Shown: positions 1 through 64,000 of the stretch, piece by piece
Layout: each line of letters begins with the position of its first letter
Numbering within the stretch: position 1 is the stretch's first letter
NCBI RefSeq assembly: GCF_963675165.1
Contig: NC_087383.1
Location: 6,781,139 to 6,845,138, forward strand
Length of the DNA: 64,000 nt
Reading direction: 5' to 3'
Origin: Halichondria panicea
Taxonomy: Eukaryota; Porifera; Demospongiae; Suberitida; Halichondriidae
The notes under the pieces: model-generated
The model's database searches: none
What the model saw: only the letters and a program-made list of their open reading frames with translations
Told to the model about the DNA's origin: nothing
Translations under genes and position numbers: made by a program

Positions 1-165
1 CTAATTTTAGACTTTAACTTTTGGCATCGATCGTTTTTAACAACAATCATGGTCGATCATTACTCTTTGAGTTTGCATGCAGCAAAATAATTATTGCAAA
101 AATGTTCATCAGTATAAAAAAAGCTATTAGTAGCTTTATGTTACACCTGCGGTGCTTTCATTCAA
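1..165 (+). repeat. 3' end of stem-loop-ended repeat family R1 (cut by window edge)
   Basis: Matches the distal part of the fuller copies at about 4811-5333 and 56045-56590: the stretch with 'aacaacaatcatgg', 'tttgcatgcagc' and the terminal 'cacctgcggtgctttcatt'. No coding potential is seen. The 5' part lies outside the window. Confidence 0.7.
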
Positions 166-946
166 ATTATTCAACATTCACAGCAATGAAATAAAACACC
201 TATAATAATTTTATTACAAATTATATATAGCACCATAAATTAATGGGATTTAATTTCAGCAGCTAATAACAAACTTTTATTAGCACACAACATGTGGTTT
301 CAACATAAATGATTGGAATAACAATTAGATTTACTGATATGTAAAATGTGGGATATATTTTCACAGTGAATTATTATTCACATTGTAAAAAACTGCCTAT
401 TATTCAAAAATTAATTTTGGTACAGGCCTATAGTCCCAGTCCTGCACCTGAGTATGAGGCGCTTTATATAGGGCCGAGTGAAGCGAGTCTCTATAATAAT
501 AGTCATCTGTCTGTCTGTGATAGACGTACGGCACGGATTTTATCGTGATCCTACAATATAAAGTACCCGTTCCGTTTACGTAGTACACGTTTCATAACCT
601 TTCCGTTTTGACACCATCATCTTAAAAGCGTTGCAATTTACTGTACCGTTGTTATTTACCGTTACATGTTGCAAGTACGTTGTAGAAAAGTGGCAAACAA
701 AGAGACAATCCTAGTCATCTCAATTACTTAGCTATGCTATGGCTTATGTCTAGCTGTAATTAAGCCTATAGCTCTTGATCTATACATAATTATAACGCAC
801 TATTCACATGCAGGTTCTTCAACTTCTTATTAAAAAGATATTAATGTCTGCAGTCTCTATATAAATATGAGTCCTATCTCTGTTCTACAAGGTTAGAAAA
901 CGCTAGCTATAGCTAATAGCTATACAGCTAACTACTTCACAATAGC
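166..946. other. Non-coding start of tandem unit A
   Basis: No convincing gene. The stretch from about 240 is repeated with small differences from about 9297, which marks the start of the two tandem units. It contains the short motif 'gggccgagtgaagcgagtct' near 471, found again near 9522 and in a related form near 63473. Small open frames here lack family resemblance and are not called. Confidence 0.55.
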
Positions 947-954
947 TATATATA

Positions 955-3447
955 CGGTGGCCCTGAGCGTTACTATTAGTTCACCTTAGCTACTTGATAG
1001 TTCACCTACCTTAGCTACTTGATAGTTCGCCTACCTTAGCTACTGGGTAGTTCACCTACCTTAGCTACTTGATAGTTCACCTACCTTAGCTACTTGATAG
1101 TTCGCCAACCTTAGCTACTTGATAGTTCGCCTACCTTAGCTACTTGATAGTTCGCCTACCTTAGCTACTTGATAGTTCACCTACCTTAGCTACTTGATAG
1201 TTCGCCAACCTTAGCTACTTGATAGTTCGCCAACCTTAGCTACTTGATAGTTCGCCTACCTTAGCTACTTGATAGTTCGCCTACCTTAGCTACTTGATAG
1301 TTCGCCAACCTTAGCTACTTGATAGTTCGCCTACCTTAGCTACTTGATAGTTCGCCTACCTTAGCTACTTGATAGTTCGCCTACCTTAGCTACTTGATAG
1401 TGCGCCTACCTTAGCTACTTGATAGTTCGCCTACCTTAGCTACTTGATAGTTCGCCAACCTTAGCTACTTGATAGTTCACCTACCTTAGCTACTTTGAAG
1501 TTGATCTTTGAACTGTATGTTAATGCTGCTGGAGCCATGCAACTCAATATAAATGAGAGCTCCATGTATATATACAGGTACTGAGGATTATCTGCAGCCG
1601 GTTAGTGCTACCCTATGGGTAACAGCAATGCAAGATGAGAGTATCACACTTGATTCATTTGAAGTTACATGTTATTCACAATACTAGCTAGTCTAGCTTG
1701 GGGCAATAGAGCTAGGATTAAGATACTTTTTTCTTCTCTTCCCCCTCCCCCTCTGAGAAAAGGTCTGGCCCCAGACTAATACAACACATGCAGTTCAAGT
1801 TGTTCACGTTTATATCTCCTAATCCCATCGCAGCACAAGAATTCTGTACTATACAATGGTTTTGGTGTGGTACTCTAGTCTTGCATTGCTGTTAGATAAT
1901 CCTCAGTACCTGTATACGTGCATATGTAGCTCTCATTATTGATCTCTAGTCGCTATGTACAGTACGGCTACAGCAGCATTAAATAGAATTAACATGCAGT
2001 TCAAAGGTCAATTGCATGCGAAGTAGCTAAGGTAGGTGAACTATCAAGTAGAACTATACCCAGTAGCTAAAGTAGGTGAACTACCCAGTAGCTAAGGTAG
2101 GTGAACTACCCAGTAGCTAAGGTAGGCGAACTATCAAGTAGCTAAGGTAGGCGAACTATCAAGTAGAACTATACCCAGTAGCTAAAGTAGGTGAACTACC
2201 CAGTAGCTAAGGTAGTAGAACTACCCAGTAGCTAAGGTAAGTGAACTACCCAGTAGCTAAGGTAGTAGAACTACCCAGTAGCTAAGGTAGGTGAACTACC
2301 CAGTAGCTAAGGTAGGTGAACTACCCAGTAGCTAAGGTAGGCAAACTATCAAGTAGCTAAGGTAGGCGAACTATCAAGTAGAACTACCCAGTAGCTAAGG
2401 TAGGTGAACTACCCAGTAGCTAAGGTAGGCGAACTATCAAGTAGCTAAGGTAGGCGAACTATCAAGTAGAACTATACCCAGTAGCTAAGGTAGGTGAACT
2501 ACCCAGTAGCTAAGGTAGGCGAACTATCAAGTAGAACTATCAAGTAGCTAAGGTAGGCGAACTATCAAGTAGAACTGCCCAGTAGCTAAGGTAGGTGAAC
2601 TACCCAGTAGCTAAGGTAGGCGAACTATCAAGTAGCTAAGGTAGGCGAACTATCAAGTAGCTAAGGTAGGCGAACTATCAAGTAGAACTATACCCAGTAG
2701 CTAAGGTAGGTGAACTACCCAGTAGCTATAAGGTAGGCGAACTACCCAGTAGCTAAGGTAGGTGAACTACCCAGTAGCTAAGGTAGGCAAACTACCCAGT
2801 AGCTAAGGTAGGCGAACTATCAAGTAGCTAAGGTAGGCGAACTATCAAGTAGAACTATACCCAGTAGCTAAGGTAGGTGAACTACCCAGTAGCTAAGGTA
2901 GGCGAACTATCAAGTAGAACTATCAAGTAGCTAAGGCAGGCGAACTATCAAGTAGAACTACCCAGTAGCTAAGGTAGGTGAACTACCCAGTAGCTAAGGT
3001 AGGCGAACTATCAAGTAGCTAAGGTAGGTGAACTATCAAGTAGAACTATACCCAGTAGCTAAGGTAGGTGAACTACCCAGTAGCTAAGGTAGGCGAACTA
3101 TCAAGTAGAACTACCCAGTAGCTAAGGTAGGTGAACTACCCAGTAGCTAAGGTAGGCGAACTATCAAGTAGCTAAGGTAGGCGAACTATCAAGTAGAACT
3201 ATACCCAGTAGCTAAGGTAGGTGAACTACCCAGTAGCTAAGGTAGGCGAACTATCAAGTAGAACTACCCAGTAGCTAAGGTAGGTGAACTACCCAGTAGC
3301 TAAGGTAGGCGAAGTATCAAGTAGCTAAGGTAGGTGAACTACCCAGTAGCTAAGGTAGGCGAACTATCAAGTAGAACTACCCAGTAGCTAAGGTAGGCGA
3401 AGTATCAAGTAGCTAAGGTGAACTAATAGTAACGCTCAGGGCCACCG
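955..3447. mobile_element. Foldback element with inverted tandem-repeat arms
   Basis: The two ends are inverted copies: the left starts 'cggtggccctgagcgttact' and the right ends with its reverse complement. The left arm (about 975-1495) is an array of roughly 21 copies of a 25-bp unit around 'ttagctacttgatagttcgc'. The right arm (about 2025-3425) is a longer, more variable array of the same unit in reverse orientation. The core (1496-2024) has a smaller inverted pair around 1577-1592 and 1896-1911. The element is flanked by an 8-bp direct repeat 'tatatata' (947-954 and 3448-3455). The second tandem unit has the matching empty site at 10034-10041, with the 8 bp present once. No transposase is seen, so it must be mobilised in trans. 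An 8-bp duplication fits hAT-, P- or Merlin-type transposases, among others; the superfamily is not settled. Confidence 0.9.
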
Positions 3448-3684
3448 TATATATAGCTAGCTGCGTGCAGAGCTGCATGGGTATATGACAATGGTTGAAT
3501 AAGAAAAAACGCGTATTTATAATGAGTATACTACGGACATATACTACGTAAACGGAACGGGTACTTTATATTGGCTGCTACTGTAAAGTATCATTTGAGA
3601 CGTGCACGCAATGGGTTGGGATATAGAAAGGTCAAGTGATTATGTCATTACTGTGTATGCATGCAAATAAGTATACTAACTTAC

Positions 3685-3789
3685 TATTGATATCCACATT
3701 GCACTCTGTGATGAGGTACTTGATAGTGCCCAGCCTCTCCTCTCTGACTGCCACTCCCAGTGGAGTTAGTCCATCACTGGTCACAGCTC
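3685..3789 (-). CDS. Ankyrin-repeat exon, unit A (105 nt, phase 1-1)
   Basis: The minus strand reads an ankyrin repeat with the conserved pattern DGLTPLG.AVRE.....IKYLI..CNVDIN, a good match to the helix-turn-helix-loop consensus. It sits between an AG acceptor ('ccactatag') and a GTAAGTTA donor. Length is 105 nt (2+34x3+1), so it can be inserted or removed without changing frame. Near-identical exons are at 10262-10366, 31285-31389 and 32855-32959. Ankyrin repeats are protein-binding modules; the whole protein is not visible. It may belong to a decayed duplicate rather than a live gene. Confidence 0.7.
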
Positions 3790-4094
3790 CTATAGTGGGG
3801 TGAGTCAGGACAGTGTCAGGAATGCACAAGACATTGTCTCAGAAACCATAACTAATGAACATCACTAACAACTACTGCCTGAACACCTCTACATGTCCCA
3901 TACTGTATCTACCCAACTGTATACTCACAGTAAGTGGTGTATTATATACTCAAGACATACACAATGAGTTATGGGGGGCCTAACATTGCATAAGGTATAA
4001 GATATCATTGTTGAGACATACACAATTAATGGGTAGGTAGAAAGGTAAAGTGGTGCATGCCATTAGCAATCAGCGTACAACGATATTCACTCAC

Positions 4095-4181
4095 CATTGA
4101 CATCCACATTGCACTGATTGATCAGATAACGGACAATTGCAGTGTACCCAAACTTGCAAGCAAAGAAAAGTCGATTGTTCT
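4095..4181 (-). CDS. Ankyrin-repeat exon, unit A (87 nt, phase 1-1)
   Basis: The minus-strand reading gives ENNRLFFACKFGYTAIVRYL followed by INQCNVDVN, a clear ankyrin repeat. The acceptor is 'ttccag' and the donor GTGAGT. The 87 nt divide as 2+28x3+1, the same phase as neighbouring exons at 3685-3789 and 4315-4386. Copies with few changes occur at 5557-5643 and 10673-10759. Confidence 0.68.
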
Positions 4182-4314
4182 CTGGAAAAAACGATAAAAA
4201 GTGGTTAATATGAAGCACTAGACCCTTGTGAGGGGTGGATTAATACTATAACAAAAGGAGCATCTGTTGCTATAGTCAGTAAATGACCAGTGTACACCTA
4301 ATAATGAATCTCAC

Positions 4315-4386
4315 CGTTAACTTTGGTAGTTACATCACCTTCATCTTTCAGTGTCAGCTCTAGGATACGAACTACTAGTGCAGAAT
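4315..4386 (-). CDS. Short repeat exon of ankyrin gene, unit A (72 nt, phase 1-1)
   Basis: The minus-strand translation DSALVVRILELTLKDEGDVT followed by TKVN is flanked by an acceptor (ctcag) and a GTGAG donor. It is probably a partial or divergent ankyrin unit, since it holds only one helix-like stretch. Its 72 nt keep the phase 1-1 class. Copies lie at 5782-5853 and 10902-10973, always in the same order with the 87-nt exon, so these exons were duplicated together. Confidence 0.55.
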
Positions 4387-4810
4387 CTGAGGTGAGAACA
4401 ACAATTGCACAGTGAATATACTATTCTAATAAATATGCATGCATGATAGAATGTTCAGCGCAAAATGGATCACAGTCTACTGGGTATGGTCACAAGAGCA
4501 AGGGCTTATGGCTTAATTGATAACCTCATAATTATACAGGCCTATACTTGTATGATTCTACACAGGGTCTCACATCAGGGTCTCTGAATTAAGTAGTCAC
4601 TTCAATATACCAGTCGTTATAAATTGCTAGCTTGATCAGACCTGAAGTGCGGCCATGCCTCCGTATATATACTGCATGTAGTTCTGGCTGCCCCAAGCAA
4701 TAATTTTTAAATGTTGGTTTCAGTTAGGCCTGTGCCAAATATTCAAATTTTTTCATCTATTATTCATACTCGCACTTAATCAGCCTATTATTTAACTTCA
4801 TCTGCCTAAG

Positions 4811-5333
4811 CGAGGTATACGGTAGTGTGTTTGTGTGTGTGTGTGTATAGACTGCTACAGCTGCTCAAAGATCAATGAAGTGCAAGTAAGAGTTTCTATA
4901 GGCTTCTAGTCATGTTTTCTTGGATTTGAATTCGTGGATTTGCAAAATAATGCTTCGTTCTCGGGTTATGCCTGGTTTTGCTTACTTGGAATACCATTGC
5001 AGCCTTTTCGGAAGAGTACGTTGCCAAACTTGTTTACCGAGTATTGCTACTCTACTTAGTAGTTAGCTCTGCACTAGAACGCTAGAGCTGCAAGAGTGAG
5101 AAGAGAGCTGCAAGGCTCTGCTGATGGCAGCCATTAATTTTAGACTTGAACTTTGGCATCGATCGTTTTTAACAACAATCATGGTCGATCATTACCCACT
5201 CTTTGAGTTTGCATGCAGCACGCAAATTAAAAAATGTTTATCATGTGTACCGTACTACGTGTATAAGCTTTATGTTATGTAGCTTTGGCATCTCCATCGA
5301 GGCATCAGCACCTGCGGTGCTTTCATTCAAATT
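4811..5333 (+). repeat. Stem-loop-ended repeat family R1, full copy
   Basis: About 520 bp beginning 'gcgaggtatacggtagtgtg' with a short GT run and ending 'catcagcacctgcggtgctt' plus 'tcatt'. The end forms a stem (agcacc/ggtgct) a few bases before the terminus. A near-identical copy lies at 56045-56590, a 3' fragment at 1-165, a reversed 5' piece near 17330-17530 and degenerate copies near 27420-28150. There is no terminal inverted repeat and no coding. A hairpin just inside one end suggests a Helitron/Helentron-type non-autonomous element, as an inference. Confidence 0.6.
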
Positions 5334-5339
5334 GTTTTC

Positions 5340-5556
5340 CTTGCTATACTAGCTAGCTAACAGCCTAACTGAAGCAAGATCTGGAAGAGAAGGAATAATA
5401 AGATACATTTCTCTGTGATTTGTATATATACTTGACTCAGGCTGGTTGGGTGCTCGAGCACCCCTAGCACCCCCCTGGCTACGCCACTGGGGTAGGTATA
5501 GAAAGGTTAAAATGATGCATGCCATTAGCAATCAGCTTACAAAGATATTCACTCAC
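5340..5556. repeat. Small insertion with CTGGCTACGCCACTG end
   Basis: Sequence 'cccccctggctacgccactg' ends near 5490, just before the duplicated ankyrin segment resumes at 'gggtaggta'. It resembles the ends of the element at 13164-13532, so it is probably the truncated end of that family. No gene is seen. Confidence 0.4.
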
Positions 5557-5853
5557 CATTGACATCCACATTGCACTGATTGATCAGATAACGGACAATT
5601 GCAGTGTACCCAAACTTGCAAGCAAAGAGAAGTCGATTGTTCTCTGGAAAAAACGATAAAAAGTGGTTAATATGAAGCACTAGACCCTTGCGAGGGGTGG
5701 ATTAATACTATAACAAAAGGAGCATCTGTTGCTAGTCAGTAAATGACCGCCACTCAGTGTACACCTAATAATGAATCTCACCGTTAACTTTGGTGGTTAC
5801 ATCACCTTTATCTTTCAGTGTCAGCTCTAGGATACGAACTACTAGTGCAGAAT
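5557..5853 (-). CDS. Duplicated ankyrin exon pair (87 nt and 72 nt)
   Basis: Exons at 5557-5643 and 5782-5853 are almost exact copies of 4095-4181 and 4315-4386, with splice sites kept. The whole stretch of about 660 bp from about 5491 to 6160 duplicates about 4039-4700, with repeat R1 lying between the two. Because both exons are phase 1-1, the duplication could lengthen the ankyrin protein without a frameshift. Whether it is expressed cannot be told. Confidence 0.6.
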
Positions 5854-6172
5854 CTGAGGTGAGAACAACAATTGCACTGTGAATATACTACACTAATAAA
5901 TATGCATGCATGATAGAATGTTTAGCGCAAAATGGATCACAGTCTACTGGATATGGTCACAAGAGCAAGGGCTTACGGCTTAATTGATAACCTCATAATT
6001 ATACATATACTTGTATGATTCTACACAGGGTCTCACATCAGGGTCTCTGAATTAAGTAGTCACTTCAATATACCAGTCGTTATAAATTGCTAGCTTGATC
6101 AGACCTGAAGTGCGGCCATGCCTCCGTATATATACTATAGTTCTGGCTTCCTCAAGCTAGGTTTTTAATGTA

Positions 6173-6578
6173 CTGTATTGATTTGATTAAACGCCCGGGC
6201 GTTTATTTCAGATCGAAGTCTTTAGAAGGGGCGTTTAAACGAGGAGGGCGTTTATTTATATCCAAACTTTTGCACAGCAGCAGTTATTGTGCTCTTCTTG
6301 GGCTACTGTCTTAGCTTAAATCTATTTCTCAGCTTAAATTTAAGTCATAGGAGTGCCCTCTGTGTCGGTATCTCTCTCTCTGCCATCGATGCATCACAAA
6401 AAAGTATTTTTATTCTATGCTGCTACGCTTGCAACTGGGTTCCACGTGCTATTTCAGCTCCACCCACAGTGCCACGCCCCATACATGGGCGATTATTTAA
6501 GATGGGCGTTTATTGACAAAGACAGAGCTTTTACCCTGGGCATTTATTCAAGGAGGGCGTTTAATCAAGTAAATACGG
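6173..6578. mobile_element. TA-flanked element rich in GGGCGTTTA motifs
   Basis: About 406 bp with imperfect inverted ends ('ctgtattgatttgattaaac' on the left, a similar inverted copy on the right), flanked by TA (6171-6172, 6579-6580). The motif 'gggcgttta' or close variants recurs at least six times in both orientations. In unit B the same site is empty ('aatgtacgtttattacgg' near 13094). No transposase frame is recognised; the open frames here only cover the repeated motif. TA duplication suggests Tc1/mariner-type mobilisation. Confidence 0.65.
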
Positions 6579-6585
6579 TACGTTT

Positions 6586-7235
6586 ATTACGGCCGGATAT
6601 GACGTTTTGGGTGTGATTTGAAGTATGAAAGTTTAAAATAATAGAGAGCATAACGATTCGATCTAGACAAAGTCGCAAATTACATTAGATTCAAGGTCAA
6701 CCTGCACAGTCCCAATTAACTGAATTGCCGCGGTTATGATTTCATACCGCCCACCGCGGAACCAAAATTTAGTCAAATCGCTTGTTACTCGAGACTTTTC
6801 TTCTGCTCATAATTATATCTAAGAATTGCCGACAAACACTCAATACCTATAGATGCATGTATATAGACTTTACATGTGTAATAGAATTTTGCTCATCAGA
6901 ACGTCCATCCTCTCTAACCACCACATGGGTTTCCGTACACTCTTGTTATAATTATTACTACGATAATACACAAAATAATTAAAAACATTAAATACCAGGC
7001 CTTATCAAGATCAAGCTATAACAATAATAATTATTATTGTAAAAACTTGATTACTAATATATAGCTCCCAGGCTTATAAGACGAAAATTACGTAAAATTA
7101 TTATGAGGCTGCTCATGCAGTGCATGCATGGGTAGCTAGCTGAAGATCAGAGTATAATCCTGAATGTACATGCAACATAACATAATTGCATAATTATTGC
7201 TAAATCATCAGGCTATCGTTGTATTGAGCCTTTAA
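6586..7235. repeat. Dispersed repeat with 'acggccggatatgacg' end; non-coding
   Basis: Begins near 'ttacggccggatatgacgtt' and continues through a palindromic 'gccgcggttatgatttcata' segment. It is repeated at about 13095-13930 in unit B, with related ends near 28961, 38705-38780 and 62640-62690. The later part to 7231 is shared between the units up to the TTAA element. No gene is seen. Confidence 0.5.
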
Positions 7236-9279
7236 CCCTTCCCCGTTTTAATTAAAACAAGAAAATACAAAATATAATTATAATAATTATCATGAACCAT
7301 ACATTGAAATGACTTGTAACAGGTAGCGCAGACCCCAGATGTATCTTGACACCATCTTCGTTACCTAGCAACTGACCACCCCCACTAATTAGCGATTGTT
7401 TACAATCATTCACAATTATGTACACAAACAATAATTATTGCATGAAGGCACAAAGTGACTAAAGACACTAAATAAGTGTTCTCAATGTTCTCACAGTGAC
7501 ACGGTTCAATCAGGATCTGCAGAAACTTCTCTGCGAGGTTGTATCGGCAGACGCCCTTTTCATTGAGGATTATAATGGGTCAATAATAGCTAGAAAATCG
7601 ACCAGAGATTCCAACGTTCGGTCACAAAATTATTGACCGGGTGGAATTATCACGTGGCTTGTGTTCAATAAGATAAAAAACACGAAATGTCATGAGAAAA
7701 ACAGATATCATTGAAATAGCCAAATTTGCGATAAAACCAGTGCATGCATGTATCATGCTAAACCTCGCTTCCAGGCCGCACTTCACATCAGGGAAGTGGC
7801 CGGTGAAGCATATCATGCTATGATAGCTAGCTCTAGCAAACAAGCAAGAGACAAGCTACTGTGGCTACTTTAGAGTGAGAATTAAGGACTGCACATTTTT
7901 CAACTTCTTAACCGACCACTTTGTGCTATATATAGTCTGATATTATTTTGTCACTTCACGTCCATTTGTGTACTAACTGGACTAAGCTATCAATTAAGAC
8001 CACATAATTATAATTATGATGTTCTATACAGGTCCATGGTCTATAAGTTTTTCCTCTGGCTCTCCATGTTATAGTTTAATCTCTGAAAAGTATAGATTCC
8101 TATACCTATATATAGCTATATGATCCACATAATTAAGATGTTCTATATTATATATAGTTACTTACAAGGTCCAGGAGACTTGATCTATAATTATATATGC
8201 TCAGGAGCTTCTTCCTCTGGCTCTCCATACATGCTCTTTATTTATAGCTTGATCTCTGAAAAATAGATTCCTATGATCCCAGTCACTGTCCTCTCACTCA
8301 ATAATTATAAGCATCGTTGTTTAGCTGCCCTATATAACCTCCCTGAGGTTGTACTACGAAGATATTGGAGCCATTATCAAACGGTCACTAATATTAGTCT
8401 CGTTCCCAGGCCTTTTTTCTTGCCGTTGTTCATCCATAAATAAAAAAGAATAGCAAAATAAGGCAGCATGGAAATTAGGGTACAGTTAAGAAAAAGTAAG
8501 GGCCTGGTTTAGGAAATGGCGTGATCCACAAGGATATTTATGAACGTGGGAGATATGTAGCCCACAATCGGGACGTAAGGTATTCTCCCACGCAGTCACA
8601 GTTAATAATAATTATAAGACTTGTATACTGAGACACTGCCAACAAGCTACTGCATGCAAAGTCATGGAACCAGCGTGGCCAGCTCTGGTGATGATGACTA
8701 AGCTATTAGTTTAGATCTAATGGGAAATGTTTTCTTCACCTACACACAGGTTTACAAGTACAATGGTGGCTCATGATGTCCACTTGTGTACTAACTAGAC
8801 TAAGCATAACATACTGAAGCTATCCTGACTACATTATGATACTCTATAGTTACTTACAAGGTCCAGGACTTTGGTTCATGCTCAGGAGCTTCTTCCTCCG
8901 GCTCTTCAGGCTCTATATTTATAGCTTGACCTCTGAAAAGTAGTTTACTCTCTTGGTATGATCCCAGTCACTGTCCTCTTACTCAACAAGGCCATAAGCA
9001 TCGTTATTCTCACTGTCTAGCTGCCCTAGAACCTCGCTGAGGTTGTGCTATGAAGATCTTGTAGCCATTATCAAACGGTCACTTTTCTTTTGACAGTACT
9101 GCACGAAGTGTACCTCGAGGCAAGATATATTAAAGATACCACGTGAAAGAGCAGCCCAATGCGCATGTGCTGGTACCTACAGTGTGCGCATGTAGCTCCA
9201 ACACAGCGCCCACAACGATTTTTTGAAAATTATCACTACCGCTGCCGTCATGCATATGACGGCTAAAGCCGGGAAAGGG
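7236..9279. mobile_element. piggyBac-like TTAA element, interrupted, unit A
   Basis: Bounded by TTAA on both sides (7232-7235, 9280-9283), with inner ends 'cccttccccg' and the inverted 'gggaaaggg'. The outer parts match the 901-bp copy at 54980-55880. The middle (about 7560-8730) is extra sequence that contains further partial copies of the family, so the element was invaded or rearranged. TTAA duplication with CCC/GGG ends is typical of piggyBac elements. No intact transposase remains. Confidence 0.7.
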
Positions 9280-9296
9280 TTAAGCCATCAATTGTT

Positions 9297-10261
9297 AGTT
9301 TCAGCAGCTAATAATAAATTTTTATTAGCACACAATATTTTTTCAAATGATTGGAATAACAATTAGATTTACTGATACGTAAAATGTGGGACATAATTAT
9401 TTTCACAGTGATTTATTATTCACATTGTAAAAAAGACTGCCTATTATTCAAAAAATTTTTCCGGAATATTTGGTACAGGCCTATAGTCCCAGTCCTGCAC
9501 CTGAGTATGAGGCGCTTTATAGGGCCGAGTGAAGCGAGTCTCTATAATAATTATAGTCATCTGTCTGTCTGTGATGGACGTACGGCATGGATTTTATCGT
9601 GATCCTACAGTAGCGGTCAATATAAGTACCCGTTCCGTTTACGTAGTACACCCGTAGTACGTTTCATAACGTTTCCATTTTTACACCATCATAAGTATTA
9701 AAAACGTTGAAATTTACTGTACCGTTTATTTACCGTTACATGTTGCAAGTACGTTGTAGAAAAGTAGCAAACAAAGAGACAATCCTAGTCATCTCAAGTA
9801 CTTAGCTATGCTATGGCTTATGTCTAGCTGTAATTAAGCCTATAGCTCTTGATCTATACATAATTATAACGCACCATTCACACTTCTCATTCAACTTCTC
9901 ATTAAAAAGATATTAATGTCTGCAGTCTCTATAATTATATAAATATGAGTCCTATCTCTGTTCTGCAAGGTTAGAAAACGCTAATATCTATATAATTATA
10001 CAGCTAACTATAACTTTACAATAATTATATAGCTATATATAGCTGCGTGCAGAGCTGCATGCATGGGTATGACAATGGTTGAATAAGAAAAAACGCGTAT
10101 CTATAATGCGTACTATACGGACGTACTACGTAAACGGAACGGGTACTTTATATTGGCTGCTACTGTAAAGTATCATTTGAGACGTACACGCAATGGGTTA
10201 GGATATAGAAAGGTCAAGTAATATATGTCATTACAGTGCATGCATGCGTATACTAACTTAC
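9297..10261. other. Start of tandem unit B, non-coding
   Basis: Repeats about 240-946 and 3456-3684 of unit A without the foldback element. The empty 8-bp target 'tatatata' is at 10034-10041. No gene is supported. Confidence 0.6.
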
Positions 10262-10973
10262 TATTGATATCCACATTGCACTCTGTGATGAGGTACTTGA
10301 TAGTGTCCAGCTTCCCCTCTCTGACTGCCATTCCCAGTGGAGTTAGTCCATCACTGGTCACAGCTCCTATAGTGGTGAGTCAGGACAGTGTCAGGAATGC
10401 ACAATACATTGTCTCAGAAACCATAACTAATGAACGTCACCAACAACTATTGCCTGAACACCTCTACATGTCCCATACTGCACCTACCCAACTATACCCA
10501 CAGTAAGTGGTGTATATATAATTATACTCAAGACATACACAATGAGTTATGGGGGGCCTAACATTGCATAAGGTATAAGATATCATTGTTGAGACATACA
10601 CAATTAATGGGTAGGTAGAAAGGTAAAGTGATGCATGCCATTAGCAATCAGCGTACAAAGATATTCACTCACTATTGACATCCACATTGCACTGATTGAT
10701 CAGATAACGGACAATTGCAGTGTACCCAAACTTGCAAGCAATAAGAAGTCTATTGTTCTCTGGAGAAAACGATAAAAAGTGGTTAATATGAAGCACTATA
10801 GACCCTTGTGAGGGGTGGATTAATACTATAACAAAAGGAGCATCTGTTGCTAGTCAGTAAATGACCGCCACTCAGTGTACACCTATAATAATGAATCTCA
10901 CCGTTAACTTTGGTGGTTACATCACCTTCATCTTTCAGTGTCAGCTCTAGGATACGAACTACTTGTGCAGAAT
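10262..10973 (-). CDS. Ankyrin exons, unit B (105, 87 and 72 nt)
   Basis: Three minus-strand exons in order of transcription: 10902-10973 (72 nt), 10673-10759 (87 nt) and 10262-10366 (105 nt). Each keeps AG/GT borders and phase 1-1, so they join in frame. The protein carries ankyrin motifs such as SDGLTPLGMAVREGKLDTIK and a C-terminal NVDIN per repeat. They are paralogues of the unit A exons, with a few substitutions. No start or stop exon is visible nearby, so this is an internal part of a gene or a relic of one. Confidence 0.68.
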
Positions 10974-11188
10974 CTGAGGTGAGAACAACAATTGCACTGT
11001 GAATATACTACGATAATAAATATGCATGCATGATAGAATGTTCAGCGCAAAATGGATCACATGCAGTTTACTGGATATGGTCACAAGAGCAAGGGCTTAA
11101 TTGATAACCTCATAATTTTACAAATTAACAAGCCTATACTGCATGTATGTTTCTACATCAGGGTCTCACATCAGGGTCTCTGAATTAA

Positions 11189-12980
11189 CCCTTTCCCCGC
11201 TTTAGCCGACTATAGTCGGCATGGCTACTGATAAATTAAAAAAAATCATTGTGCACGCTGTGTTGGAGCTATGCACACACTGCAGATACCAGCACATGTG
11301 CATTGAGCTGCTCTTCCACATGGTATTTTTAATATTTTGCTTTGAGGTACGGTTCGATCAGAATTGTCGAAAGAAAAGTGACCGTTTTATAATTGCTACA
11401 AGATCTTCGTAGTACAACCTCAGGGAGGTTCTAGGGAAGCTAGAGAGTGAGAATATCGATGCCTATGGCCTTGTAGAGTGAGAGAACAGTGACTGGGATC
11501 ATAGCTAGGTAGGAAGCTTCCTTTCAGAGGTCAAGCTAAAAAGAAAGAGCCTGAGAATCCTGAGGAAGACGCACTTGAGGTGGACCATCTTCCTGAACCT
11601 GGTAAGTCACTATAGAGTAGCATTTGTAGTCTTGATAGCTTCACTATAGGTTTATTTAGGCTAGTTAGTACAACAGTGGACATCATGAGACACCATTAAA
11701 TTTGTAAACCTGTGTGTAGGTGAAGAAAATATTTCCCGGGAAAAGGGCATCTGCCGATAGAACCTCAAATACAAGTTTCTGCAGATCATGATTGAGTCCT
11801 GAGTGAGCCATGTCACCGTGAGAACATTCTGAACACTTATATCATGTGTTCAGTCACTTCGTAACATCATACAATATTGTTTGTGTACATAATTGTGAAT
11901 TTTTGTTAACAATTGTTATTTGTGGGGTGGTGGTTGGTTGCTAGGCAACAATGATGATTCCATGAATGCGACAGGTCCGGTTCTACCTGTAGAACTTTGT
12001 TACAAGTGTTTTTAATATACGGTTCATGAGTTATAAATTTTTTAACCCTTTCCCGGCTTTGGACGACATATGTCGTCCAGCGGACCGAGATTTTTCAAAA
12101 ATTTGCTGTGCGGGCTGTGTTGGAGCTATGCACACACTGTAGGTACCAGCACATGCGCATTGAGCTGCTCTTTCACGTGGTATTTTCAACATCTTGCTTC
12201 GAGGTACGCTTTGTGCAGTATACTGTCGAAAGAAAAGTGACCGTTTGATGATGACTTCAAGATCTTCGTAGTACAACCTCAGTGGGGTTCTAGAGCTGCT
12301 AGACAGTGAGAATATCGATGCTTATGGCCTTGTAGAGTGAGAGGACAGTGACTGGGATCATAGCTAGATAGGAAGCTACCTCAAGCTAAAAAATAAAGAG
12401 CCTGAGGAGCCTGAAGGAAGTTTCTGGATCTAGTAAGTCTAGAGTAGCATTTGTACATACTGTATTCTGATAGCTTCAGGATAGCTTCAGTATAGGTTTG
12501 CTTAGGCTAGTTAGTACAGCAGTGGATATCATGAGCCACCATTGAACTTGTAAACGTGTGTGTAGGTGAAGAACGTTTCCCGGGAAAAGGGCGTCTGCTG
12601 ATACGACCTCGCAGAGAAGTTTCAGCAGATCCTGATCGAACTATGTCACCATGAGAACATTGAGAACACTTACTTAGTATCTATAGTCACTTTGTGCCTT
12701 CGTATAATATTGTTTGTGTACATAATTGTGAATGTTTGTAAACAATCGCTAATTAGTTGGGGGTGGTCAGTTGCTAGGTAACGATGATAATGTCATGGTA
12801 CCCCCGGGGTCTGGGCTACCTGTAGGAAATAGTTACGAGTGATTTCAATGTATGGTTCATAAGATATGGATTTTTAAAGAAAAACATGTATTTATTCTGT
12901 ATTATTTTGTTTTAATTAAAGCCGGGAAAGGGTTAAACAAAATATGCGAATATTCACTTTTAATTAAAGCAGGGAAAGCG
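11189..12980. mobile_element. 901-bp piggyBac-like element carrying a nested second one
   Basis: Flanked by TTAA (11185-11188 and 12981-12984). Removing the nested element and its TTAA (12046-12936) leaves exactly 901 bp, the same length as the uninterrupted copy at 54980-55880. The unit A site is empty ('ctgaattaagtagtcactt' near 6048). The GC-rich end holds a small palindrome 'gccgactatagtcggc'. Inner sequence contains an acidic reading around 11590 ahead of a GTAAGT, perhaps a relic of a transposase N-terminus, but no working gene. Confidence 0.85.
12046..12932. mobile_element. Nested piggyBac-like TTAA element
   Basis: 887 bp beginning 'ccctttcccggctttgg' and ending 'aaagccgggaaaggg', with TTAA at 12042-12045 and 12933-12936. 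The intact host copy near 55020 carries the undisturbed target TTAA within 'tttgtttaaaaaatttataa' on the plus strand, so the insertion point is certain. It is a diverged member of the same family as its host, with the palindrome 'ggacgacatatgtcgtcc' near its GC-rich end. Confidence 0.85.
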
Positions 12981-13094
12981 TTAAGTAGTCACTTCAATAT
13001 ACCAGTCGTTATAAATTGCTAGCTTGATCAGACCTGAAGTGCGGCCATGCCTCCGTATATACTGTAGTTCTGGCTGCCCCAAGCTAGGTTTTTA

Positions 13095-13930
13095 ATGTAC
13101 GTTTATTACGGCCGGATATGACGTTTTGGGTGTGATTTGAAGTATGAAAGTTTAAATAGAGAGCAGTGGCGTAGGCAGGGGGTGGCAAACGGGGCAAATG
13201 CCCCCCCTTTTTCTGGATCTCTACTACTCAGCTCAGGGTTAGTGTAGCTGATTATCTTGCTGAGCACTCCCTTTCTTCCCAATCTTGCTGCAGTTAGCTA
13301 GCTAGTAGGCAAGCAAAACGATTTAGTCCCTAAACTGTGAGCTATTCTGGTCTAAATCTATAGACAGTTCTTGTTCTTTGCTAAACTAGCTTTCTAAACA
13401 TCAGGCCACACCCAACTAAATAGAGATCAATTATGACGTCATAATTAAGAGGCGTGGCTTCCGGTCAAAATTCGGCGCTGCGCGGCTGATAGGTTTTGCC
13501 CCCTCTTCCAAAAAATCCTGGCTACGCTCCTGGAGAGCATAACAATTCGAGACAAAGTGGCAAATTAGTCATTAGATTCGAGGTCAACCTGCACAGTCCC
13601 AATTAACCGAATAGCCGCGGTTATGATTTCATACCGCCCACCGCGTAACCAAAATCTAGTCAAATCGCTTGTTACTCGAGACTTTTCTTCTGCTTATAAT
13701 GATATCTAAGAATTGCCGACAAACACTCAATGCCTATAGATGCATGTATATAGACTTTACATGTGTAATAGAATTTTGATCATCAGAACGTCCATCCTCT
13801 CTAACCACCACATGGGTTTCCGTACACTCTTGTTATAATTATTACTACGATAATACACAAATTGAATACGAGGCCTTATCTAGATCTAGCTATAATATTG
13901 TACAAACTCGATTACTAATAGCTCCCAAAC
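13095..13930. repeat. Dispersed repeat of unit B (copy of 6586-7080)
   Basis: Starts 'acgtttattacggccggata' and follows the unit A copy closely, apart from the 369-bp insertion at 13164-13532. No gene. The following stretch to 14538 is AT-rich, mostly shared with 7080-7235 but with extra sequence around 13935-14380. A 66-codon frame there shows no family features. Confidence 0.55.
13164..13532. mobile_element. CAGTGGCGTAGG-ended short element
   Basis: 369 bp with imperfect inverted ends ('cagtggcgtaggcagg' and an inverted 'caggagcgtagccagg'). The flanks share 'gagag' (13159-13163, 13533-13537). The unit A paralogue near 6640 reads 'aatagagagcataacg' without the insert. The end sequence looks like the hAT-like CAGTGGCGTAG elements common in animals, but hAT normally makes 8-bp duplications and here only 5 bp (up to 7 if the ends are shifted) match. 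Confidence 0.7.
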
Positions 13931-14538
13931 TTATAAGGGGGTGTTTCAGCACCCTGAGTCCCTAGCTCGATACGAATGCACATAATATGATAATCAGCTA
14001 ACGTAACCAACAAGTATTGCCTTCTTATAGAACACCTGTTATAGCTTCCTTGGCCAATACAACAACATTGAGGGGAGGGGTAATTTAGCCCATTTTGAAT
14101 GATACTTTTGGAGATTTATTATTAGCAGTTGCTTTTCCGCACATGCATGCTGAGTATATCTACCACGGTATTGTCAAGGAGAATAACTCATCCACCAGGC
14201 CTGTATCAAGTACGTGCATGTGTGTTTGGAAAAGGGGTAGTATAATAAGCACAAGGCTAACTGGGTTGGATGGAACTTTGTCCGATGAAGCATAAAATTG
14301 ACTCAAACGGAACGCACATTATTTTGGTTTTATGATAATACTGTATAGCTACATGCATCTAGTTTAATTTATAATTATAGTTCATCAGAAAAGACGAAAA
14401 TTAAATAAAATTATTATGAGGCTGCTCAGTGGGTAGCTAGCTGAAGATCAGAGTATAATCCTGACTGTATACATGCAACATAACATAATTGCATAATTAT
14501 TGCTAAATCATCAGGCTATCGTTGTATTGAGCCTTTAA

Positions 14539-16668
14539 CCCTTTCCCCGTTTTAATTAAAACAAGAAAATACAAAAACAATTTTCTAATTATCATGAACC
14601 ATACATTGAAATGACTTGTAACAGGTAGCGCAGACCCCAGAGGTATCTTGACACCATCTTCGTTACCTAGCAACTGACCACCCCCACTAATTAGCAATTG
14701 TTTACAAACGTTCACAATTATGTACACAAACAATAATTATTGAATGAAGGCACAGAGTGACTAATAAGTGTTCTCAATGTTCTCACGGTGACACAATCAA
14801 GATCTGCAGAAAGTTATCTGCGAGGTCGTATCAGCAGACGCCCTTTTCCCGGGAAAGGTTTTCTTCACCTACACACAGGTTTACAAGTTCAACGGTGGCT
14901 CATGATGTCCACTGCTGTACTAAATACAGTTATATTGAAGCTATTAAAACTACAGATGCTACTCTAGACTTACCAGATCCAAGAAGTTGTTCCATCGCAA
15001 GAGCTTCTTCCTTCCTCAGGCTCTAGCTTGAGATAGCTCGTTATCTAGCTATGATCCCAGTCACTGTCCTCTCACTCTACAACGCCATAAGCATCGATAT
15101 TGTCACTGTCTATATAGCTTCCCTAGAACCTCACTGAGGTTGTACTACAAGGATCTATCAAATGTGACAGGGCCTAGGAAAACACCCCTTAACGCGGGTG
15201 TACCCAAGTTTATTTTTATTGTTGAATCGGATAAAGCGTTCTCTAAGCTTCAAAATGATACCAAGATCGACCTCCTAGCTATTTTCTATCCGGAGATATG
15301 TTCGAGGGAACGCTACAAAGTATTGCAACGCCCTCTTGAGTAAATGACGCTCAAACGTCATGAATAATTGAAGTTCAATTATTGATTTCCGGGCACTTCC
15401 GTATACTCATAAAGCTTAGTAAAAGATTTTCTGGAGAAGAGGAGTTAGTTAGATGAAGGCTAGGCATTCTAGGACTCTCTAGCTAGCTAGTATAGCTATG
15501 TAGCTGGATTGCTTGGCATCTAGGAAGGATCTTCTGAGAAATAAAAAGACAAAGACTCCCGTCGCTCCAATGGTAAGCTTTCATGTCTTGTTATCAGCTT
15601 GTACTTACTTTCTGTGTCACGTATCAGTCTTATAATAGATCGCTCACTTGTATGGAGCCTACAAAAAGTGTCTCTGTTCTTCATAAAGCTTAAAGGAAGC
15701 CTGTCTGATCTATTATAGGTGGCCTTTCACTTAGTATTCGTCTATATGCTAGATCCAACTTATTATTAGCCTTACAATAAGCTTTCCTCCTTTAATTTAG
15801 TATTGGTATCACTGCCATTGTGCTTAGTATTAGCAGGCCTGATGGGATGAGTGATCACATCTTGGAGAGCCCAGGAAACCCTGTGAAATTGTCCTATAAC
15901 ATTTATATGGATGGTTCCCCCAGGTCCGCGTTGCGAGTGTCGGAGGCCTGAGAAACAATAGTCTATTGGCTAGAATGTAAGTGACATTGATATTGTGTCT
16001 ATCTTAACTTACTACTTATCTGTAGGTAGTTATGGAGGGTTTATGAAGACAAGTGGCACGGGATACATACATCCAAAGAAACAAGAGTGGATCTACGCCA
16101 AGCTAGCTAGCTAGATAACTGCTCTTTCTAATGAATTTCTGTTGCTAAATTATGTTTGTTAAGAAGTGGAGCTATAATTATACCTGGCTCCTCTTGATGA
16201 TTGTAAGTACTGGGCTGATGAAATAGTCCTGTACAAGTTGTAATCTTTTTTTGTTAAAAATAATTAATAATAATAGGGAAATTCCCAGGGAATTTCCCCT
16301 CACGTAGACAGTAAATTTCATTGTAAAAAATGAACGTTCGGTGAGTTTCTTCAACGTCCGCGCTTGACCTGTTTAAAGCTTCGTAGAGAGCCAAATTTTT
16401 ACAGGTAGGTAGAAGAAGGGCTGAAGTTAGCACCTGTGAAAAAAAAATTTTTTGCCCATGTTTTTCATTTCTACTAAATTGACCTATAGCCTAATTTAAT
16501 TAGTGCCGCGTTAAGGGGGGTTTTCCTAGGCCCTGTCACAAATGGTCACTTTTCTTTTCACATTACTGTACGAAGCGTACCTCGAGGCGGCTTATTAAAG
16601 ATACCACGTGAACTTTTGAAAATGACCACTAGAGTGGCCGTCATATGACGGCTTCAATGGGGAAAGGG
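14539..16668. mobile_element. piggyBac-like TTAA element of unit B, interrupted
   Basis: TTAA at 14535-14538 and 16669-16672 with CCC/GGG inner ends. It is the counterpart of 7236-9279 at the end of unit A. Its right third is interrupted by the TGTGACAGG element at 15163-16540. Removing that leaves about 750 bp that match the family, so it is an internally shortened copy. No transposase gene. Confidence 0.7.
15163..16540. mobile_element. TGTGACAGGGCC inverted-repeat element
   Basis: The ends are inverted: 'tgtgacagggcctaggaaaa' on the left, its reverse complement on the right, with the identity running about 35 bp into 'ccttaacgcgg'. It lies inside the piggyBac-like element. Flanking bases are A-rich (caaa/aatgg), so the target duplication is 2-3 bp at most and unclear. 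An open frame begins inside the left end (about 15200-15343), with readable motif PKFIFIVESDKAFSKLQNDT. It is shared with 22725-22922, but I do not recognise it. A shorter relative is at 17776-18195. Confidence 0.75.
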
Positions 16669-16679
16669 TTAATATACTT

Positions 16680-17107
16680 TGGTTACAGGCCATTTAAGAC
16701 GATCAGTATGCACCATTAACTGTGCTGGACACCCCTTTCTTGTGAAACAATCTGCAATTTATTTACCTCTTCTATAACACTCTACTACTTTTGAGCGAAA
16801 GCAAAAACATGGCGAGAGGCATTAGCAAGCGCACGCTTGCAACACTCGTTGTAACTGTATACATGCATGTGTGTAATAGTCTGCTATAGTACTGCCTCAA
16901 GACCAATAATTACTACGTAGCCACCAGCGAACAAAAATTTATCCAATGTGGGACTCAAACCCATGATCCTCAGATTAAGAGTCTGATGCTCTACCGACTG
17001 AACTTGTCTTAGTAGCAGATCCAAGAAAAAGAAAAGGGGGATTTCAAATTAACGAGCGCGCAGTACGAACATTTTTGGGAGTTACGCCCACTTCCGGTCA
17101 CACGTTG
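16680..17107 (-). repeat. tRNA-Lys-derived repeat, copy 1
   Basis: The minus strand at about 16941-17011 is a tRNA-like head. It has an A-box-like 'agttcagtcggtagagca', an anticodon arm with loop 'tcttaat' (anticodon CTT, Lys) and a B-box 'gggtttgagtccc'. The acceptor stem does not pair, so it is not a functional tRNA. Downstream body sequence of about 250 bp is shared with copies at 21312-21700 and 28520-28958. The structure fits a SINE transcribed by RNA polymerase III. Confidence 0.7.
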
Positions 17108-17775
17108 AGTAGTATATAAGACTATAGGGAAATCCCATGCATTCTCAGCCAGGGTATAAGTCCGACCTGTGTAGAGCTAGGTATGAACAGTCAACTAACA
17201 AACTTATGGGCGAACCCATTGAAATTGATACATCAAAACAACTGATACAAAAAGCTAGGTGGTAGTTGCACTAAATTAAAGCTAGCTAGCATTGTACAGA
17301 GCTGTATCTACTACTAAGTAGAGTAGCAACACTCCATGGACGAGTTTTGCTACGCACTCTTCTGAAAATAATATTAGGCTGCAATGGCATTCCAAGTAAA
17401 TAAACCTAGCTATAACTGCATATCCGAAAATGCAACCCAAGAAAACGTTACTAGAAGCCTATAGAAACTCTTGTTTGCACTTCATTGATCCTTGAGCAGC
17501 TGTAGCAGTCTACACACACACACACACACTCACACTATATACCATACAATTATCTCTCTGAGCACAGTGGTGTTTCTAGGAAATGCAGCTAGTGCTAGAT
17601 ACACTTGAATAACTCTTCGATCATCAGAACGTCCTTTTATTATAGCTAACCACCACATCGGTTTCTACACTCATGCATGTTTTAATTGTAACAAGTCACT
17701 ATTATTATATTGTGTTCAAGCACCTCCCTTGCCTACGCCCCTGCTAACTGGATCTATAATAATATTATCATAGTA
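17108..17775. other. Non-coding, with reversed R1 fragment and CA run
   Basis: No gene. About 17330-17530 is a reversed and diverged piece of the R1 family, followed by a short (CA)n run near 17514-17530. Confidence 0.45.
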
Positions 17776-18195
17776 TGTGACAGGCTCTGGGAAAAAGGCC
17801 ATATTGGAGCAGACTACAATTGTTGAGATTTAAATACCAGATGATAGAGCAAAGAATTGCCTATGCATTGATATGCTTAGTTTGCACATACCTCTTTTCA
17901 TGCCTGAGTTATGCACGTTAGAAACTCAAAGTTCTGAAATAGCGGTATTGAGAAACGCCCACTTAAAGATTGCTAAATTGGGAAAAGTAAGGTAATGGTG
18001 GCTGCTTAGACAAAGCGCTTCGGTGGAACGCGTTGGATTCAGAGCATCAGATTTTACAGAGAGGTAGTAGAAAGACTGTAGATAACTATAAGCCAAGAAA
18101 AATTATTATGAGATTATACACTGTAGTCTATAAATCTGGCTATTGCTCAATACCAATATCTGCTCCAATATGGCCTTTTTCCCAGAGCCTGTCAC
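17776..18195. mobile_element. Short inverted-repeat element (GTGACAGGCTCTGGG ends)
   Basis: The left end 'gtgacaggctctgggaaaaa' is repeated inverted at 18160-18195, with identity over about 40 bp through 'ggccatattggagcaga'. Flanks are 'tagta'/'tacta'. The terminus resembles that of 15163-16540, so the two may share a transposase. The open frame overlapping its right end is not considered a gene. Confidence 0.65.
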
Positions 18196-18424
18196 GTACT
18201 ATGTTACAGTTCAGTTTTACAAATCATTTACACCATTTAAATTCGTATTACAAAAACATTCATATTGACCAGGAACTTGGAATAAAAGGACCTCATTCAT
18301 GTCTCACATTCTCTCAGCATGATCAGACAAGGTATAACAGCATGCACACTCTGTGCAGTTAAGGCCTGGGTCACAGGCACTGATAAGATTAATTTTATTC
18401 ATTGCCTACATTAATTTTTATGTA

Positions 18425-19671
18425 CAGTGCAACAACCAAAGAGAGTAGATTTTTTTTATTTTTATTTTTTTTCACATTTTGTGGCATATCTTCTGAAGTA
18501 AAAGTGATATGATCTATTTGAGTGTAGGTACTGAAAGTTCAACTATTGGCGCTTCCATTGGACCACCACCTGTTACATCATATGACATCATCACTATGAA
18601 ATGGCTGTCTGAAGATGTGTACCTCCAAAAATATGTTAGAAATAGAAGTAGCTTATTAATTTTGTTTGATTGAGTTAAGATCTGAAATTTGTTGTGTATG
18701 TACCTGAGTATATTGCTCATCTTTTGAGCTTCAACGGAAGTCTGGGCTACTAGTAAGTTCTGAGAAATACTGCATTTTGTTGGTTTTTCGTGGCAAATAT
18801 GTTAGGAATACAACTTTCAATTTTATGCTAGTTAAGGTCTGATTTTTGAGAAGGATGTACTACAATAGTGTAAAATTCATTTGCACTAACTTACAGGAGC
18901 TAAACAAGTCTCTTCTTTGCTAGAGCGGCCCTTCTTGTCAAAAATGGTGATTTTGCTCCGTTTTGCTACTTTTGCTGACGTATACAATGATATTCATTGA
19001 TTTGTGACGTCACAAATCATCTTGTTGTTATTTGCTACATCCAAAGGTCATGCGATGTCTACCTGCAAATACACAGTTGGTGTTGGTCATTCTATGTCAC
19101 AGGGGCGTGTCAATTTAGCCTTATACGTAGCCAAATCGCCCCAAAAGTCATAAAAAGCACTGTTTTTGACAATAATTATGGGCCGCTCTAGCAAAGAAGA
19201 GGCTAGCCTAACTCCTGTAAGTTAGTACAGATGAAAAGTACACTATTGTAGTACATGCTGCTCAAAAATCAGACCTAAACTAATATAAAATCGAAAGTTG
19301 TATTCCTAACATATTTGCCACCAAAAAACAACAAAATGCAGTATTTCTCAGAACTTACTAGTAGCCCAGACTTCCGTTGAAGCTCAAAAGATGAGCAATA
19401 TACTCAGGTACATGCACAGCAAATTTCAAATCTTAACTCAAACAAATAACTATTCCTAACATATTTTCGGAAGTACACATCTTCAGACAGCCATTTTATA
19501 CTGATGATGTCATGTGATGTAACAGGTGGTGGTCCAATGGAAGCGCCAATAGTTGAACTTTAAGTACCTGCACTTAAATAGATCATATCACTTTTACTTT
19601 AGAAGATATACCACAAAATGTAAAAAATGTGTACCCAAAAAAAAAATCTACTCTCTTTGGTTGTTGCACTG
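18425..19671. mobile_element. 1.25-kb TA-flanked hairpin element
   Basis: Two arms of nearly 500 bp (18425 to about 18925, and about 19185 to 19671) are inverted copies, and the spacer continues the inversion in part ('gctagagcggccc' against 'gggccgctctagc'). The ends are 'cagtgcaacaaccaaagaga' and its reverse complement, flanked by TA (18423-18424, 19672-19673). This is the arrangement of Tc1/mariner-type foldback MITEs. Open frames within the arms are mirror products and are not genes. Confidence 0.85.
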
Positions 19672-19770
19672 TAGATGATGTAGATGATGTAGTGTTAATG
19701 AGATTCATAATATTTATTAATGTTATTCATTGCACATGACGTCATAAGGTCAATGCATTTGCTTAGCTAG

Positions 19771-20568
19771 TAGCCTCGATCCCAGGCTGATCCGTCTCCA
19801 ATTGAACGCTAGGTCGCCTACTAGGCCTGGTATTGATTGTATTTGGGCGTGATCTGGGCGTGGTTTTTTAATACGTAAAACAAATTGACTCTGTGTTACA
19901 ACAAAAAATGAATCCTCCAACAGTGGTCTTCAACAACAGCCTCTGGGGCAGTATACAGCAGGAAATATTTCCCAGAAGACACTTCTTTGGCAGTGGCAAC
20001 CAAATCTTTGTCGATTCCTTTATTGCTACTGAGGATGGCAGCAGAAACACCTCTATTGTTTAGACTCCTGACCTGATCAATCATGAGTCTCATGATGAGA
20101 GATACAAGGGGAGACAAGAACAACACTTTTGTCAACAGGAGGAGCCTTGGTCCTACCTAGCTTGTAGTCCATTAAAAAGGGTAGCAACTGATATAGCAGA
20201 GAGACTTGCCATACCCCGTTGGGAACCAGATAAACACGTCCCTTCCCTCAAACAGTAGCTTGAGAGCCTGGGCCTGTTCTGCCATGAGAGTGAGGCCATC
20301 TTGCTTCAAACAAGACAATGCAACGCGTTGTATGCCATAGCTAGCTAGCTGTAAATTGAGAACATGACACGGAGCTACATTACTGTAACTTTTAAGGGAG
20401 TAAAATGCCTCTACGTACACCTTTAGTATTACAGAAAAAAAGCAGGAAACAAAATGTGAAGAATCTCTGCTTTAGTTTCCGGTTCCTGCCAAGCCCAGAT
20501 ACAATCAATATCAGGTCGTATTTTTCAACTTCGTTCTATTAAAAAAAATCGGCCTGGGACCGAGGCTA
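19771..20568. mobile_element. TAGCCTCG-ended element carrying a RecQ fragment
   Basis: The left end 'tagcctcgatcccaggctga' and the inverted right end 'tagcctcggtcccaggccga' bound about 800 bp. Inside both ends lies a second shared inverted block ('ggtattgattgtatttgggc' on the left). Between them sits the helicase fragment on the minus strand. Other members of this end family are at 29794 and, with a different interior, at 59422-60672 and 60749-60807. Confidence 0.65.
19893..20420 (-). pseudogene. RecQ-family DNA helicase fragment, frameshifted
   Basis: The minus strand encodes the N-terminal half of a superfamily 2 RecQ-type ATPase domain. A Q-motif-like start (LMAEQAQALKLLFEGRDVF) is followed by Walker A (WFPTGYGKSLCY), then motif Ia-like SPLVSLI with LMIDQVRSLNNRGVSAA and LLYTAPEAVVEDHCW. 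RecQ helicases unwind DNA 3' to 5' in the nucleus. The copy is dead: an extra AT after the Walker A region (near 20196-20203) shifts frame, a further shift follows near 20080-20110, and the frame stops before the DExH box, so motifs II-VI are missing. It sits inside an inverted-repeat element, so it may be cargo of that element. Assignment to RecQ is firm; the exact subfamily is not. Confidence 0.75.
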
Positions 20569-21311
20569 CTTCGCTAGCTGCTAGAACTATTATAGATTAT
20601 CTTTGGCAACAAATTAATACGGCGGACTTAGAGTAGCTGTTTAGGCCCTCAAAAGATAGAGTATGTTGTTATGATTATGTTTCATTGATGGGAAGTAAAA
20701 ATGTCTAAAACTTTCTTAGCTATGCTAGCTTCTTTAGCTCTGACAACCACCCTAGAGGTAGGCTATTTTGTGTATCTCAAGAATACAATAACTCCTACTC
20801 TTCCCATGCATCAAGGATACCAGTACCTAGCTATATGAGATGTTCATCTAGCCTTGTTTTTGAAGCTTGATCTTGGCATCTTCAACGCCGTATTTGCAGT
20901 TCTCTTTCTGAAAGTGGCATGACGTCATCACCATTTATGGGACTAATTAGCATAATTGAATTAAGCTAATTAGTTTTTTGGAAAAAGAAAACATTGAGCT
21001 TCATTTTGGATCATCATCCACTGTATATTGCAAATAATACAGCAGTATGAACATAGTGTAAATTTTGGTGTTGAAATCTGGACCCGGGCCTTAAGTGCGC
21101 AGAGCAGAGAGTCCTTCCATATGGATATCACCAGCTATATAGCTATCATGCACTGTACAAGCTAACTAGCTCATAGATAAACGAAATTAGCTAAATCAAT
21201 TAACTAATAACCTTCGGAAAAGCACTTCAATTAAAGCCTGCAGTTGAGCATGCGCTTAAAATAAATATACGCTTATAGTCGAGTAAGCGCTAATAATCCA
21301 GTTTCTACGGT
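20569..21311. other. Non-coding, nothing recognised
   Basis: AT-rich single-copy-looking sequence. No splice-bounded coding run, tRNA or repeat matching elsewhere in the window was seen. Confidence 0.4.
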
Positions 21312-21700
21312 ATTATGTGGACACCCCTTTCTTGTGAAACAATCAAAGCGCATTGCAAATTATTTACCTCTTCTATAATTATTATAACACTCTAATACTT
21401 TTAAGCGAAAGCAAAAACATGGTGAGAGGCTTGCAACACTTGTTGTAACTGCATGTATACATGACTGAGATTGTTTGTAATAGTCTGCTAGTATATACAG
21501 TATAGCTTCATTGGCATTGGTACGGCATTATCACCTGCGGTGTTTCATGAGCACATGCACGAGCACATGCACATAGAAGGGGCAACACCAGCGAAAAAAA
21601 TTCATCCAATGTGGGGCTCAAACCCATGATCCTCAGTCTGATGCTCTACTGACTGAACTTGACTTAGTTGCATATCTTCAAATTAACGAGCGCACACTAT
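21312..21700 (-). repeat. tRNA-Lys-derived repeat, copy 2
   Basis: Same family as 16680-17107. Its tRNA-like head (about 21604-21667) has lost the anticodon loop ('cctcagtctgatgc' joins the two arms), but the B-box remains. Shares the body ('tcttgtgaaacaatc', 'cgaaagcaaaaacatgg'). Confidence 0.65.
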
Positions 21701-21714
21701 AATTATAGTCTGAA

Positions 21715-22720
21715 ACCAGGAGAGGCTAGCTCTCATCTACCTCTATAATGGTCGTATGGTCGGAATGTTTGAACTTATTTTCTGTACAGACCATGGAAAA
21801 TCTGTAAATTTGTGCTTCCAAATTAACTACGACCATACGACCATTGTAGAGGTAGCCTCTTCTGGCTTCAGAATGGTGTGCAAGCCTCCTCAACAACGGA
21901 ATAGAGGGCATAAGCCACGGAGACAAAGTATTTGAACTTATAGTAAACAAACTATTATTATACTTATAATAAATTTTACAAAAGTTTCCTAATGTAGAAC
22001 AAATCCTCAGATTCTGGGGAACTTAGTTTGTGCATGTGCACTATCATCACCCATGCAATAGATACCAGGCCGTATTTTAATCGGCCTGATCTCGAGACTA
22101 GTCAGGAATGTACAGCACATTGTCTTAGAAACCATAACCAATGAAAACACTGCGGGTGCTGATGCCTCGTGGAGGACAGTAGTAGATCTAAATGTAAAAG
22201 CGGAAAATGATCGACCATGATCAGTGCTATAATTATAGTATGCCAGGGACTTCTATACATGGAAATACGAACAGTCAACTAGCTAACCTAGGCTAACCTG
22301 AACACTCCTTTGGCAGTTGGTGCATCAGAACAACATGCAGGTACAATCATTGAATCACAATTTATTACAATAGCTACAAAACTGATAAATAGCTAGCTGG
22401 TAGCTATAGTAAGCCACAATAGCTATACTGAAAGGGGGGATCCGTGGCACCCTGGGATCTCCCCCTGGATCCGCCACTGCTATGGTGTTGTCGAGAAGGC
22501 TTGCACACTAGTCTGAAACTACTTGTATGATTGTTGGATGGTCGTGATTTGGTTTTTACAAATGAAAGCTTCTTCTGGCTTCAAACTAGTGTGTCGACAA
22601 CACCAGAGGGCCACAGCTAGCCAGCAAGTCTTCTCGACAACGCAATAGAGAGCATAAGCCACAGTTTCACAGGAGACAAGAATTAATACGGAAAGAAACT
22701 ATATATAATAATTATTATAA
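21715..22720. other. Non-coding with two short inverted repeats
   Basis: 'tacctctataatggtcgtat' near 21740 is mirrored near 21829-21852, and 'gtgttgtcgagaaggcttg' near 22483 is mirrored by 'gtcgacaacacc' near 22592. These look like small palindromic MITE remnants. No gene. Confidence 0.45.
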
Positions 22721-22722
22721 TT

Positions 22723-22955
22723 ATGTGACAGGGGGTAGGAAAACAACCCTTAACGCGGGTATACCCAAGTTTATTTTTATTGTTGAATCGGATAAAGCGT
22801 TCTCTAAGCTTCAAAATGATACCAAGATCGACCTCCTAGCTATTTTCTATCCGGAGATATGTTCGAGGGAACGCTACGAAGTATTGCAACTTGAGCAGAT
22901 GACGCTCAAACGCTATGAATAATTGAAGTTCAATTATTGATTTCCGGGCGCTTCC
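22723..22955 (+). pseudogene. Truncated TGTGACAGG element with its unidentified open frame
   Basis: Matches 15163-15395 of the complete element: the terminus, then a frame with IPKFIFIVESDKAFSKLQND and DLLAIFYPEICSRERYEVLQ. The match ends near 22955 at 'tttccgggc', and no right end follows. The two copies of the frame differ by few substitutions, so it may once have been coding. I do not recognise the protein. Confidence 0.5.
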
Positions 22956-24966
22956 GATCAATACTGCTGCTCAACCTCATGGCAGGAGACAGCTTCAGAA
23001 GCCATGAAACCTATTGTTCCTATTGCACAAAAGAAATATACAGAACAACACCTACAGTTCACTACTGATAAACCCTAACACGAAATCAACTGACTAAACC
23101 AAATTAAACAGCTAGGTACTAACAGAAACACACATAAGCACACAACTAAAAACACTCTATACTCCCACTGGCACTTGAAGACAAATTTCGGAGGCCGGCT
23201 AAAAGACAAAGAAATAAGACTCCAGAACACCAGGAGAGCTTGCAGAAGGCTGCTAAAAGATTTTGACCCAAAAAAAAAGACAAGAAAAACGTTAATTGAC
23301 AACCAGCAATCCGTTTTGAAAATGGACTGAAGGATAAACAGCATGCATGTGCTTGCTTCTATATATCGTGCTCCAGTGTATCAGAAGACGAAACATGTGC
23401 CACTATATAAAGAGTGTGACAACCATTTGAAGCAAAAACAACCTACTAGAGCTTAGACAGGCTTAAAGTACACTTATAGCTATACCTGATGAAAAATTGC
23501 ACTATTTTCAAATTTCATCGTGTTTCGTCTGACTGACTATTACTTATTAGATCCCACTTGTGTGTGTTTAGCAGGGAATTATGAGCCATAATCTCATAGT
23601 TTCCCAGGGAATTATAAGCTTGAGGGTATAAAGTACAAGTACTATTTTTGAATGTACAGAAATGATAATAAAGCTGTAGCTGCATGATAATTAGCTATGG
23701 CTGTTCAGTTTTTTCACTACCAGTTTCTATAGCGTTTGCTGGGTTGATGGCAGGGTTCACCAGTATCTTTTCTTGTCGAGGAACACTAAGAGCCAATGAT
23801 TTTAACAGTTCTGGGTCCATTGTCACAAGCATGAAAGCATGTCTTCAACTTGTAGCATTTGTCAACTTCGTCCTCCTGACTTCTGTTTCTATCCTGCAGC
23901 CATGTTTCAAATTGCAGTAGACTCCTGTGTCTTTTTGGGAATGATAGTGCACTGTAGCATTGCTGCAAGCTGTTCCTTGCTAGCTAGCCGTAGACGTCTA
24001 CATATCAGAACAGTTTACTGAGAAGCTTGAGCTGGGGTGGGGCTTGAGTGCAGATAAAGAGGAGGCTGGGCTCATTTGTTGCAGAGCGCTTCCTGCACAA
24101 GGTGGAGTCACTAGTTTGTCCATTCCAATGTTGAAGCAAGGCCAATGCAAAGGTTTTTTTAGCAGAAATCATCTAGACTAGCTTGTCAGAACAGGACATT
24201 TTCAAAAATAAAGCTGTTGCTAAGGCTTGCTGCTTTTATAGATACACTTCTTGCCTGAGGCAGCCAATGAAAAGTGGGATCTAAATCAGTTAGCACACAT
24301 GTGCATTCGGTATCTATGGTTATAGTGTCCCTCATCCCTCGGGCAAAGCCCTTGTGATATGGGACACTATAACACATAGATACCTCATGCCCATGTACTA
24401 TCTATAATGTATAACTATCTCCACTAAATCCAGGCATGCAGTGATTGTTCCCACTCTTTTATAACAAAATTAATTACAACCATTAAGGCAATTAAAAGTC
24501 GGATTAGTATCTTGAATAAGTGTAGTAAGTAATATTCTTGGAAAGTCATTATACAAACATGTTCAGGATACAGCTTCTAGTCGACTATACAACTTGGGCA
24601 ATGGGCGTTTTTCTCAGAATTGCGTTCACTTTCACGAGGCAGATGACCTCTAAGGCTCCACTTTTCTTATTATAAATTATACGCAATTCCCCCATCATGC
24701 ATCATTCACTAATACTGGAAGGGTTTCGTAGAGAGGGAGGGCGTCCTGGGACCCTCCTCCCTAGAAATATAATGATGTCATAACAAAATGTATGTAATTA
24801 AAAGAAGTATTATAGCACAAGTATAAGTTGTACAACAAAGGATCGATTAATAGTTGTATATTGTGCTATTGTATTATTAAACCTGCTCTCTCTCCACAGG
24901 GAAAGGCAACATCAAATTACTGACTGGACAAAATAATGGCTTATTTATCTGTTATGATAATAATTA
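22956..24966. other. Intergenic, no supported gene
   Basis: About 22975-23065 is repeated at about 25445-25530 ('cctattgttcctattgcaca'). Several frames of 60-90 codons (for example 23075-23344 minus, 23684-23968 both strands) have no recognisable domain. A short palindrome around 24300-24385 ('gtatctatggttatagtgtc' and its mirror) encloses 'cctcgggcaaagcccttg'. Confidence 0.35.
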
Positions 24967-25395
24967 TTATCCATAGATATTATAATACTGAAGATTATCA
25001 CGAGTCTGTGCCAGTAAATGCACGACTGCCTGCAAAGCACGAGTGACAGTTATACTAGGCACACGAACGAGTGATATAGTCATCAGTATCCATGGTATAA
25101 AGCATTTATTGGTTATAGCAACCAAAATGCAGGATGAATCTGTACACGCGACATGCGGTTGTTTTGTCAACCAGAAGCAAAAAAATTTACTTTTTTCCTG
25201 AAATAGATGCACAGTTCTATCAACTATAGCTATAATTATGTGTAGAGAATAACCAGTTTTTGGGGTAACGATCAGTTTGACCCAAAAAAGCGTGGAGCTT
25301 GTAGTATTGAAGATGTTCAACAGTAGAATAATAACAGCAATAAGGTACTGTGATGGCAACTGGTGCAACAACAACACATGGTGACTTAAATACAA
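24967..25395 (-). CDS. Possible hydrophobic 142-codon open frame, unidentified
   Basis: One of the longest open frames outside the recognised elements. The translation is rich in Leu, Ile and Val with three or four hydrophobic stretches (for example LIAVIILLLNIF and FIPWILMTISLV). It has no family motif, no clear Kozak context and no supporting repeat. It could be an exon of a membrane protein or chance; I favour chance slightly. Confidence 0.2.
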   Translation of the reverse strand: MYLSHHVLLLHQLPSQYLIAVIILLLNIFNTTSSTLFWVKLIVTPKTGYSLHIIIAIVDRTVHLFQEKSKFFCFWLTKQPHVACTDSSCILVAITNKCFIPWILMTISLVRVPSITVTRALQAVVHLLAQTRDNLQYYNIYG

Positions 25396-27230
25396 AACAT
25401 AATTATAGTTATGCTGGAATGGTCTAGAATATCATTTCTACAGAGGTTACATCATGGGCAGGAGACACCTATTGTTCCTATTGCACAAAAGAAATAATTA
25501 TACAGAACAACACCTACAGTTCACTACTTAAGTCATCATGTTTTGTTGTTGCACCAGTTGTATAGTATAACCTTCAACTCTCCATTCTCACCTCAGGTAA
25601 TGGATGCTATAATTAAAATAATTATTATGCTAGATGTATGCAATGGCTAGATCGACCATACTAGACACTGGGTTAGGCCTCCATATATACTCTTGCAACA
25701 CCAGGGCTTCACAGAGGGGGGGGACGAGCGCCCCCCCTGGCAATTGTATTGAAATATAGGCCATAACTCACTGTGTTACGGCCTGTTACACACCAACCAA
25801 ACAAAGAGTGTTTTATAACAACAATAATGAGTTCTTTACGAAGCTACTTTAATTAAACTGCTATTCTTCTATATACTCTTTCTGTTCCATACGTCCACAA
25901 TTTCTTCTTCGAAGTCACTATAATTATCTGTATTAGTACAGAGGGCGATTCAATTAAGAGCGACCTTCTTTAGTGAGAAAGGCTTGTGTCGCTCAGGCTA
26001 TGGCTTTTATCTATAGTGCCATTCAACCTAGGCAATTGGATTTCTGCATTTTTTATGACATTTCACAATACTATTAGTACTTAATAACTTTTAAGAATGA
26101 ATTAAGATGCGATGTACGACAGTCTCTAAACACAACAATTTCGCAGATCCCCCAAGATATGGATAATCGCCGAGCCTCCCATTTTTTCTGAAATGTTGAT
26201 TTTCTCCCCCCTGTCAATTTTTTTCTGTATGAAGGCCTGAACAATGCTCTTCAAAGTACATCTATACACATGCAGTAAACATGGCTGTCATTTTATCATA
26301 ATTATAATGGGTGTTTATTCCAGTCCTGTCTTCTCTTCTCTGCTTCTTGACATTCCTCTTAGGCATTTTCGAAACGTATAATACTTCTGTACTGAAGAAA
26401 GAAAGGGAATCGAACTAAAAAACTAATTTTGCTCTGAGAAACATTGTGAACGTATGATTGGCAGGAAAAGCATGAAAAGCGTAGAAACAAGAAATTCGTC
26501 GAGTGCAACTCCAATCCGTTACAACGTCATAAATATTGGCTGAGTCCAAGGTCTCTGGTTTTGAGATCCGAAGGCCTGAGGCTGTAGCATCCTAAGCATA
26601 TATAGCAAGGGTGTTATACTAAGGGCATAAATTATAACTGATTTAGAATAGTGCTAAGCATTAAGCAAGCTAGGCTATAATTATTAACACATTTAAAGAA
26701 GCCTCCTCAAGCAACGTTAAAGCTTTGCTCTGGCTAGTCTACATAAAAAAACTCACATTGAAGGCATGCAGTTTCGTTTTTTTTTCTCTTCAGGGGAGGC
26801 CAGTGAAGGAGGCTATACCGTACCCTCGAGAAAATACGCCCAGCAGGAAGTCTAGGCTTATTAGAGTCCTGACTGGGCGTTTAATTGCGAACAGCGAGTT
26901 TTCATTCGAATATACGCCCACCCGCGGCCTCAAATCGAGGTTTACACTTCACTCTATGACAAATCTTATTGTATTTTAATTTTAATACATAGTATGAACA
27001 TTTTATTGACAACAATGTAATGCATGAATAATAATTATGATTAAAACATGACAAGAGAATGAACATGAAGAAGTGAACTCTGACTCTATTCCTCTATTCA
27101 ATGCTTGTCGATGTCAGATGTAGCAGAAACTTCCCAAAGGATATGGTAGGACATATACTCCTATACAGAGTATATAGCTATCAGGTACTTCGTTTCAAAA
27201 AACCAAGGCAAGGTAACTTGCAAAATTAGC
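25396..27230. other. Intergenic, nothing identified
   Basis: Contains the 25445-25530 copy of the repeat seen at 22975, a short stretch with element-like 'gggcgttta' near 26875-26885, and otherwise unrecognised AT-rich sequence. The 84-codon frame at 26725-26979 overlaps that motif and is not called. Confidence 0.35.
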
Positions 27231-27272
27231 CTGCATGTGTGATAACTTTCTTGGACTTTGTGTTTTCCTTTC

Positions 27273-27281
27273 ACACACACA

Positions 27282-27329
<48 letters not shown>

Positions 27330-27330
27330 C
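27273..27330 (+). repeat. (CA)n microsatellite
   Basis: Near-perfect CA dinucleotides with one 'cca' interruption. The repeat-encoded Thr/His frames over it are artefacts. It is followed by a degenerate R1-like copy ('gcgaggtatacagtagtgtg' near 27428). Confidence 0.9.
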
Positions 27331-28519
27331 AGCGTATATACCTCGCTGTGCAAGCACACAGAGGCATCATAACTCAGTACAACGAATACTACGCTATAAT
27401 TATATGCCTCAGGTGTGGATACGCAGCGAGGTATACAGTAGTGTGTTTGTGCGTGTGTCTGTGTAGAGTGATATACAACTGCTCAATAAGTGTATAAGAA
27501 TAAGAGGCTTCTAGACAGACTAAGTCATATTCAGTGGATTTACAAAAATTAATAATGCTTCGACTATAGTTTTGCTTAGTAATACGTTGAAGGCTATGAA
27601 TGATCTACGCCGTTCTTCTGTTCTGCTTTTCTCTGATTTGTCACGCCTAAAATTCACTGAATTTTATTGCAGACTGCAGACTCTAGCGTAGCAAAATTCG
27701 TTGAGTATATAATTACATCTTCTTATTATATAGCTCTGCATTAGAACGCTATATAGCGTTCTATATAGCTGCAAGATATAATTATAGCTGCAAGAGTCAT
27801 TATTGAATTTGCTGAGTGACATTAATAATTATAATTATTATAGACATCAAACTTTCAGCATCCTTTTTAGCAACAATCATTTCTCAACTATTTTTTCACA
27901 GCATGTGTATAATTATGCCTCGAGGCATAGCCGCACGAGGGATACGGTAAAGCTGACTGTGTGTGTGTCTGTTCCAGCTGCAACTGCTCAACGGTTACTT
28001 GTAATGCGACAAAAACAATAGGCTTCTAGTCACGTTCTCATGGATTTTGATTCGTGGATTAGCAAACATTCTCGAGTTATGGCTAGTTTGACTCACATTG
28101 AAGGCTGTTGCAGTATCTTCAGGAATCTTTCATAGCATCATCTGTTTGCACAAACTTTCTATTCGAGTTAGCCTTGCACTAAAGCGCTAGCTTTTTGTTA
28201 GCTATACAAGAGTAAGAAAGAGCTGCTAAAGAAGCTAGCTATTTTAGTAATCATTATGGAACTTGCAGACACACCCCTTCTTCCTGGATGTAATGTGCAT
28301 GCGCTCAATACCACGTGTAAGAGAATCCATTTTGAACGCCAGATCCTGGCAGAATCAATTTCTTTTTTGTTGAGGTCCTGGTAAGCCACAAACCAACCTT
28401 TTCTGATAACTCTTTTTAGACTGCTTGTTATAGATAATAATTATTATTACTTTCTGTGATTGATTTCTGTCTTTCCACAGACTACTGACTATGCCTTTGA
28501 CAAAGGGTTTCATCCATTG
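27331..28519. repeat. Degenerate R1-family copies
   Basis: Two weak successive matches to the R1 order of motifs: 'gaggtatac'/'tgtgtttgtg', 'ggcttctag', 'ttcgtggatt', 'caaacttt'. One lies at about 27425-27900 and another at about 27915-28220. No gene. Confidence 0.4.
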
Positions 28520-28958
28520 TTTGGCTACAGGCAATTTAAGACGATCAGTATGCACTTTCTTGTGAAACAATCAAAGCACATTGCAAATTACTTATCTCTT
28601 CTATAACACTCTAGTAATACTTTTGAGCGAAAGCAAAAACATGGCGAGAAGCATTAGCACTTGTTGTAACTATATACATATGTGTAATAGTCTGCTAGTA
28701 CAGTATAGCTTCATTGGTGTTGGCGCTGCATTATCACCCGTGGTGTTCAGCACATGCACATATAGAAGGGGCAATACCAGCGAACAAAAATTCATCCAAT
28801 GTGGGGCTCAAACCATTAATCCTCAGATTAAGAGTCTGATGCTCTACCGATTGAACTTAACTTAGTAGCAGATCCAAGAAAAAGAAAAGGGGGATTTCAA
28901 ATTAACGAACGTGCAGTACGAACATTTTTGGGAGTTACGCCCACTTCCGGTCACGGAA
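28520..28958 (-). repeat. tRNA-Lys-derived repeat, copy 3
   Basis: Starts 'ggctacaggcaatttaagac', as copy 1 does, and keeps the tRNA-like head at about 28794-28864 with the CTT anticodon loop. The shared upstream flank ('agcagatccaagaaaaagaa') continues to 'cacttccggtcac', which shows that the repeat unit extends beyond the tRNA-like head. Confidence 0.7.
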
Positions 28959-28960
28959 TT

Positions 28961-29133
28961 ATTACGGCCGGATATGACGTTTTGGGTGTGGTTTAGCAAA
29001 TAAAATTGGATTATACTTAAATAGAGAACAAAATGATTCATTATCCTACATTATCCTCGAGACAAGAACCGCAAAAGTAGTAATCCAATTTTATTTGCTA
29101 AACCACACCTAAAACATCATATCCGCCGTATTA
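28961..29133. mobile_element. 173-bp MITE with long inverted arms
   Basis: Left arm 'acggccggatatgacgtttt' and its inverted right arm match for about 60 bp through 'gtttagcaaataaaattgga'. The tip resembles the ends of the repeats at 6586 and 13095. Confidence 0.7.
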
Positions 29134-30462
29134 TACATATAAAATTACATTGAAAACCTTGTTTGGGACAGCCAGCACTGGCCGGTAAACGGAATAGCGA
29201 GTGGCCGTTTTTCAGGGTGAGTTTTGTGCAGTAAACATAATTATAGCTAGCATTCCGTGCCAAGCCAAATGGCCGGTATATCGAGGTGGCCGTACTTCAG
29301 AGAGCCGGAATAGCGAGAGTCTACTGTACACAGCAGAAAAAAATTGCAGTGTGCGTATAGCAAATTGCTTAACTGTATATGCATAGAGAGGTCAATGCAA
29401 TGAGTAACTATTCCCTATTAGTCTATGGCCTACAAGTTACTATACACCCTAGAGCACTGAAGTGCTAACCCTCGGCTGTTGACAAGAGAATGGAGTGTTC
29501 AGTTATACAATAATATAGAGACCGGTAGAGGATCACTTTAGCTGCATGTATAGATCTACCTCGAATAAAGGTCGCGTATGGAGCTCATGCAAGTTCAAGC
29601 TATTCCACAAAAATTAAATGCGCGAAAACTATTCTAACGCTCATTTTGCGAAATTTCATTAAAATACCCTCATAAATTATACCCACTATAATTATACGAG
29701 CAGGTCACAAGTATTATTTATTTTTAAGTGCCATCAACACGCAGGAACATTTCACCTATATAATTATTAGGTGTCACAGCTCTAACTAAACCCTAGCCTC
29801 GGTCCCAGGCCGATTTTTTTTTAATAGAACAAAGTTGAAAATCAGGCCTGGTATTGATTGTATCTGGGCGTGGCAGGAATCGGAAACCAAAGCAGAGATT
29901 CTTCACACTTTGTTTCCTGTCAAGCAAGTTGTTCCTTTCTTACTAGCTTTCACATGCACTTCTCACTAACCTTTAGTCCTTGTTTGTCCTGCAAAGCTTC
30001 GTCTGTGCAGTTTCAGTGACTATGAAGGCTAAAAACTCTCCAGCGTAGCGCATGCAGATTGCTTATGAAAAGTGATGACCTTTTTTTTTAGAAAAAAATT
30101 CGGTGTCTTAATGCGCATGCTCACTGTTTCAAAGGAAGTGACGACCTTTTTTTCAGGTAAAATAACAGTCCTTGACCTGCTCAGGGCCCTGGAACCCCCC
30201 TTTCAAGAATCCTAGATCCGCCACTGAAACTGTACAACAGAACAAATTTGCAGTGTGTTTGGACGCTATTATAGCGTATAGCATATCGAATTGCTTAACT
30301 GTGTGCATAGAAAGGTCAACGCAATGAGCTATTCCCTATAATTATGACAGTACCATAAAGGTCACGTGTAGAGTTCATACAAGTTCAAGCTATTCCCCGA
30401 AAATTAAATGCGCAAAAACGTTTCTAACGATCATTTCGCGAAATTTGACTCAAAATACTCAT
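29134..30462. other. Non-coding, solo TAGCCTCG end and dispersed repeats
   Basis: Around 29794-29950 is one end of the TAGCCTCG family ('tagcctcggtcccaggccga' then 'gtattgattgtatctgggcg'), with no partner end nearby. About 29450-29720 resembles 30610-30940 and 32190-32520. No gene. Confidence 0.45.
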
Positions 30463-31284
30463 CCCAAACCTTCGTCTGGGATGGCCATTTATACCCACTA
30501 TACGACACTATAATTATATACGATACGAAGAGCAAGCCACAAGTATTGTTTATAGTTGTTAAGTGCCATCAACACGATTAAACGTATTCTGACTTGTTCA
30601 GTTTACTATATATACACCCTAGAGCACTGAAGTGCTAACCCTCGGCTGTTGACAGGAGAATGGAGTGCATAATTATAGCAACCACACAATCAATAGTGTT
30701 TGAATTAACAGTATCAGAGCCAAACCAACTCAGTAAATCAATTATTATAGCAAACATATACAATAATAAAGAGCCCGGTAAAGGATCACTTTAGCTACAT
30801 GTATAGATCTACCTCGAATAAAGGTCGCGTGTGGAGCTCGTGCAAGTTTAAGTTATTCCGCGAAACTTAAATGAGCGAAAACTATTATAACGGTCATTTC
30901 GCGAACATATATACCCTCAAACTATACCCACTATAATTATATAAGCCATGCACACAACACACCATGACAGTGCATAAGCTATACGATACGGTATGAAGAG
31001 CAAGCCACAAGTATTGTTACAGAGGTATAAATAACAGTCGGTCCATCGGTCAATTTCTAAGCAATTATCTGACCATTAACTACTTGCTCGGTCATAGTGT
31101 CCTAGCATGCAAAGATTGAAGGTCAAAAGTAATTAGGGTTAGGGTAAATGTAACATGGAAGGGACAGTATGACTTGTGTAACCTTGACAACGTATCTAGG
31201 TACCCTAACCCTCCATTATCAACTTCCCCTGATCATGAACTGTACTTCATTCACATGAATATTGTATTGCATGTACTAACTTAC

Positions 31285-31389
31285 CATTGATATCCACATT
31301 GCACTCTGTAATGAGGTACTTGATAGTGTCCAGCCTCCCCCCTCTGACTGCCAGTCCCAGTGGAGTTAGTCCATCACTGGTCACAGCTC
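31285..31389 (-). CDS. Ankyrin exon in tandem copy 1 (105 nt, phase 1-1)
   Basis: The minus strand encodes an ankyrin repeat with TSDGLTPLGLAV, LDTIKYLITECNVDIN and an in-phase border on both sides (AG|ga... ...aatg|GTAAGT). It is the next exon downstream, after 32855-32959, of the ankyrin exon at 34043-34335, and all three join in frame. Confidence 0.7.
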
Positions 31390-31684
31390 CTATAGTGGTG
31401 AGTTAGGGAGCATTGACACGTACATAGTTTACTAAGTCAGAGTCAATTGTTCTCAAATTCAACTATTCAATAGCTGCGTATGCACTAGACACGTTTAAAC
31501 TTGGTACATGCATGCATGGGGATAATTCCAGGGATGAAACATGTCACTATCCCCAGATTAGAATGAACATTACCACAATAGTATAGAGTCATGTGGCTGC
31601 GTAGCAACCACAAGAACGTTGTCAGTTAAAAACCACGTAGAGGTCAGGGTACAACAACCGTTTGTTCTCAAATCACAAACAAAT

Positions 31685-31686
<2 letters not shown>

Positions 31687-31724
<38 letters not shown>

Positions 31725-31813
31725 CGTGTGGGTGTGTGTGTGTGTATGTGTGTGTGTGTGTGTGCTCGTGTGGGTGTGTGTGTGTGTGTGTGCTCGTGTG
31801 GGTGTGTGTGTGT

Positions 31814-31857
<44 letters not shown>
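31687..31857 (+). repeat. (GT)n microsatellite with GCTCGTGTGG interruptions
   Basis: About 170 bp of GT dinucleotides with repeated 'gctcgtgtgggtg' breaks. All open frames over it are repeat artefacts. Confidence 0.95.
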
Positions 31858-32047
31858 CACTAACAAAGGCAGTCAGACCCACTAGACTATAGTACATATC
31901 AGTGAGGTCACTAAACCAGACACGATATGAACGTGTATTTGTGTTTAGGGTATTAAAAGGATCATAATTATTATAATAGCAGGGCTTGTAGCTGCAGGAG
32001 CAGAAGAGAGGAAGGAGGCCGAATACACCAGCCTTGGTTCATGCACT

Positions 32048-33235
32048 GCATCCCAAACCTTCGTCTGGGATGGCCATTTATACCCACTATACGGCACTAT
32101 AATTATATACGGTACGAAGAGCAAGCCACAAGTATTGTTTATAGTTGTTAAGTGCCATCAACAGGATTAAACGTATTCTGACTTGTTCAGTTTACTATAA
32201 TTATATACACCCTCGAGCACTGAAGTGCTAACCCTCGTCTGTTGACAGGAGAATGGAGTGCATATAGCAACCACACAATCAATAGTGTTTAAATTAACAG
32301 TAACAGACTCAGTAGATCAATTATTATAGCAAACATATAGAGACTGGTAAAGGATCACTTTAGCTGCATGTATATCTACCTCAAATAAAGGTCGCGTGTG
32401 GAGCTCGTGCAAGTTCAAGTTATTCCGCGAAACTTAAATGAGCGAAAACTATTATAACAGTCATTTCGCGAAATTTCATATACCCTCAAACTATACCCAC
32501 TATAATTATATAAGCCATGCACACAACACACCATGACAGTGCATAAGCTATACGATACGGTATGAAGAGCAAGCCACAAGTATTGTTACAGAGGTATAAA
32601 TAACAGTCAGACCATCGGTCAATTTCTAAGCAATTATCTGACCATTAACTACTTGCTCGGTCATAGTGTCCTAGCATGCAAAGATTGAAGGCCAAAAGTA
32701 ATTAGGGTTAGGGTAAAATGTAACATGAAAGGGACAGTATGACTTGTGTAACCTTGACAACGTATCTAGGTACCCTAACCCTCCATTATCAACTTCCCCT
32801 GATCATGAACTGTACTTCATTCACATGAATATTGTATTGCATGTACTAACTTACCATTGATATTCACATTGCACTCTGTGATGAGGTACTTGATAGTGTC
32901 CAGGTTCCCCCATCTGACTGCCTCTCCCAGTAGAGTTAGTCCACCACTGCCCACAGCTCCTATAGTGGTGAGTGAGGGAGCATTGACACGTACATAGTTC
33001 ACTACGTCAGAGTCAATTGTTCTCAAATTCAACTATTGAATAGCTGCGTATGCACTAGACACGTTTAGACTTGGTACATGCATGCATGGGGATAATTCCA
33101 GGGATGAAACATGTCACTATCCCCAGATTAGAATGAACATTACCACAATAGTATAGAGTCATATACAAGAACGTTGTCAGTTAAAAACCACGTAGAGGTC
33201 AGGGTACAACAACCGTTTGTTCTCAAATCACAAAT

Positions 33236-33309
<74 letters not shown>

Positions 33310-33505
33310 TGTGTGTGACTAACAATGGCAGTCAAACCCACTAGACTATAGTACATATCAGTGAGGTCACTAAACCAGACACGATATGAACGTGTATTTG
33401 TGTTTAGGGTATTAAAAGGATCATAATTATTATAATAGCAGGGCTTGTAGCTGCAGGAGCAGAAGAGAGGAAGGAGGCCGAATACACCAGCCTTGGTTCA
33501 TGCAC
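32048..33505. repeat. 1585-bp tandem duplication, copy 2
   Basis: Direct copy of 30463-32047 with small indels. Its microsatellite (33238-33320) has turned partly into GTGC units. It continues past the point where copy 1 is cut, into the rest of the reverse-transcriptase fragment. Confidence 0.8.
32855..32959 (-). CDS. Ankyrin exon in tandem copy 2 (105 nt, phase 1-1)
   Basis: Encodes an ankyrin repeat with GSGGLTLLGEAVRWGNLDTI and KYLITECNVNIN. It keeps the acceptor and donor of its duplicate at 31285-31389 but differs at several codons (PLG to LLG, DIN to NIN), so the duplication is not recent. The single-base carry-over from 34043-34335 completes its first Gly codon. Confidence 0.7.
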
Positions 33506-33732
33506 TGCACTGCTTCACCCCACTAGCCATAGAGACTACTGGTGTTCTAGGGCCTAAGTCTAAGACATTTGTTAAGGAATTAGGTGGGCGCGTTGCACGT
33601 GTCACGGGAGATCAGAAGTCCTCCCATTACTTACTGCAAAGGCTGTCGGTCGCAGTACAGCGTGGAAATGCAGCCTCAGTGATGGGCACAATGGACTCGC
33701 AGACCCTCTCCCTCGAAACATTGGAACTTTGA
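33440..33732 (+). pseudogene. C-terminal fragment of a retroelement reverse-transcriptase polyprotein
   Basis: Reads EERKEAEYTSL, then after one extra G (near 33495) continues as IETTGVLGPKSKTFVKELGG and LLQRLSVAVQRGNAASVMGT, ending at a TGA. This tail pattern (E..GV.G...........GRR...TG, LQRLS.A.QRGNA.SV.GT) is one I associate with C-termini of reverse-transcriptase proteins in many invertebrate genomes. The RT domain itself is absent. It is a broken 3' fragment of a retroelement. The superfamily is not assigned. Confidence 0.5.
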
Positions 33733-34042
33733 ATTACTACACTATTTGTTGTTGTACGAATTACACCTGGTCTGTACACCTGGTCTGTACATGTATACGT
33801 ATACTATTTCTAATAGTATAAAAAACTAATTATAATAATTATTATCCCACATATAAAAGCGACTAACTAATTAAACGAACAGGAAACATAATTATTCATG
33901 AACATTTCTAGCAATATTGAGTGTTTTGACATAAGCACATGTACATGCATGTGTCTAGCCCTAACCACTATGTACGTTAGTTCAGCTATGAATTGGAGAT
34001 AATACGGCCTTAAAGTGTTACATGACACACACACTGACTTAC

Positions 34043-34335
34043 CTAGGTCACACTGTCCAGTTGCCATCAGTAACTGGACACACTTCAGGTTTCCATAGGT
34101 GCAGGCATAGTGCAGGGGAGTGTTCTTAATAGTATTCTGTACATTGACATCGATGCCATCTTGCTGTGTGAGTATCTTCACTACATCAGGGTGGTTGTAG
34201 TAGCATGCTGTATGGAGAGCGGTCCATCCAACAATGTCCCTCCAGTTGACAGGAGCTCCTCTAGCCAGCAGCCTCTCCACCTCGTCCACACGACCATCCC
34301 AGGAAGCATTATAGAGTTGCTGACCCAGATCATGA
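34043..34335 (-). CDS. Ankyrin-repeat exon with three repeats
   Basis: Between an acceptor 'cactgtag' and donor GTAAGT, the minus strand reads three ankyrin units. First comes LGQQLYNASWDGRVDEVERL with LARGAPVN. The second is WTALHTACYYNHPDVVKIL with DGIDVN, and the third NTPLHYACTYGNLKCVQLL. The TALHTAC and TPLHYAC motifs are diagnostic. The exon is 293 nt and ends one base into a Gly codon that the 105-nt exon at 32855-32959 completes. This is the best evidence that a minus-strand ankyrin gene runs through 34.3-31.3 kb. The N-terminal exon is unknown; a kinase-like exon lies upstream at 37.1 kb. Confidence 0.8.
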
Positions 34336-34389
34336 CTACAGTGTATTGTGGGAGGAGGTAAACAATGAAGGGCAGAAATTATCATTATT

Positions 34390-35007
34390 ATGTACCTACA
34401 AATGACAATGAGTAATCTCAGTCTCCAATTAGTGGACTCTTAGGTGGTGAGGAGTGAGTGGGTGTATTATAGAGGATGTGACTGTATTGACCACAATCTT
34501 AGGAGCTAGCCTTCACTTGCTAGCTATACCCACATCTAGACACCAGAGGAACCTGCAACTAATTAACCATCACTCATTTAGGTCACTCATTAGTTTCTGA
34601 GGTTGTCATCTAAATAAGTAATACAGTCATCTTTGCTTCTATAGCTAGTAAGCACGAGTTATACTATTATACAGTATAAACAATACATGTAGTGTTAGGG
34701 GTACATTATGGTCACAGTCATTATTGGACAATAGAGTGTCTGGATTCATAGATATAAGGAGTACTGTATTCATTGTGGCCTCTGAGATAAGGTCACCTCA
34801 ATGTACACAGCCATTCCAAATGTTCACCACTTAGTAAACCATAGATAAGGAATTGGAAACGGAAGTCCCTCAAAATAATGTTCACCACTTAGTAAACAAT
34901 AGATTATAGAGTTAGAGAACGTGATGAGTTACCACCAAATGTTCACCACTTAGTAAACCACAGATAAAACGGAAGTCCCTCAAAATAATTTTCACCACTT
35001 AGTAAAC
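34390..35007. repeat. Non-coding, with tandem 'ttcaccacttagtaaac' repeats
   Basis: Four spaced copies of 'ttcaccacttagtaaac' between about 34822 and 35008, alternating with 'ggaagtccctcaaaataat' and 'agattatagagttagagaa'. Period is about 50-60 bp. The stretch before 34820 has no recognised content. Confidence 0.7.
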
Positions 35008-35471
35008 CATAGATTATAGAGTTAGAGAAGTTACATTGAATCTGCAATGGATCCTCGAAACTATTCGCGTTACTTATGAACGAGGCTGTTAAGCAATTTT
35101 TTGCCGGGTAACTCCATTAAAATAAAAAAGTTGTGTTTACTCGAGATATCATCTGTTTATAACACGCCTAGTCCGTCAGCCACATGTAGTACTTATAATG
35201 ACTGACAACGTACACCCAGTAAAAAAGATAAATTAGCTAGTAAAGTCATAAGTTAGTTCCCAAGGCTGTTTTAGAGCGTGCTAGTTATATAACTACTACA
35301 ATAGGTATAGACCTTGAAATAAGTAAGTTGCACGGACTAAGCAGCTATTTGTAGTTTATTATGCACTGTGTATAGAAATAGGTATTGTTGTGGCTTCATT
35401 AAACCACAGCGTAGCGCGGATGATACTCGAGGGTACCTTCGTTTCCAACCCCTTTAACCCCTCAATCTATG
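35008..35471. mobile_element. CATAGATT-ended MITE, copy 1
   Basis: Aligns over its whole length with the reverse complement of 61885-62401, including 'tgaacgaggct', 'gccgggtaactcc' and 'acacgcctagtcc'. The left end is weak; the right end reads 'ctcaatctatgg'. No coding. Confidence 0.6.
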
Positions 35472-36000
35472 GTGTAACACAACAACTCATGATCAGAGTG
35501 TTCCAGGGTTCAATGAACTATTTGTTGTGTGGGTTCTAATGAATAAGAATGGTATGCAGAAACATTAATTTTCTTACAGAGCAATTCTAATGCACCTATC
35601 AATGTGTCGCCCCACTACCCTCCTAGGGAGGGGTCAGGCTAACATGGAGGATTTGACCATAACTATACCCCAGGTCAAATTCCCCACATGCATGGGGGAG
35701 GATTCTTTGTTCAAATACCCTAATTCCCCAGTCACCACCAGTCACAGCCTCAAGCAGTTGTACAGTCTTTACTACGCAAGGCCAGGTCAAATCATATCAG
35801 TATGGGGTCAACATTTCAAGTCAAATTCCCCCGTATGTCCCGGGGGGAGCACATTAGGTGCATAATTGCAATCTATTATTATAGTGTGTGATTGAAGCTG
35901 TACATGTATACTGATGTATCTTTGTCAACCCTGAATACATACACAGACAGGCCACCAGATATTATATTATGTACACCTTGTAGCTGTACAAGCTCACCTT

Positions 36001-36063
36001 GTTGCGATTGTCCTGATCGACCTTCCTGACCTGCCCTGGCCTGGGGCGGCCAGGGACTCTAGT
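36001..36063 (-). CDS. Possible small exon, unidentified
   Basis: The minus strand shows 'cttgcag' then about 60 coding-like bases, with one frame ATRVPGRPRPGQVRKVDQDN, then a GTGAGC donor. It is a basic, proline-rich linker-like peptide. It may be part of the same minus-strand gene as 37076-37172 or 34043-34335. The evidence is only the splice sites and lower AT content. Confidence 0.3.
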
Positions 36064-36499
36064 AGCTGCAAGATAAGTGTATAGCCCTGATCCGCAGAGT
36101 TACTTCAGCTCAATCACAGTCTAGTCTAGCTAGTATCTATTTTGTCAGCTCAAAAAGTATTTTGTCAAAGAGCTGACACCTGTACTGTACCCAGAAGCTT
36201 TGTTTACTTGAGTTTACAAGATACGCCCTTTTTTTAGCTTGATCTGATAATGTTATTTTTTTTATTAATGATCTTTACCTACACACCCAATATTTGCATA
36301 AAATGCATGAATATATAGCAGTAAATTTGTTGAGGTGGTCTCACCAAGAGAGTGTTATACATATTTACGGTATAATATAGTGACCAAAATAGTCACCATT
36401 AGTCATCATGATTATAATTATCAAGAAATGCAATGAACAAACATGCATGAAAGAAATGGAAATAATGGTTGTGATATATACGTAGGTCACTAGTAAGCT

Positions 36500-36620
36500 A
36501 ATAAATTAAAGTTAGTACACTCTTGATCGAAGTCAAGCAGATTGTGTTCTTGTGTGTACATCTCATACAGTTGAAGGTGTAGCTTCACCAGGAGGACACT
36601 AGTCTGCCTTGTGCCTGTGG
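36500..36620 (-). CDS. Possible exon, unidentified
   Basis: After an acceptor (cccacag near 36620) the minus strand stays open with TSVLLVKLHLQLYEMYTQEH then NLLDFDQE. Its position between the kinase-like and ankyrin exons suggests the same transcript, but the donor is weak (GTGTAC). Confidence 0.25.
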
Positions 36621-37075
36621 GTGTGGTATGTGTGGGTGGTGTGGGTGTGGGTGTGTGGGTGTGATTAGGATTTTAGCTGTATATAATAGTACAATGTGGG
36701 TATAGCTACGTATACTAAAATCAATCATTGATTCCTCCATCAAAAGGCACACACATTCTTTAGCATGAAATTAGACGATTACCGTACGTATAATTATAGT
36801 GGGAAATGATTGTTGAAATGTAACTAGCTAAAAAAAAAGGTCAACTGTTACTTCAATACCCTATAGCTGTTAGTATGTAAAATTGCCAGCTATGGACCCC
36901 AACTAGTACCTGCATGAATGCAGGGGGGATATCCCCCCTGTATGACACTCTCTATATCCTTGCTCTTTCTTCAAAAAAATATAAAATTTAGGCCCAAAAG
37001 CAATAAACATACTCATGACCTCTGACCTCAGTATTTCAGATGACAGAGGTCATGCCCATGTAACTATGTACTGAC

Positions 37076-37172
37076 CTCTTAATGATGCCATGACCCGGCA
37101 GTCTCAGGTCATTGTGAACAATCCCCTGACAGTGCAGGTAACAGAGAGCCTGCTGCAGTGACTGTGAGTCCG
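37076..37172 (-). CDS. Protein-kinase-like exon with altered HRD motif
   Basis: The minus-strand frame reads SLQQALCYLHCQGIVHNDLR then LPGHGIIK, resembling the kinase subdomain VIa-VIb pattern (aL.YLH..GIVHrDLr..NIL). The Arg of HRD is Asn (HND) and the downstream Asn expected to bind metal is not evident, so it would be a pseudokinase or a decayed copy. Donor GTCAGT at 37075. Other kinase subdomains (DFG, APE, VAIK) were not found nearby. Frames reading the surrounding TGTGTGG repeats are artefacts. Confidence 0.5.
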
Positions 37173-37179
37173 TGCTGTG

Positions 37180-38640
37180 AGGTGTGTGGGGGTGTGTGTG
37201 GAGTGGGTGGGGTGAAGTGTGTTGGTTGTGTGGAGTGGGTGTATTGTGTGGGGTGTGTGGGTGTAGTGTGTGGGGTGTGTGGAGGGGACACATGCATGCA
37301 CACATGAAGCTAAGAGGTCAGCAGGTCCACTGCTCACACCAACAAACACATTGCAGCCACCACACACACTATCACCTACACCAGGGAATACTATATAATT
37401 ATATACAGTGGAGCATCAGAACCAAATTCTTGATTAACTGATTAACCGATGACTTAAATTTGCGTAATTATGGGTTGCTGCTATGATGCAATATTGGGGC
37501 AGCTGCATATTACACTACTATTAGCATAGCTGTGGTAAGCCAGAATCTTCCAAGTCTCCACAACCTCATAAGGATTCACTGGAAGGTCACCTGAAGCCAT
37601 AGGGACACGGATCACTACAGGTTAGCTATCAAAAATGTGCTTGTATTTTTAAGTGAAAATTGCATTCAATATTAAAATTCAAAGTGAAGATACAACACAA
37701 CAAACACAATAAAAATTAATTCTACAGGACAACAATGACTAAGAGGCTTTCGTATACTAGAGAGGAGGTACTGCAGGATCTCCTGGATAGTAGTGACCAT
37801 GATTCTGAGTCAACAAGCTATCATTGGGAACTGTACAAAGAAGTGCCTCTTATGCACACACACAGAGAAAGCTAAAAGCCAAACAGAGTAACAGGTGCAT
37901 AGTGATTAGGATCAAATTGACCTAATTTCATAAGGGACATTTCATAAAGGAATTGTAGCCTTGGGAGTGCCTAAACATTAGCATTGGGAACAGATAATAA
38001 CACTACAAAAAGTGTCTGTTATGCACACACAGAAAGCCAAACAGAATTTAAATTGCAACAGGGAACAAAATAAATAATTTGTGGCCTCTGGGAATTCTAA
38101 ATACATTATCACTGGGAATACATTGGGAACAAAAAAGCATAAAGAATTGGAGGGTGCCTACTACAGACATTACATTGCAAGTAAAAACAATTATCTCACA
38201 GAAGCCTAAAACTACAACCACAATTGAAGTGACCTTTGGCATGCCTAAAACATGACCCTACAAAAAGGTTATAGTTGCACCATAACAACACACAACCAAT
38301 GTCCTATGCCAGTGGCACAACACATGACAATAATAGAGAGAATCTGTACAGACTTTCCCCAGGTTATCAACAATCATTGAGAATAATACAAAAGCATGGA
38401 TTGCAGGCCTAATACATTGGCATTGGGAACAGACAATGTAAAAATAATTATCTCACAGAAGCCAAAAAGTACAACCACAATTGAAGTGACCTTTGGAATG
38501 CCTAAAACATGACAATTATAACTTTACACAAGTAAGAGGTAATAATGAGTTGCACACCATTATAATAACACAATGTCCTATAGGCCAGTGGCACAACACA
38601 GTACAGACAAGTTATAATTGGTTACTACACAACAATTGTA
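37180..38640. other. Non-coding, with GTGTGG-rich tract and imperfect repeats
   Basis: 37183-37285 is a simple 'gtgtggngtg' tract. About 37960-38250 and 38400-38600 share blocks such as 'caattgaagtgacctttgg' and 'aatgcctaaaacatgac', an imperfect tandem repeat. No gene. Confidence 0.45.
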
Positions 38641-38646
38641 AATTTG

Positions 38647-38649
<3 letters not shown>

Positions 38650-38687
<38 letters not shown>
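38650..38687 (+). repeat. (CA)n microsatellite
   Basis: Pure CA run of about 38 bp. Confidence 0.9.
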
Positions 38688-38692
<5 letters not shown>

Positions 38693-38991
38693 TTGAAAAT
38701 TCCGTTGGAGTCCAGGAGATCCTGATCCGCGGTGGGCGGTACTATGTATGAAATCATAACCGCGGCTATTCGGTTAAAGCCCTCATACACACAACAAGTT
38801 ATTAGTTTTAAGAGTGACAGACTTTTAATGCTAAAATTAATTTTCAAAATCCTGTATGACACCCTGGATAGATATACTGTGAGACTTTTTATACAAATTC
38901 ATGACTTGAAAAAAGTTGTTCTAGGAAGCAGTGTACTGATGATTGTGTGTCACCATAGCAACAGATAGGGTTATATAGTGACAGTGCTCAC

Positions 38992-39112
38992 CAAGGAGAC
39001 AGGTTTGACAGACGTTATTGAGTTGGGCACATGATTGGCAGACCTCTGTTCTCTTGTAGCGCATCTTAGCACCAGGACACCATCGGAACACAGTGTAGGG
39101 CCTGGCACAGAT
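38992..39112 (-). CDS. RBM22/Slt11-like zinc-finger exon (isolated)
   Basis: The minus strand reads [20 protein letters not shown] then [20 protein letters not shown]. This is the Cys-rich N-terminal region of the splicing factor RBM22 (yeast Cwc2/Ecm2 relatives), which contacts U6 snRNA in the active spliceosome. The acceptor (cctcag) and a GTGAGC donor are kept and no stop interrupts it. I could not find the neighbouring exons (first exon, CCCH finger, RRM) on either side, and a MITE end lies where the next exon should be. It is probably a duplicated fragment rather than the functional gene. Confidence 0.7.
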
Positions 39113-39442
39113 CTGAGGGGACACTCTGGGTAACAATGACCTCATTACAATGACACTTTATTATAATATTTCGGGCACTTTTACAAAATTTTTAGCTGAG
39201 AGGGGGAAGCGTTTAATTCAGGGGGTCAGGGGTCAGGGGTCGTTCCCCAGAACAATTATATGATTATCTGAGGTGTTTTTCCATGATAAATTTACGTAAC
39301 GATAATACACAAGGGATCTAGTACACTTATTTTAATTCTTGTACATCATGACATCATTAATCGGGGGAATCCCCTCCCCTCTCTATGAAACCCTGCCCAA
39401 TAGTTACACCTAACAAAGTCAATTCTCATCAGAGTACATCTA

Positions 39443-39668
<226 letters not shown>

Positions 39669-39704
<36 letters not shown>

Positions 39705-39770
39705 GGTCGGGTGTGTGTGTATGTGTGTAGGAGGGCCGGGTGTGTGTGTGTGTGTGTGTGTACGGCCGGG
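39669..39770 (+). repeat. (GT)n microsatellite with GGGCCGGGTG breaks
   Basis: GT dinucleotide runs separated by 'acgagggtcggg' and 'aggagggccggg'. Confidence 0.9.
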
Positions 39771-39837
39771 TGTGCTGTGTACGATCTTACAGAACTGGAA
39801 TATCTACAAATAACATGCCCAAAGGTAGGGAGATTAG

Positions 39838-40065
39838 ATCCTACCTACCGTATAAGCTCTATTTAAGGCGCCACATAAAAATATTTACGCTGGTATAGGT
39901 GGTTGTATTCAGAGGTGGAAAATTACTTTTGAGGCTGGATGGTGTGTCTTTAGAGGGCGGCCTTCTAATTGGAGATAAAAAAAACAGCTTTTCCAACCTC
40001 TAATACGGCTACCTTTACCAGCATAAATATTTTATGTGGCGCCTTAAATAGAGCTGATACTGGTA
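39838..40065. mobile_element. MITE with 'gctctatttaaggcgccaca' inverted ends
   Basis: The left end 'gctctatttaaggcgccaca' is inverted near 40036-40055. The interior is MITE-like and also occurs, diverged, in intron 1 of the HECT gene (about 44770-44880). Confidence 0.7.
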
Positions 40066-40112
40066 GGGTTTGACAAGTGCATTCAGTATGTACTACTGAG
40101 ACAATTGTTTAC

Positions 40113-40257
40113 CTCTCCACTGTTGTATGAAGTCCACACGACGACCTTTAAACCTCTTAGTATTTGCGACAACCACATTGCCCGAGCCTTTGTCCTCCAG
40201 CCAGTTGTCATCACTTCTAAGGCGTTTCTTCATTTTTAGCTTGTTTAGTCTGGGCAT
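40113..40257 (-). CDS. Possible first coding exon, basic protein, unidentified
   Basis: ATG at 40257 on the minus strand opens MPRLNKLKMKKRLRSDDNWL, then EDKGSGNVVVANTKRFKGRR and VDFIQQWRG, ending at a clean GTAAAC donor. The lysine/arginine-rich start could be a nuclear or nucleolar signal. The following exon should lie below 40110 but was not found; MITEs and the RPS6 fragment lie there. I do not recognise the family. Confidence 0.45.
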
Positions 40258-41850
40258 TTGAAATGCTGAGCTGGGTTCTGCTCCATAGTGTGTTCCTCAG
40301 TACGGCTAGACCAACACCACCTCACTCTTGCCCCGCTATACTCTACCCTCACTGGGTCTTCACCAGTTTCTTCCCCAGTCGAACCGCAATGGTTTCAGCG
40401 CATCCTATGTGGAGTTTTATTTTCTCATGAATATATTAATGAGCTATTCGCAATTGCTTGCGCAAAAGTAGCATTTTTTTATAACTCTCTTCCCTTTGCA
40501 GTTTGTTTCCTGCTTCCTGCACCAATCTATTACACATGGCAGGAACTAAATATAGCCACAAAGCCGCCATGTGGCTTTGCTTAGAAACTTCAACACTAAC
40601 AAATTTATACAAATTTACATGCCACAGCAAACTGAACTGACAAATTGTTGCAAAAGTATGAGATGAATTTGAACATGTTCAGTGCTATCTTATAGGATTG
40701 ATGAACATCTATACGTAATTGTTTAACTTTTTCGTGTCGATCCATTGAGAGTCGAGAAATGTATCGTTGAAAATGCTGTATAAAAAACCACAAAATAGTA
40801 CTAGTTGGAGAGATGTGAGCACACAATAAGCCACATTATTTTTGTGTATTACATCCAACAGATGTCCTCCTCAATACATTCCAAGCATCGTCCAAATCAG
40901 TCGTACTTGTATTCTGTGTGGTACGAAAAATATGCTAATATTACAGGTCAAAAATTTTTTTAATCAGGAATTGCCTGAACAGACCACTGTATATGCTTAC
41001 CCCACTGTAGAGAAGCTCAGCTAACCTACCCAGCTTATTTAGTATACCTAGCAAGTGGAATAAACCTGTAATGTTACTCATAAATTATTCCTGAACATCC
41101 AACATTAACAAGCAACAGGTTAATTAATCTCACCGTTATTTGCCACATAATACCGAGTTTTTAAGCATTTCTAAATGTTAGCAGCAGTGGGATACAGCCA
41201 TTATTACTGTGGCTGTGGACCAGGGTGTACTTCTGGTCCATTTGCAGAGAGATTGCTGAAACGAAAGAGCCGGAAATTGAATTGGACTCAGACAGCGAAG
41301 ACCAGTGACAGTGACAAGGAGAATATAGAGACAAAAGTCATCACTGGCCTGGAGTAAAAGACGAATTGATAGATATGCAAACATGACTGAACATTTAACC
41401 ATAGATAATGTTTTAACTAAGTCTTTGTATTGTTTACACACTATTTATGATATATTCACATGTAGTGCCATCTACAAAAGTCAACTGACAAATTGTTGCA
41501 AAGAGAATACACTTACAAAACTCTGCATACACTTAGCTTAATAACATTGGAACAGACTAGAAGTTGTGTCCCACCCGTAACAGACTAGCAACTCCATGTA
41601 AAAGCCCAAAATCATGTTACATTACTCAACAAAACTTGCTTCAACTTGAAGTATACGCCTAATTTCAAACATATACTACAAAACCAACTTCTGAGCTTTG
41701 AACAGCTTCTAACAGTGGTCTGGGTCTATGCTACACAGCTCTAACTACAGGCAGCTACTCACACAATGGCACCAGCTATTTGCTTCCGGACACGCCCACT
41801 TCCTGGAAAATAAACTTCTCGCATTTATTCCAGTTGCTGTTCGACTGTCC
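40258..41850. other. Intergenic, nothing identified
   Basis: No splice-supported coding run and no repeat matching elsewhere in the window was recognised, apart from short AT-rich tracts. Frames of 60-98 codons here have no domain features. Confidence 0.35.
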
Positions 41851-43408
41851 CGTGTTCCATCAGAGATACAAAAGAAAGGGGATTGGAAACGAAATTTTTA
41901 CGAAATTTTTGCGTGAAGCATTCCGCGTTATAGGGCGTGGCTAAAACTACAAAGGATTATATTTACAGTCAGCATGCTCATTACCAGTCTTGACTGCTCT
42001 ACAATGTGCTGTACATAGAAACAGTGAAATTGATCATTTTTAATGTTGATTTTTCTAAAAAGTAAAGAGAATTTAGCTCTAAAAAGTCGACTAAGCCATG
42101 CAGCCACTATTACTAGACAAATAAATGCTATGCAAGAAGAAATAGCCTTTACTATGAAATCGTAGGAGGGACGGCCCGTGGCGTGTCTAAAAGTATACTA
42201 AAGCAGTTTGAAGGACTATACTGCAAACGTTTATGAACAGTACAGCTTATCTATAGCATGAAGCCATTCTATGTAGCACTTAGATACATAATAACCAAGT
42301 CAAGCAATGTCCTTTGCTGTTTTGACTTCACAGGAGGGACAGAGAAAAGTTGACATAGAGTAATTCAAGCTAAACTCAAAAAAATTGGAAACAGAGTAAA
42401 GACAACGGACTTAGAGCTTGTCAGTGGTATAAGCTTACTTCTCTCAAGTATCTCCCAGGCCCTGAGTGATCTCTAGTGGATAGGAGAGCTAGAAACCAGG
42501 GATATAAAACTTTTCCATGTAATTATTTGCGAGCGCAATAATTACACGGAGTGCTTCACCGGATGTCAGTCCTTTTACATAGGGCGTGGGCGGTCGTTTC
42601 CAATCCCCTTTCTTTTGTATCTCTGGTTCCATCATAGATTGAAAAGGAAGGGGATTGGAAACGAAAATTTTTGCGTGAAACACTCCGCGTTATAGGGCGT
42701 GGCTAAAACTACAAAGGGATTATTTTATAGTCAGCATGCTCATTACCTGTCTTTGCTGCCATACAATGTGCTGTACATAGAAATTGTGAAATTGATCACT
42801 TTTAATGTTGAATATTCTAAAAAGTAAAGAGAATATAGCTCTAAAAGATCGACTAAGCAACGCAACCACTATCACTAAACAAATAAATGCTATAAAAGAA
42901 GGAATAGCCCTTACTATGAAGTCGTGAGAGGTCAAGGCCCGTGGTGTGTCTAAAAGTATACTAAAGCAGTTTGAAGGACTATACTGCAAACGTTTATGAA
43001 CAGTAAAGCTTATCTATGGCATGAAACCATTCTATATAGCACTTAGATACATAATAACCAAGTCAAGCGATGTCTTTTGCTGTTTAGGCTTCGCAGCAGG
43101 GAAAGAGAAAAGTTGACATGGAGTAATTCAAGCTATACTCAACAAAAACTAAAAACAGAGTAAAGACAGCGGACTTAGAGAAGTTAGAGCTTGTCAGTGG
43201 TGTAAACTTACTTCTCTAGAGTAACCTCCCAGCCTCTGAGTGATCGCTAGTGGATAGGAGAGCTAGAAACAGTTGAAATACAACCAGAGTACGGTCAAAA
43301 CAAAAATAATCGCGAGCGCGAAATCAAACGCGGAGTGTTTCAACCATTTACACAGGGAGGCCTGGTCGTTTCCAATCCCCTTCCTTTTCAATCTATGGTT
43401 CCATCAAT
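41851..43408. mobile_element. Two adjacent related MITEs (GGGGATTGGAAACG ends)
   Basis: Element 1 (about 41851-42633) and element 2 (about 42634-43408) each have inverted ends containing 'ggggattggaaacg' and 'cgtttccaatcccc', separated by about 700 bp. They share interior blocks such as 'gcgttatagggcgtggctaa', 'atgtgctgtacatagaaa' and 'cactttagtatactt' (inverted). They abut each other, so one inserted at the end of the other or they duplicated in tandem. No coding. Confidence 0.7.
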
Positions 43409-43488
43409 GTCCCTGATGGCAGACTCCTCGCGACACTTAGCCTCGAGACCACGCCGATTGAAATCGGCAATCATAGTCCAATCATAGA

Positions 43489-44092
43489 TACAGGGATTTG
43501 AGGAGTTTTTGCAACTGTAATGTCGAGAGCGGAAGTATCTGTCACGTGAACCTTGGTAACAAGATTGAATTTTGGCTCATTCCAAACCAATTTTTCTCCA
43601 ATAGAGCCTATTCATTTTTGTTAAACTCGGAAAACATCGACTTACATCAGAAAGCTAAGAGCCTTTGGTAAAGGCTTTGCACCACAGCAGGTTGTCAGCT
43701 GAAGCTATCCTTGAGATTCTAATCGTTTTGTGAGCTACTACTTGCCCCAGCCTGCCTGTAAGCTGTTGAAACTCAAAGTGTATCACTAGTCTCAGTAAAA
43801 TCTCTCTTAGGCTAGCTCCAGCTGGATACATATGGAGCGCCAAAGTGGACAAAAATATCGACAATTGATAGGCCAAGATCGTGAGTACATAAATCGATCC
43901 AAAAGTGGGCGCGGTCATACATTTTTGATGATCGAAAAATATCGACAATGGATAGGCCAAGATCGTTAGTACATAATCGATCCAAAAGTGGGCGCGGTCA
44001 TACATATTTGATGATCGAAAAATATCGACGATGGATAGGCCAAGATCGTTAGTACATAATAATCGATCCAAAAGTGGGCGCGGCCATACATT
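43489..44092 (+). repeat. Left terminal inverted repeat with 83-bp subterminal units
   Basis: The first 50 bp are nearly identical to the inverted right end, including 'gtaatgtcgagagcggaagt'. Further in come the motif 'gcctttgcaccacag' and then three 83-84-bp tandem units (from about 43857, 43941 and 44024). Subterminal repeats of this kind commonly serve as transposase binding sites. The HECT gene starts 79 bp after the last unit, so the repeat may also act as its promoter. Confidence 0.85.
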
Positions 44093-44170
44093 TTTGCTGC
44101 GGTGGCGCTGGGGTGATTATTACTGGCGCATGCGTGTTAGCAAATGACCACGTGTTGTGTAGCAAGTAAT

Positions 44171-47100
44171 ATGGAGGACAAGGTCAAGCAGGCTATTAAG
44201 CTTCTCGCATCTATTGCTGAGAGCTCGGCTGAGAGCTCGGCTGAGAGCACTACACCCAGTACATCCACTTCATTGTCAACGCCTTCACAGCATGGTAAGT
44301 GTTAAGTGCAGCTAGCTAGCTTGAGTTTATGGAGTTCTCTGTAGATCTTTTGTACTCTGTACTATACTAAGCTATAAGTACGTACGTGCTAACATGGTGC
44401 TAATTATAAGGCACATCTTTATTGAGCTAGAGTGATGTGTGATTGTGTGAAAATAAGTATCACATTAATACCATATAAGCATTTTTTAAAGCGCCCCTCT
44501 AAAGATGCGCCATGAAGCCTCCAAAGTAATTTTTGAAACTCCTAATGGAGCTCCACCACGTGTGAGTAATTATTTTTTGACGGTGCATTGGTAAATAGAG
44601 GTAAAATGAGCAAGCCAATCACAGAATTCTTCCTTCCACATTTGGGCCACACAGTGCCTCTTTAACGTGTGCAACGTACGCACAGGCCTGTTGGAAGAAC
44701 AAGAAAACTGCTGCAGGTGCCATGCACATGCACAGTCCATTTGCAAAGCTGTTTTTTTACCTCCAATTAGAAGGCGCTCTTCTAAAGACTCGAAACTAAT
44801 TTTCCAACCTCATAATAGAGCCACCTTTACCAGCGTAATTATTTTAATGTGGCGCCATAAAAAGAGCTTATACGGTATGGCCATTGGACAAATAAATTTT
44901 GGTATAATCAAGAGTAGAATAAATTGAGAGTGGTGCTATATAATTAGTGCATACACAATCTTACTAATAATGATCCATTAGGTGTGAGGCATGGTGCCAG
45001 TGGGTCATGCAGCAGAGCCGTAGAAGCCCTTCGTTCCGTTAGGGAACGACTCCAAGAAGGAACGTCTTCCAGGAAACGACTCCAAGGGGGAACATCCGAG
45101 CAGAAGGCAAACTTTGCCCCATATGAGAGAAAGAGTTCAACGAAACACAAGAGTTGGACTGTGAAGTTAGTCTGTCTCAGCAGTACAGAAGCAAAAAAAG
45201 TACCCTGCAGTGTGTATGACCGAAATGTGCTTGTCAGTGCTGGGTTAGGAGAAAAAAAGACAGTAATCCCAGACATAGAATGCTCTGCAAAGGACTTCAA
45301 CGAAATCATAATCTCATCATTCTCCAAGTTGAATGGGTGTGGAGGGTTCGAGCTGCTTCGATGTGTTCCAAATACTAAAGATCTGGAATTAATTTCACCA
45401 GTAATTGCAGCATCTCCCAAGGTACTAAAGAGCGTCATTGGCAATGGCCGGGTATTCATCCGACCCATTCAAAAAAGCTTAGATGTCAATCCTATAGCAG
45501 GAAACTCTAATGAGGTAAAATACAGAACATGCACCTTCAGCTAGTTGGCTACATGTATAATTATCTATCTCTAATAGCTAAAGGAGAAGTGTTTACACTG
45601 TGACATTAAAGTGCCAGTGGTTGACCTACGTGCTCACGTTAACATTTGCAAGTGGAAGAAGTCAAGGTACTTGCCATTAATCAATTATAATTATGTATAA
45701 TTATACTGTACAGTCTGAGCCGTGGACTCGAATCAGACAGTGATTCAGACGACTTTGAAGACCCTGTTCCACCAAGAAGGCCTCCTTTGAGGTTGATACT
45801 TTACAAAAATTAATGATGATTTAACAATGTCATTAATTGCTTTACAGCTTGAAACGAGAACTTCATTGGGATAGTGATGACACTTCCCCCCCACCGAAGA
45901 AGCCAACATCAGAGCCCCTTATTTCAATTTCTTCTGAGTCTGACAATGATGTAAGTGGGAAGTGTATACATTTACTAGATTTTTGATGATATCTTTTACT
46001 ACAGGTTGAACAAACCGAGCAAGAGATGATAGACCGTGCAATTTCTCTCTCTAAGAACAACAGGTAATTTACGCAAGTTGGTTGTAGTTGAGATTAAATG
46101 AATGCCCTATTCAGTTCTGAATCAATTGCAACAATAGCAGACCTTCTGAAGTCTCTCTCCAAGTATGTGACAGGTGAAGAAGTGACTGTAACTGTGAGAC
46201 GGGAAAATGTTCTCGACGATGCTTTACGCACCGTTAGGCGTGGTTCTTTTCCAATCGACCACACTATCATTGTAAGAAGGTACTTTACATTGGCCACTAT
46301 AATTGATTGCATGTGTTACTGTAATATAGGTGGAGTTTCTTGGGGAGGCAGGTGAAGATGGGGGTGGTTTAAAACGGGAGTTTTGGTGTCTCCTGTTTAA
46401 GCAAGTGAAGTCATCTTTGTTTGAGGGGGTTGGAGATCGCCTGGTGCCAAGGCATGATGTTGTTGCACTGCAGGTTCACTATTCTTATGTATAGATTTGC
46501 CTCCATTATAATTATGCTATTCTAGAACAAGAAATTTGAACATGTTGGCAATTTGATTGCTATGGGGTTACTCCAAGGCAGCAGTGGTGTTCCATTCATT
46601 GCACCTCCGATATACGAGTACTTATGTGGCGTGAGTGCAGAATCGGTGAATGTCAGTGTGGAGGATGTTCCGGCTTACGAAGTCAAAGAATATATCTCTC
46701 AGGTGAACACCTTATCATTATTAAAAAATAATGTATAACTGCATGATTTCTTTTTAAGATCGAGGCAGCTGAATGTAATGAAAGCCTTAGACAGACTTGT
46801 CAGAGTGATATCGACACTGCACTTGAAGCTGGGTACACCAAACCCATTGCTTCCATCACCATGTCAGAGAAACCTGGGCTTGTAAAAGCACTATTGCTCC
46901 ACTTCGTTGTGTACCGAAACAAAGCAGTTCTGGACCAGTTGCGAGCTGGGCTCAACATTCTAGGGATGAGGGAGGCCATGTCCAAGTACAGTGAGATTCT
47001 AAAACCATTCTTTGTTGAAGGAATGCAACCACCTCTTTCAGCAAGTAGGTTGGCATCCCTCTTAATTTGTTTGTTACCTCCATTTTATTTTGTTCAGATA

Positions 47101-47526
47101 TGATTAGGTCTCTGATAGGTGACGTGCATTTTTCAGAATCTGGAACTTCTGAATTAGTCAAAGAGAAAGCGTCGTATATGCTTTTTTTGGATATGTTGCA
47201 TAACATACAAGGTAATAGGTAATTAGATTAAAAATCATGCTACACTAAACGGCTTCCCCCCGATTTATGCAGATGGAGGCAGCGAGTCAGGGTTGAGCCT
47301 AGGTCAGGTTCTAAACTTCTTCACTGGCAGTGACTACCCACCTGTTTTGGGCTTTGATAGTCGAAACCCTGTGAGTATTCACTTCAGCTCCACTTCAAAC
47401 TATCCCTTGGCCTCAACATGTGCATTGCAATTAACATTGCCAACCAAGTTTCATGATGATGAACTCCGGTTTAAAGAAAACATGGAGTATGGAATACTAA
47501 ACCATGGAGGTTTTGGAATGTGCTAA
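44171..47526 (+). CDS. HECT-type E3 ubiquitin ligase, 12 exons, 705 aa
   Basis: Exons: 44171-44294, 44982-45514, 45578-45666, 45714-45791, 45848-45950, 46005-46063, 46115-46271, 46330-46473, 46526-46702, 46759-47044, 47098-47211, 47273-47526. All introns are GT-AG and phases agree throughout. Residues 1-41 are Ser/Thr-rich. About 222-243 is a CxxC...H...C motif (CLHCDIK, then DLRAHVNIC), like a UBZ or small zinc finger. About 255-308 is acidic and Ser/Pro-rich. About 310-328 (EQEMIDRAISLSKNN) resembles a ubiquitin-interacting motif. Residues 382-705 are the HECT domain, starting VEFLGEAGEDGGGLKREFW. The catalytic Cys in ASTCALQLTLP is residue 671 (codon 47419-47421), and the end is GFGMC. HECT ligases accept ubiquitin on this Cys and pass it to a substrate lysine. 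The nearest relatives I recall are G2E3-like proteins. No stop or frameshift is seen, so it appears functional. Confidence 0.85.
44295..44981. other. Intron 1 of the HECT gene with MITE remnants
   Basis: The longest intron (687 bp). Its middle contains diverged matches to the MITE at 39838-40065 ('gcgccataaaaagagctta', 'cacctttaccagcgtaa'), in which the ends are recognisable. The other introns are mostly 45-65 bp. Confidence 0.6.
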
Positions 47527-47864
47527 CACTAACATTCGTGTATTTTTCAGATATAATCAGCTATCAGTGTTTTTTCGATTCACATTCATTACTACCATGA
47601 CAGTTTAATTTTGGCATCACATATGTAATCACTTTTGTGCCTCATCACTTTCGTCAAATATATGGTATATACCTTATATGATTGATTCTAATAACAAGTT
47701 AACAAAATTAATTTATTCAACATCACATGACAAAACAAATATAAACACTAAAACACTAGCTATATATAAATTAATTAATATGTAGCCAAAATTAATTTAT
47801 TCAGCATCACATGACAAAACAAATATAAACACTAAAACACTAGCTATATATAAATTAATTACAG
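47527..47864. other. Intergenic tail between convergent genes with 84-bp direct repeat
   Basis: Two direct copies of about 76 bp at 47704 and 47788 ('ttattcaacatcacatgaca' and 'acactaaaacactagctata'), spaced 84 bp. It lies between the HECT stop and the transposase stop, so both transcripts probably end here. No coding. Confidence 0.75.
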
Positions 47865-49390
47865 TCACTGACATGCTTCAACATAAGCCCGAGTGATAAT
47901 ATACAAAGATATCCCAAGATCATCACAGGTTTCAAGAGGATCAACAGCATGTGCTAGCTCAATGTGCTGCTCTCTACTTATGCAATTCCTAGTCTCAGGA
48001 ATAGTGACACGATCAAGATCATCAGACACAGTGACGGGACCTTCCCAGTCAATTCCAAAATATTCCTACAATAAATCACATTGTGATAACACTGAAGAAA
48101 ACATTAATAACTAACACTCTAACACCCAAAACAATTACATTGTACTCTTACCAATGTATCACTTGCAACACCTTGTATAGCAGCAGCATCACCTGACCCT
48201 TGTAACAATCCTTTCGTCCACAACTGGTATGGAGTCTGATTCTTCTCAGTTCTTAAACGATGATGAGCATACGATTGGCGAAATTCATCCAAATGGCTGT
48301 TGATTCGGGGGATATATATGTAATGCAAGGAAAACAGGTCTGTATTGCACAGAGGGTCCAACAATCCATCTTCTTGTAAGGAGGAGAACACCTCGTAGTA
48401 GAGTGATATGCATCCTGTGAATAGGTCCCTCCACAACCTCTCAATTCGTTGATTGTGGACACTCCGTCCTGTAATAAAACTTTTACGTCCGGGCCCACGT
48501 TCTGGATGATCAAGCATAAACTGAGACACCAGCACATTTTCTCCTCCCTTGTCACTTCGGACTCTAGAGGGTAGACCATACTCATGAACTGCACTCAAAA
48601 AACTGTCTAAAACTGTCTCTGCCCTGTTGTTTGTGGAAGCTTTCATATATACAGGGAGTCGGGAGTAGCCGTCAATGCCTCCATGTATGACAATACGCCA
48701 TTTAATGAGCCTATGATAACCGTCTATGTGCCAGAGGCTGTTTGGCATGCATACATTATATTTTCGCCGGTGGAGAACTTGCCGGAAGCGTGAAGCCACA
48801 CCAATGGGATCAATTCTCTTCAGACTTTCCCTGACTCTTGCGCGCTGGATCCGAATACCTATACTCCACAAAAAGCCACTTAGTGATCGTTCTCCAGAAT
48901 TAGGATGCGTCCTGATAAAATTTGTTGTAATATCATCAAGCTCAGAGTCGCTCAACCCTGAGAATGTTATCTCATCTTGCATTCCGTATTGAACTATTCT
49001 TCTCCTTATTGTACGAGATGAAACGCCTAACATTTTCCCAATGGCTGTAGTTGAAAAATGAGCTTTTAGCAGCAAAATAAGGCTTTCTTCACTAATTGGT
49101 ATTTGTGGTCGTCCCCTAATGTGACAACGGTGTTCATCATCAATCACCTCATTAATACACACAACTATGTTTCTCACATGTTCAACTAATATTTCTCCAC
49201 TTCCAAAAGGTAACAAATCTTCAGCACTCAGAATATCTCCAAGGACCATCTCAGCAGTACAAAGTGCATCTTCGACAACAGTTAAATCACCTTCAAGTAT
49301 CATCATGTTTGTTCTCGTAATAGTATCTTCAGCCTCAAGCAAGAAGTCAATCATCTCAGAAGCTGACATTCTAAGGAAAGAAATCGCCAT
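47865..49390 (-). CDS. DDE integrase-type transposase, 2 exons, 479 aa
   Basis: Exon 1 is 49390 down to 48152 and exon 2 is 48065 down to 47865, joined by an 86-bp GTAAG...TAG intron. Reading through instead gives a short unrelated tail, and the spliced C-terminus (EYFGIDWEGPV...) aligns with the related copy at 57.2 kb, which supports the splice. Residues 1-90 are helical, acidic and of unknown role. About 100-136 is a helix-turn-helix (STTAIGKMLGVSSRTIRRRI) for DNA binding. Residues 215-400 form the rve-type catalytic core: D223 in LWHIDGYHRLIKW, D280 in RSDKGGENV, E317 in SVHNQRIERLWRDL, with 36 residues between the last two (DDE of the IS3/retroviral integrase type). It should cut and join the transposon ends. 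The gene is intact. Confidence 0.88.
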
Positions 49391-50670
49391 GTGAGGAAAA
49401 TGGTACCTAACAGTGAGGGTGTGTCTTTATAGACTTATTTGTGCACTTGTAAAAGTAATGCCCCACCTCCCCCAGGTGGGGATTAGTTGGGGATTAGACT
49501 TGAAGTTGCTCCCCTACCTCAGAGGAGGTCTGACATGCACGAATCACTACAAGTTCAGTACATTGATATCATTGCGGTCACGTGATAATGTCCAGGCCAA
49601 ATGCACTGAACTTGTAATGCACTGAACTTGTAGTGATTCGTGCACGCATGTCGGACCTCCTCTGTCCCTACCTAGGGGACTTAGACAGATCACCTGATGC
49701 ATGCATTGGGTCAAAAGATCACATGCCATACTCATCCTTCCAACACATGCTGAGTACAGTGAGAGCAGTTTATTAATCCTAAGCAATCTCTGCCTTTTTG
49801 CTTTATAAGAGTATAGCTGTCAATATTTATATAGTGATTCTGTATTTGTTATCTTCTCGCTATACGTAGTGATAGGTCTATTCCCCACATAACCCCCATG
49901 TTGTACTAGGGGGATTAAACCAAATAACATGCCCAAAGGTAGGGGTATTATATCATGTGATTGGTCTAATCCCCACCCCCGGTAGGGGAGGGGGAATTAG
50001 ATTGACAAGTTCATTAGCCTTCATTACATTGTAAAGCATTACAAAGTTTAATATTCTAGGTAGGTATATGCATACAATAGCTCACGTCCAGTTTGGGGAG
50101 GGACGTCCTTTCCCCACAATATAAATACATACGCATACACGTCATTCTGTTAGGCTACCTATGACTTTGAGAAGATCCTCAACCTTACACCATGACTCTT
50201 TTATACTTACAAGAACAAACGAACAAAGTAGAAAACGGTTGTGTTAGCCTACTAAACTAAAGATTAATAAAACAGTACCAAATAATTATAGTACCTTAAT
50301 ACTCTATGCCCTCCCTCAATCGAATTAATCAGCTTGGCTCACTTATCATGCTCTTGATCTTGGCAAAGAAAATAGCTGCTATTATTGTAGGTGAGAACTA
50401 GAGTAGAGACCACGCCCTTTACATAGCATAGTCTCATAGAAAGGGCGTGGTCTTCAGTAGAAAGTGCTGATTTTACTAGGCCTTGAATCGAGGCTAGGCT
50501 GACACGTTCTTAGCCTCGAGACCACGCCGATTGAAATAAGACGTGGTCTCGAGGCTAACACCTTCTTGAATATCAAACACAATGTCTACGATTGAGAGGT
50601 CGATAATAGACTAAATCATCACACAGGTTGCATGTAGATCGAATATCAATTGGCGCGGCATTATTAAACT
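49391..50670. other. Transposon interior upstream of the transposase
   Basis: Contains a palindromic insert about 49508-49665 ('gcacgaatcactacaagttc' and its mirror) and two versions of a short 'gggtgggg attag' motif near 49470-49500 and 49960-50000. About 50510-50545 ('agaccacgccgattgaaat') resembles 43447-43466, just outside the left end. No gene. The transposase promoter must be within it. Confidence 0.5.
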
Positions 50671-51102
50671 ATCAAAAATGTATGGGCGGCCCACTTTTGG
50701 ATCGATTATGTACTAACGATCTTGGCCTATCCATTGTTGATATTTTTCGATCATCAAAAATGTATGACCGCGCCCACTTTTGGATCGATTATGTACTCAC
50801 GATCTTGGCCTATCAATCGTCGATATTTTTGTCCACTTTGGCGCTCCATAGATACACAGTTTGTATGACAGACTAATAGTAGTAGCTCACGATTGGGCTC
50901 AAGGATAGCTTTAGCTGTGGTGCAAAGGCTTGCATATGCAGAGCAAAGCCTCCTATAGGTCGATTTTTCCCCAAAATAAACAGGCCTAAAGGATTTATTG
51001 GACAAAAATTGGTTTGTAATGAGCCATAATTACGTAACTGTTCACGTGACAAGTACTTCCGCTCTCGACATTACAGTTGCAAGAACTCCTCAAATCCCTG
51101 TA
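50671..51102 (-). repeat. Right terminal inverted repeat with two 83-bp units
   Basis: Inverted relative to 43489-44092. It contains two subterminal units (about 50688-50850), then 'gtccactttggcgctccata', 'ctgtggtgcaaaggct' and the end 'cctcaaatccctgta'. It is shorter than the left repeat by one unit and by internal gaps. Confidence 0.85.
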
Positions 51103-52634
51103 GTGTAGAAAGAGGGATTGGAAACGGATCCAGGCTGCGCAGGAAGTTAATTCACTGCACCAGAAGCTAATAATAGTTTCTTCACATCACCTTGGGATAT
51201 ATGGGATGGCAGCACAGATTACAGAGCAGACAGACAGCATATGAGACTTGAGAAGAGCTAGAGCTAAAGAGCAGTGATGAGGTATAAGTCCAAAATACCA
51301 GTCTACATTAATTTGTATAGCTTGCTTGTCCAATTTAATATTGTTCCTTTTAATTAATATTAATTAATACAGAGAAACACTCTACTGAGATCGAGAGAAG
51401 CCACTAAGCCTCTGTTTGTGAAGACGAAGGATTCAAGATATTTAGCAGTGCCAGCATCATGTAATTGCACTGACTTTAGCAACAAAGTTGTAGCTATGAA
51501 TGTATGATTTACGAGGGAAATACAATTTAATAGCTTTATCACTTTAGCGTATTGTGTATTCACACTCTTTAGTATTATAGTTCATTCGATTCATAATTAT
51601 AATTATGGTTGTTTGATCACACGTAAAAAAATAATTATGCATCAAATAGAAATGTAGTTAAACGCTTCGAGAGGGTTCTAGCCGATTCGCTCACTCAGAA
51701 AGGCACTTGCGCCAGGGAGGATGAACAGGTCCCCTACCATGTCAATGAATGATTTGACTGCAAAGGGACGAGGGGAGTTTTAGGTTTACAATACACATTG
51801 TATATATACGTACCTGACTGTAAACTTCAGTCCTTGTGGCATCACTACAGCGTCTTAAGCTCCTTACGGCTATAGAAACAGATTTTTCCTCCTATCCCAG
51901 TCGTCCAGGTATTCATTATCCAACCCTATAGTATAATTATATCACCCATGGGTAAGTAAACAAGACGGTAGTAACATAATAACGTATGACCAGTATATAC
52001 ATGTACGTACGTTAATTTGTAAATATACATGTAGACTAAACATCACAGCTACTGCCAAAATAAGGCTTTGTTCAGTCAAATAAGGGTGCCCAATATACAG
52101 TACTCACTACAATATAAAAGCATAGAAATACCCAAGACAAAATAAAATTATAAGCCAAAGAGAGGTACGGAAAAGTGAACATAAATTCCGGTAAATTTTG
52201 CCATTTTATCACATGTTGTGAACTTTCCTTAGTACTTAGCAGTCAACACCATTCCATTCCTCACCTAATTCTCTATTCAACAAAGTCAAAATGGTAAATA
52301 TTGCTTGTATAACAACGAAGATATAGGTACAGAAAGTCATTCCCAGTTGATATAATATAATAATTATTATAATAATATAATATAGGCCTGGAAATCCAGT
52401 AACATAAAGAAATGATGGCGTTATGACGTTTGAATGTTATAACATGACATAATTATGTGACCTTATTGGAGTTATAGCATGACGTACGTGACCTTATAAC
52501 GTGGCATACGTAGTGTAGCCAAGGGAGACTTTGAACCTTGACCTTGCCTTCCTTATCACCTTGCCTTTTCATATGCGCATGCGCATAAGCAACCTTGCAT
52601 GCCTTAGCTTTCATAACAAGCTAGCTAGCTAGAG
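51103..52634. other. Intergenic, no supported gene
   Basis: The first bases ('agagggattggaaacgg') match the end of the MITE family at 41851-43408, suggesting the 7.6-kb element inserted near such a copy. The rest is AT-rich. About 52420-52510 has 'gttatagcatgacgta'-like imperfect repeats before the next gene's ATG. Confidence 0.5.
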
Positions 52635-54979
52635 ATGGCTGAGCAGGATGAATTGTTTGGAGCATGGAGTCAATACTTTATTGATGTCAGCAGATTCCTA
52701 GAGAACACAGAACATCATCGTGGAATAGCGAATCGAGAATTTTGTGACTATGTTTTGCCAAGACTAGAAGTTTGTCTGAGTACTTGCATGCAACTATCTG
52801 ATCAAATGCTGCAAGGGGGTTCTGAAGTTGGAGAAGAAGATGAGCTAGTAATTAATGAGTTTCAATCGAATTTGGCTCATCTACTAGAGTGCCTGAGAAG
52901 TGTACACAGACAGTGGGTGCAATATGAAGAGATGTTAGAAACCAGCAAATTCCAGTATCAAGCTGCTAGAAGAATCTTTGGAAGAGGAAGATCTAAGTTT
53001 GAAATTGAAAAGGAACAACTAGTGTACCTATCATCACTAAATTTTAGCTGGACTGAAATTGCGGCCCTGCATGCTTGGTGTGTCTTGTATGACCATATAT
53101 AGGTAAGTTTTTGACTGATAAACATAAGTAATCTTGTGTATACAGAAGACGAGTTGAGTTTGAATTGCTGGATGACTCTGCAACAACTTTATCAGATCAT
53201 GAGCTCAACAGGATTGTGAAGGAAATCCATTCAGAATCCCCGACGTTAGGAGTCATTATGGTATGTGGAAGGCTGAGAAGAATGGGATATAGTGTGTCAA
53301 GGGATAGTTCTCTAAGGTCATCTGACCCATTAAGTGCAGCTTCAAGATTGATGGGTGGTCTTAGTCGACGACAGCCTTACTCAGTTGCTGGCCCAAACCT
53401 CTGGCATATTGGTGGGTATAATTATTATTTGTACAAGTTTTTGTAAATGCATATTGATAACTGGAACCATACATGTAGATATAATTATAGGAAAGAGGGA
53501 TTGATCTCTTGTCCCCTGCAATAACTTTAAGGCTTTACAGGCCTTCTTTAAGTTCCCAAAAGCTTGATTTCCGTGCCCCACGTATCGTGTGGAAATAATC
53601 AAAAAATATTCTTGATTGTTGGAAAATAGCTAAAGGTATCCATGTAAAGCAACCCTCCAAATATGCGACACCCTCCATAATATGCAATTTTAATTGTAAC
53701 CTCTAAAAATACGTGTTATTTAGTCAACAGGGTGTCATTTACAGGACTTTGAAGTAGAGAGTGGAAATAAGGGGGGTCTAAAAGTCACCATTATTTCAAC
53801 ACCCTGTTTAATAATTAATAACATCGCCGGCCATGCAGAGACATGACTGGTGTTCATTCGAAGGTCTATATAGGGTGAATTCTAGTGGGTTTTGAGATTG
53901 CCTTTGCATAATATATATACTCAGTCATACAACTATAGTACCTGAATGCAGATGTTTAGGGGGGGAGGGGGAGGAAGTCCATTCATGGATCTTATTTTCA
54001 TAGTTTCTGCTTCCACTGCAGGTAAAGGTAGTCAAGGTCGCTGGGTAAAATATTCGTGGTCCGGCTATATACTGTAGCAACTGCTGTGTTGACAATATTT
54101 TTGTATGTCACATTCTAAATAGAGGTCAAACTATAGCCTCTAGAGAAACAATGATCAAATATGCAACACCAGCAAGACTTCAACATAATTTTTCAACCTC
54201 CAAAATTAGGCTTTAAAGTGTCACCTTAGATCGAATAAATATATTATACGGTATCATCCTTTTGATATTCGTCAAAATATTAATTATGCTTGATCAGAGG
54301 CCGCTCTTGTATAAAGCCCACACTCAAATAGTAGCCTCTAAAATTAATCCCCATCTTCAGTGCGATAAAAGCTGCTCTCAAATAGTAGCCTCAATAAACT
54401 TTAACCGTAATCACCTCTGAGTCATATTGATACTGCAGTGGTATCTATACAGTAGCAGCTTGTTAGTGCAGACTTTCACATGGCAGACTTTGAGTTTGTG
54501 CAGGTGAAAAGAACTTACCTGCTAAACCACTTCCTGTTTGCCTTCAGAAAGGAACTGGTATGCTACTTATCAAAGAGTTGTCCCAGCGTAGAACTAACCA
54601 CAAATTACATTATGCGTGGATGGATGCCAAACATTTGGTCACGACAAGCAGCCATAGATGTGTTTGTAATTGAGTCTGCATGGTAACATTAATAAATAAG
54701 CGCGAGTTGTGACTTGTGCATTCTTATCAAAGAAGAGTTATTCCGTGCGTGAGATTCTTTACGCACGGTTAAAAGTAGCCCTTTCTAAAGGCAAAAAAGG
54801 AAGCGGTCTCATTTTACTGGAGCGTTAGTAGACGTAATGAACACCTTTCTGGTCTCTCGAATTCTAATTGCTAGCAAAATATCGTATATAGCTGCAGCCT
54901 CTGATCAAGTAGTACGAGTAACAAGCAATGGCAAGGCTTCTAATTGGCCCTTGCCTGTGTTTGTTATGAGTGTTCTTAA

Positions 54980-55880
54980 CCCTTTCCCTGCTTTAATTAA
55001 AAGTGAATATTCGCATATTTTGTTTAAAAAATTTATAACTCATGAACCGTATATTAAAAACACTTGTAACAAAGTTCCACAGGTAGAACCGGACCTGTCG
55101 CATTCATGGAATCATCATTGTTGCCTAGCAACCAACCACCACCCCACAAATAACAATTGTTAACAAAAATTCACAATTATGTACACAAACAATATTGTAT
55201 GATGTTACGAAGTGACTAAACACATGATATAAGTGTTCAGAATGTTCTCACGGTGACATGGCTCACTCAGGACTCAATCAGGATCTGCAGAAACTTGTAT
55301 TTGAGGTTCTATCGGCAGACGCCCTTTTCCCGGGAAATATTTTCTTCACCTACACACAGGTTTACAAATTTAATGGTGTCTCATGATGTCCACTGTTGTA
55401 CTAACTAGCCTAAACAAACCTATAGTGAAGCTATCAAGACTACAAATGCTACTCTATAGTGACTTACCAGGTTCAGGAAGATGGTCCACCTCAAGTGCGT
55501 CTTCCTCAGGATTCTCAGGCTCTTTCTTTTTAGCTTGACCTCTGAAAGGAAGCTTCCTACCTAGCTATGATCCCAGTCACTGTCCTCTCACTCTACAAGG
55601 CCATAGGCATAGATATTCTCACTCTGTAGCTTCCCTAGAACCTCCCTGACGTTGTACTACGAAGATCTTGTAGCAATTATAAAACGGTCACTTTTCTTTC
55701 GACAATTCTGATCGAACTGTACCTCAAAGCGAAATATTAAAAATACCATGAGGAAGAGCAGCTCAATGCACATGTGCTGGTACCTGCAGTGTGTGCATAG
55801 CTCCAACACAGTGTGCACAATGATTTTTTGAAATTTATCAGTAGCCATGCCGACTATAGTCGGCTAAAGCGGGGAAAGGG
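54980..55880. mobile_element. Intact-length 901-bp piggyBac-like TTAA element
   Basis: TTAA at 54976-54979 and 55881-55884. Ends 'ccctttccctgctttaatta' and inverted 'aaagcggggaaaggg'. It carries the same ordered blocks as 11189-12980 without the nested insert. The palindrome 'gccgactatagtcggc' lies near its right end. Inside on the minus strand a GT-AG-like exon (about 55475-55540) reads KKKEPENPEEDALEVDHLPE, acidic and perhaps from a transposase N-terminus. Non-autonomous. Confidence 0.85.
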
Positions 55881-56044
55881 TTAATCCCTTATACGAGTAA
55901 CCTAATCGTTTATGATGCCGTTCTCAGCAATAATATTTTTAGCCGCAGCTGTTGTTTGAACCCTGTGCAAATACTGATCCGTATGTGATACGCTTTTAAT
56001 TACCCCGGGCGGCCCCGTAAACCCAAACCAGTTAGACCATTATT

Positions 56045-56590
56045 ATGCCTCGGTGCGCATGCATGCGCAAGCGAGGTATACGTTTGTGTGTCTATGTGCA
56101 TGTGTGTAGACTGCAATCAAGTGCAAGTAAGAGTTTCTATAGGCTTCTATAGTCATGTTTACTTGGATTTTAATTCGTGGATTTGCAAAATAATGCTTCG
56201 TTCTCGAGTTACGCCTAGTTTTGCTTACTTGGAATGCCATTGCAGTCTTTTCAGAAGCCGGGCACGTAGCCAAACTTATTTACCGAGTGTTGCTACTCTA
56301 CTTAGTAGTTAGCTCTGCACTAGAATGCTAGCTATTGGTAGCTGCATTACAAGAGTGAGAAGAGAGCTGCAAGGCTCTGCTGATGCAGCCATTAATTTTA
56401 GACTCGAACTTTTGGCATCGATTGTTTTATTGTTTAACAATAATCATGGCCAATCATTACCCACTCTAAGTTTGCATGCAGCAAAATCAAAAATGTTCAT
56501 CATGTGTATAAAAGCTATTAGTAGCTTTATGTTATGTAGCTTTGGCATCTCCATCGAGGCATCAGCACCTGCGGTGCTTTCATTATAGTA
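56045..56590 (+). repeat. Stem-loop-ended repeat family R1, full copy
   Basis: Starts 'tatgcctcggtgcgcatgca' followed by 'tgcgcaagcgaggtata', a large palindromic start, and ends with the stem 'agcacctgcggtgct' then 'ttcatta'. Co-linear with 4811-5333. It lies close to the end of the transposase intron. Confidence 0.65.
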
Positions 56591-57422
56591 TTGACTAATT
56601 TCATCACATTAAAATTAATTATGGTTGAATTATCTTAATTGTTTCAGATTCACATCATAAGCTTATTAGATGGAGAATCGTCACTCATGGCTGCATTGAC
56701 AGCTACAGTAGGCTGGTGACTTTCTTGAAGTGTTGTGGCAATAATAAATCGCCAACAGTGTACAAATTATTTTTGTGTGCAGTTCAAAAGCATCAGCTGC
56801 CATCTCGTATATAAGAATGGACCAAGGTTGGGAAAATGTATTGGTCGCACGTCACATGTTAGAAAAAAGAGGACATGATAGGAGAAGTGTGATTGTAGGA
56901 GCCTCGGTCCATAATCAATGCATAGAGCGACTATATGGAGGGACATGCACCGCTGTGACTATTCTCTTTTACAAGCTGTTTTACTTTATGGAACAAGTGG
57001 ATCTATTAGACTGTTTGAATGAGACGCATCTGTATTCCCTTCATTATAATGACATTGTGTTCATTCCACGTATTAATCAGGCACTTGCACTGTTCATTGG
57101 TGGATGGAACCATCACTCAATCCGAACTGCACACCGTAAGTCTGCACACCAGTTGTTTACAACAGGGGCACTACTTTTGCAGCACTCCGGACTCGCAGCT
57201 TTGGATTTTTTTGAGAATGTGGAGGAAGAATATGGAATTGATATGGAAGGCCCCATCCCGTCTCAGGGACGTTCTATAGTTGTGCCTGAGGTGCCAATAA
57301 GGCTAAGTTCAGAGAATTTTGCTCCCCTACAGCAAGCTGTTAATCCGTTAGCACCTTCTGATGAGTTTGGCATTGATTTGTATGAACAAGTTTTGCAGTT
57401 TATGTCAACGATTACGGTATAA

Positions 57423-59421
57423 AATATGACCATGATGACTCTCATAATTTGATGTTATTCTTACATAATTATTATTTTGATGCATGCCATTGTGATGCTC
57501 AGTAAACAAAGCTCATAATTCAGTATCAACATGAAAAATGATTAATGAGAGTATGTGCATGCAGTACAATAGCTATAAGCCAAAACAATACTACCTATAT
57601 AATTAAAGGGAGTGATTGTTAGAATTGACGATAATCATATAATTATTATGAACATCCATGAAGGTGATTGATTGAAATGAAGGATGACACTGAGAGTAAG
57701 CTAGCTACACAGCAAAAACACAATTATGTTATATGGGATGCATCATCGTATTTTAGTGTTAAAATGACAGAAATTTATGTCATTTCTACATTAAAATAAT
57801 TTCAAATGATGCATTAAATTTTTATTTGAGATGTTTTATGTTATTATAACATAATTATCTGTTTTTACTGTGTATATAGCCAAAACAATTATGACGTGAT
57901 TAGCACAAATAATTAAACTTAAGAAGTTCAAGGTCCATTCAGGGAATAGTAACATAATGATAATGACGATACTTAATTAAGAAGTTCATGGTCCATTCAG
58001 AAAGAAGTTACAAACAGTTCATTACCCAACAAAGGTCATTGTCGTTGAGGATTGCCATCCACTTTCCGTGAAATTTGCTATAATTGGCATACGAGATTGG
58101 TAGCTTTAGCAAAGCATCACATGTGTTGTGCGCACAGGGCCTCCTGGCCCACTCAGACGATTGAATTGTACGATGATACTGCTGACAGACAATACACTGC
58201 TCCCAGTTGTGAAGTGAAGAAATCGCTGAAGCAGATTAGTCGACATATTGCCAATCAATATCTACAAGATAGCCACCAACACGCTCCTCAGCAGGATTCA
58301 CCAACACGGGCAGTTTGATAATGCCTAAAACTTTCTTTGGTGAGACTGTATAAGCATCCTATAAATGGAGCACATGCATGCACACCTTCAACAGATTGCA
58401 CTGATAATAGGCACTTTTATAACATTACTTTATGAGCTAGAATAATAGGGAGGTTTTGAAATACAGGTCAATATACGAGTCATAATTATAGTATAAACAT
58501 ATTTTGTAGGCCCGGAAGTACTGCATGGCGGGTAATTATCTCCTATATATTGTAGAATTAATAGATAGAGGTCATATGCATAAATTATGGCCATTATTAG
58601 TTTGTGTTACTTGTGCAACGACATGGGGCTTATAATTATGCCGTGTTTTGGAGGCAATTAATATAGGCTGTTAACTTGAGCATAAAAGAATAACTAGCAT
58701 GCATATAAATATATACTATAAGTACAGTTCAATATACATGTACCAAAAATGAATTTTTTACGAGCATCGTATATAGTGGGTATACATAAACTTCGCAGGA
58801 TGACTGTTTAATAGAAAGGTTTTCGCAGATTTAATTTTCGCGGAATAGAGCAGCCTTTCTGCAGCATACATGCATGCATGCGTTAATCTTGCATATAAAT
58901 GTTCGCGGTACATGCTTATATAATCAGTGAATTTAATCAGTTTATTAAATAATCAATTCTCAATAATAACGCAAAAACTATAGTACTGGTAAGTGTACCC
59001 GATATCCTTGCATACTGCATGCTAGACGGGGAAAATATCTTTCAATGAAGTAAAACATGTAGTAATATCATGCATGTTACAACAATTAATAACAATTAAC
59101 ACACCACCAGGGATAGGTGTACAAGTGTATAAATTATTACAAGTATAATAGTGTAAAGATAAAAATTAATAGTTTAGTATTCGTGAGGAATAGTAAGTCC
59201 AACTTATAGTCAATGGCAGCAGATAGGGTTAATGATCATTGATGTTTCTTCCTGCGTGTTAAATGAGATGCGGCCATTACAATCGTGTGCATGTATAGAT
59301 TATAGACTCATGCATAAAAAAACTGTTTTGCATGCAATGTATGCGTGTGCATGTTCAAGACATGGCAAGGTACATTCCAGATTTAATCTACATCTGAATC
59401 GTCGTAGCTTTATATTATAGC
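57423..59421. other. Intergenic, with one small palindromic element and an unidentified frame
   Basis: 57737-57812 is a hairpin of about 76 bp with 'atgcatcat' ends, MITE-like. The 88-codon frame at 58052-58318 (motif KKSLKQISRHIANQYLQDS) is coding-like in base composition but has no recognised family and no clear splice context. The rest is AT-rich. Confidence 0.4.
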
Positions 59422-60672
59422 TAGCCTCGATCCCAGGCCGAGTTTTCGCTTTTATAACGTTTAGGTGAACAACTATAGGCCTGCACTAGTTGTCTGCGCA
59501 TGCATGCGCCAGTCATTCAAGTAGACTAAAAATTAGACTAATAGATATTTTTGTTCACATTTATATTCGTGTACTATCGTACTAGCAGTCAGTATCCCGT
59601 TTATCATTAATCGATTGAAATGGCTCTTAATTATTTAGAAAACATTATTCTGAAGACAGAAGAACAAGTGAAGAGGCTACAAATCTTGACAATTAAAGCT
59701 CGTCAAGGTCAGATTTGTTGTGTGGTTCTATCATATCAAGTCATTTTTGTTTGGAAAGATCTAGATCCATCATTGGTATAATTATCTTATGGTGGATGAA
59801 GTGAAGAGTGCATGTGAGCTAGAGGACTTGGTGGTGCCATCATCAAAGGGATTGACAATGACCTGTTTAATACGACACATTTAATTTACATCGCATGTAC
59901 ACATAAATTATATTAATGGAATGTCTATACTTCTCTGCACAAGAGCAATGGTAATATCCAGCTATCACAACAGTGCTCCTCTTTTCTACTAAGGGAGGAG
60001 ACTGGACAGTGTGAGGTAAGGTTGAAACCCTCTTTTTGTCTTTGGTAATCTTTCCTATACTCACAGGACTGGAGTGTATATGTATACCTGTTTATTCGAG
60101 TGTTGTTTCTGGCAGCTTAGAGCCATGAAGAGAATCTATACCTTTCTCAAACATAAATTATGAGTTACAAATAGAGGTCTAGAATATCAGAGAGGTCCAG
60201 CAGCCTGCTAAACCGTCATAATTTGAGGCATTCAATCATCATCCATGAAGTTACATGCCCTAGCTGGGTCACTATAATCATGCTGCAGCACAACTGGCAA
60301 CTCTCCTTGTGAAGCAGCTCCCTATAATGTGTATACTATACGTACCATACGGGTGGAAAATTTTCAATATTTAGAACATTTCGCGGGTAGTAGGGTGTTG
60401 TGGCACCTATCTTGCATGCGCATATGAAGCCTTCCACGGGTTCTAATTTTCGTGTTCTGCATGCAGCCACCCACAAAAAACGCGAAATTAAAAAACACCT
60501 CGAAATTTTCCACCGGCATACGGTATCTGTGTACAATGTATTATTGGTTAATTAATTAGCCGACACAAATACAATGAAAATTTTAAGCATGCGCTGACAA
60601 CTATATAGGACCAGGCCTATATAGTTGTTCGCCTAACCGTTATAGTGAAAACTCGGCCTGGGATCGAGGCTA
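59422..60672. mobile_element. TAGCCTCG-ended element with about 75-bp inverted ends
   Basis: The left end 'tagcctcgatcccaggccga' continues 'gttttcgcttttataac' and is inverted at 60593-60672. The interior has a possible small coding start at 59620 (MALNYLENIILKTEEQVKRL, then a GT-AG-like gap), not identified. About 60352-60525 is a nested palindromic insert ('ggtggaaaattttc' and its mirror). Confidence 0.65.
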
Positions 60673-60748
60673 AGCTTTAGCTAGCTATATATAGTTCTGA
60701 GACACCAGTGACAAATTAAATCTTATTTCAGAAAACACATGCATGGAT

Positions 60749-60807
60749 TAGCCTCGATCCCAGGCCGAGTTTTCGCTTTTATAACAGTTAGGCGAACAAC
60801 GAGGCTA
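60749..60807. mobile_element. 59-bp minimal copy of the TAGCCTCG family
   Basis: Starts 'tagcctcgatcccaggccga' and ends 'aacaacgaggcta', an internal-deletion derivative holding little more than the ends. Confidence 0.55.
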
Positions 60808-61884
60808 GCATGGCATAAACACAAAAATCACGTGAGGATAAAATATACATAATAATAATTTATAAGTAAAATAATAGGTTCAACGAGTTTAGAGTTCAGT
60901 TACTATACAGTTATTATTCCAGAGTGAACATTAATTTTATGAGCTAAAAATAATTATAGCATAACTTTGCAGTCTTACCAGGATTTCTATATAGCTTTAG
61001 TAGTTGCCGATAATTATTATCCTTGTGTATAATTTATATATAATTGCATTAAACGACAGATTATCGTTTCTTGTTGGTAGTGTCCTATATACACCAATTT
61101 CAACAGTATCATAATATCTGACAAACCACTTTAAAGAAACTCAGGTACTCAGATTTGCTTTGCTTTCTTTCTCTATCTTTATTACCTAGAGTATTCTTAA
61201 GAACCGTTATTGGATACAATAAGTCTTAAAAAGGAGTGAAGGCTATTGAGGGTGCATATGCATGGTATTGTAGCAGCTATAAGGTGAATCAACAAATCTT
61301 AGACCTGGTATATATTATACATAATTGCTGATGGATCAGTGGACCAAAGTGGCCAACTTCAATTTAGAATCTGGTGCGTATATGAAATTAGGTTCTGCTG
61401 CCATGGCTATGAGCTTTTACACAGTGCATGCGCAGTGGACCAAAGTGGCCAATTAGGACTGCCATCACAGAATCTCGTGCTATCAGCTCGTGTATGTATA
61501 GCTATCACTGGACCATGCAAAGTGAAGTGAGCTATGACAGTCTGTGCATGAGGTTCCATTCAGCAAGGGTGATCATGCAGTTATACCAGGAACAGCTAAT
61601 ATAATTCTAGCTTCCTGTAAAAGGTATAAATAAATTATAGCAGATTAAATATATTGTATCTATAGACCAATCGTTACTGCATGAGCTGGACTTGATCGAA
61701 GCATAATTATAATTATATATAAGCGTATAGATCTTAACACAACAATCTACCTAGTGACCATGTCCACTCTATCAGGCAAGCTGCTATTTCAGAAAATAGC
61801 CACGGCTTAAAAACTCACGCTGGATACAGCATTATTATTATAAATGGCCGCACACTACCATGCATCTCAACAGCTTAATTCAAT
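60808..61884. other. Intergenic, nothing identified
   Basis: AT-rich. 'gtggaccaaagtggccaa' occurs twice (61340 and 61436). No gene supported. Confidence 0.35.
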
Positions 61885-62401
61885 CATAGATTGAAGAGTT
61901 ATAGGGATAGGAAACGGTTGGTATCTCGAGTAACATCTGCGCTATATACGCTGCAGTTTAATCGAGGCCATCACAACAATATCTATTTCTACACCCATGC
62001 AGTGCATAATAAACTACAAGTAACTGTGCTTAGTCCGTGCAACTCACTTATATTTCAAGGTCTATACCTATTGTAGTAGTCATAACCAGCACGCTTACAC
62101 GTTACATGTTCCAATAGCGCCTTGGGAACATATAACTTTATTGGAAAGTCTCTTTTTATACTGGGTGTGGTCAGTCATTAGCAAGTACTACACGTGGCTC
62201 ATGGACTAGGCGTGTTATAAGTTGCTGAAAGAGATGATTTCTCGAGGAAACACAGCTTTGGGAGTTACCCGGCAAAAATGTGCTTAATAGCCTCGTTCAT
62301 AGGGAGTAACGAGGATAATTTTCGAGGCTCCACTGCAGATTCAATGTAAAATCATCACGTGCACCACTCCGTTTCCTATCCCTCTAACTCTTCAATCTAT
62401 G
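61885..62401. mobile_element. CATAGATTGAAGAG-ended MITE, copy 2
   Basis: Inverted ends 'catagattgaagagttatag' and its near mirror 'actcttcaatctatg', 517 bp, flanked by 'aat'/'att'. Reverse-complement relative of 35008-35471. No coding. Confidence 0.8.
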
Positions 62402-63423
62402 ATTCAATCAACTCAAAAACCTGAATGGAAAACACAACGATAAAACACGCTTTATTAATTTGCACACACACATGCATGCAATGCTATGCACATACATTGT
62501 TAATCCAGCCACACTTAGACAGTGGAGCTTGGCAAGAATAGCGAGGTAGCCACATTTCAGAAAAGAGCCGCGGCTAAAACGACCCTACCTCGAATCTAAT
62601 GACTGCATGATTTTGCGGTGCAAAGATAATGCTCTTGTCTGCCAAACTACACCCAAAACGTCACATCCGGCCGTAATAAAAATAAAAACGTATATATCAC
62701 ATTATAGTTAGGGGCAGCCAGAACTGGCAGGTATACATTTCAGGGCAAGTGTGGTAGTATAAACAACTATAGCTAGCAATCCGTGCCAAACCAAATGGCG
62801 GGTATATTGAGGTGGCTGTACTTCAGAGAGCCAGAATAGCGAGAGTCGATGATACTGTACACACATAATATACTTTATACCCACCTCATGATAGAGTTCT
62901 CCTCCGTGGATCATTCAGATCACCACAGTCTTGTGTAGTCAGAGAGGGAGCCGATTTTAGAGGCTCTGCCTTCAGTTTAGAAAGCTACTGTAAAAGGTTT
63001 CTTCACAGGGCACTTGCATTTCCTCCACAAGGAGATTAATAACCAGCCAAATAGCACATTCACCAATGCTAGTATATACATCAGTGTTGTGATGATTGAG
63101 GGGAAAAATGAACTGCACTGCACTTGTGAAGAGTTGAGAGTAAGGCTTCCACTGTCTGTTTGTACATCAACGGTTATATATGATTTAAAGTTGAGCCGCT
63201 TACACCTTTTGCATCATCACAACACCATGACATCAGGAAAGAGAGTTAACAGTCTCTGATATAGAGGGACATCCAGCTACCATGTATAACTGAAGTAACA
63301 CTCGTGCTCCTTGGAGGTCCACATACCTTTTCCACTTTGCGCATGCGCGGTTCCTTGCACATCCATTACGTGACGTGCTTTTTACAGCATGACGGCACGT
63401 CAACGTCATAATAATACTTATGT
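62402..63423. other. Intergenic, dispersed repeat ends
   Basis: About 62540-62700 matches inverted parts of the 'acggccggatatgacg' family, and 62740-62850 resembles 29200-29310 ('ccgtgccaaaccaaatgg'). The 81-codon frame at 63014-63259 is unidentified. Confidence 0.4.
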
Positions 63424-63570
63424 GTGACAGGGCCTATTATAGGAAAACAACCCTTATGGAGCAAACTAATTGGGGCGAGCGAAGCGAGTCCTACCTAGTC
63501 TTCAACGTTGCAATTTTGTCTGTATGTATGTATGTATGTATGTATGTATGTATGTATGTATCCATACGTC
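63424..63570 (+). mobile_element. TGTGACAGGGCC terminus followed by (TATG)n
   Basis: The end 'gtgacagggcctattatagg' and 'aaaacaaccctta' matches the left end of 15163-16540. It is followed by 'ggggcgagcgaagcgagt' and a TATG tetranucleotide run (63520-63560). The other end is beyond the window. Confidence 0.55.
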
Positions 63571-63645
63571 ATGGACCGGCACAATGATTTGCTTTTGGGA
63601 CTCATGATCCTTACCGACTTCCACGTCGATGTTAATAAAAATTAA

Positions 63646-64000
63646 TATTGCATCCATCTTGATGAAGTGTCGAACAAGGAACGGTATGATCGCGTCACAG
63701 TGAATGCCAAAGTATTGATGGTTTCACCTAAGGCCCAGATATCAGATGGGCTCTGGAAACAAGATGTTCATATCGCAGATTCCACGACATCAACTAAGCT
63801 AATTCTTTTTGAGAACAAGATTGATTCGCTTGTAAAAGGTGAAACATACAAATTTGAAAACATTCTTGTCAATGAGTTCCAGCACGAAAAATATCTTCAA
63901 GTACCTCGCAACGGGTCAACAGGGACAAAAATTGAGGAACTGCCAAATGTTGTGGCCCATGATGATGTCCCAGACACTTTCCCAACTGTACCATCAGCTG
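63646..64000 (+). CDS. OB-fold (RPA-like) domain protein, partial
   Basis: The frame is open from 63646 to the end of the window (about 118 codons), after a TAA. Readable motifs: RVTVNAKVLMVSP, WKQDVHIADSTTSTKLILFE, NKIDSLVKGETYKFENILVN, EFQHEKYLQVPRNGST, EELPNVV. The order 'D.T...KL.LFE..I..L..G..Y.F.N..V.....KYL.V' is that of an RPA70-type OB fold, which binds single-stranded DNA. The true start is not visible; it may be an internal exon. The TGTGACAGG terminus 220 bp upstream suggests it could be transposon-encoded. Confidence 0.55.

Follow-up and report, generated by a model that had tools for sequence, protein, structure and literature searches.

A two-gene IS3EU/GingerRoot-type transposon carrying a predicted HECT ubiquitin ligase gene in the sponge Halichondria panicea

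Introduction

Transposons often carry captured genes. Polinton/Maverick elements are large and combine an integrase, inverted repeats and a 6-bp target duplication with a B-family polymerase and virion genes. Ginger1 elements are recognized by an H2C2 zinc finger, a GPY/F motif and a C-terminal OTU or Ulp1 domain, and Ginger target site duplications are 4 bp long, unlike those of the element described here. Cellular HECT ligases of the HUWE1, NEDD4 and UBE3A type contain WW, C2 and UBA modules.

Transposons with deubiquitinase-like domains are known already: the sections of the Ginger1 report drawn on here describe OTU or Ulp1 protease domains and propose a part for the ubiquitin pathway in transposition (PMC2836005). 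In the sections used of two other reports, the IS3EU/GingerRoot superfamily is defined by TA..TA termini (TAYGG..CCRTA), usually with 6-bp target site duplications, and by a DDE transposase whose first D lies 100-300 residues from the N-terminus and which has no HHCC zinc finger (PMC10045372, PMC12730594). According to the same sections, fungal IS3EU elements carry TET/JBP and alpha-kinase genes, for which escape from silencing has been proposed (PMC12730594); the alpha-kinase gene is placed in the opposite orientation to the transposase. Transposon-encoded TET/JBP enzymes in fungi probably act by stripping methylation. The open literature searched, Repbase lying outside it, held no HECT-bearing transposon and no paper treating IS3EU together with HECT.

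Results

The window, a 64,000-nucleotide stretch of H. panicea DNA, contains a mobile unit of 7020 bp at 43831-50850 (no strand assigned), with the ends TATGGAGCGCC...GGCGCTCCATA and with limits common to other copies. It is flanked by the 6-bp target site duplication GATACA (43825-43830 and 50851-50856, plus strand). The terminal inverted repeats, about 180 bp long and 96% identical, lie at 43831-44012 on the plus strand and 50671-50850 on the minus strand, positions 1-182 of the element matching the right end. Subterminal tandem repeats of 83 bp, possibly transposase binding sites, were found in 2.9 copies at 43851-44096 (plus strand) and 1.9 copies at 50671-50830 (minus strand).

An earlier note on this DNA had placed the ends at 43489 and 51102, where inverted repeats with TACAGGG do occur, as they would if a composite of 43489-51102 moved as a unit. 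However, these belong to an unrelated, older repeat inside which the element inserted (left part 43489-43824, right part 50857-51102, both plus strand and outside the element). What six other copies have in common with the window is confined to 43831-50850 or to a section of that interval, none extending past either limit, and the TACAGGG repeat, scored in at least about 40 places with the window included, exists free of the element: all three of the TACAGGG copies read (L050-L052) were continuous over the junction without it, L050 at 98.3% over 589 bp. The larger composite is therefore ruled out with near certainty, and the recurring unit ends in TATGGAGCGCC, not in TACAGGG. That inverted repeats enclose exactly two genes, as the note had also stated, is true of the corrected unit too; apart from the exons of both genes, the longest listed open reading frame (ORF) inside the unit is 174 aa and antisense to exon 2 of the HECT gene. 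The element shares an integrase, inverted repeats and a 6-bp target duplication with Polinton/Maverick, but it has two genes in 7 kb, and the ORF list showed no frame of polymerase or capsid size.

The HECT gene (44171-47526, plus strand) has 12 exons (44171-44294, 44982-45514, 45578-45666, 45714-45791, 45848-45950, 46005-46063, 46115-46271, 46330-46473, 46526-46702, 46759-47044, 47098-47211 and 47273-47526) and encodes 705 aa. The integrase/transposase gene lies tail to tail with it on the minus strand (47865-49390; exons 49390-48152 and 48065-47865, stop included) and encodes 479 aa. Both spliced genes are stop-free, and every intron of both models has GT-AG borders, which were chosen so in model building. 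The exons recovered by a spliced aligner differed from ours at two junctions only, for which the aligner chose other splice sites; at these, NCBI protein P0001 (467 aa; LOC135336110 of H. panicea) agrees with our model. The protein matches HECT exons 1-8 and the beginning of exon 9. P0001 starts at an in-frame ATG at 44144, nine residues upstream of the start at 44171.

The HECT domain (46115-47523, plus strand) matched Pfam PF00632 over residues 429-704 with a modest score (E 5.7e-10, 39.8 bits against a cut-off of 23.9). Its N-lobe part matched solved HECT domains, the nearest solved sequence being HUWE1 (E 2.5e-8), which supports an N-lobe fold. The catalytic Cys671 (codon TGT, 47419-47421, plus strand) sits in an STC motif, and Phe702 (47512-47514, plus strand) is the fourth residue from the C-terminus. 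The curated domain match, the C-lobe Cys and the N-lobe fold point to a complete-looking HECT ubiquitin ligase. Fold and Cys are as in cellular HECT ligases, whereas three further features, which take the place of WW, C2 and UBA modules, set the sponge protein apart. The first is a conserved N-terminal domain of about residues 95-219 inside one exon (45140-45514, plus strand), which had no Pfam match; in the structure model of P0001 this domain was confidently predicted as alpha/beta (roughly residues 107-218, pLDDT near 88), and the fold-similarity lists for the model were filled by the HECT part. The second is a C2HC zinc finger, C224-x2-C227-x11-H239-x3-C243 (45590-45649, plus strand), which we take to be UBZ4-like. 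The third is the motif EQTEQEMIDRAISLSKNN (46008-46063, plus strand), presumably UIM-like since it fits the consensus, but it had no Pfam match.

The integrase matched Pfam rva_4 with an E value of 1.9e-83; rve fell just under the cut-off, HTH matches were weak, and among Pfam matches with E values up to 1 there was no zinc finger, OTU or Ulp1 domain. The DDE triad was nearly invariant among the best 120 of 2729 homologues (D223 in 120/120, D280 in 118/120, E317 in 120/120). The integrase had no match to solved structures at E up to 1 and no relatives in the scanned viral contigs. Both gene models, with Cys671, the zinc-finger-like motif and D223/D280/E317, were thus rebuilt as the earlier note had described them, and its UIM-like motif stands by consensus without a Pfam match.

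Seven near-identical copies of the element, window included, are present in the H. panicea genome. Both genes were found in 7/7, the left repeat in 7/7 and both repeats in 6/7. The target duplications of six copies were GATACA, GAATAA, ATTACT, CATACT(A), AGTCAG and ATCCTT, exactly 6 bp in 5/6 testable copies and 7 bp or offset in one. We read the window element as a young copy that moved recently. Members of one family do not count as independent observations; those of the window family are too similar for dN/dS, and substitution counts among them were set aside because the global alignment failed at L039, L043 and L044.

The pair of HECT and integrase genes was present in six families, the proteins of which are 19-57% identical overall (integrases 38-57%, HECT C-lobes 19-48% between families). 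Among the diverged families, the same plan was seen in L045 (duplication TACATC) and L046 (CTTTTT); L048 has the same type of ends with an imperfect duplication, and L054 ends at 2350/9509 with the duplication CCCGGC. The ends are TATGGAACGCC in L045, L046 and L048 and TATGGAAGGG in L054. With the window HECT as query (63 of 101 rows used, the others covering additional exons in the seven copies of the window family), an integrase relative lay convergent within 8 kb of 30/34 HECT loci, and in 2 of these 30 another, nearer integrase was present on the same strand; the integrase set comprised 82 loci from 83 of 95 rows (the other 12 being 7 rows of second exons and 5 fragments of loci already listed). 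A HECT gene that is a single-copy host gene was rejected on this count. When a second, divergent HECT query was added (all 40 rows used) and the integrase set was 83 loci (the 82, one of the fragments and the window's second integrase), 53/68 HECT loci had an integrase relative placed tail to tail at a distance of up to 8 kb; both queries are transposon-derived, so these loci are their relatives and not all HECT genes of the genome. The remaining loci were without a nearby integrase (9/68), in tandem (5/68) or divergent (1/68). In the control with 83 other integrase loci (the first 83 of 150 rows), 0/68 HECT loci were tail to tail within 8 kb, and a crude estimate of chance expectation was about 0.25% per HECT locus. 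From the integrase side, 30/83 loci had no convergent HECT within 8 kb, and no HECT was found in the 10 kb of locus L053. Families that went into the HECT profile were themselves scanned with it, and the L047 row of the profile included a short segment read by mistake from an adjacent Gypsy frame; one spurious weak L047 match arose from that segment, and L032 (E 0.0096) was not counted. The window itself holds a second, decayed integrase of the same superfamily (56647-57383, plus strand, with a further fragment near 53.1-53.4 kb) and, convergent with it, a decayed HECT C-lobe relic (58011-58373, minus strand).

The catalytic Cys was kept in 6/6 families compared (STC or NTC), and the C2HC finger was seen in four; its pattern had 9 matches in the 589,042 codons of the loci examined, 9/9 of them inside these HECT genes. 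The fourth-from-last Phe was present in only 3/6 families. Between families, dN was 0.51-0.84 for HECT exon 2 and 0.48-0.61 for the integrase, with dS saturated in both. In the last HECT exon, 2/6 pairs were not saturated (dN 0.71/dS 2.15 and 0.60/1.38), a milder constraint on the HECT. The data showed that amino-acid-changing sites evolve far more slowly than silent sites in both genes, as the earlier note had supposed, and that the HECT evolves faster than the integrase. Co-divergence of the two over the six families was not significant (rho 0.29; 145/720 permutations as high); because the similarities do not track each other significantly, swaps of genes between families are possible. This lack of correlation, the 9/68 HECT loci without an integrase nearby and the frequency of gene capture would suit a host HECT gene that one element picked up and has since kept as a passenger with no role in transposition. 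However, the pair recurs across strongly diverged families with the Cys kept and dN below dS, and a useless passenger should decay between families, which makes such a passenger improbable. The ligase is better read as an old, selected component, because the pair recurs in six families, because it was found at 53/68 loci versus 0/68 in the control, and because the Cys is kept in 6/6.

Discussion

The element matches the IS3EU/GingerRoot superfamily, a placement that rests on ends, duplication length and domain rather than on a tree with Repbase sequences. TA..TA termini were found in the window family, L045, L046, L048 and L054, and 6-bp duplications in 5/6 copies of the window family and in L045, L046 and L054, with that of L048 imperfect; the DDE integrase-type transposase has its first D at 223 and no retroviral-type zinc finger was found in it by Pfam. 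The sponge element resembles fungal IS3EU elements in having an extra gene beside the transposase, but here that gene encodes a HECT ubiquitin ligase. With Ginger1, as described in the sections drawn on (PMC2836005), it shares an integrase-like transposase and an activity of the ubiquitin/SUMO system; in Ginger1, transposase and domain form one fusion protein, and the domain would take off ubiquitin or SUMO, whereas the sponge ligase is a separate gene product and would add ubiquitin.

Very probably, then, this is a two-gene IS3EU/GingerRoot-type element with a selected HECT ligase, which in this sponge is usual equipment. The earlier proposal that the ligase takes part in the element's life cycle is well supported, indirectly, because the pair recurs between the same ends, both proteins are constrained and the HECT is not a single-copy host gene; both a single-copy host HECT and inverted repeats that never recur as a unit, either of which would speak against the proposal, were checked for and neither was found. 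That the two genes recur as neighbours in old branches of this transposon group suggests a benefit of the tagging enzyme to the transposon.

We propose that the transposase would cut and join at the TATGGAG ends and probably bind the 83-bp subterminal repeats, and that the same cell would also produce the ligase. Through modules resembling ubiquitin readers, the ligase could be recruited to ubiquitin-marked chromatin or DNA breaks, and by ubiquitinating a protein there it would allow transposition to succeed or to be tolerated. As to which protein, we tentatively rank first a role in helping donor gap repair or disassembly of the transposition complex. Ranked second, and rather unlikely, is that the ligase marks a host chromatin-silencing protein of the piRNA, methylation or histone pathway for destruction; the analogy with the TET/JBP and alpha-kinase genes of fungal IS3EU elements, as far as the sections used describe them (PMC12730594), speaks for this, but the low copy number of the element (seven) speaks against it. 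Ranked third, and less likely again, is that the ligase limits or recycles its own transposase, by dosage control or by removal from cleaved ends. Both proteins are encoded by one element and the family is low in copy number, as such control would have it, but selection among copies would not clearly favour a self-limiting enzyme. Beyond this sponge, IS3EU/GingerRoot transposition in animals may conceivably have an obligatory second component of ancestral origin, a ubiquitin ligase: the transposon would supply its own HECT enzyme, with ubiquitin-reading modules, to complete or license transposition, with a chemical sign opposite to that of the deubiquitinase-like domains of Ginger1; we regard this as a tentative reading.

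If the ligase is needed for movement, this eukaryotic cut-and-paste transposon would bring along an enzyme of its own that writes ubiquitin, and a single point mutant, at Cys671, could probe the connection suspected between transposition and the ubiquitin system. Some of the scattered HECT genes of sponges would then be transposon genes rather than host genes.

Ends of the element and the surrounding repeat

BLAST comparison showed that six other copies shared only the inner portion of the interval 43489..51102, whose TACAGGG termini had been taken by the earlier note as the ends of the transposon. The element was located at window positions 43831-50850 (7020 bp), with TATGGAGCGCC as its first bases and GGCGCTCCATA as its last bases, and it was flanked on each side by GATACA. 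The target duplications of the other copies were GAATAA, ATTACT, CATACT(A), AGTCAG, and ATCCTT. The TACAGGG arms outside the element belonged to a separate repeat, which by score was present at no fewer than about 40 genomic places, the window counted in. All three copies of this repeat that were read (L050, matching at 98.3% over 589 bp; L051, 98.4% over 431 bp; L052, 90.1% over 548 bp) had an uninterrupted junction without the element and retained a single GATACA. Therefore, the element had inserted into an older repeat, and the nested pair had been taken for a single structure. The TACAGGG...CCCTGTA repeat itself, about 589 bp long (window 43489-43824 plus 50857-51102; L050), is apparently non-autonomous.

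Gene models and protein architecture

The two genes in the element were convergent, tail to tail. The predicted HECT gene (44171-47526, plus strand) comprised 12 exons encoding 705 aa, with GT-AG at 11 of 11 introns, and the predicted integrase gene (49390-48152 and 48065-47865, minus strand) comprised two exons encoding 479 aa. An 84-bp tandem duplication (98%) was present at 47703-47861, in the gap separating them. The HECT protein matched Pfam HECT (E = 5.7e-10), and the 479-aa protein matched the Pfam rva_4 integrase core (E = 1.9e-83). The NCBI protein of LOC135336110 from the demosponge Halichondria panicea (P0001, 467 aa) showed 100% (rounded) identity to the HECT protein across 65% of the latter; its model starts at 44144 and agrees with the first eight HECT exons and with part of the ninth. 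These models and matches agree with the two spliced genes proposed from the sequence. The proposed integrase triad was also confirmed, since D223, D280, and E317 were conserved in 120, 118, and 120, respectively, of the best 120 of 2729 homologues.

We also analyzed the architecture of the HECT protein. A near-full-length alignment was obtained in three families; relative to the window protein the values were 43% and 30%, and two of the three proteins were hand-joined from exons. The alpha/beta part of the predicted model of the conserved N-terminal domain was confident, and this domain had no Pfam name. It was also found behind a SAM domain in database protein P0124, and behind a weakly DUF6589-like stretch in P0123 (source name Em0018g519a), which from its gene naming we take to be from the freshwater sponge Ephydatia muelleri. 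P0123 matched the HECT protein at 48% over 170 aa in the N-domain and at 40% over 200 aa in a stretch running into the HECT N-lobe. A C-x2-C-x11-H-x3-C finger gave nine matches in the 589,042 codons of the loci examined, all nine in these HECT genes, and it was present in the four families, of six in all, whose finger region was read; database protein P0122 also contained it. The spacing of this finger is probably like that of UBZ4, a finger that binds ubiquitin. An acidic A-x3-S motif, also present in the diverged family L045, P0122, and P0123, presumably resembles a UIM; neither the finger nor the motif gave a Pfam match. The HECT-domain Cys was kept in all six families. The Phe four residues from the C-terminal end, which is important in HECT enzymes, was present in three families, was shifted inward by one residue in another, and was missing in two.

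Copies of the element

Both genes were present in all seven copies, including that in the window. The left repeat was found with the seven copies and with one diverged repeat elsewhere, and both terminal repeats were kept in six copies, the right end being absent from L039. Small coding indels were present in several copies, for instance in L041 (14 gap positions, HECT exon 2), L040 (one, exon 5), L043 and L044 (12, HECT exon 1), and again L044 (13, integrase). Copies L043 and L044 (at loci L056 and L055) contained an insert of about 6.4 kb and were 99.7% identical over the 7.0 kb around it; recognized by eye, the insert looks like one encoding a Mutator-type transposase. Each of these two composites was flanked by its own 6-bp duplication, and thus the enlarged element has moved after gaining the insert.

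Recurrence of the HECT-integrase pair

HECT-profile matches were found on the opposite strand and within 1.5 kb at 25 of the 30 best-integrase loci (L009-L038, including that of the window), while 0 of 8 control loci around other integrases gave such matches; the profile was built from families among the loci scanned. At locus L031, an additional HECT match and the integrase shared a strand. In the diverged families L045, L046, and L048, inverted repeats surrounded both genes, and the HECT gene of L046 was truncated and contained a stop. The diverged family L054 had an integrase 41% identical, ends at 2350 and 9509, and a CCCGGC duplication. Its HECT ORF, convergent with the integrase and very divergent in sequence, matched Pfam HECT (E = 2.2e-6) and contained a finger of its own. 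At locus L053, no HECT was found in 10 kb.

The host genome (131.5 Mb, the window being 64 kb of contig C7) was then searched with two HECT queries, both from these transposons. The window HECT identified 34 loci, 30 of which lay within 8 kb of an integrase relative in convergent orientation; in two of these 30 a same-strand integrase was nearer. The L054 HECT identified 34 loci, of which 23 were convergent, 5 tandem, and 6 without integrase. The earlier note had allowed that the HECT gene might prove to be a single-copy host gene, and had asked whether the pair recurs between TACAGGG ends. The data showed 68 HECT loci with both queries, 53 convergent, 5 tandem, 1 divergent, and 9 without integrase, loci of one family being non-independent; the HECT gene is thus not a single-copy host gene, and the pair recurs as a unit, but the ends of that unit are not TACAGGG. 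From the integrase side, 53 of 83 loci had a convergent HECT, and in a control with 83 other integrase loci convergent pairing was seen at 0 of 68 HECT loci. The pair was present in six families, whose integrases were 38-57% identical and whose HECT C-lobes were 19-48% identical.

Other arrangements were also observed. In a tandem lineage (C4:2654323, C4:3499346, C15:5971499, and C7:4194514), the HECT match and the integrase shared a strand, the HECT match lying about 2.7 kb downstream. Mirror-image doublets (integrase plus, HECT minus, then HECT plus, integrase minus), 7 to 27 kb across, were found at C1:4126636-4153785, C1:8835013-8843348, C8:780850-796923, C9:2874299-2881456, C13:4273617-4281244, and C16:4429644-4446693; they are perhaps elements with gene-bearing inverted arms. 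A second integrase from the element's superfamily, in decayed form, also lies in the window (53099-53422 and 56647-57383, plus strand), convergent with a decayed HECT C-lobe (58011-58373, minus strand).

Selection on the two genes

In comparisons between families, the integrase had a dN of 0.48-0.61, HECT exon 2 of 0.51-0.84, and the last HECT exon of 0.55-0.81, with silent sites saturated or nearly so except in two pairs of the last HECT exon (dN/dS 0.71/2.15 and 0.60/1.38). With dN below dS for both genes, the claim of selection on each was upheld; judged from these substitutions, both proteins are maintained between families, HECT somewhat less strictly. The similarities of HECT and integrase across the six families showed no significant correlation; possible reasons are an exchange of HECT genes or unequal rates of evolution.

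Relation to known elements and proposed function

IS3EU and GingerRoot form a single lineage with TA..TA ends and, usually, 6-bp duplications (PMC10045372), and in fungi, members of IS3EU harbor TET/JBP and alpha-kinase genes, the alpha-kinase and transposase being oppositely oriented (PMC12730594). Ginger1 transposases bear OTU or Ulp1 domains, and involvement of the ubiquitin pathway in transposition was suggested by the authors who described this (PMC2836005). No HECT-bearing DNA transposon was found in the open-literature titles and abstract openings searched, no paper in the open literature searched joined IS3EU with HECT, and the main text of PMC4255032 contained no HECT. An IS3EU/GingerRoot-type element with a HECT ligase gene aboard is well supported, and an earlier description in Repbase reports or subscription papers is possible.

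The observations establish the element's structure, its recurrence, its conservation, and its recent movement. The integrase would mobilize the element through its TA..TA ends, and the ligase would be a working enzyme kept because it is helpful. An attack by the ligase on host silencing seems rather unlikely, and control of transposase dosage a little more so; we rank both below a role in repair or disassembly. The ubiquitin-reader-like modules would suggest action at break sites or on chromatin marked with ubiquitin, and for this reason we tentatively favor the view that the ligase may act in repair of the donor gap or in disassembly of the transposition complex.
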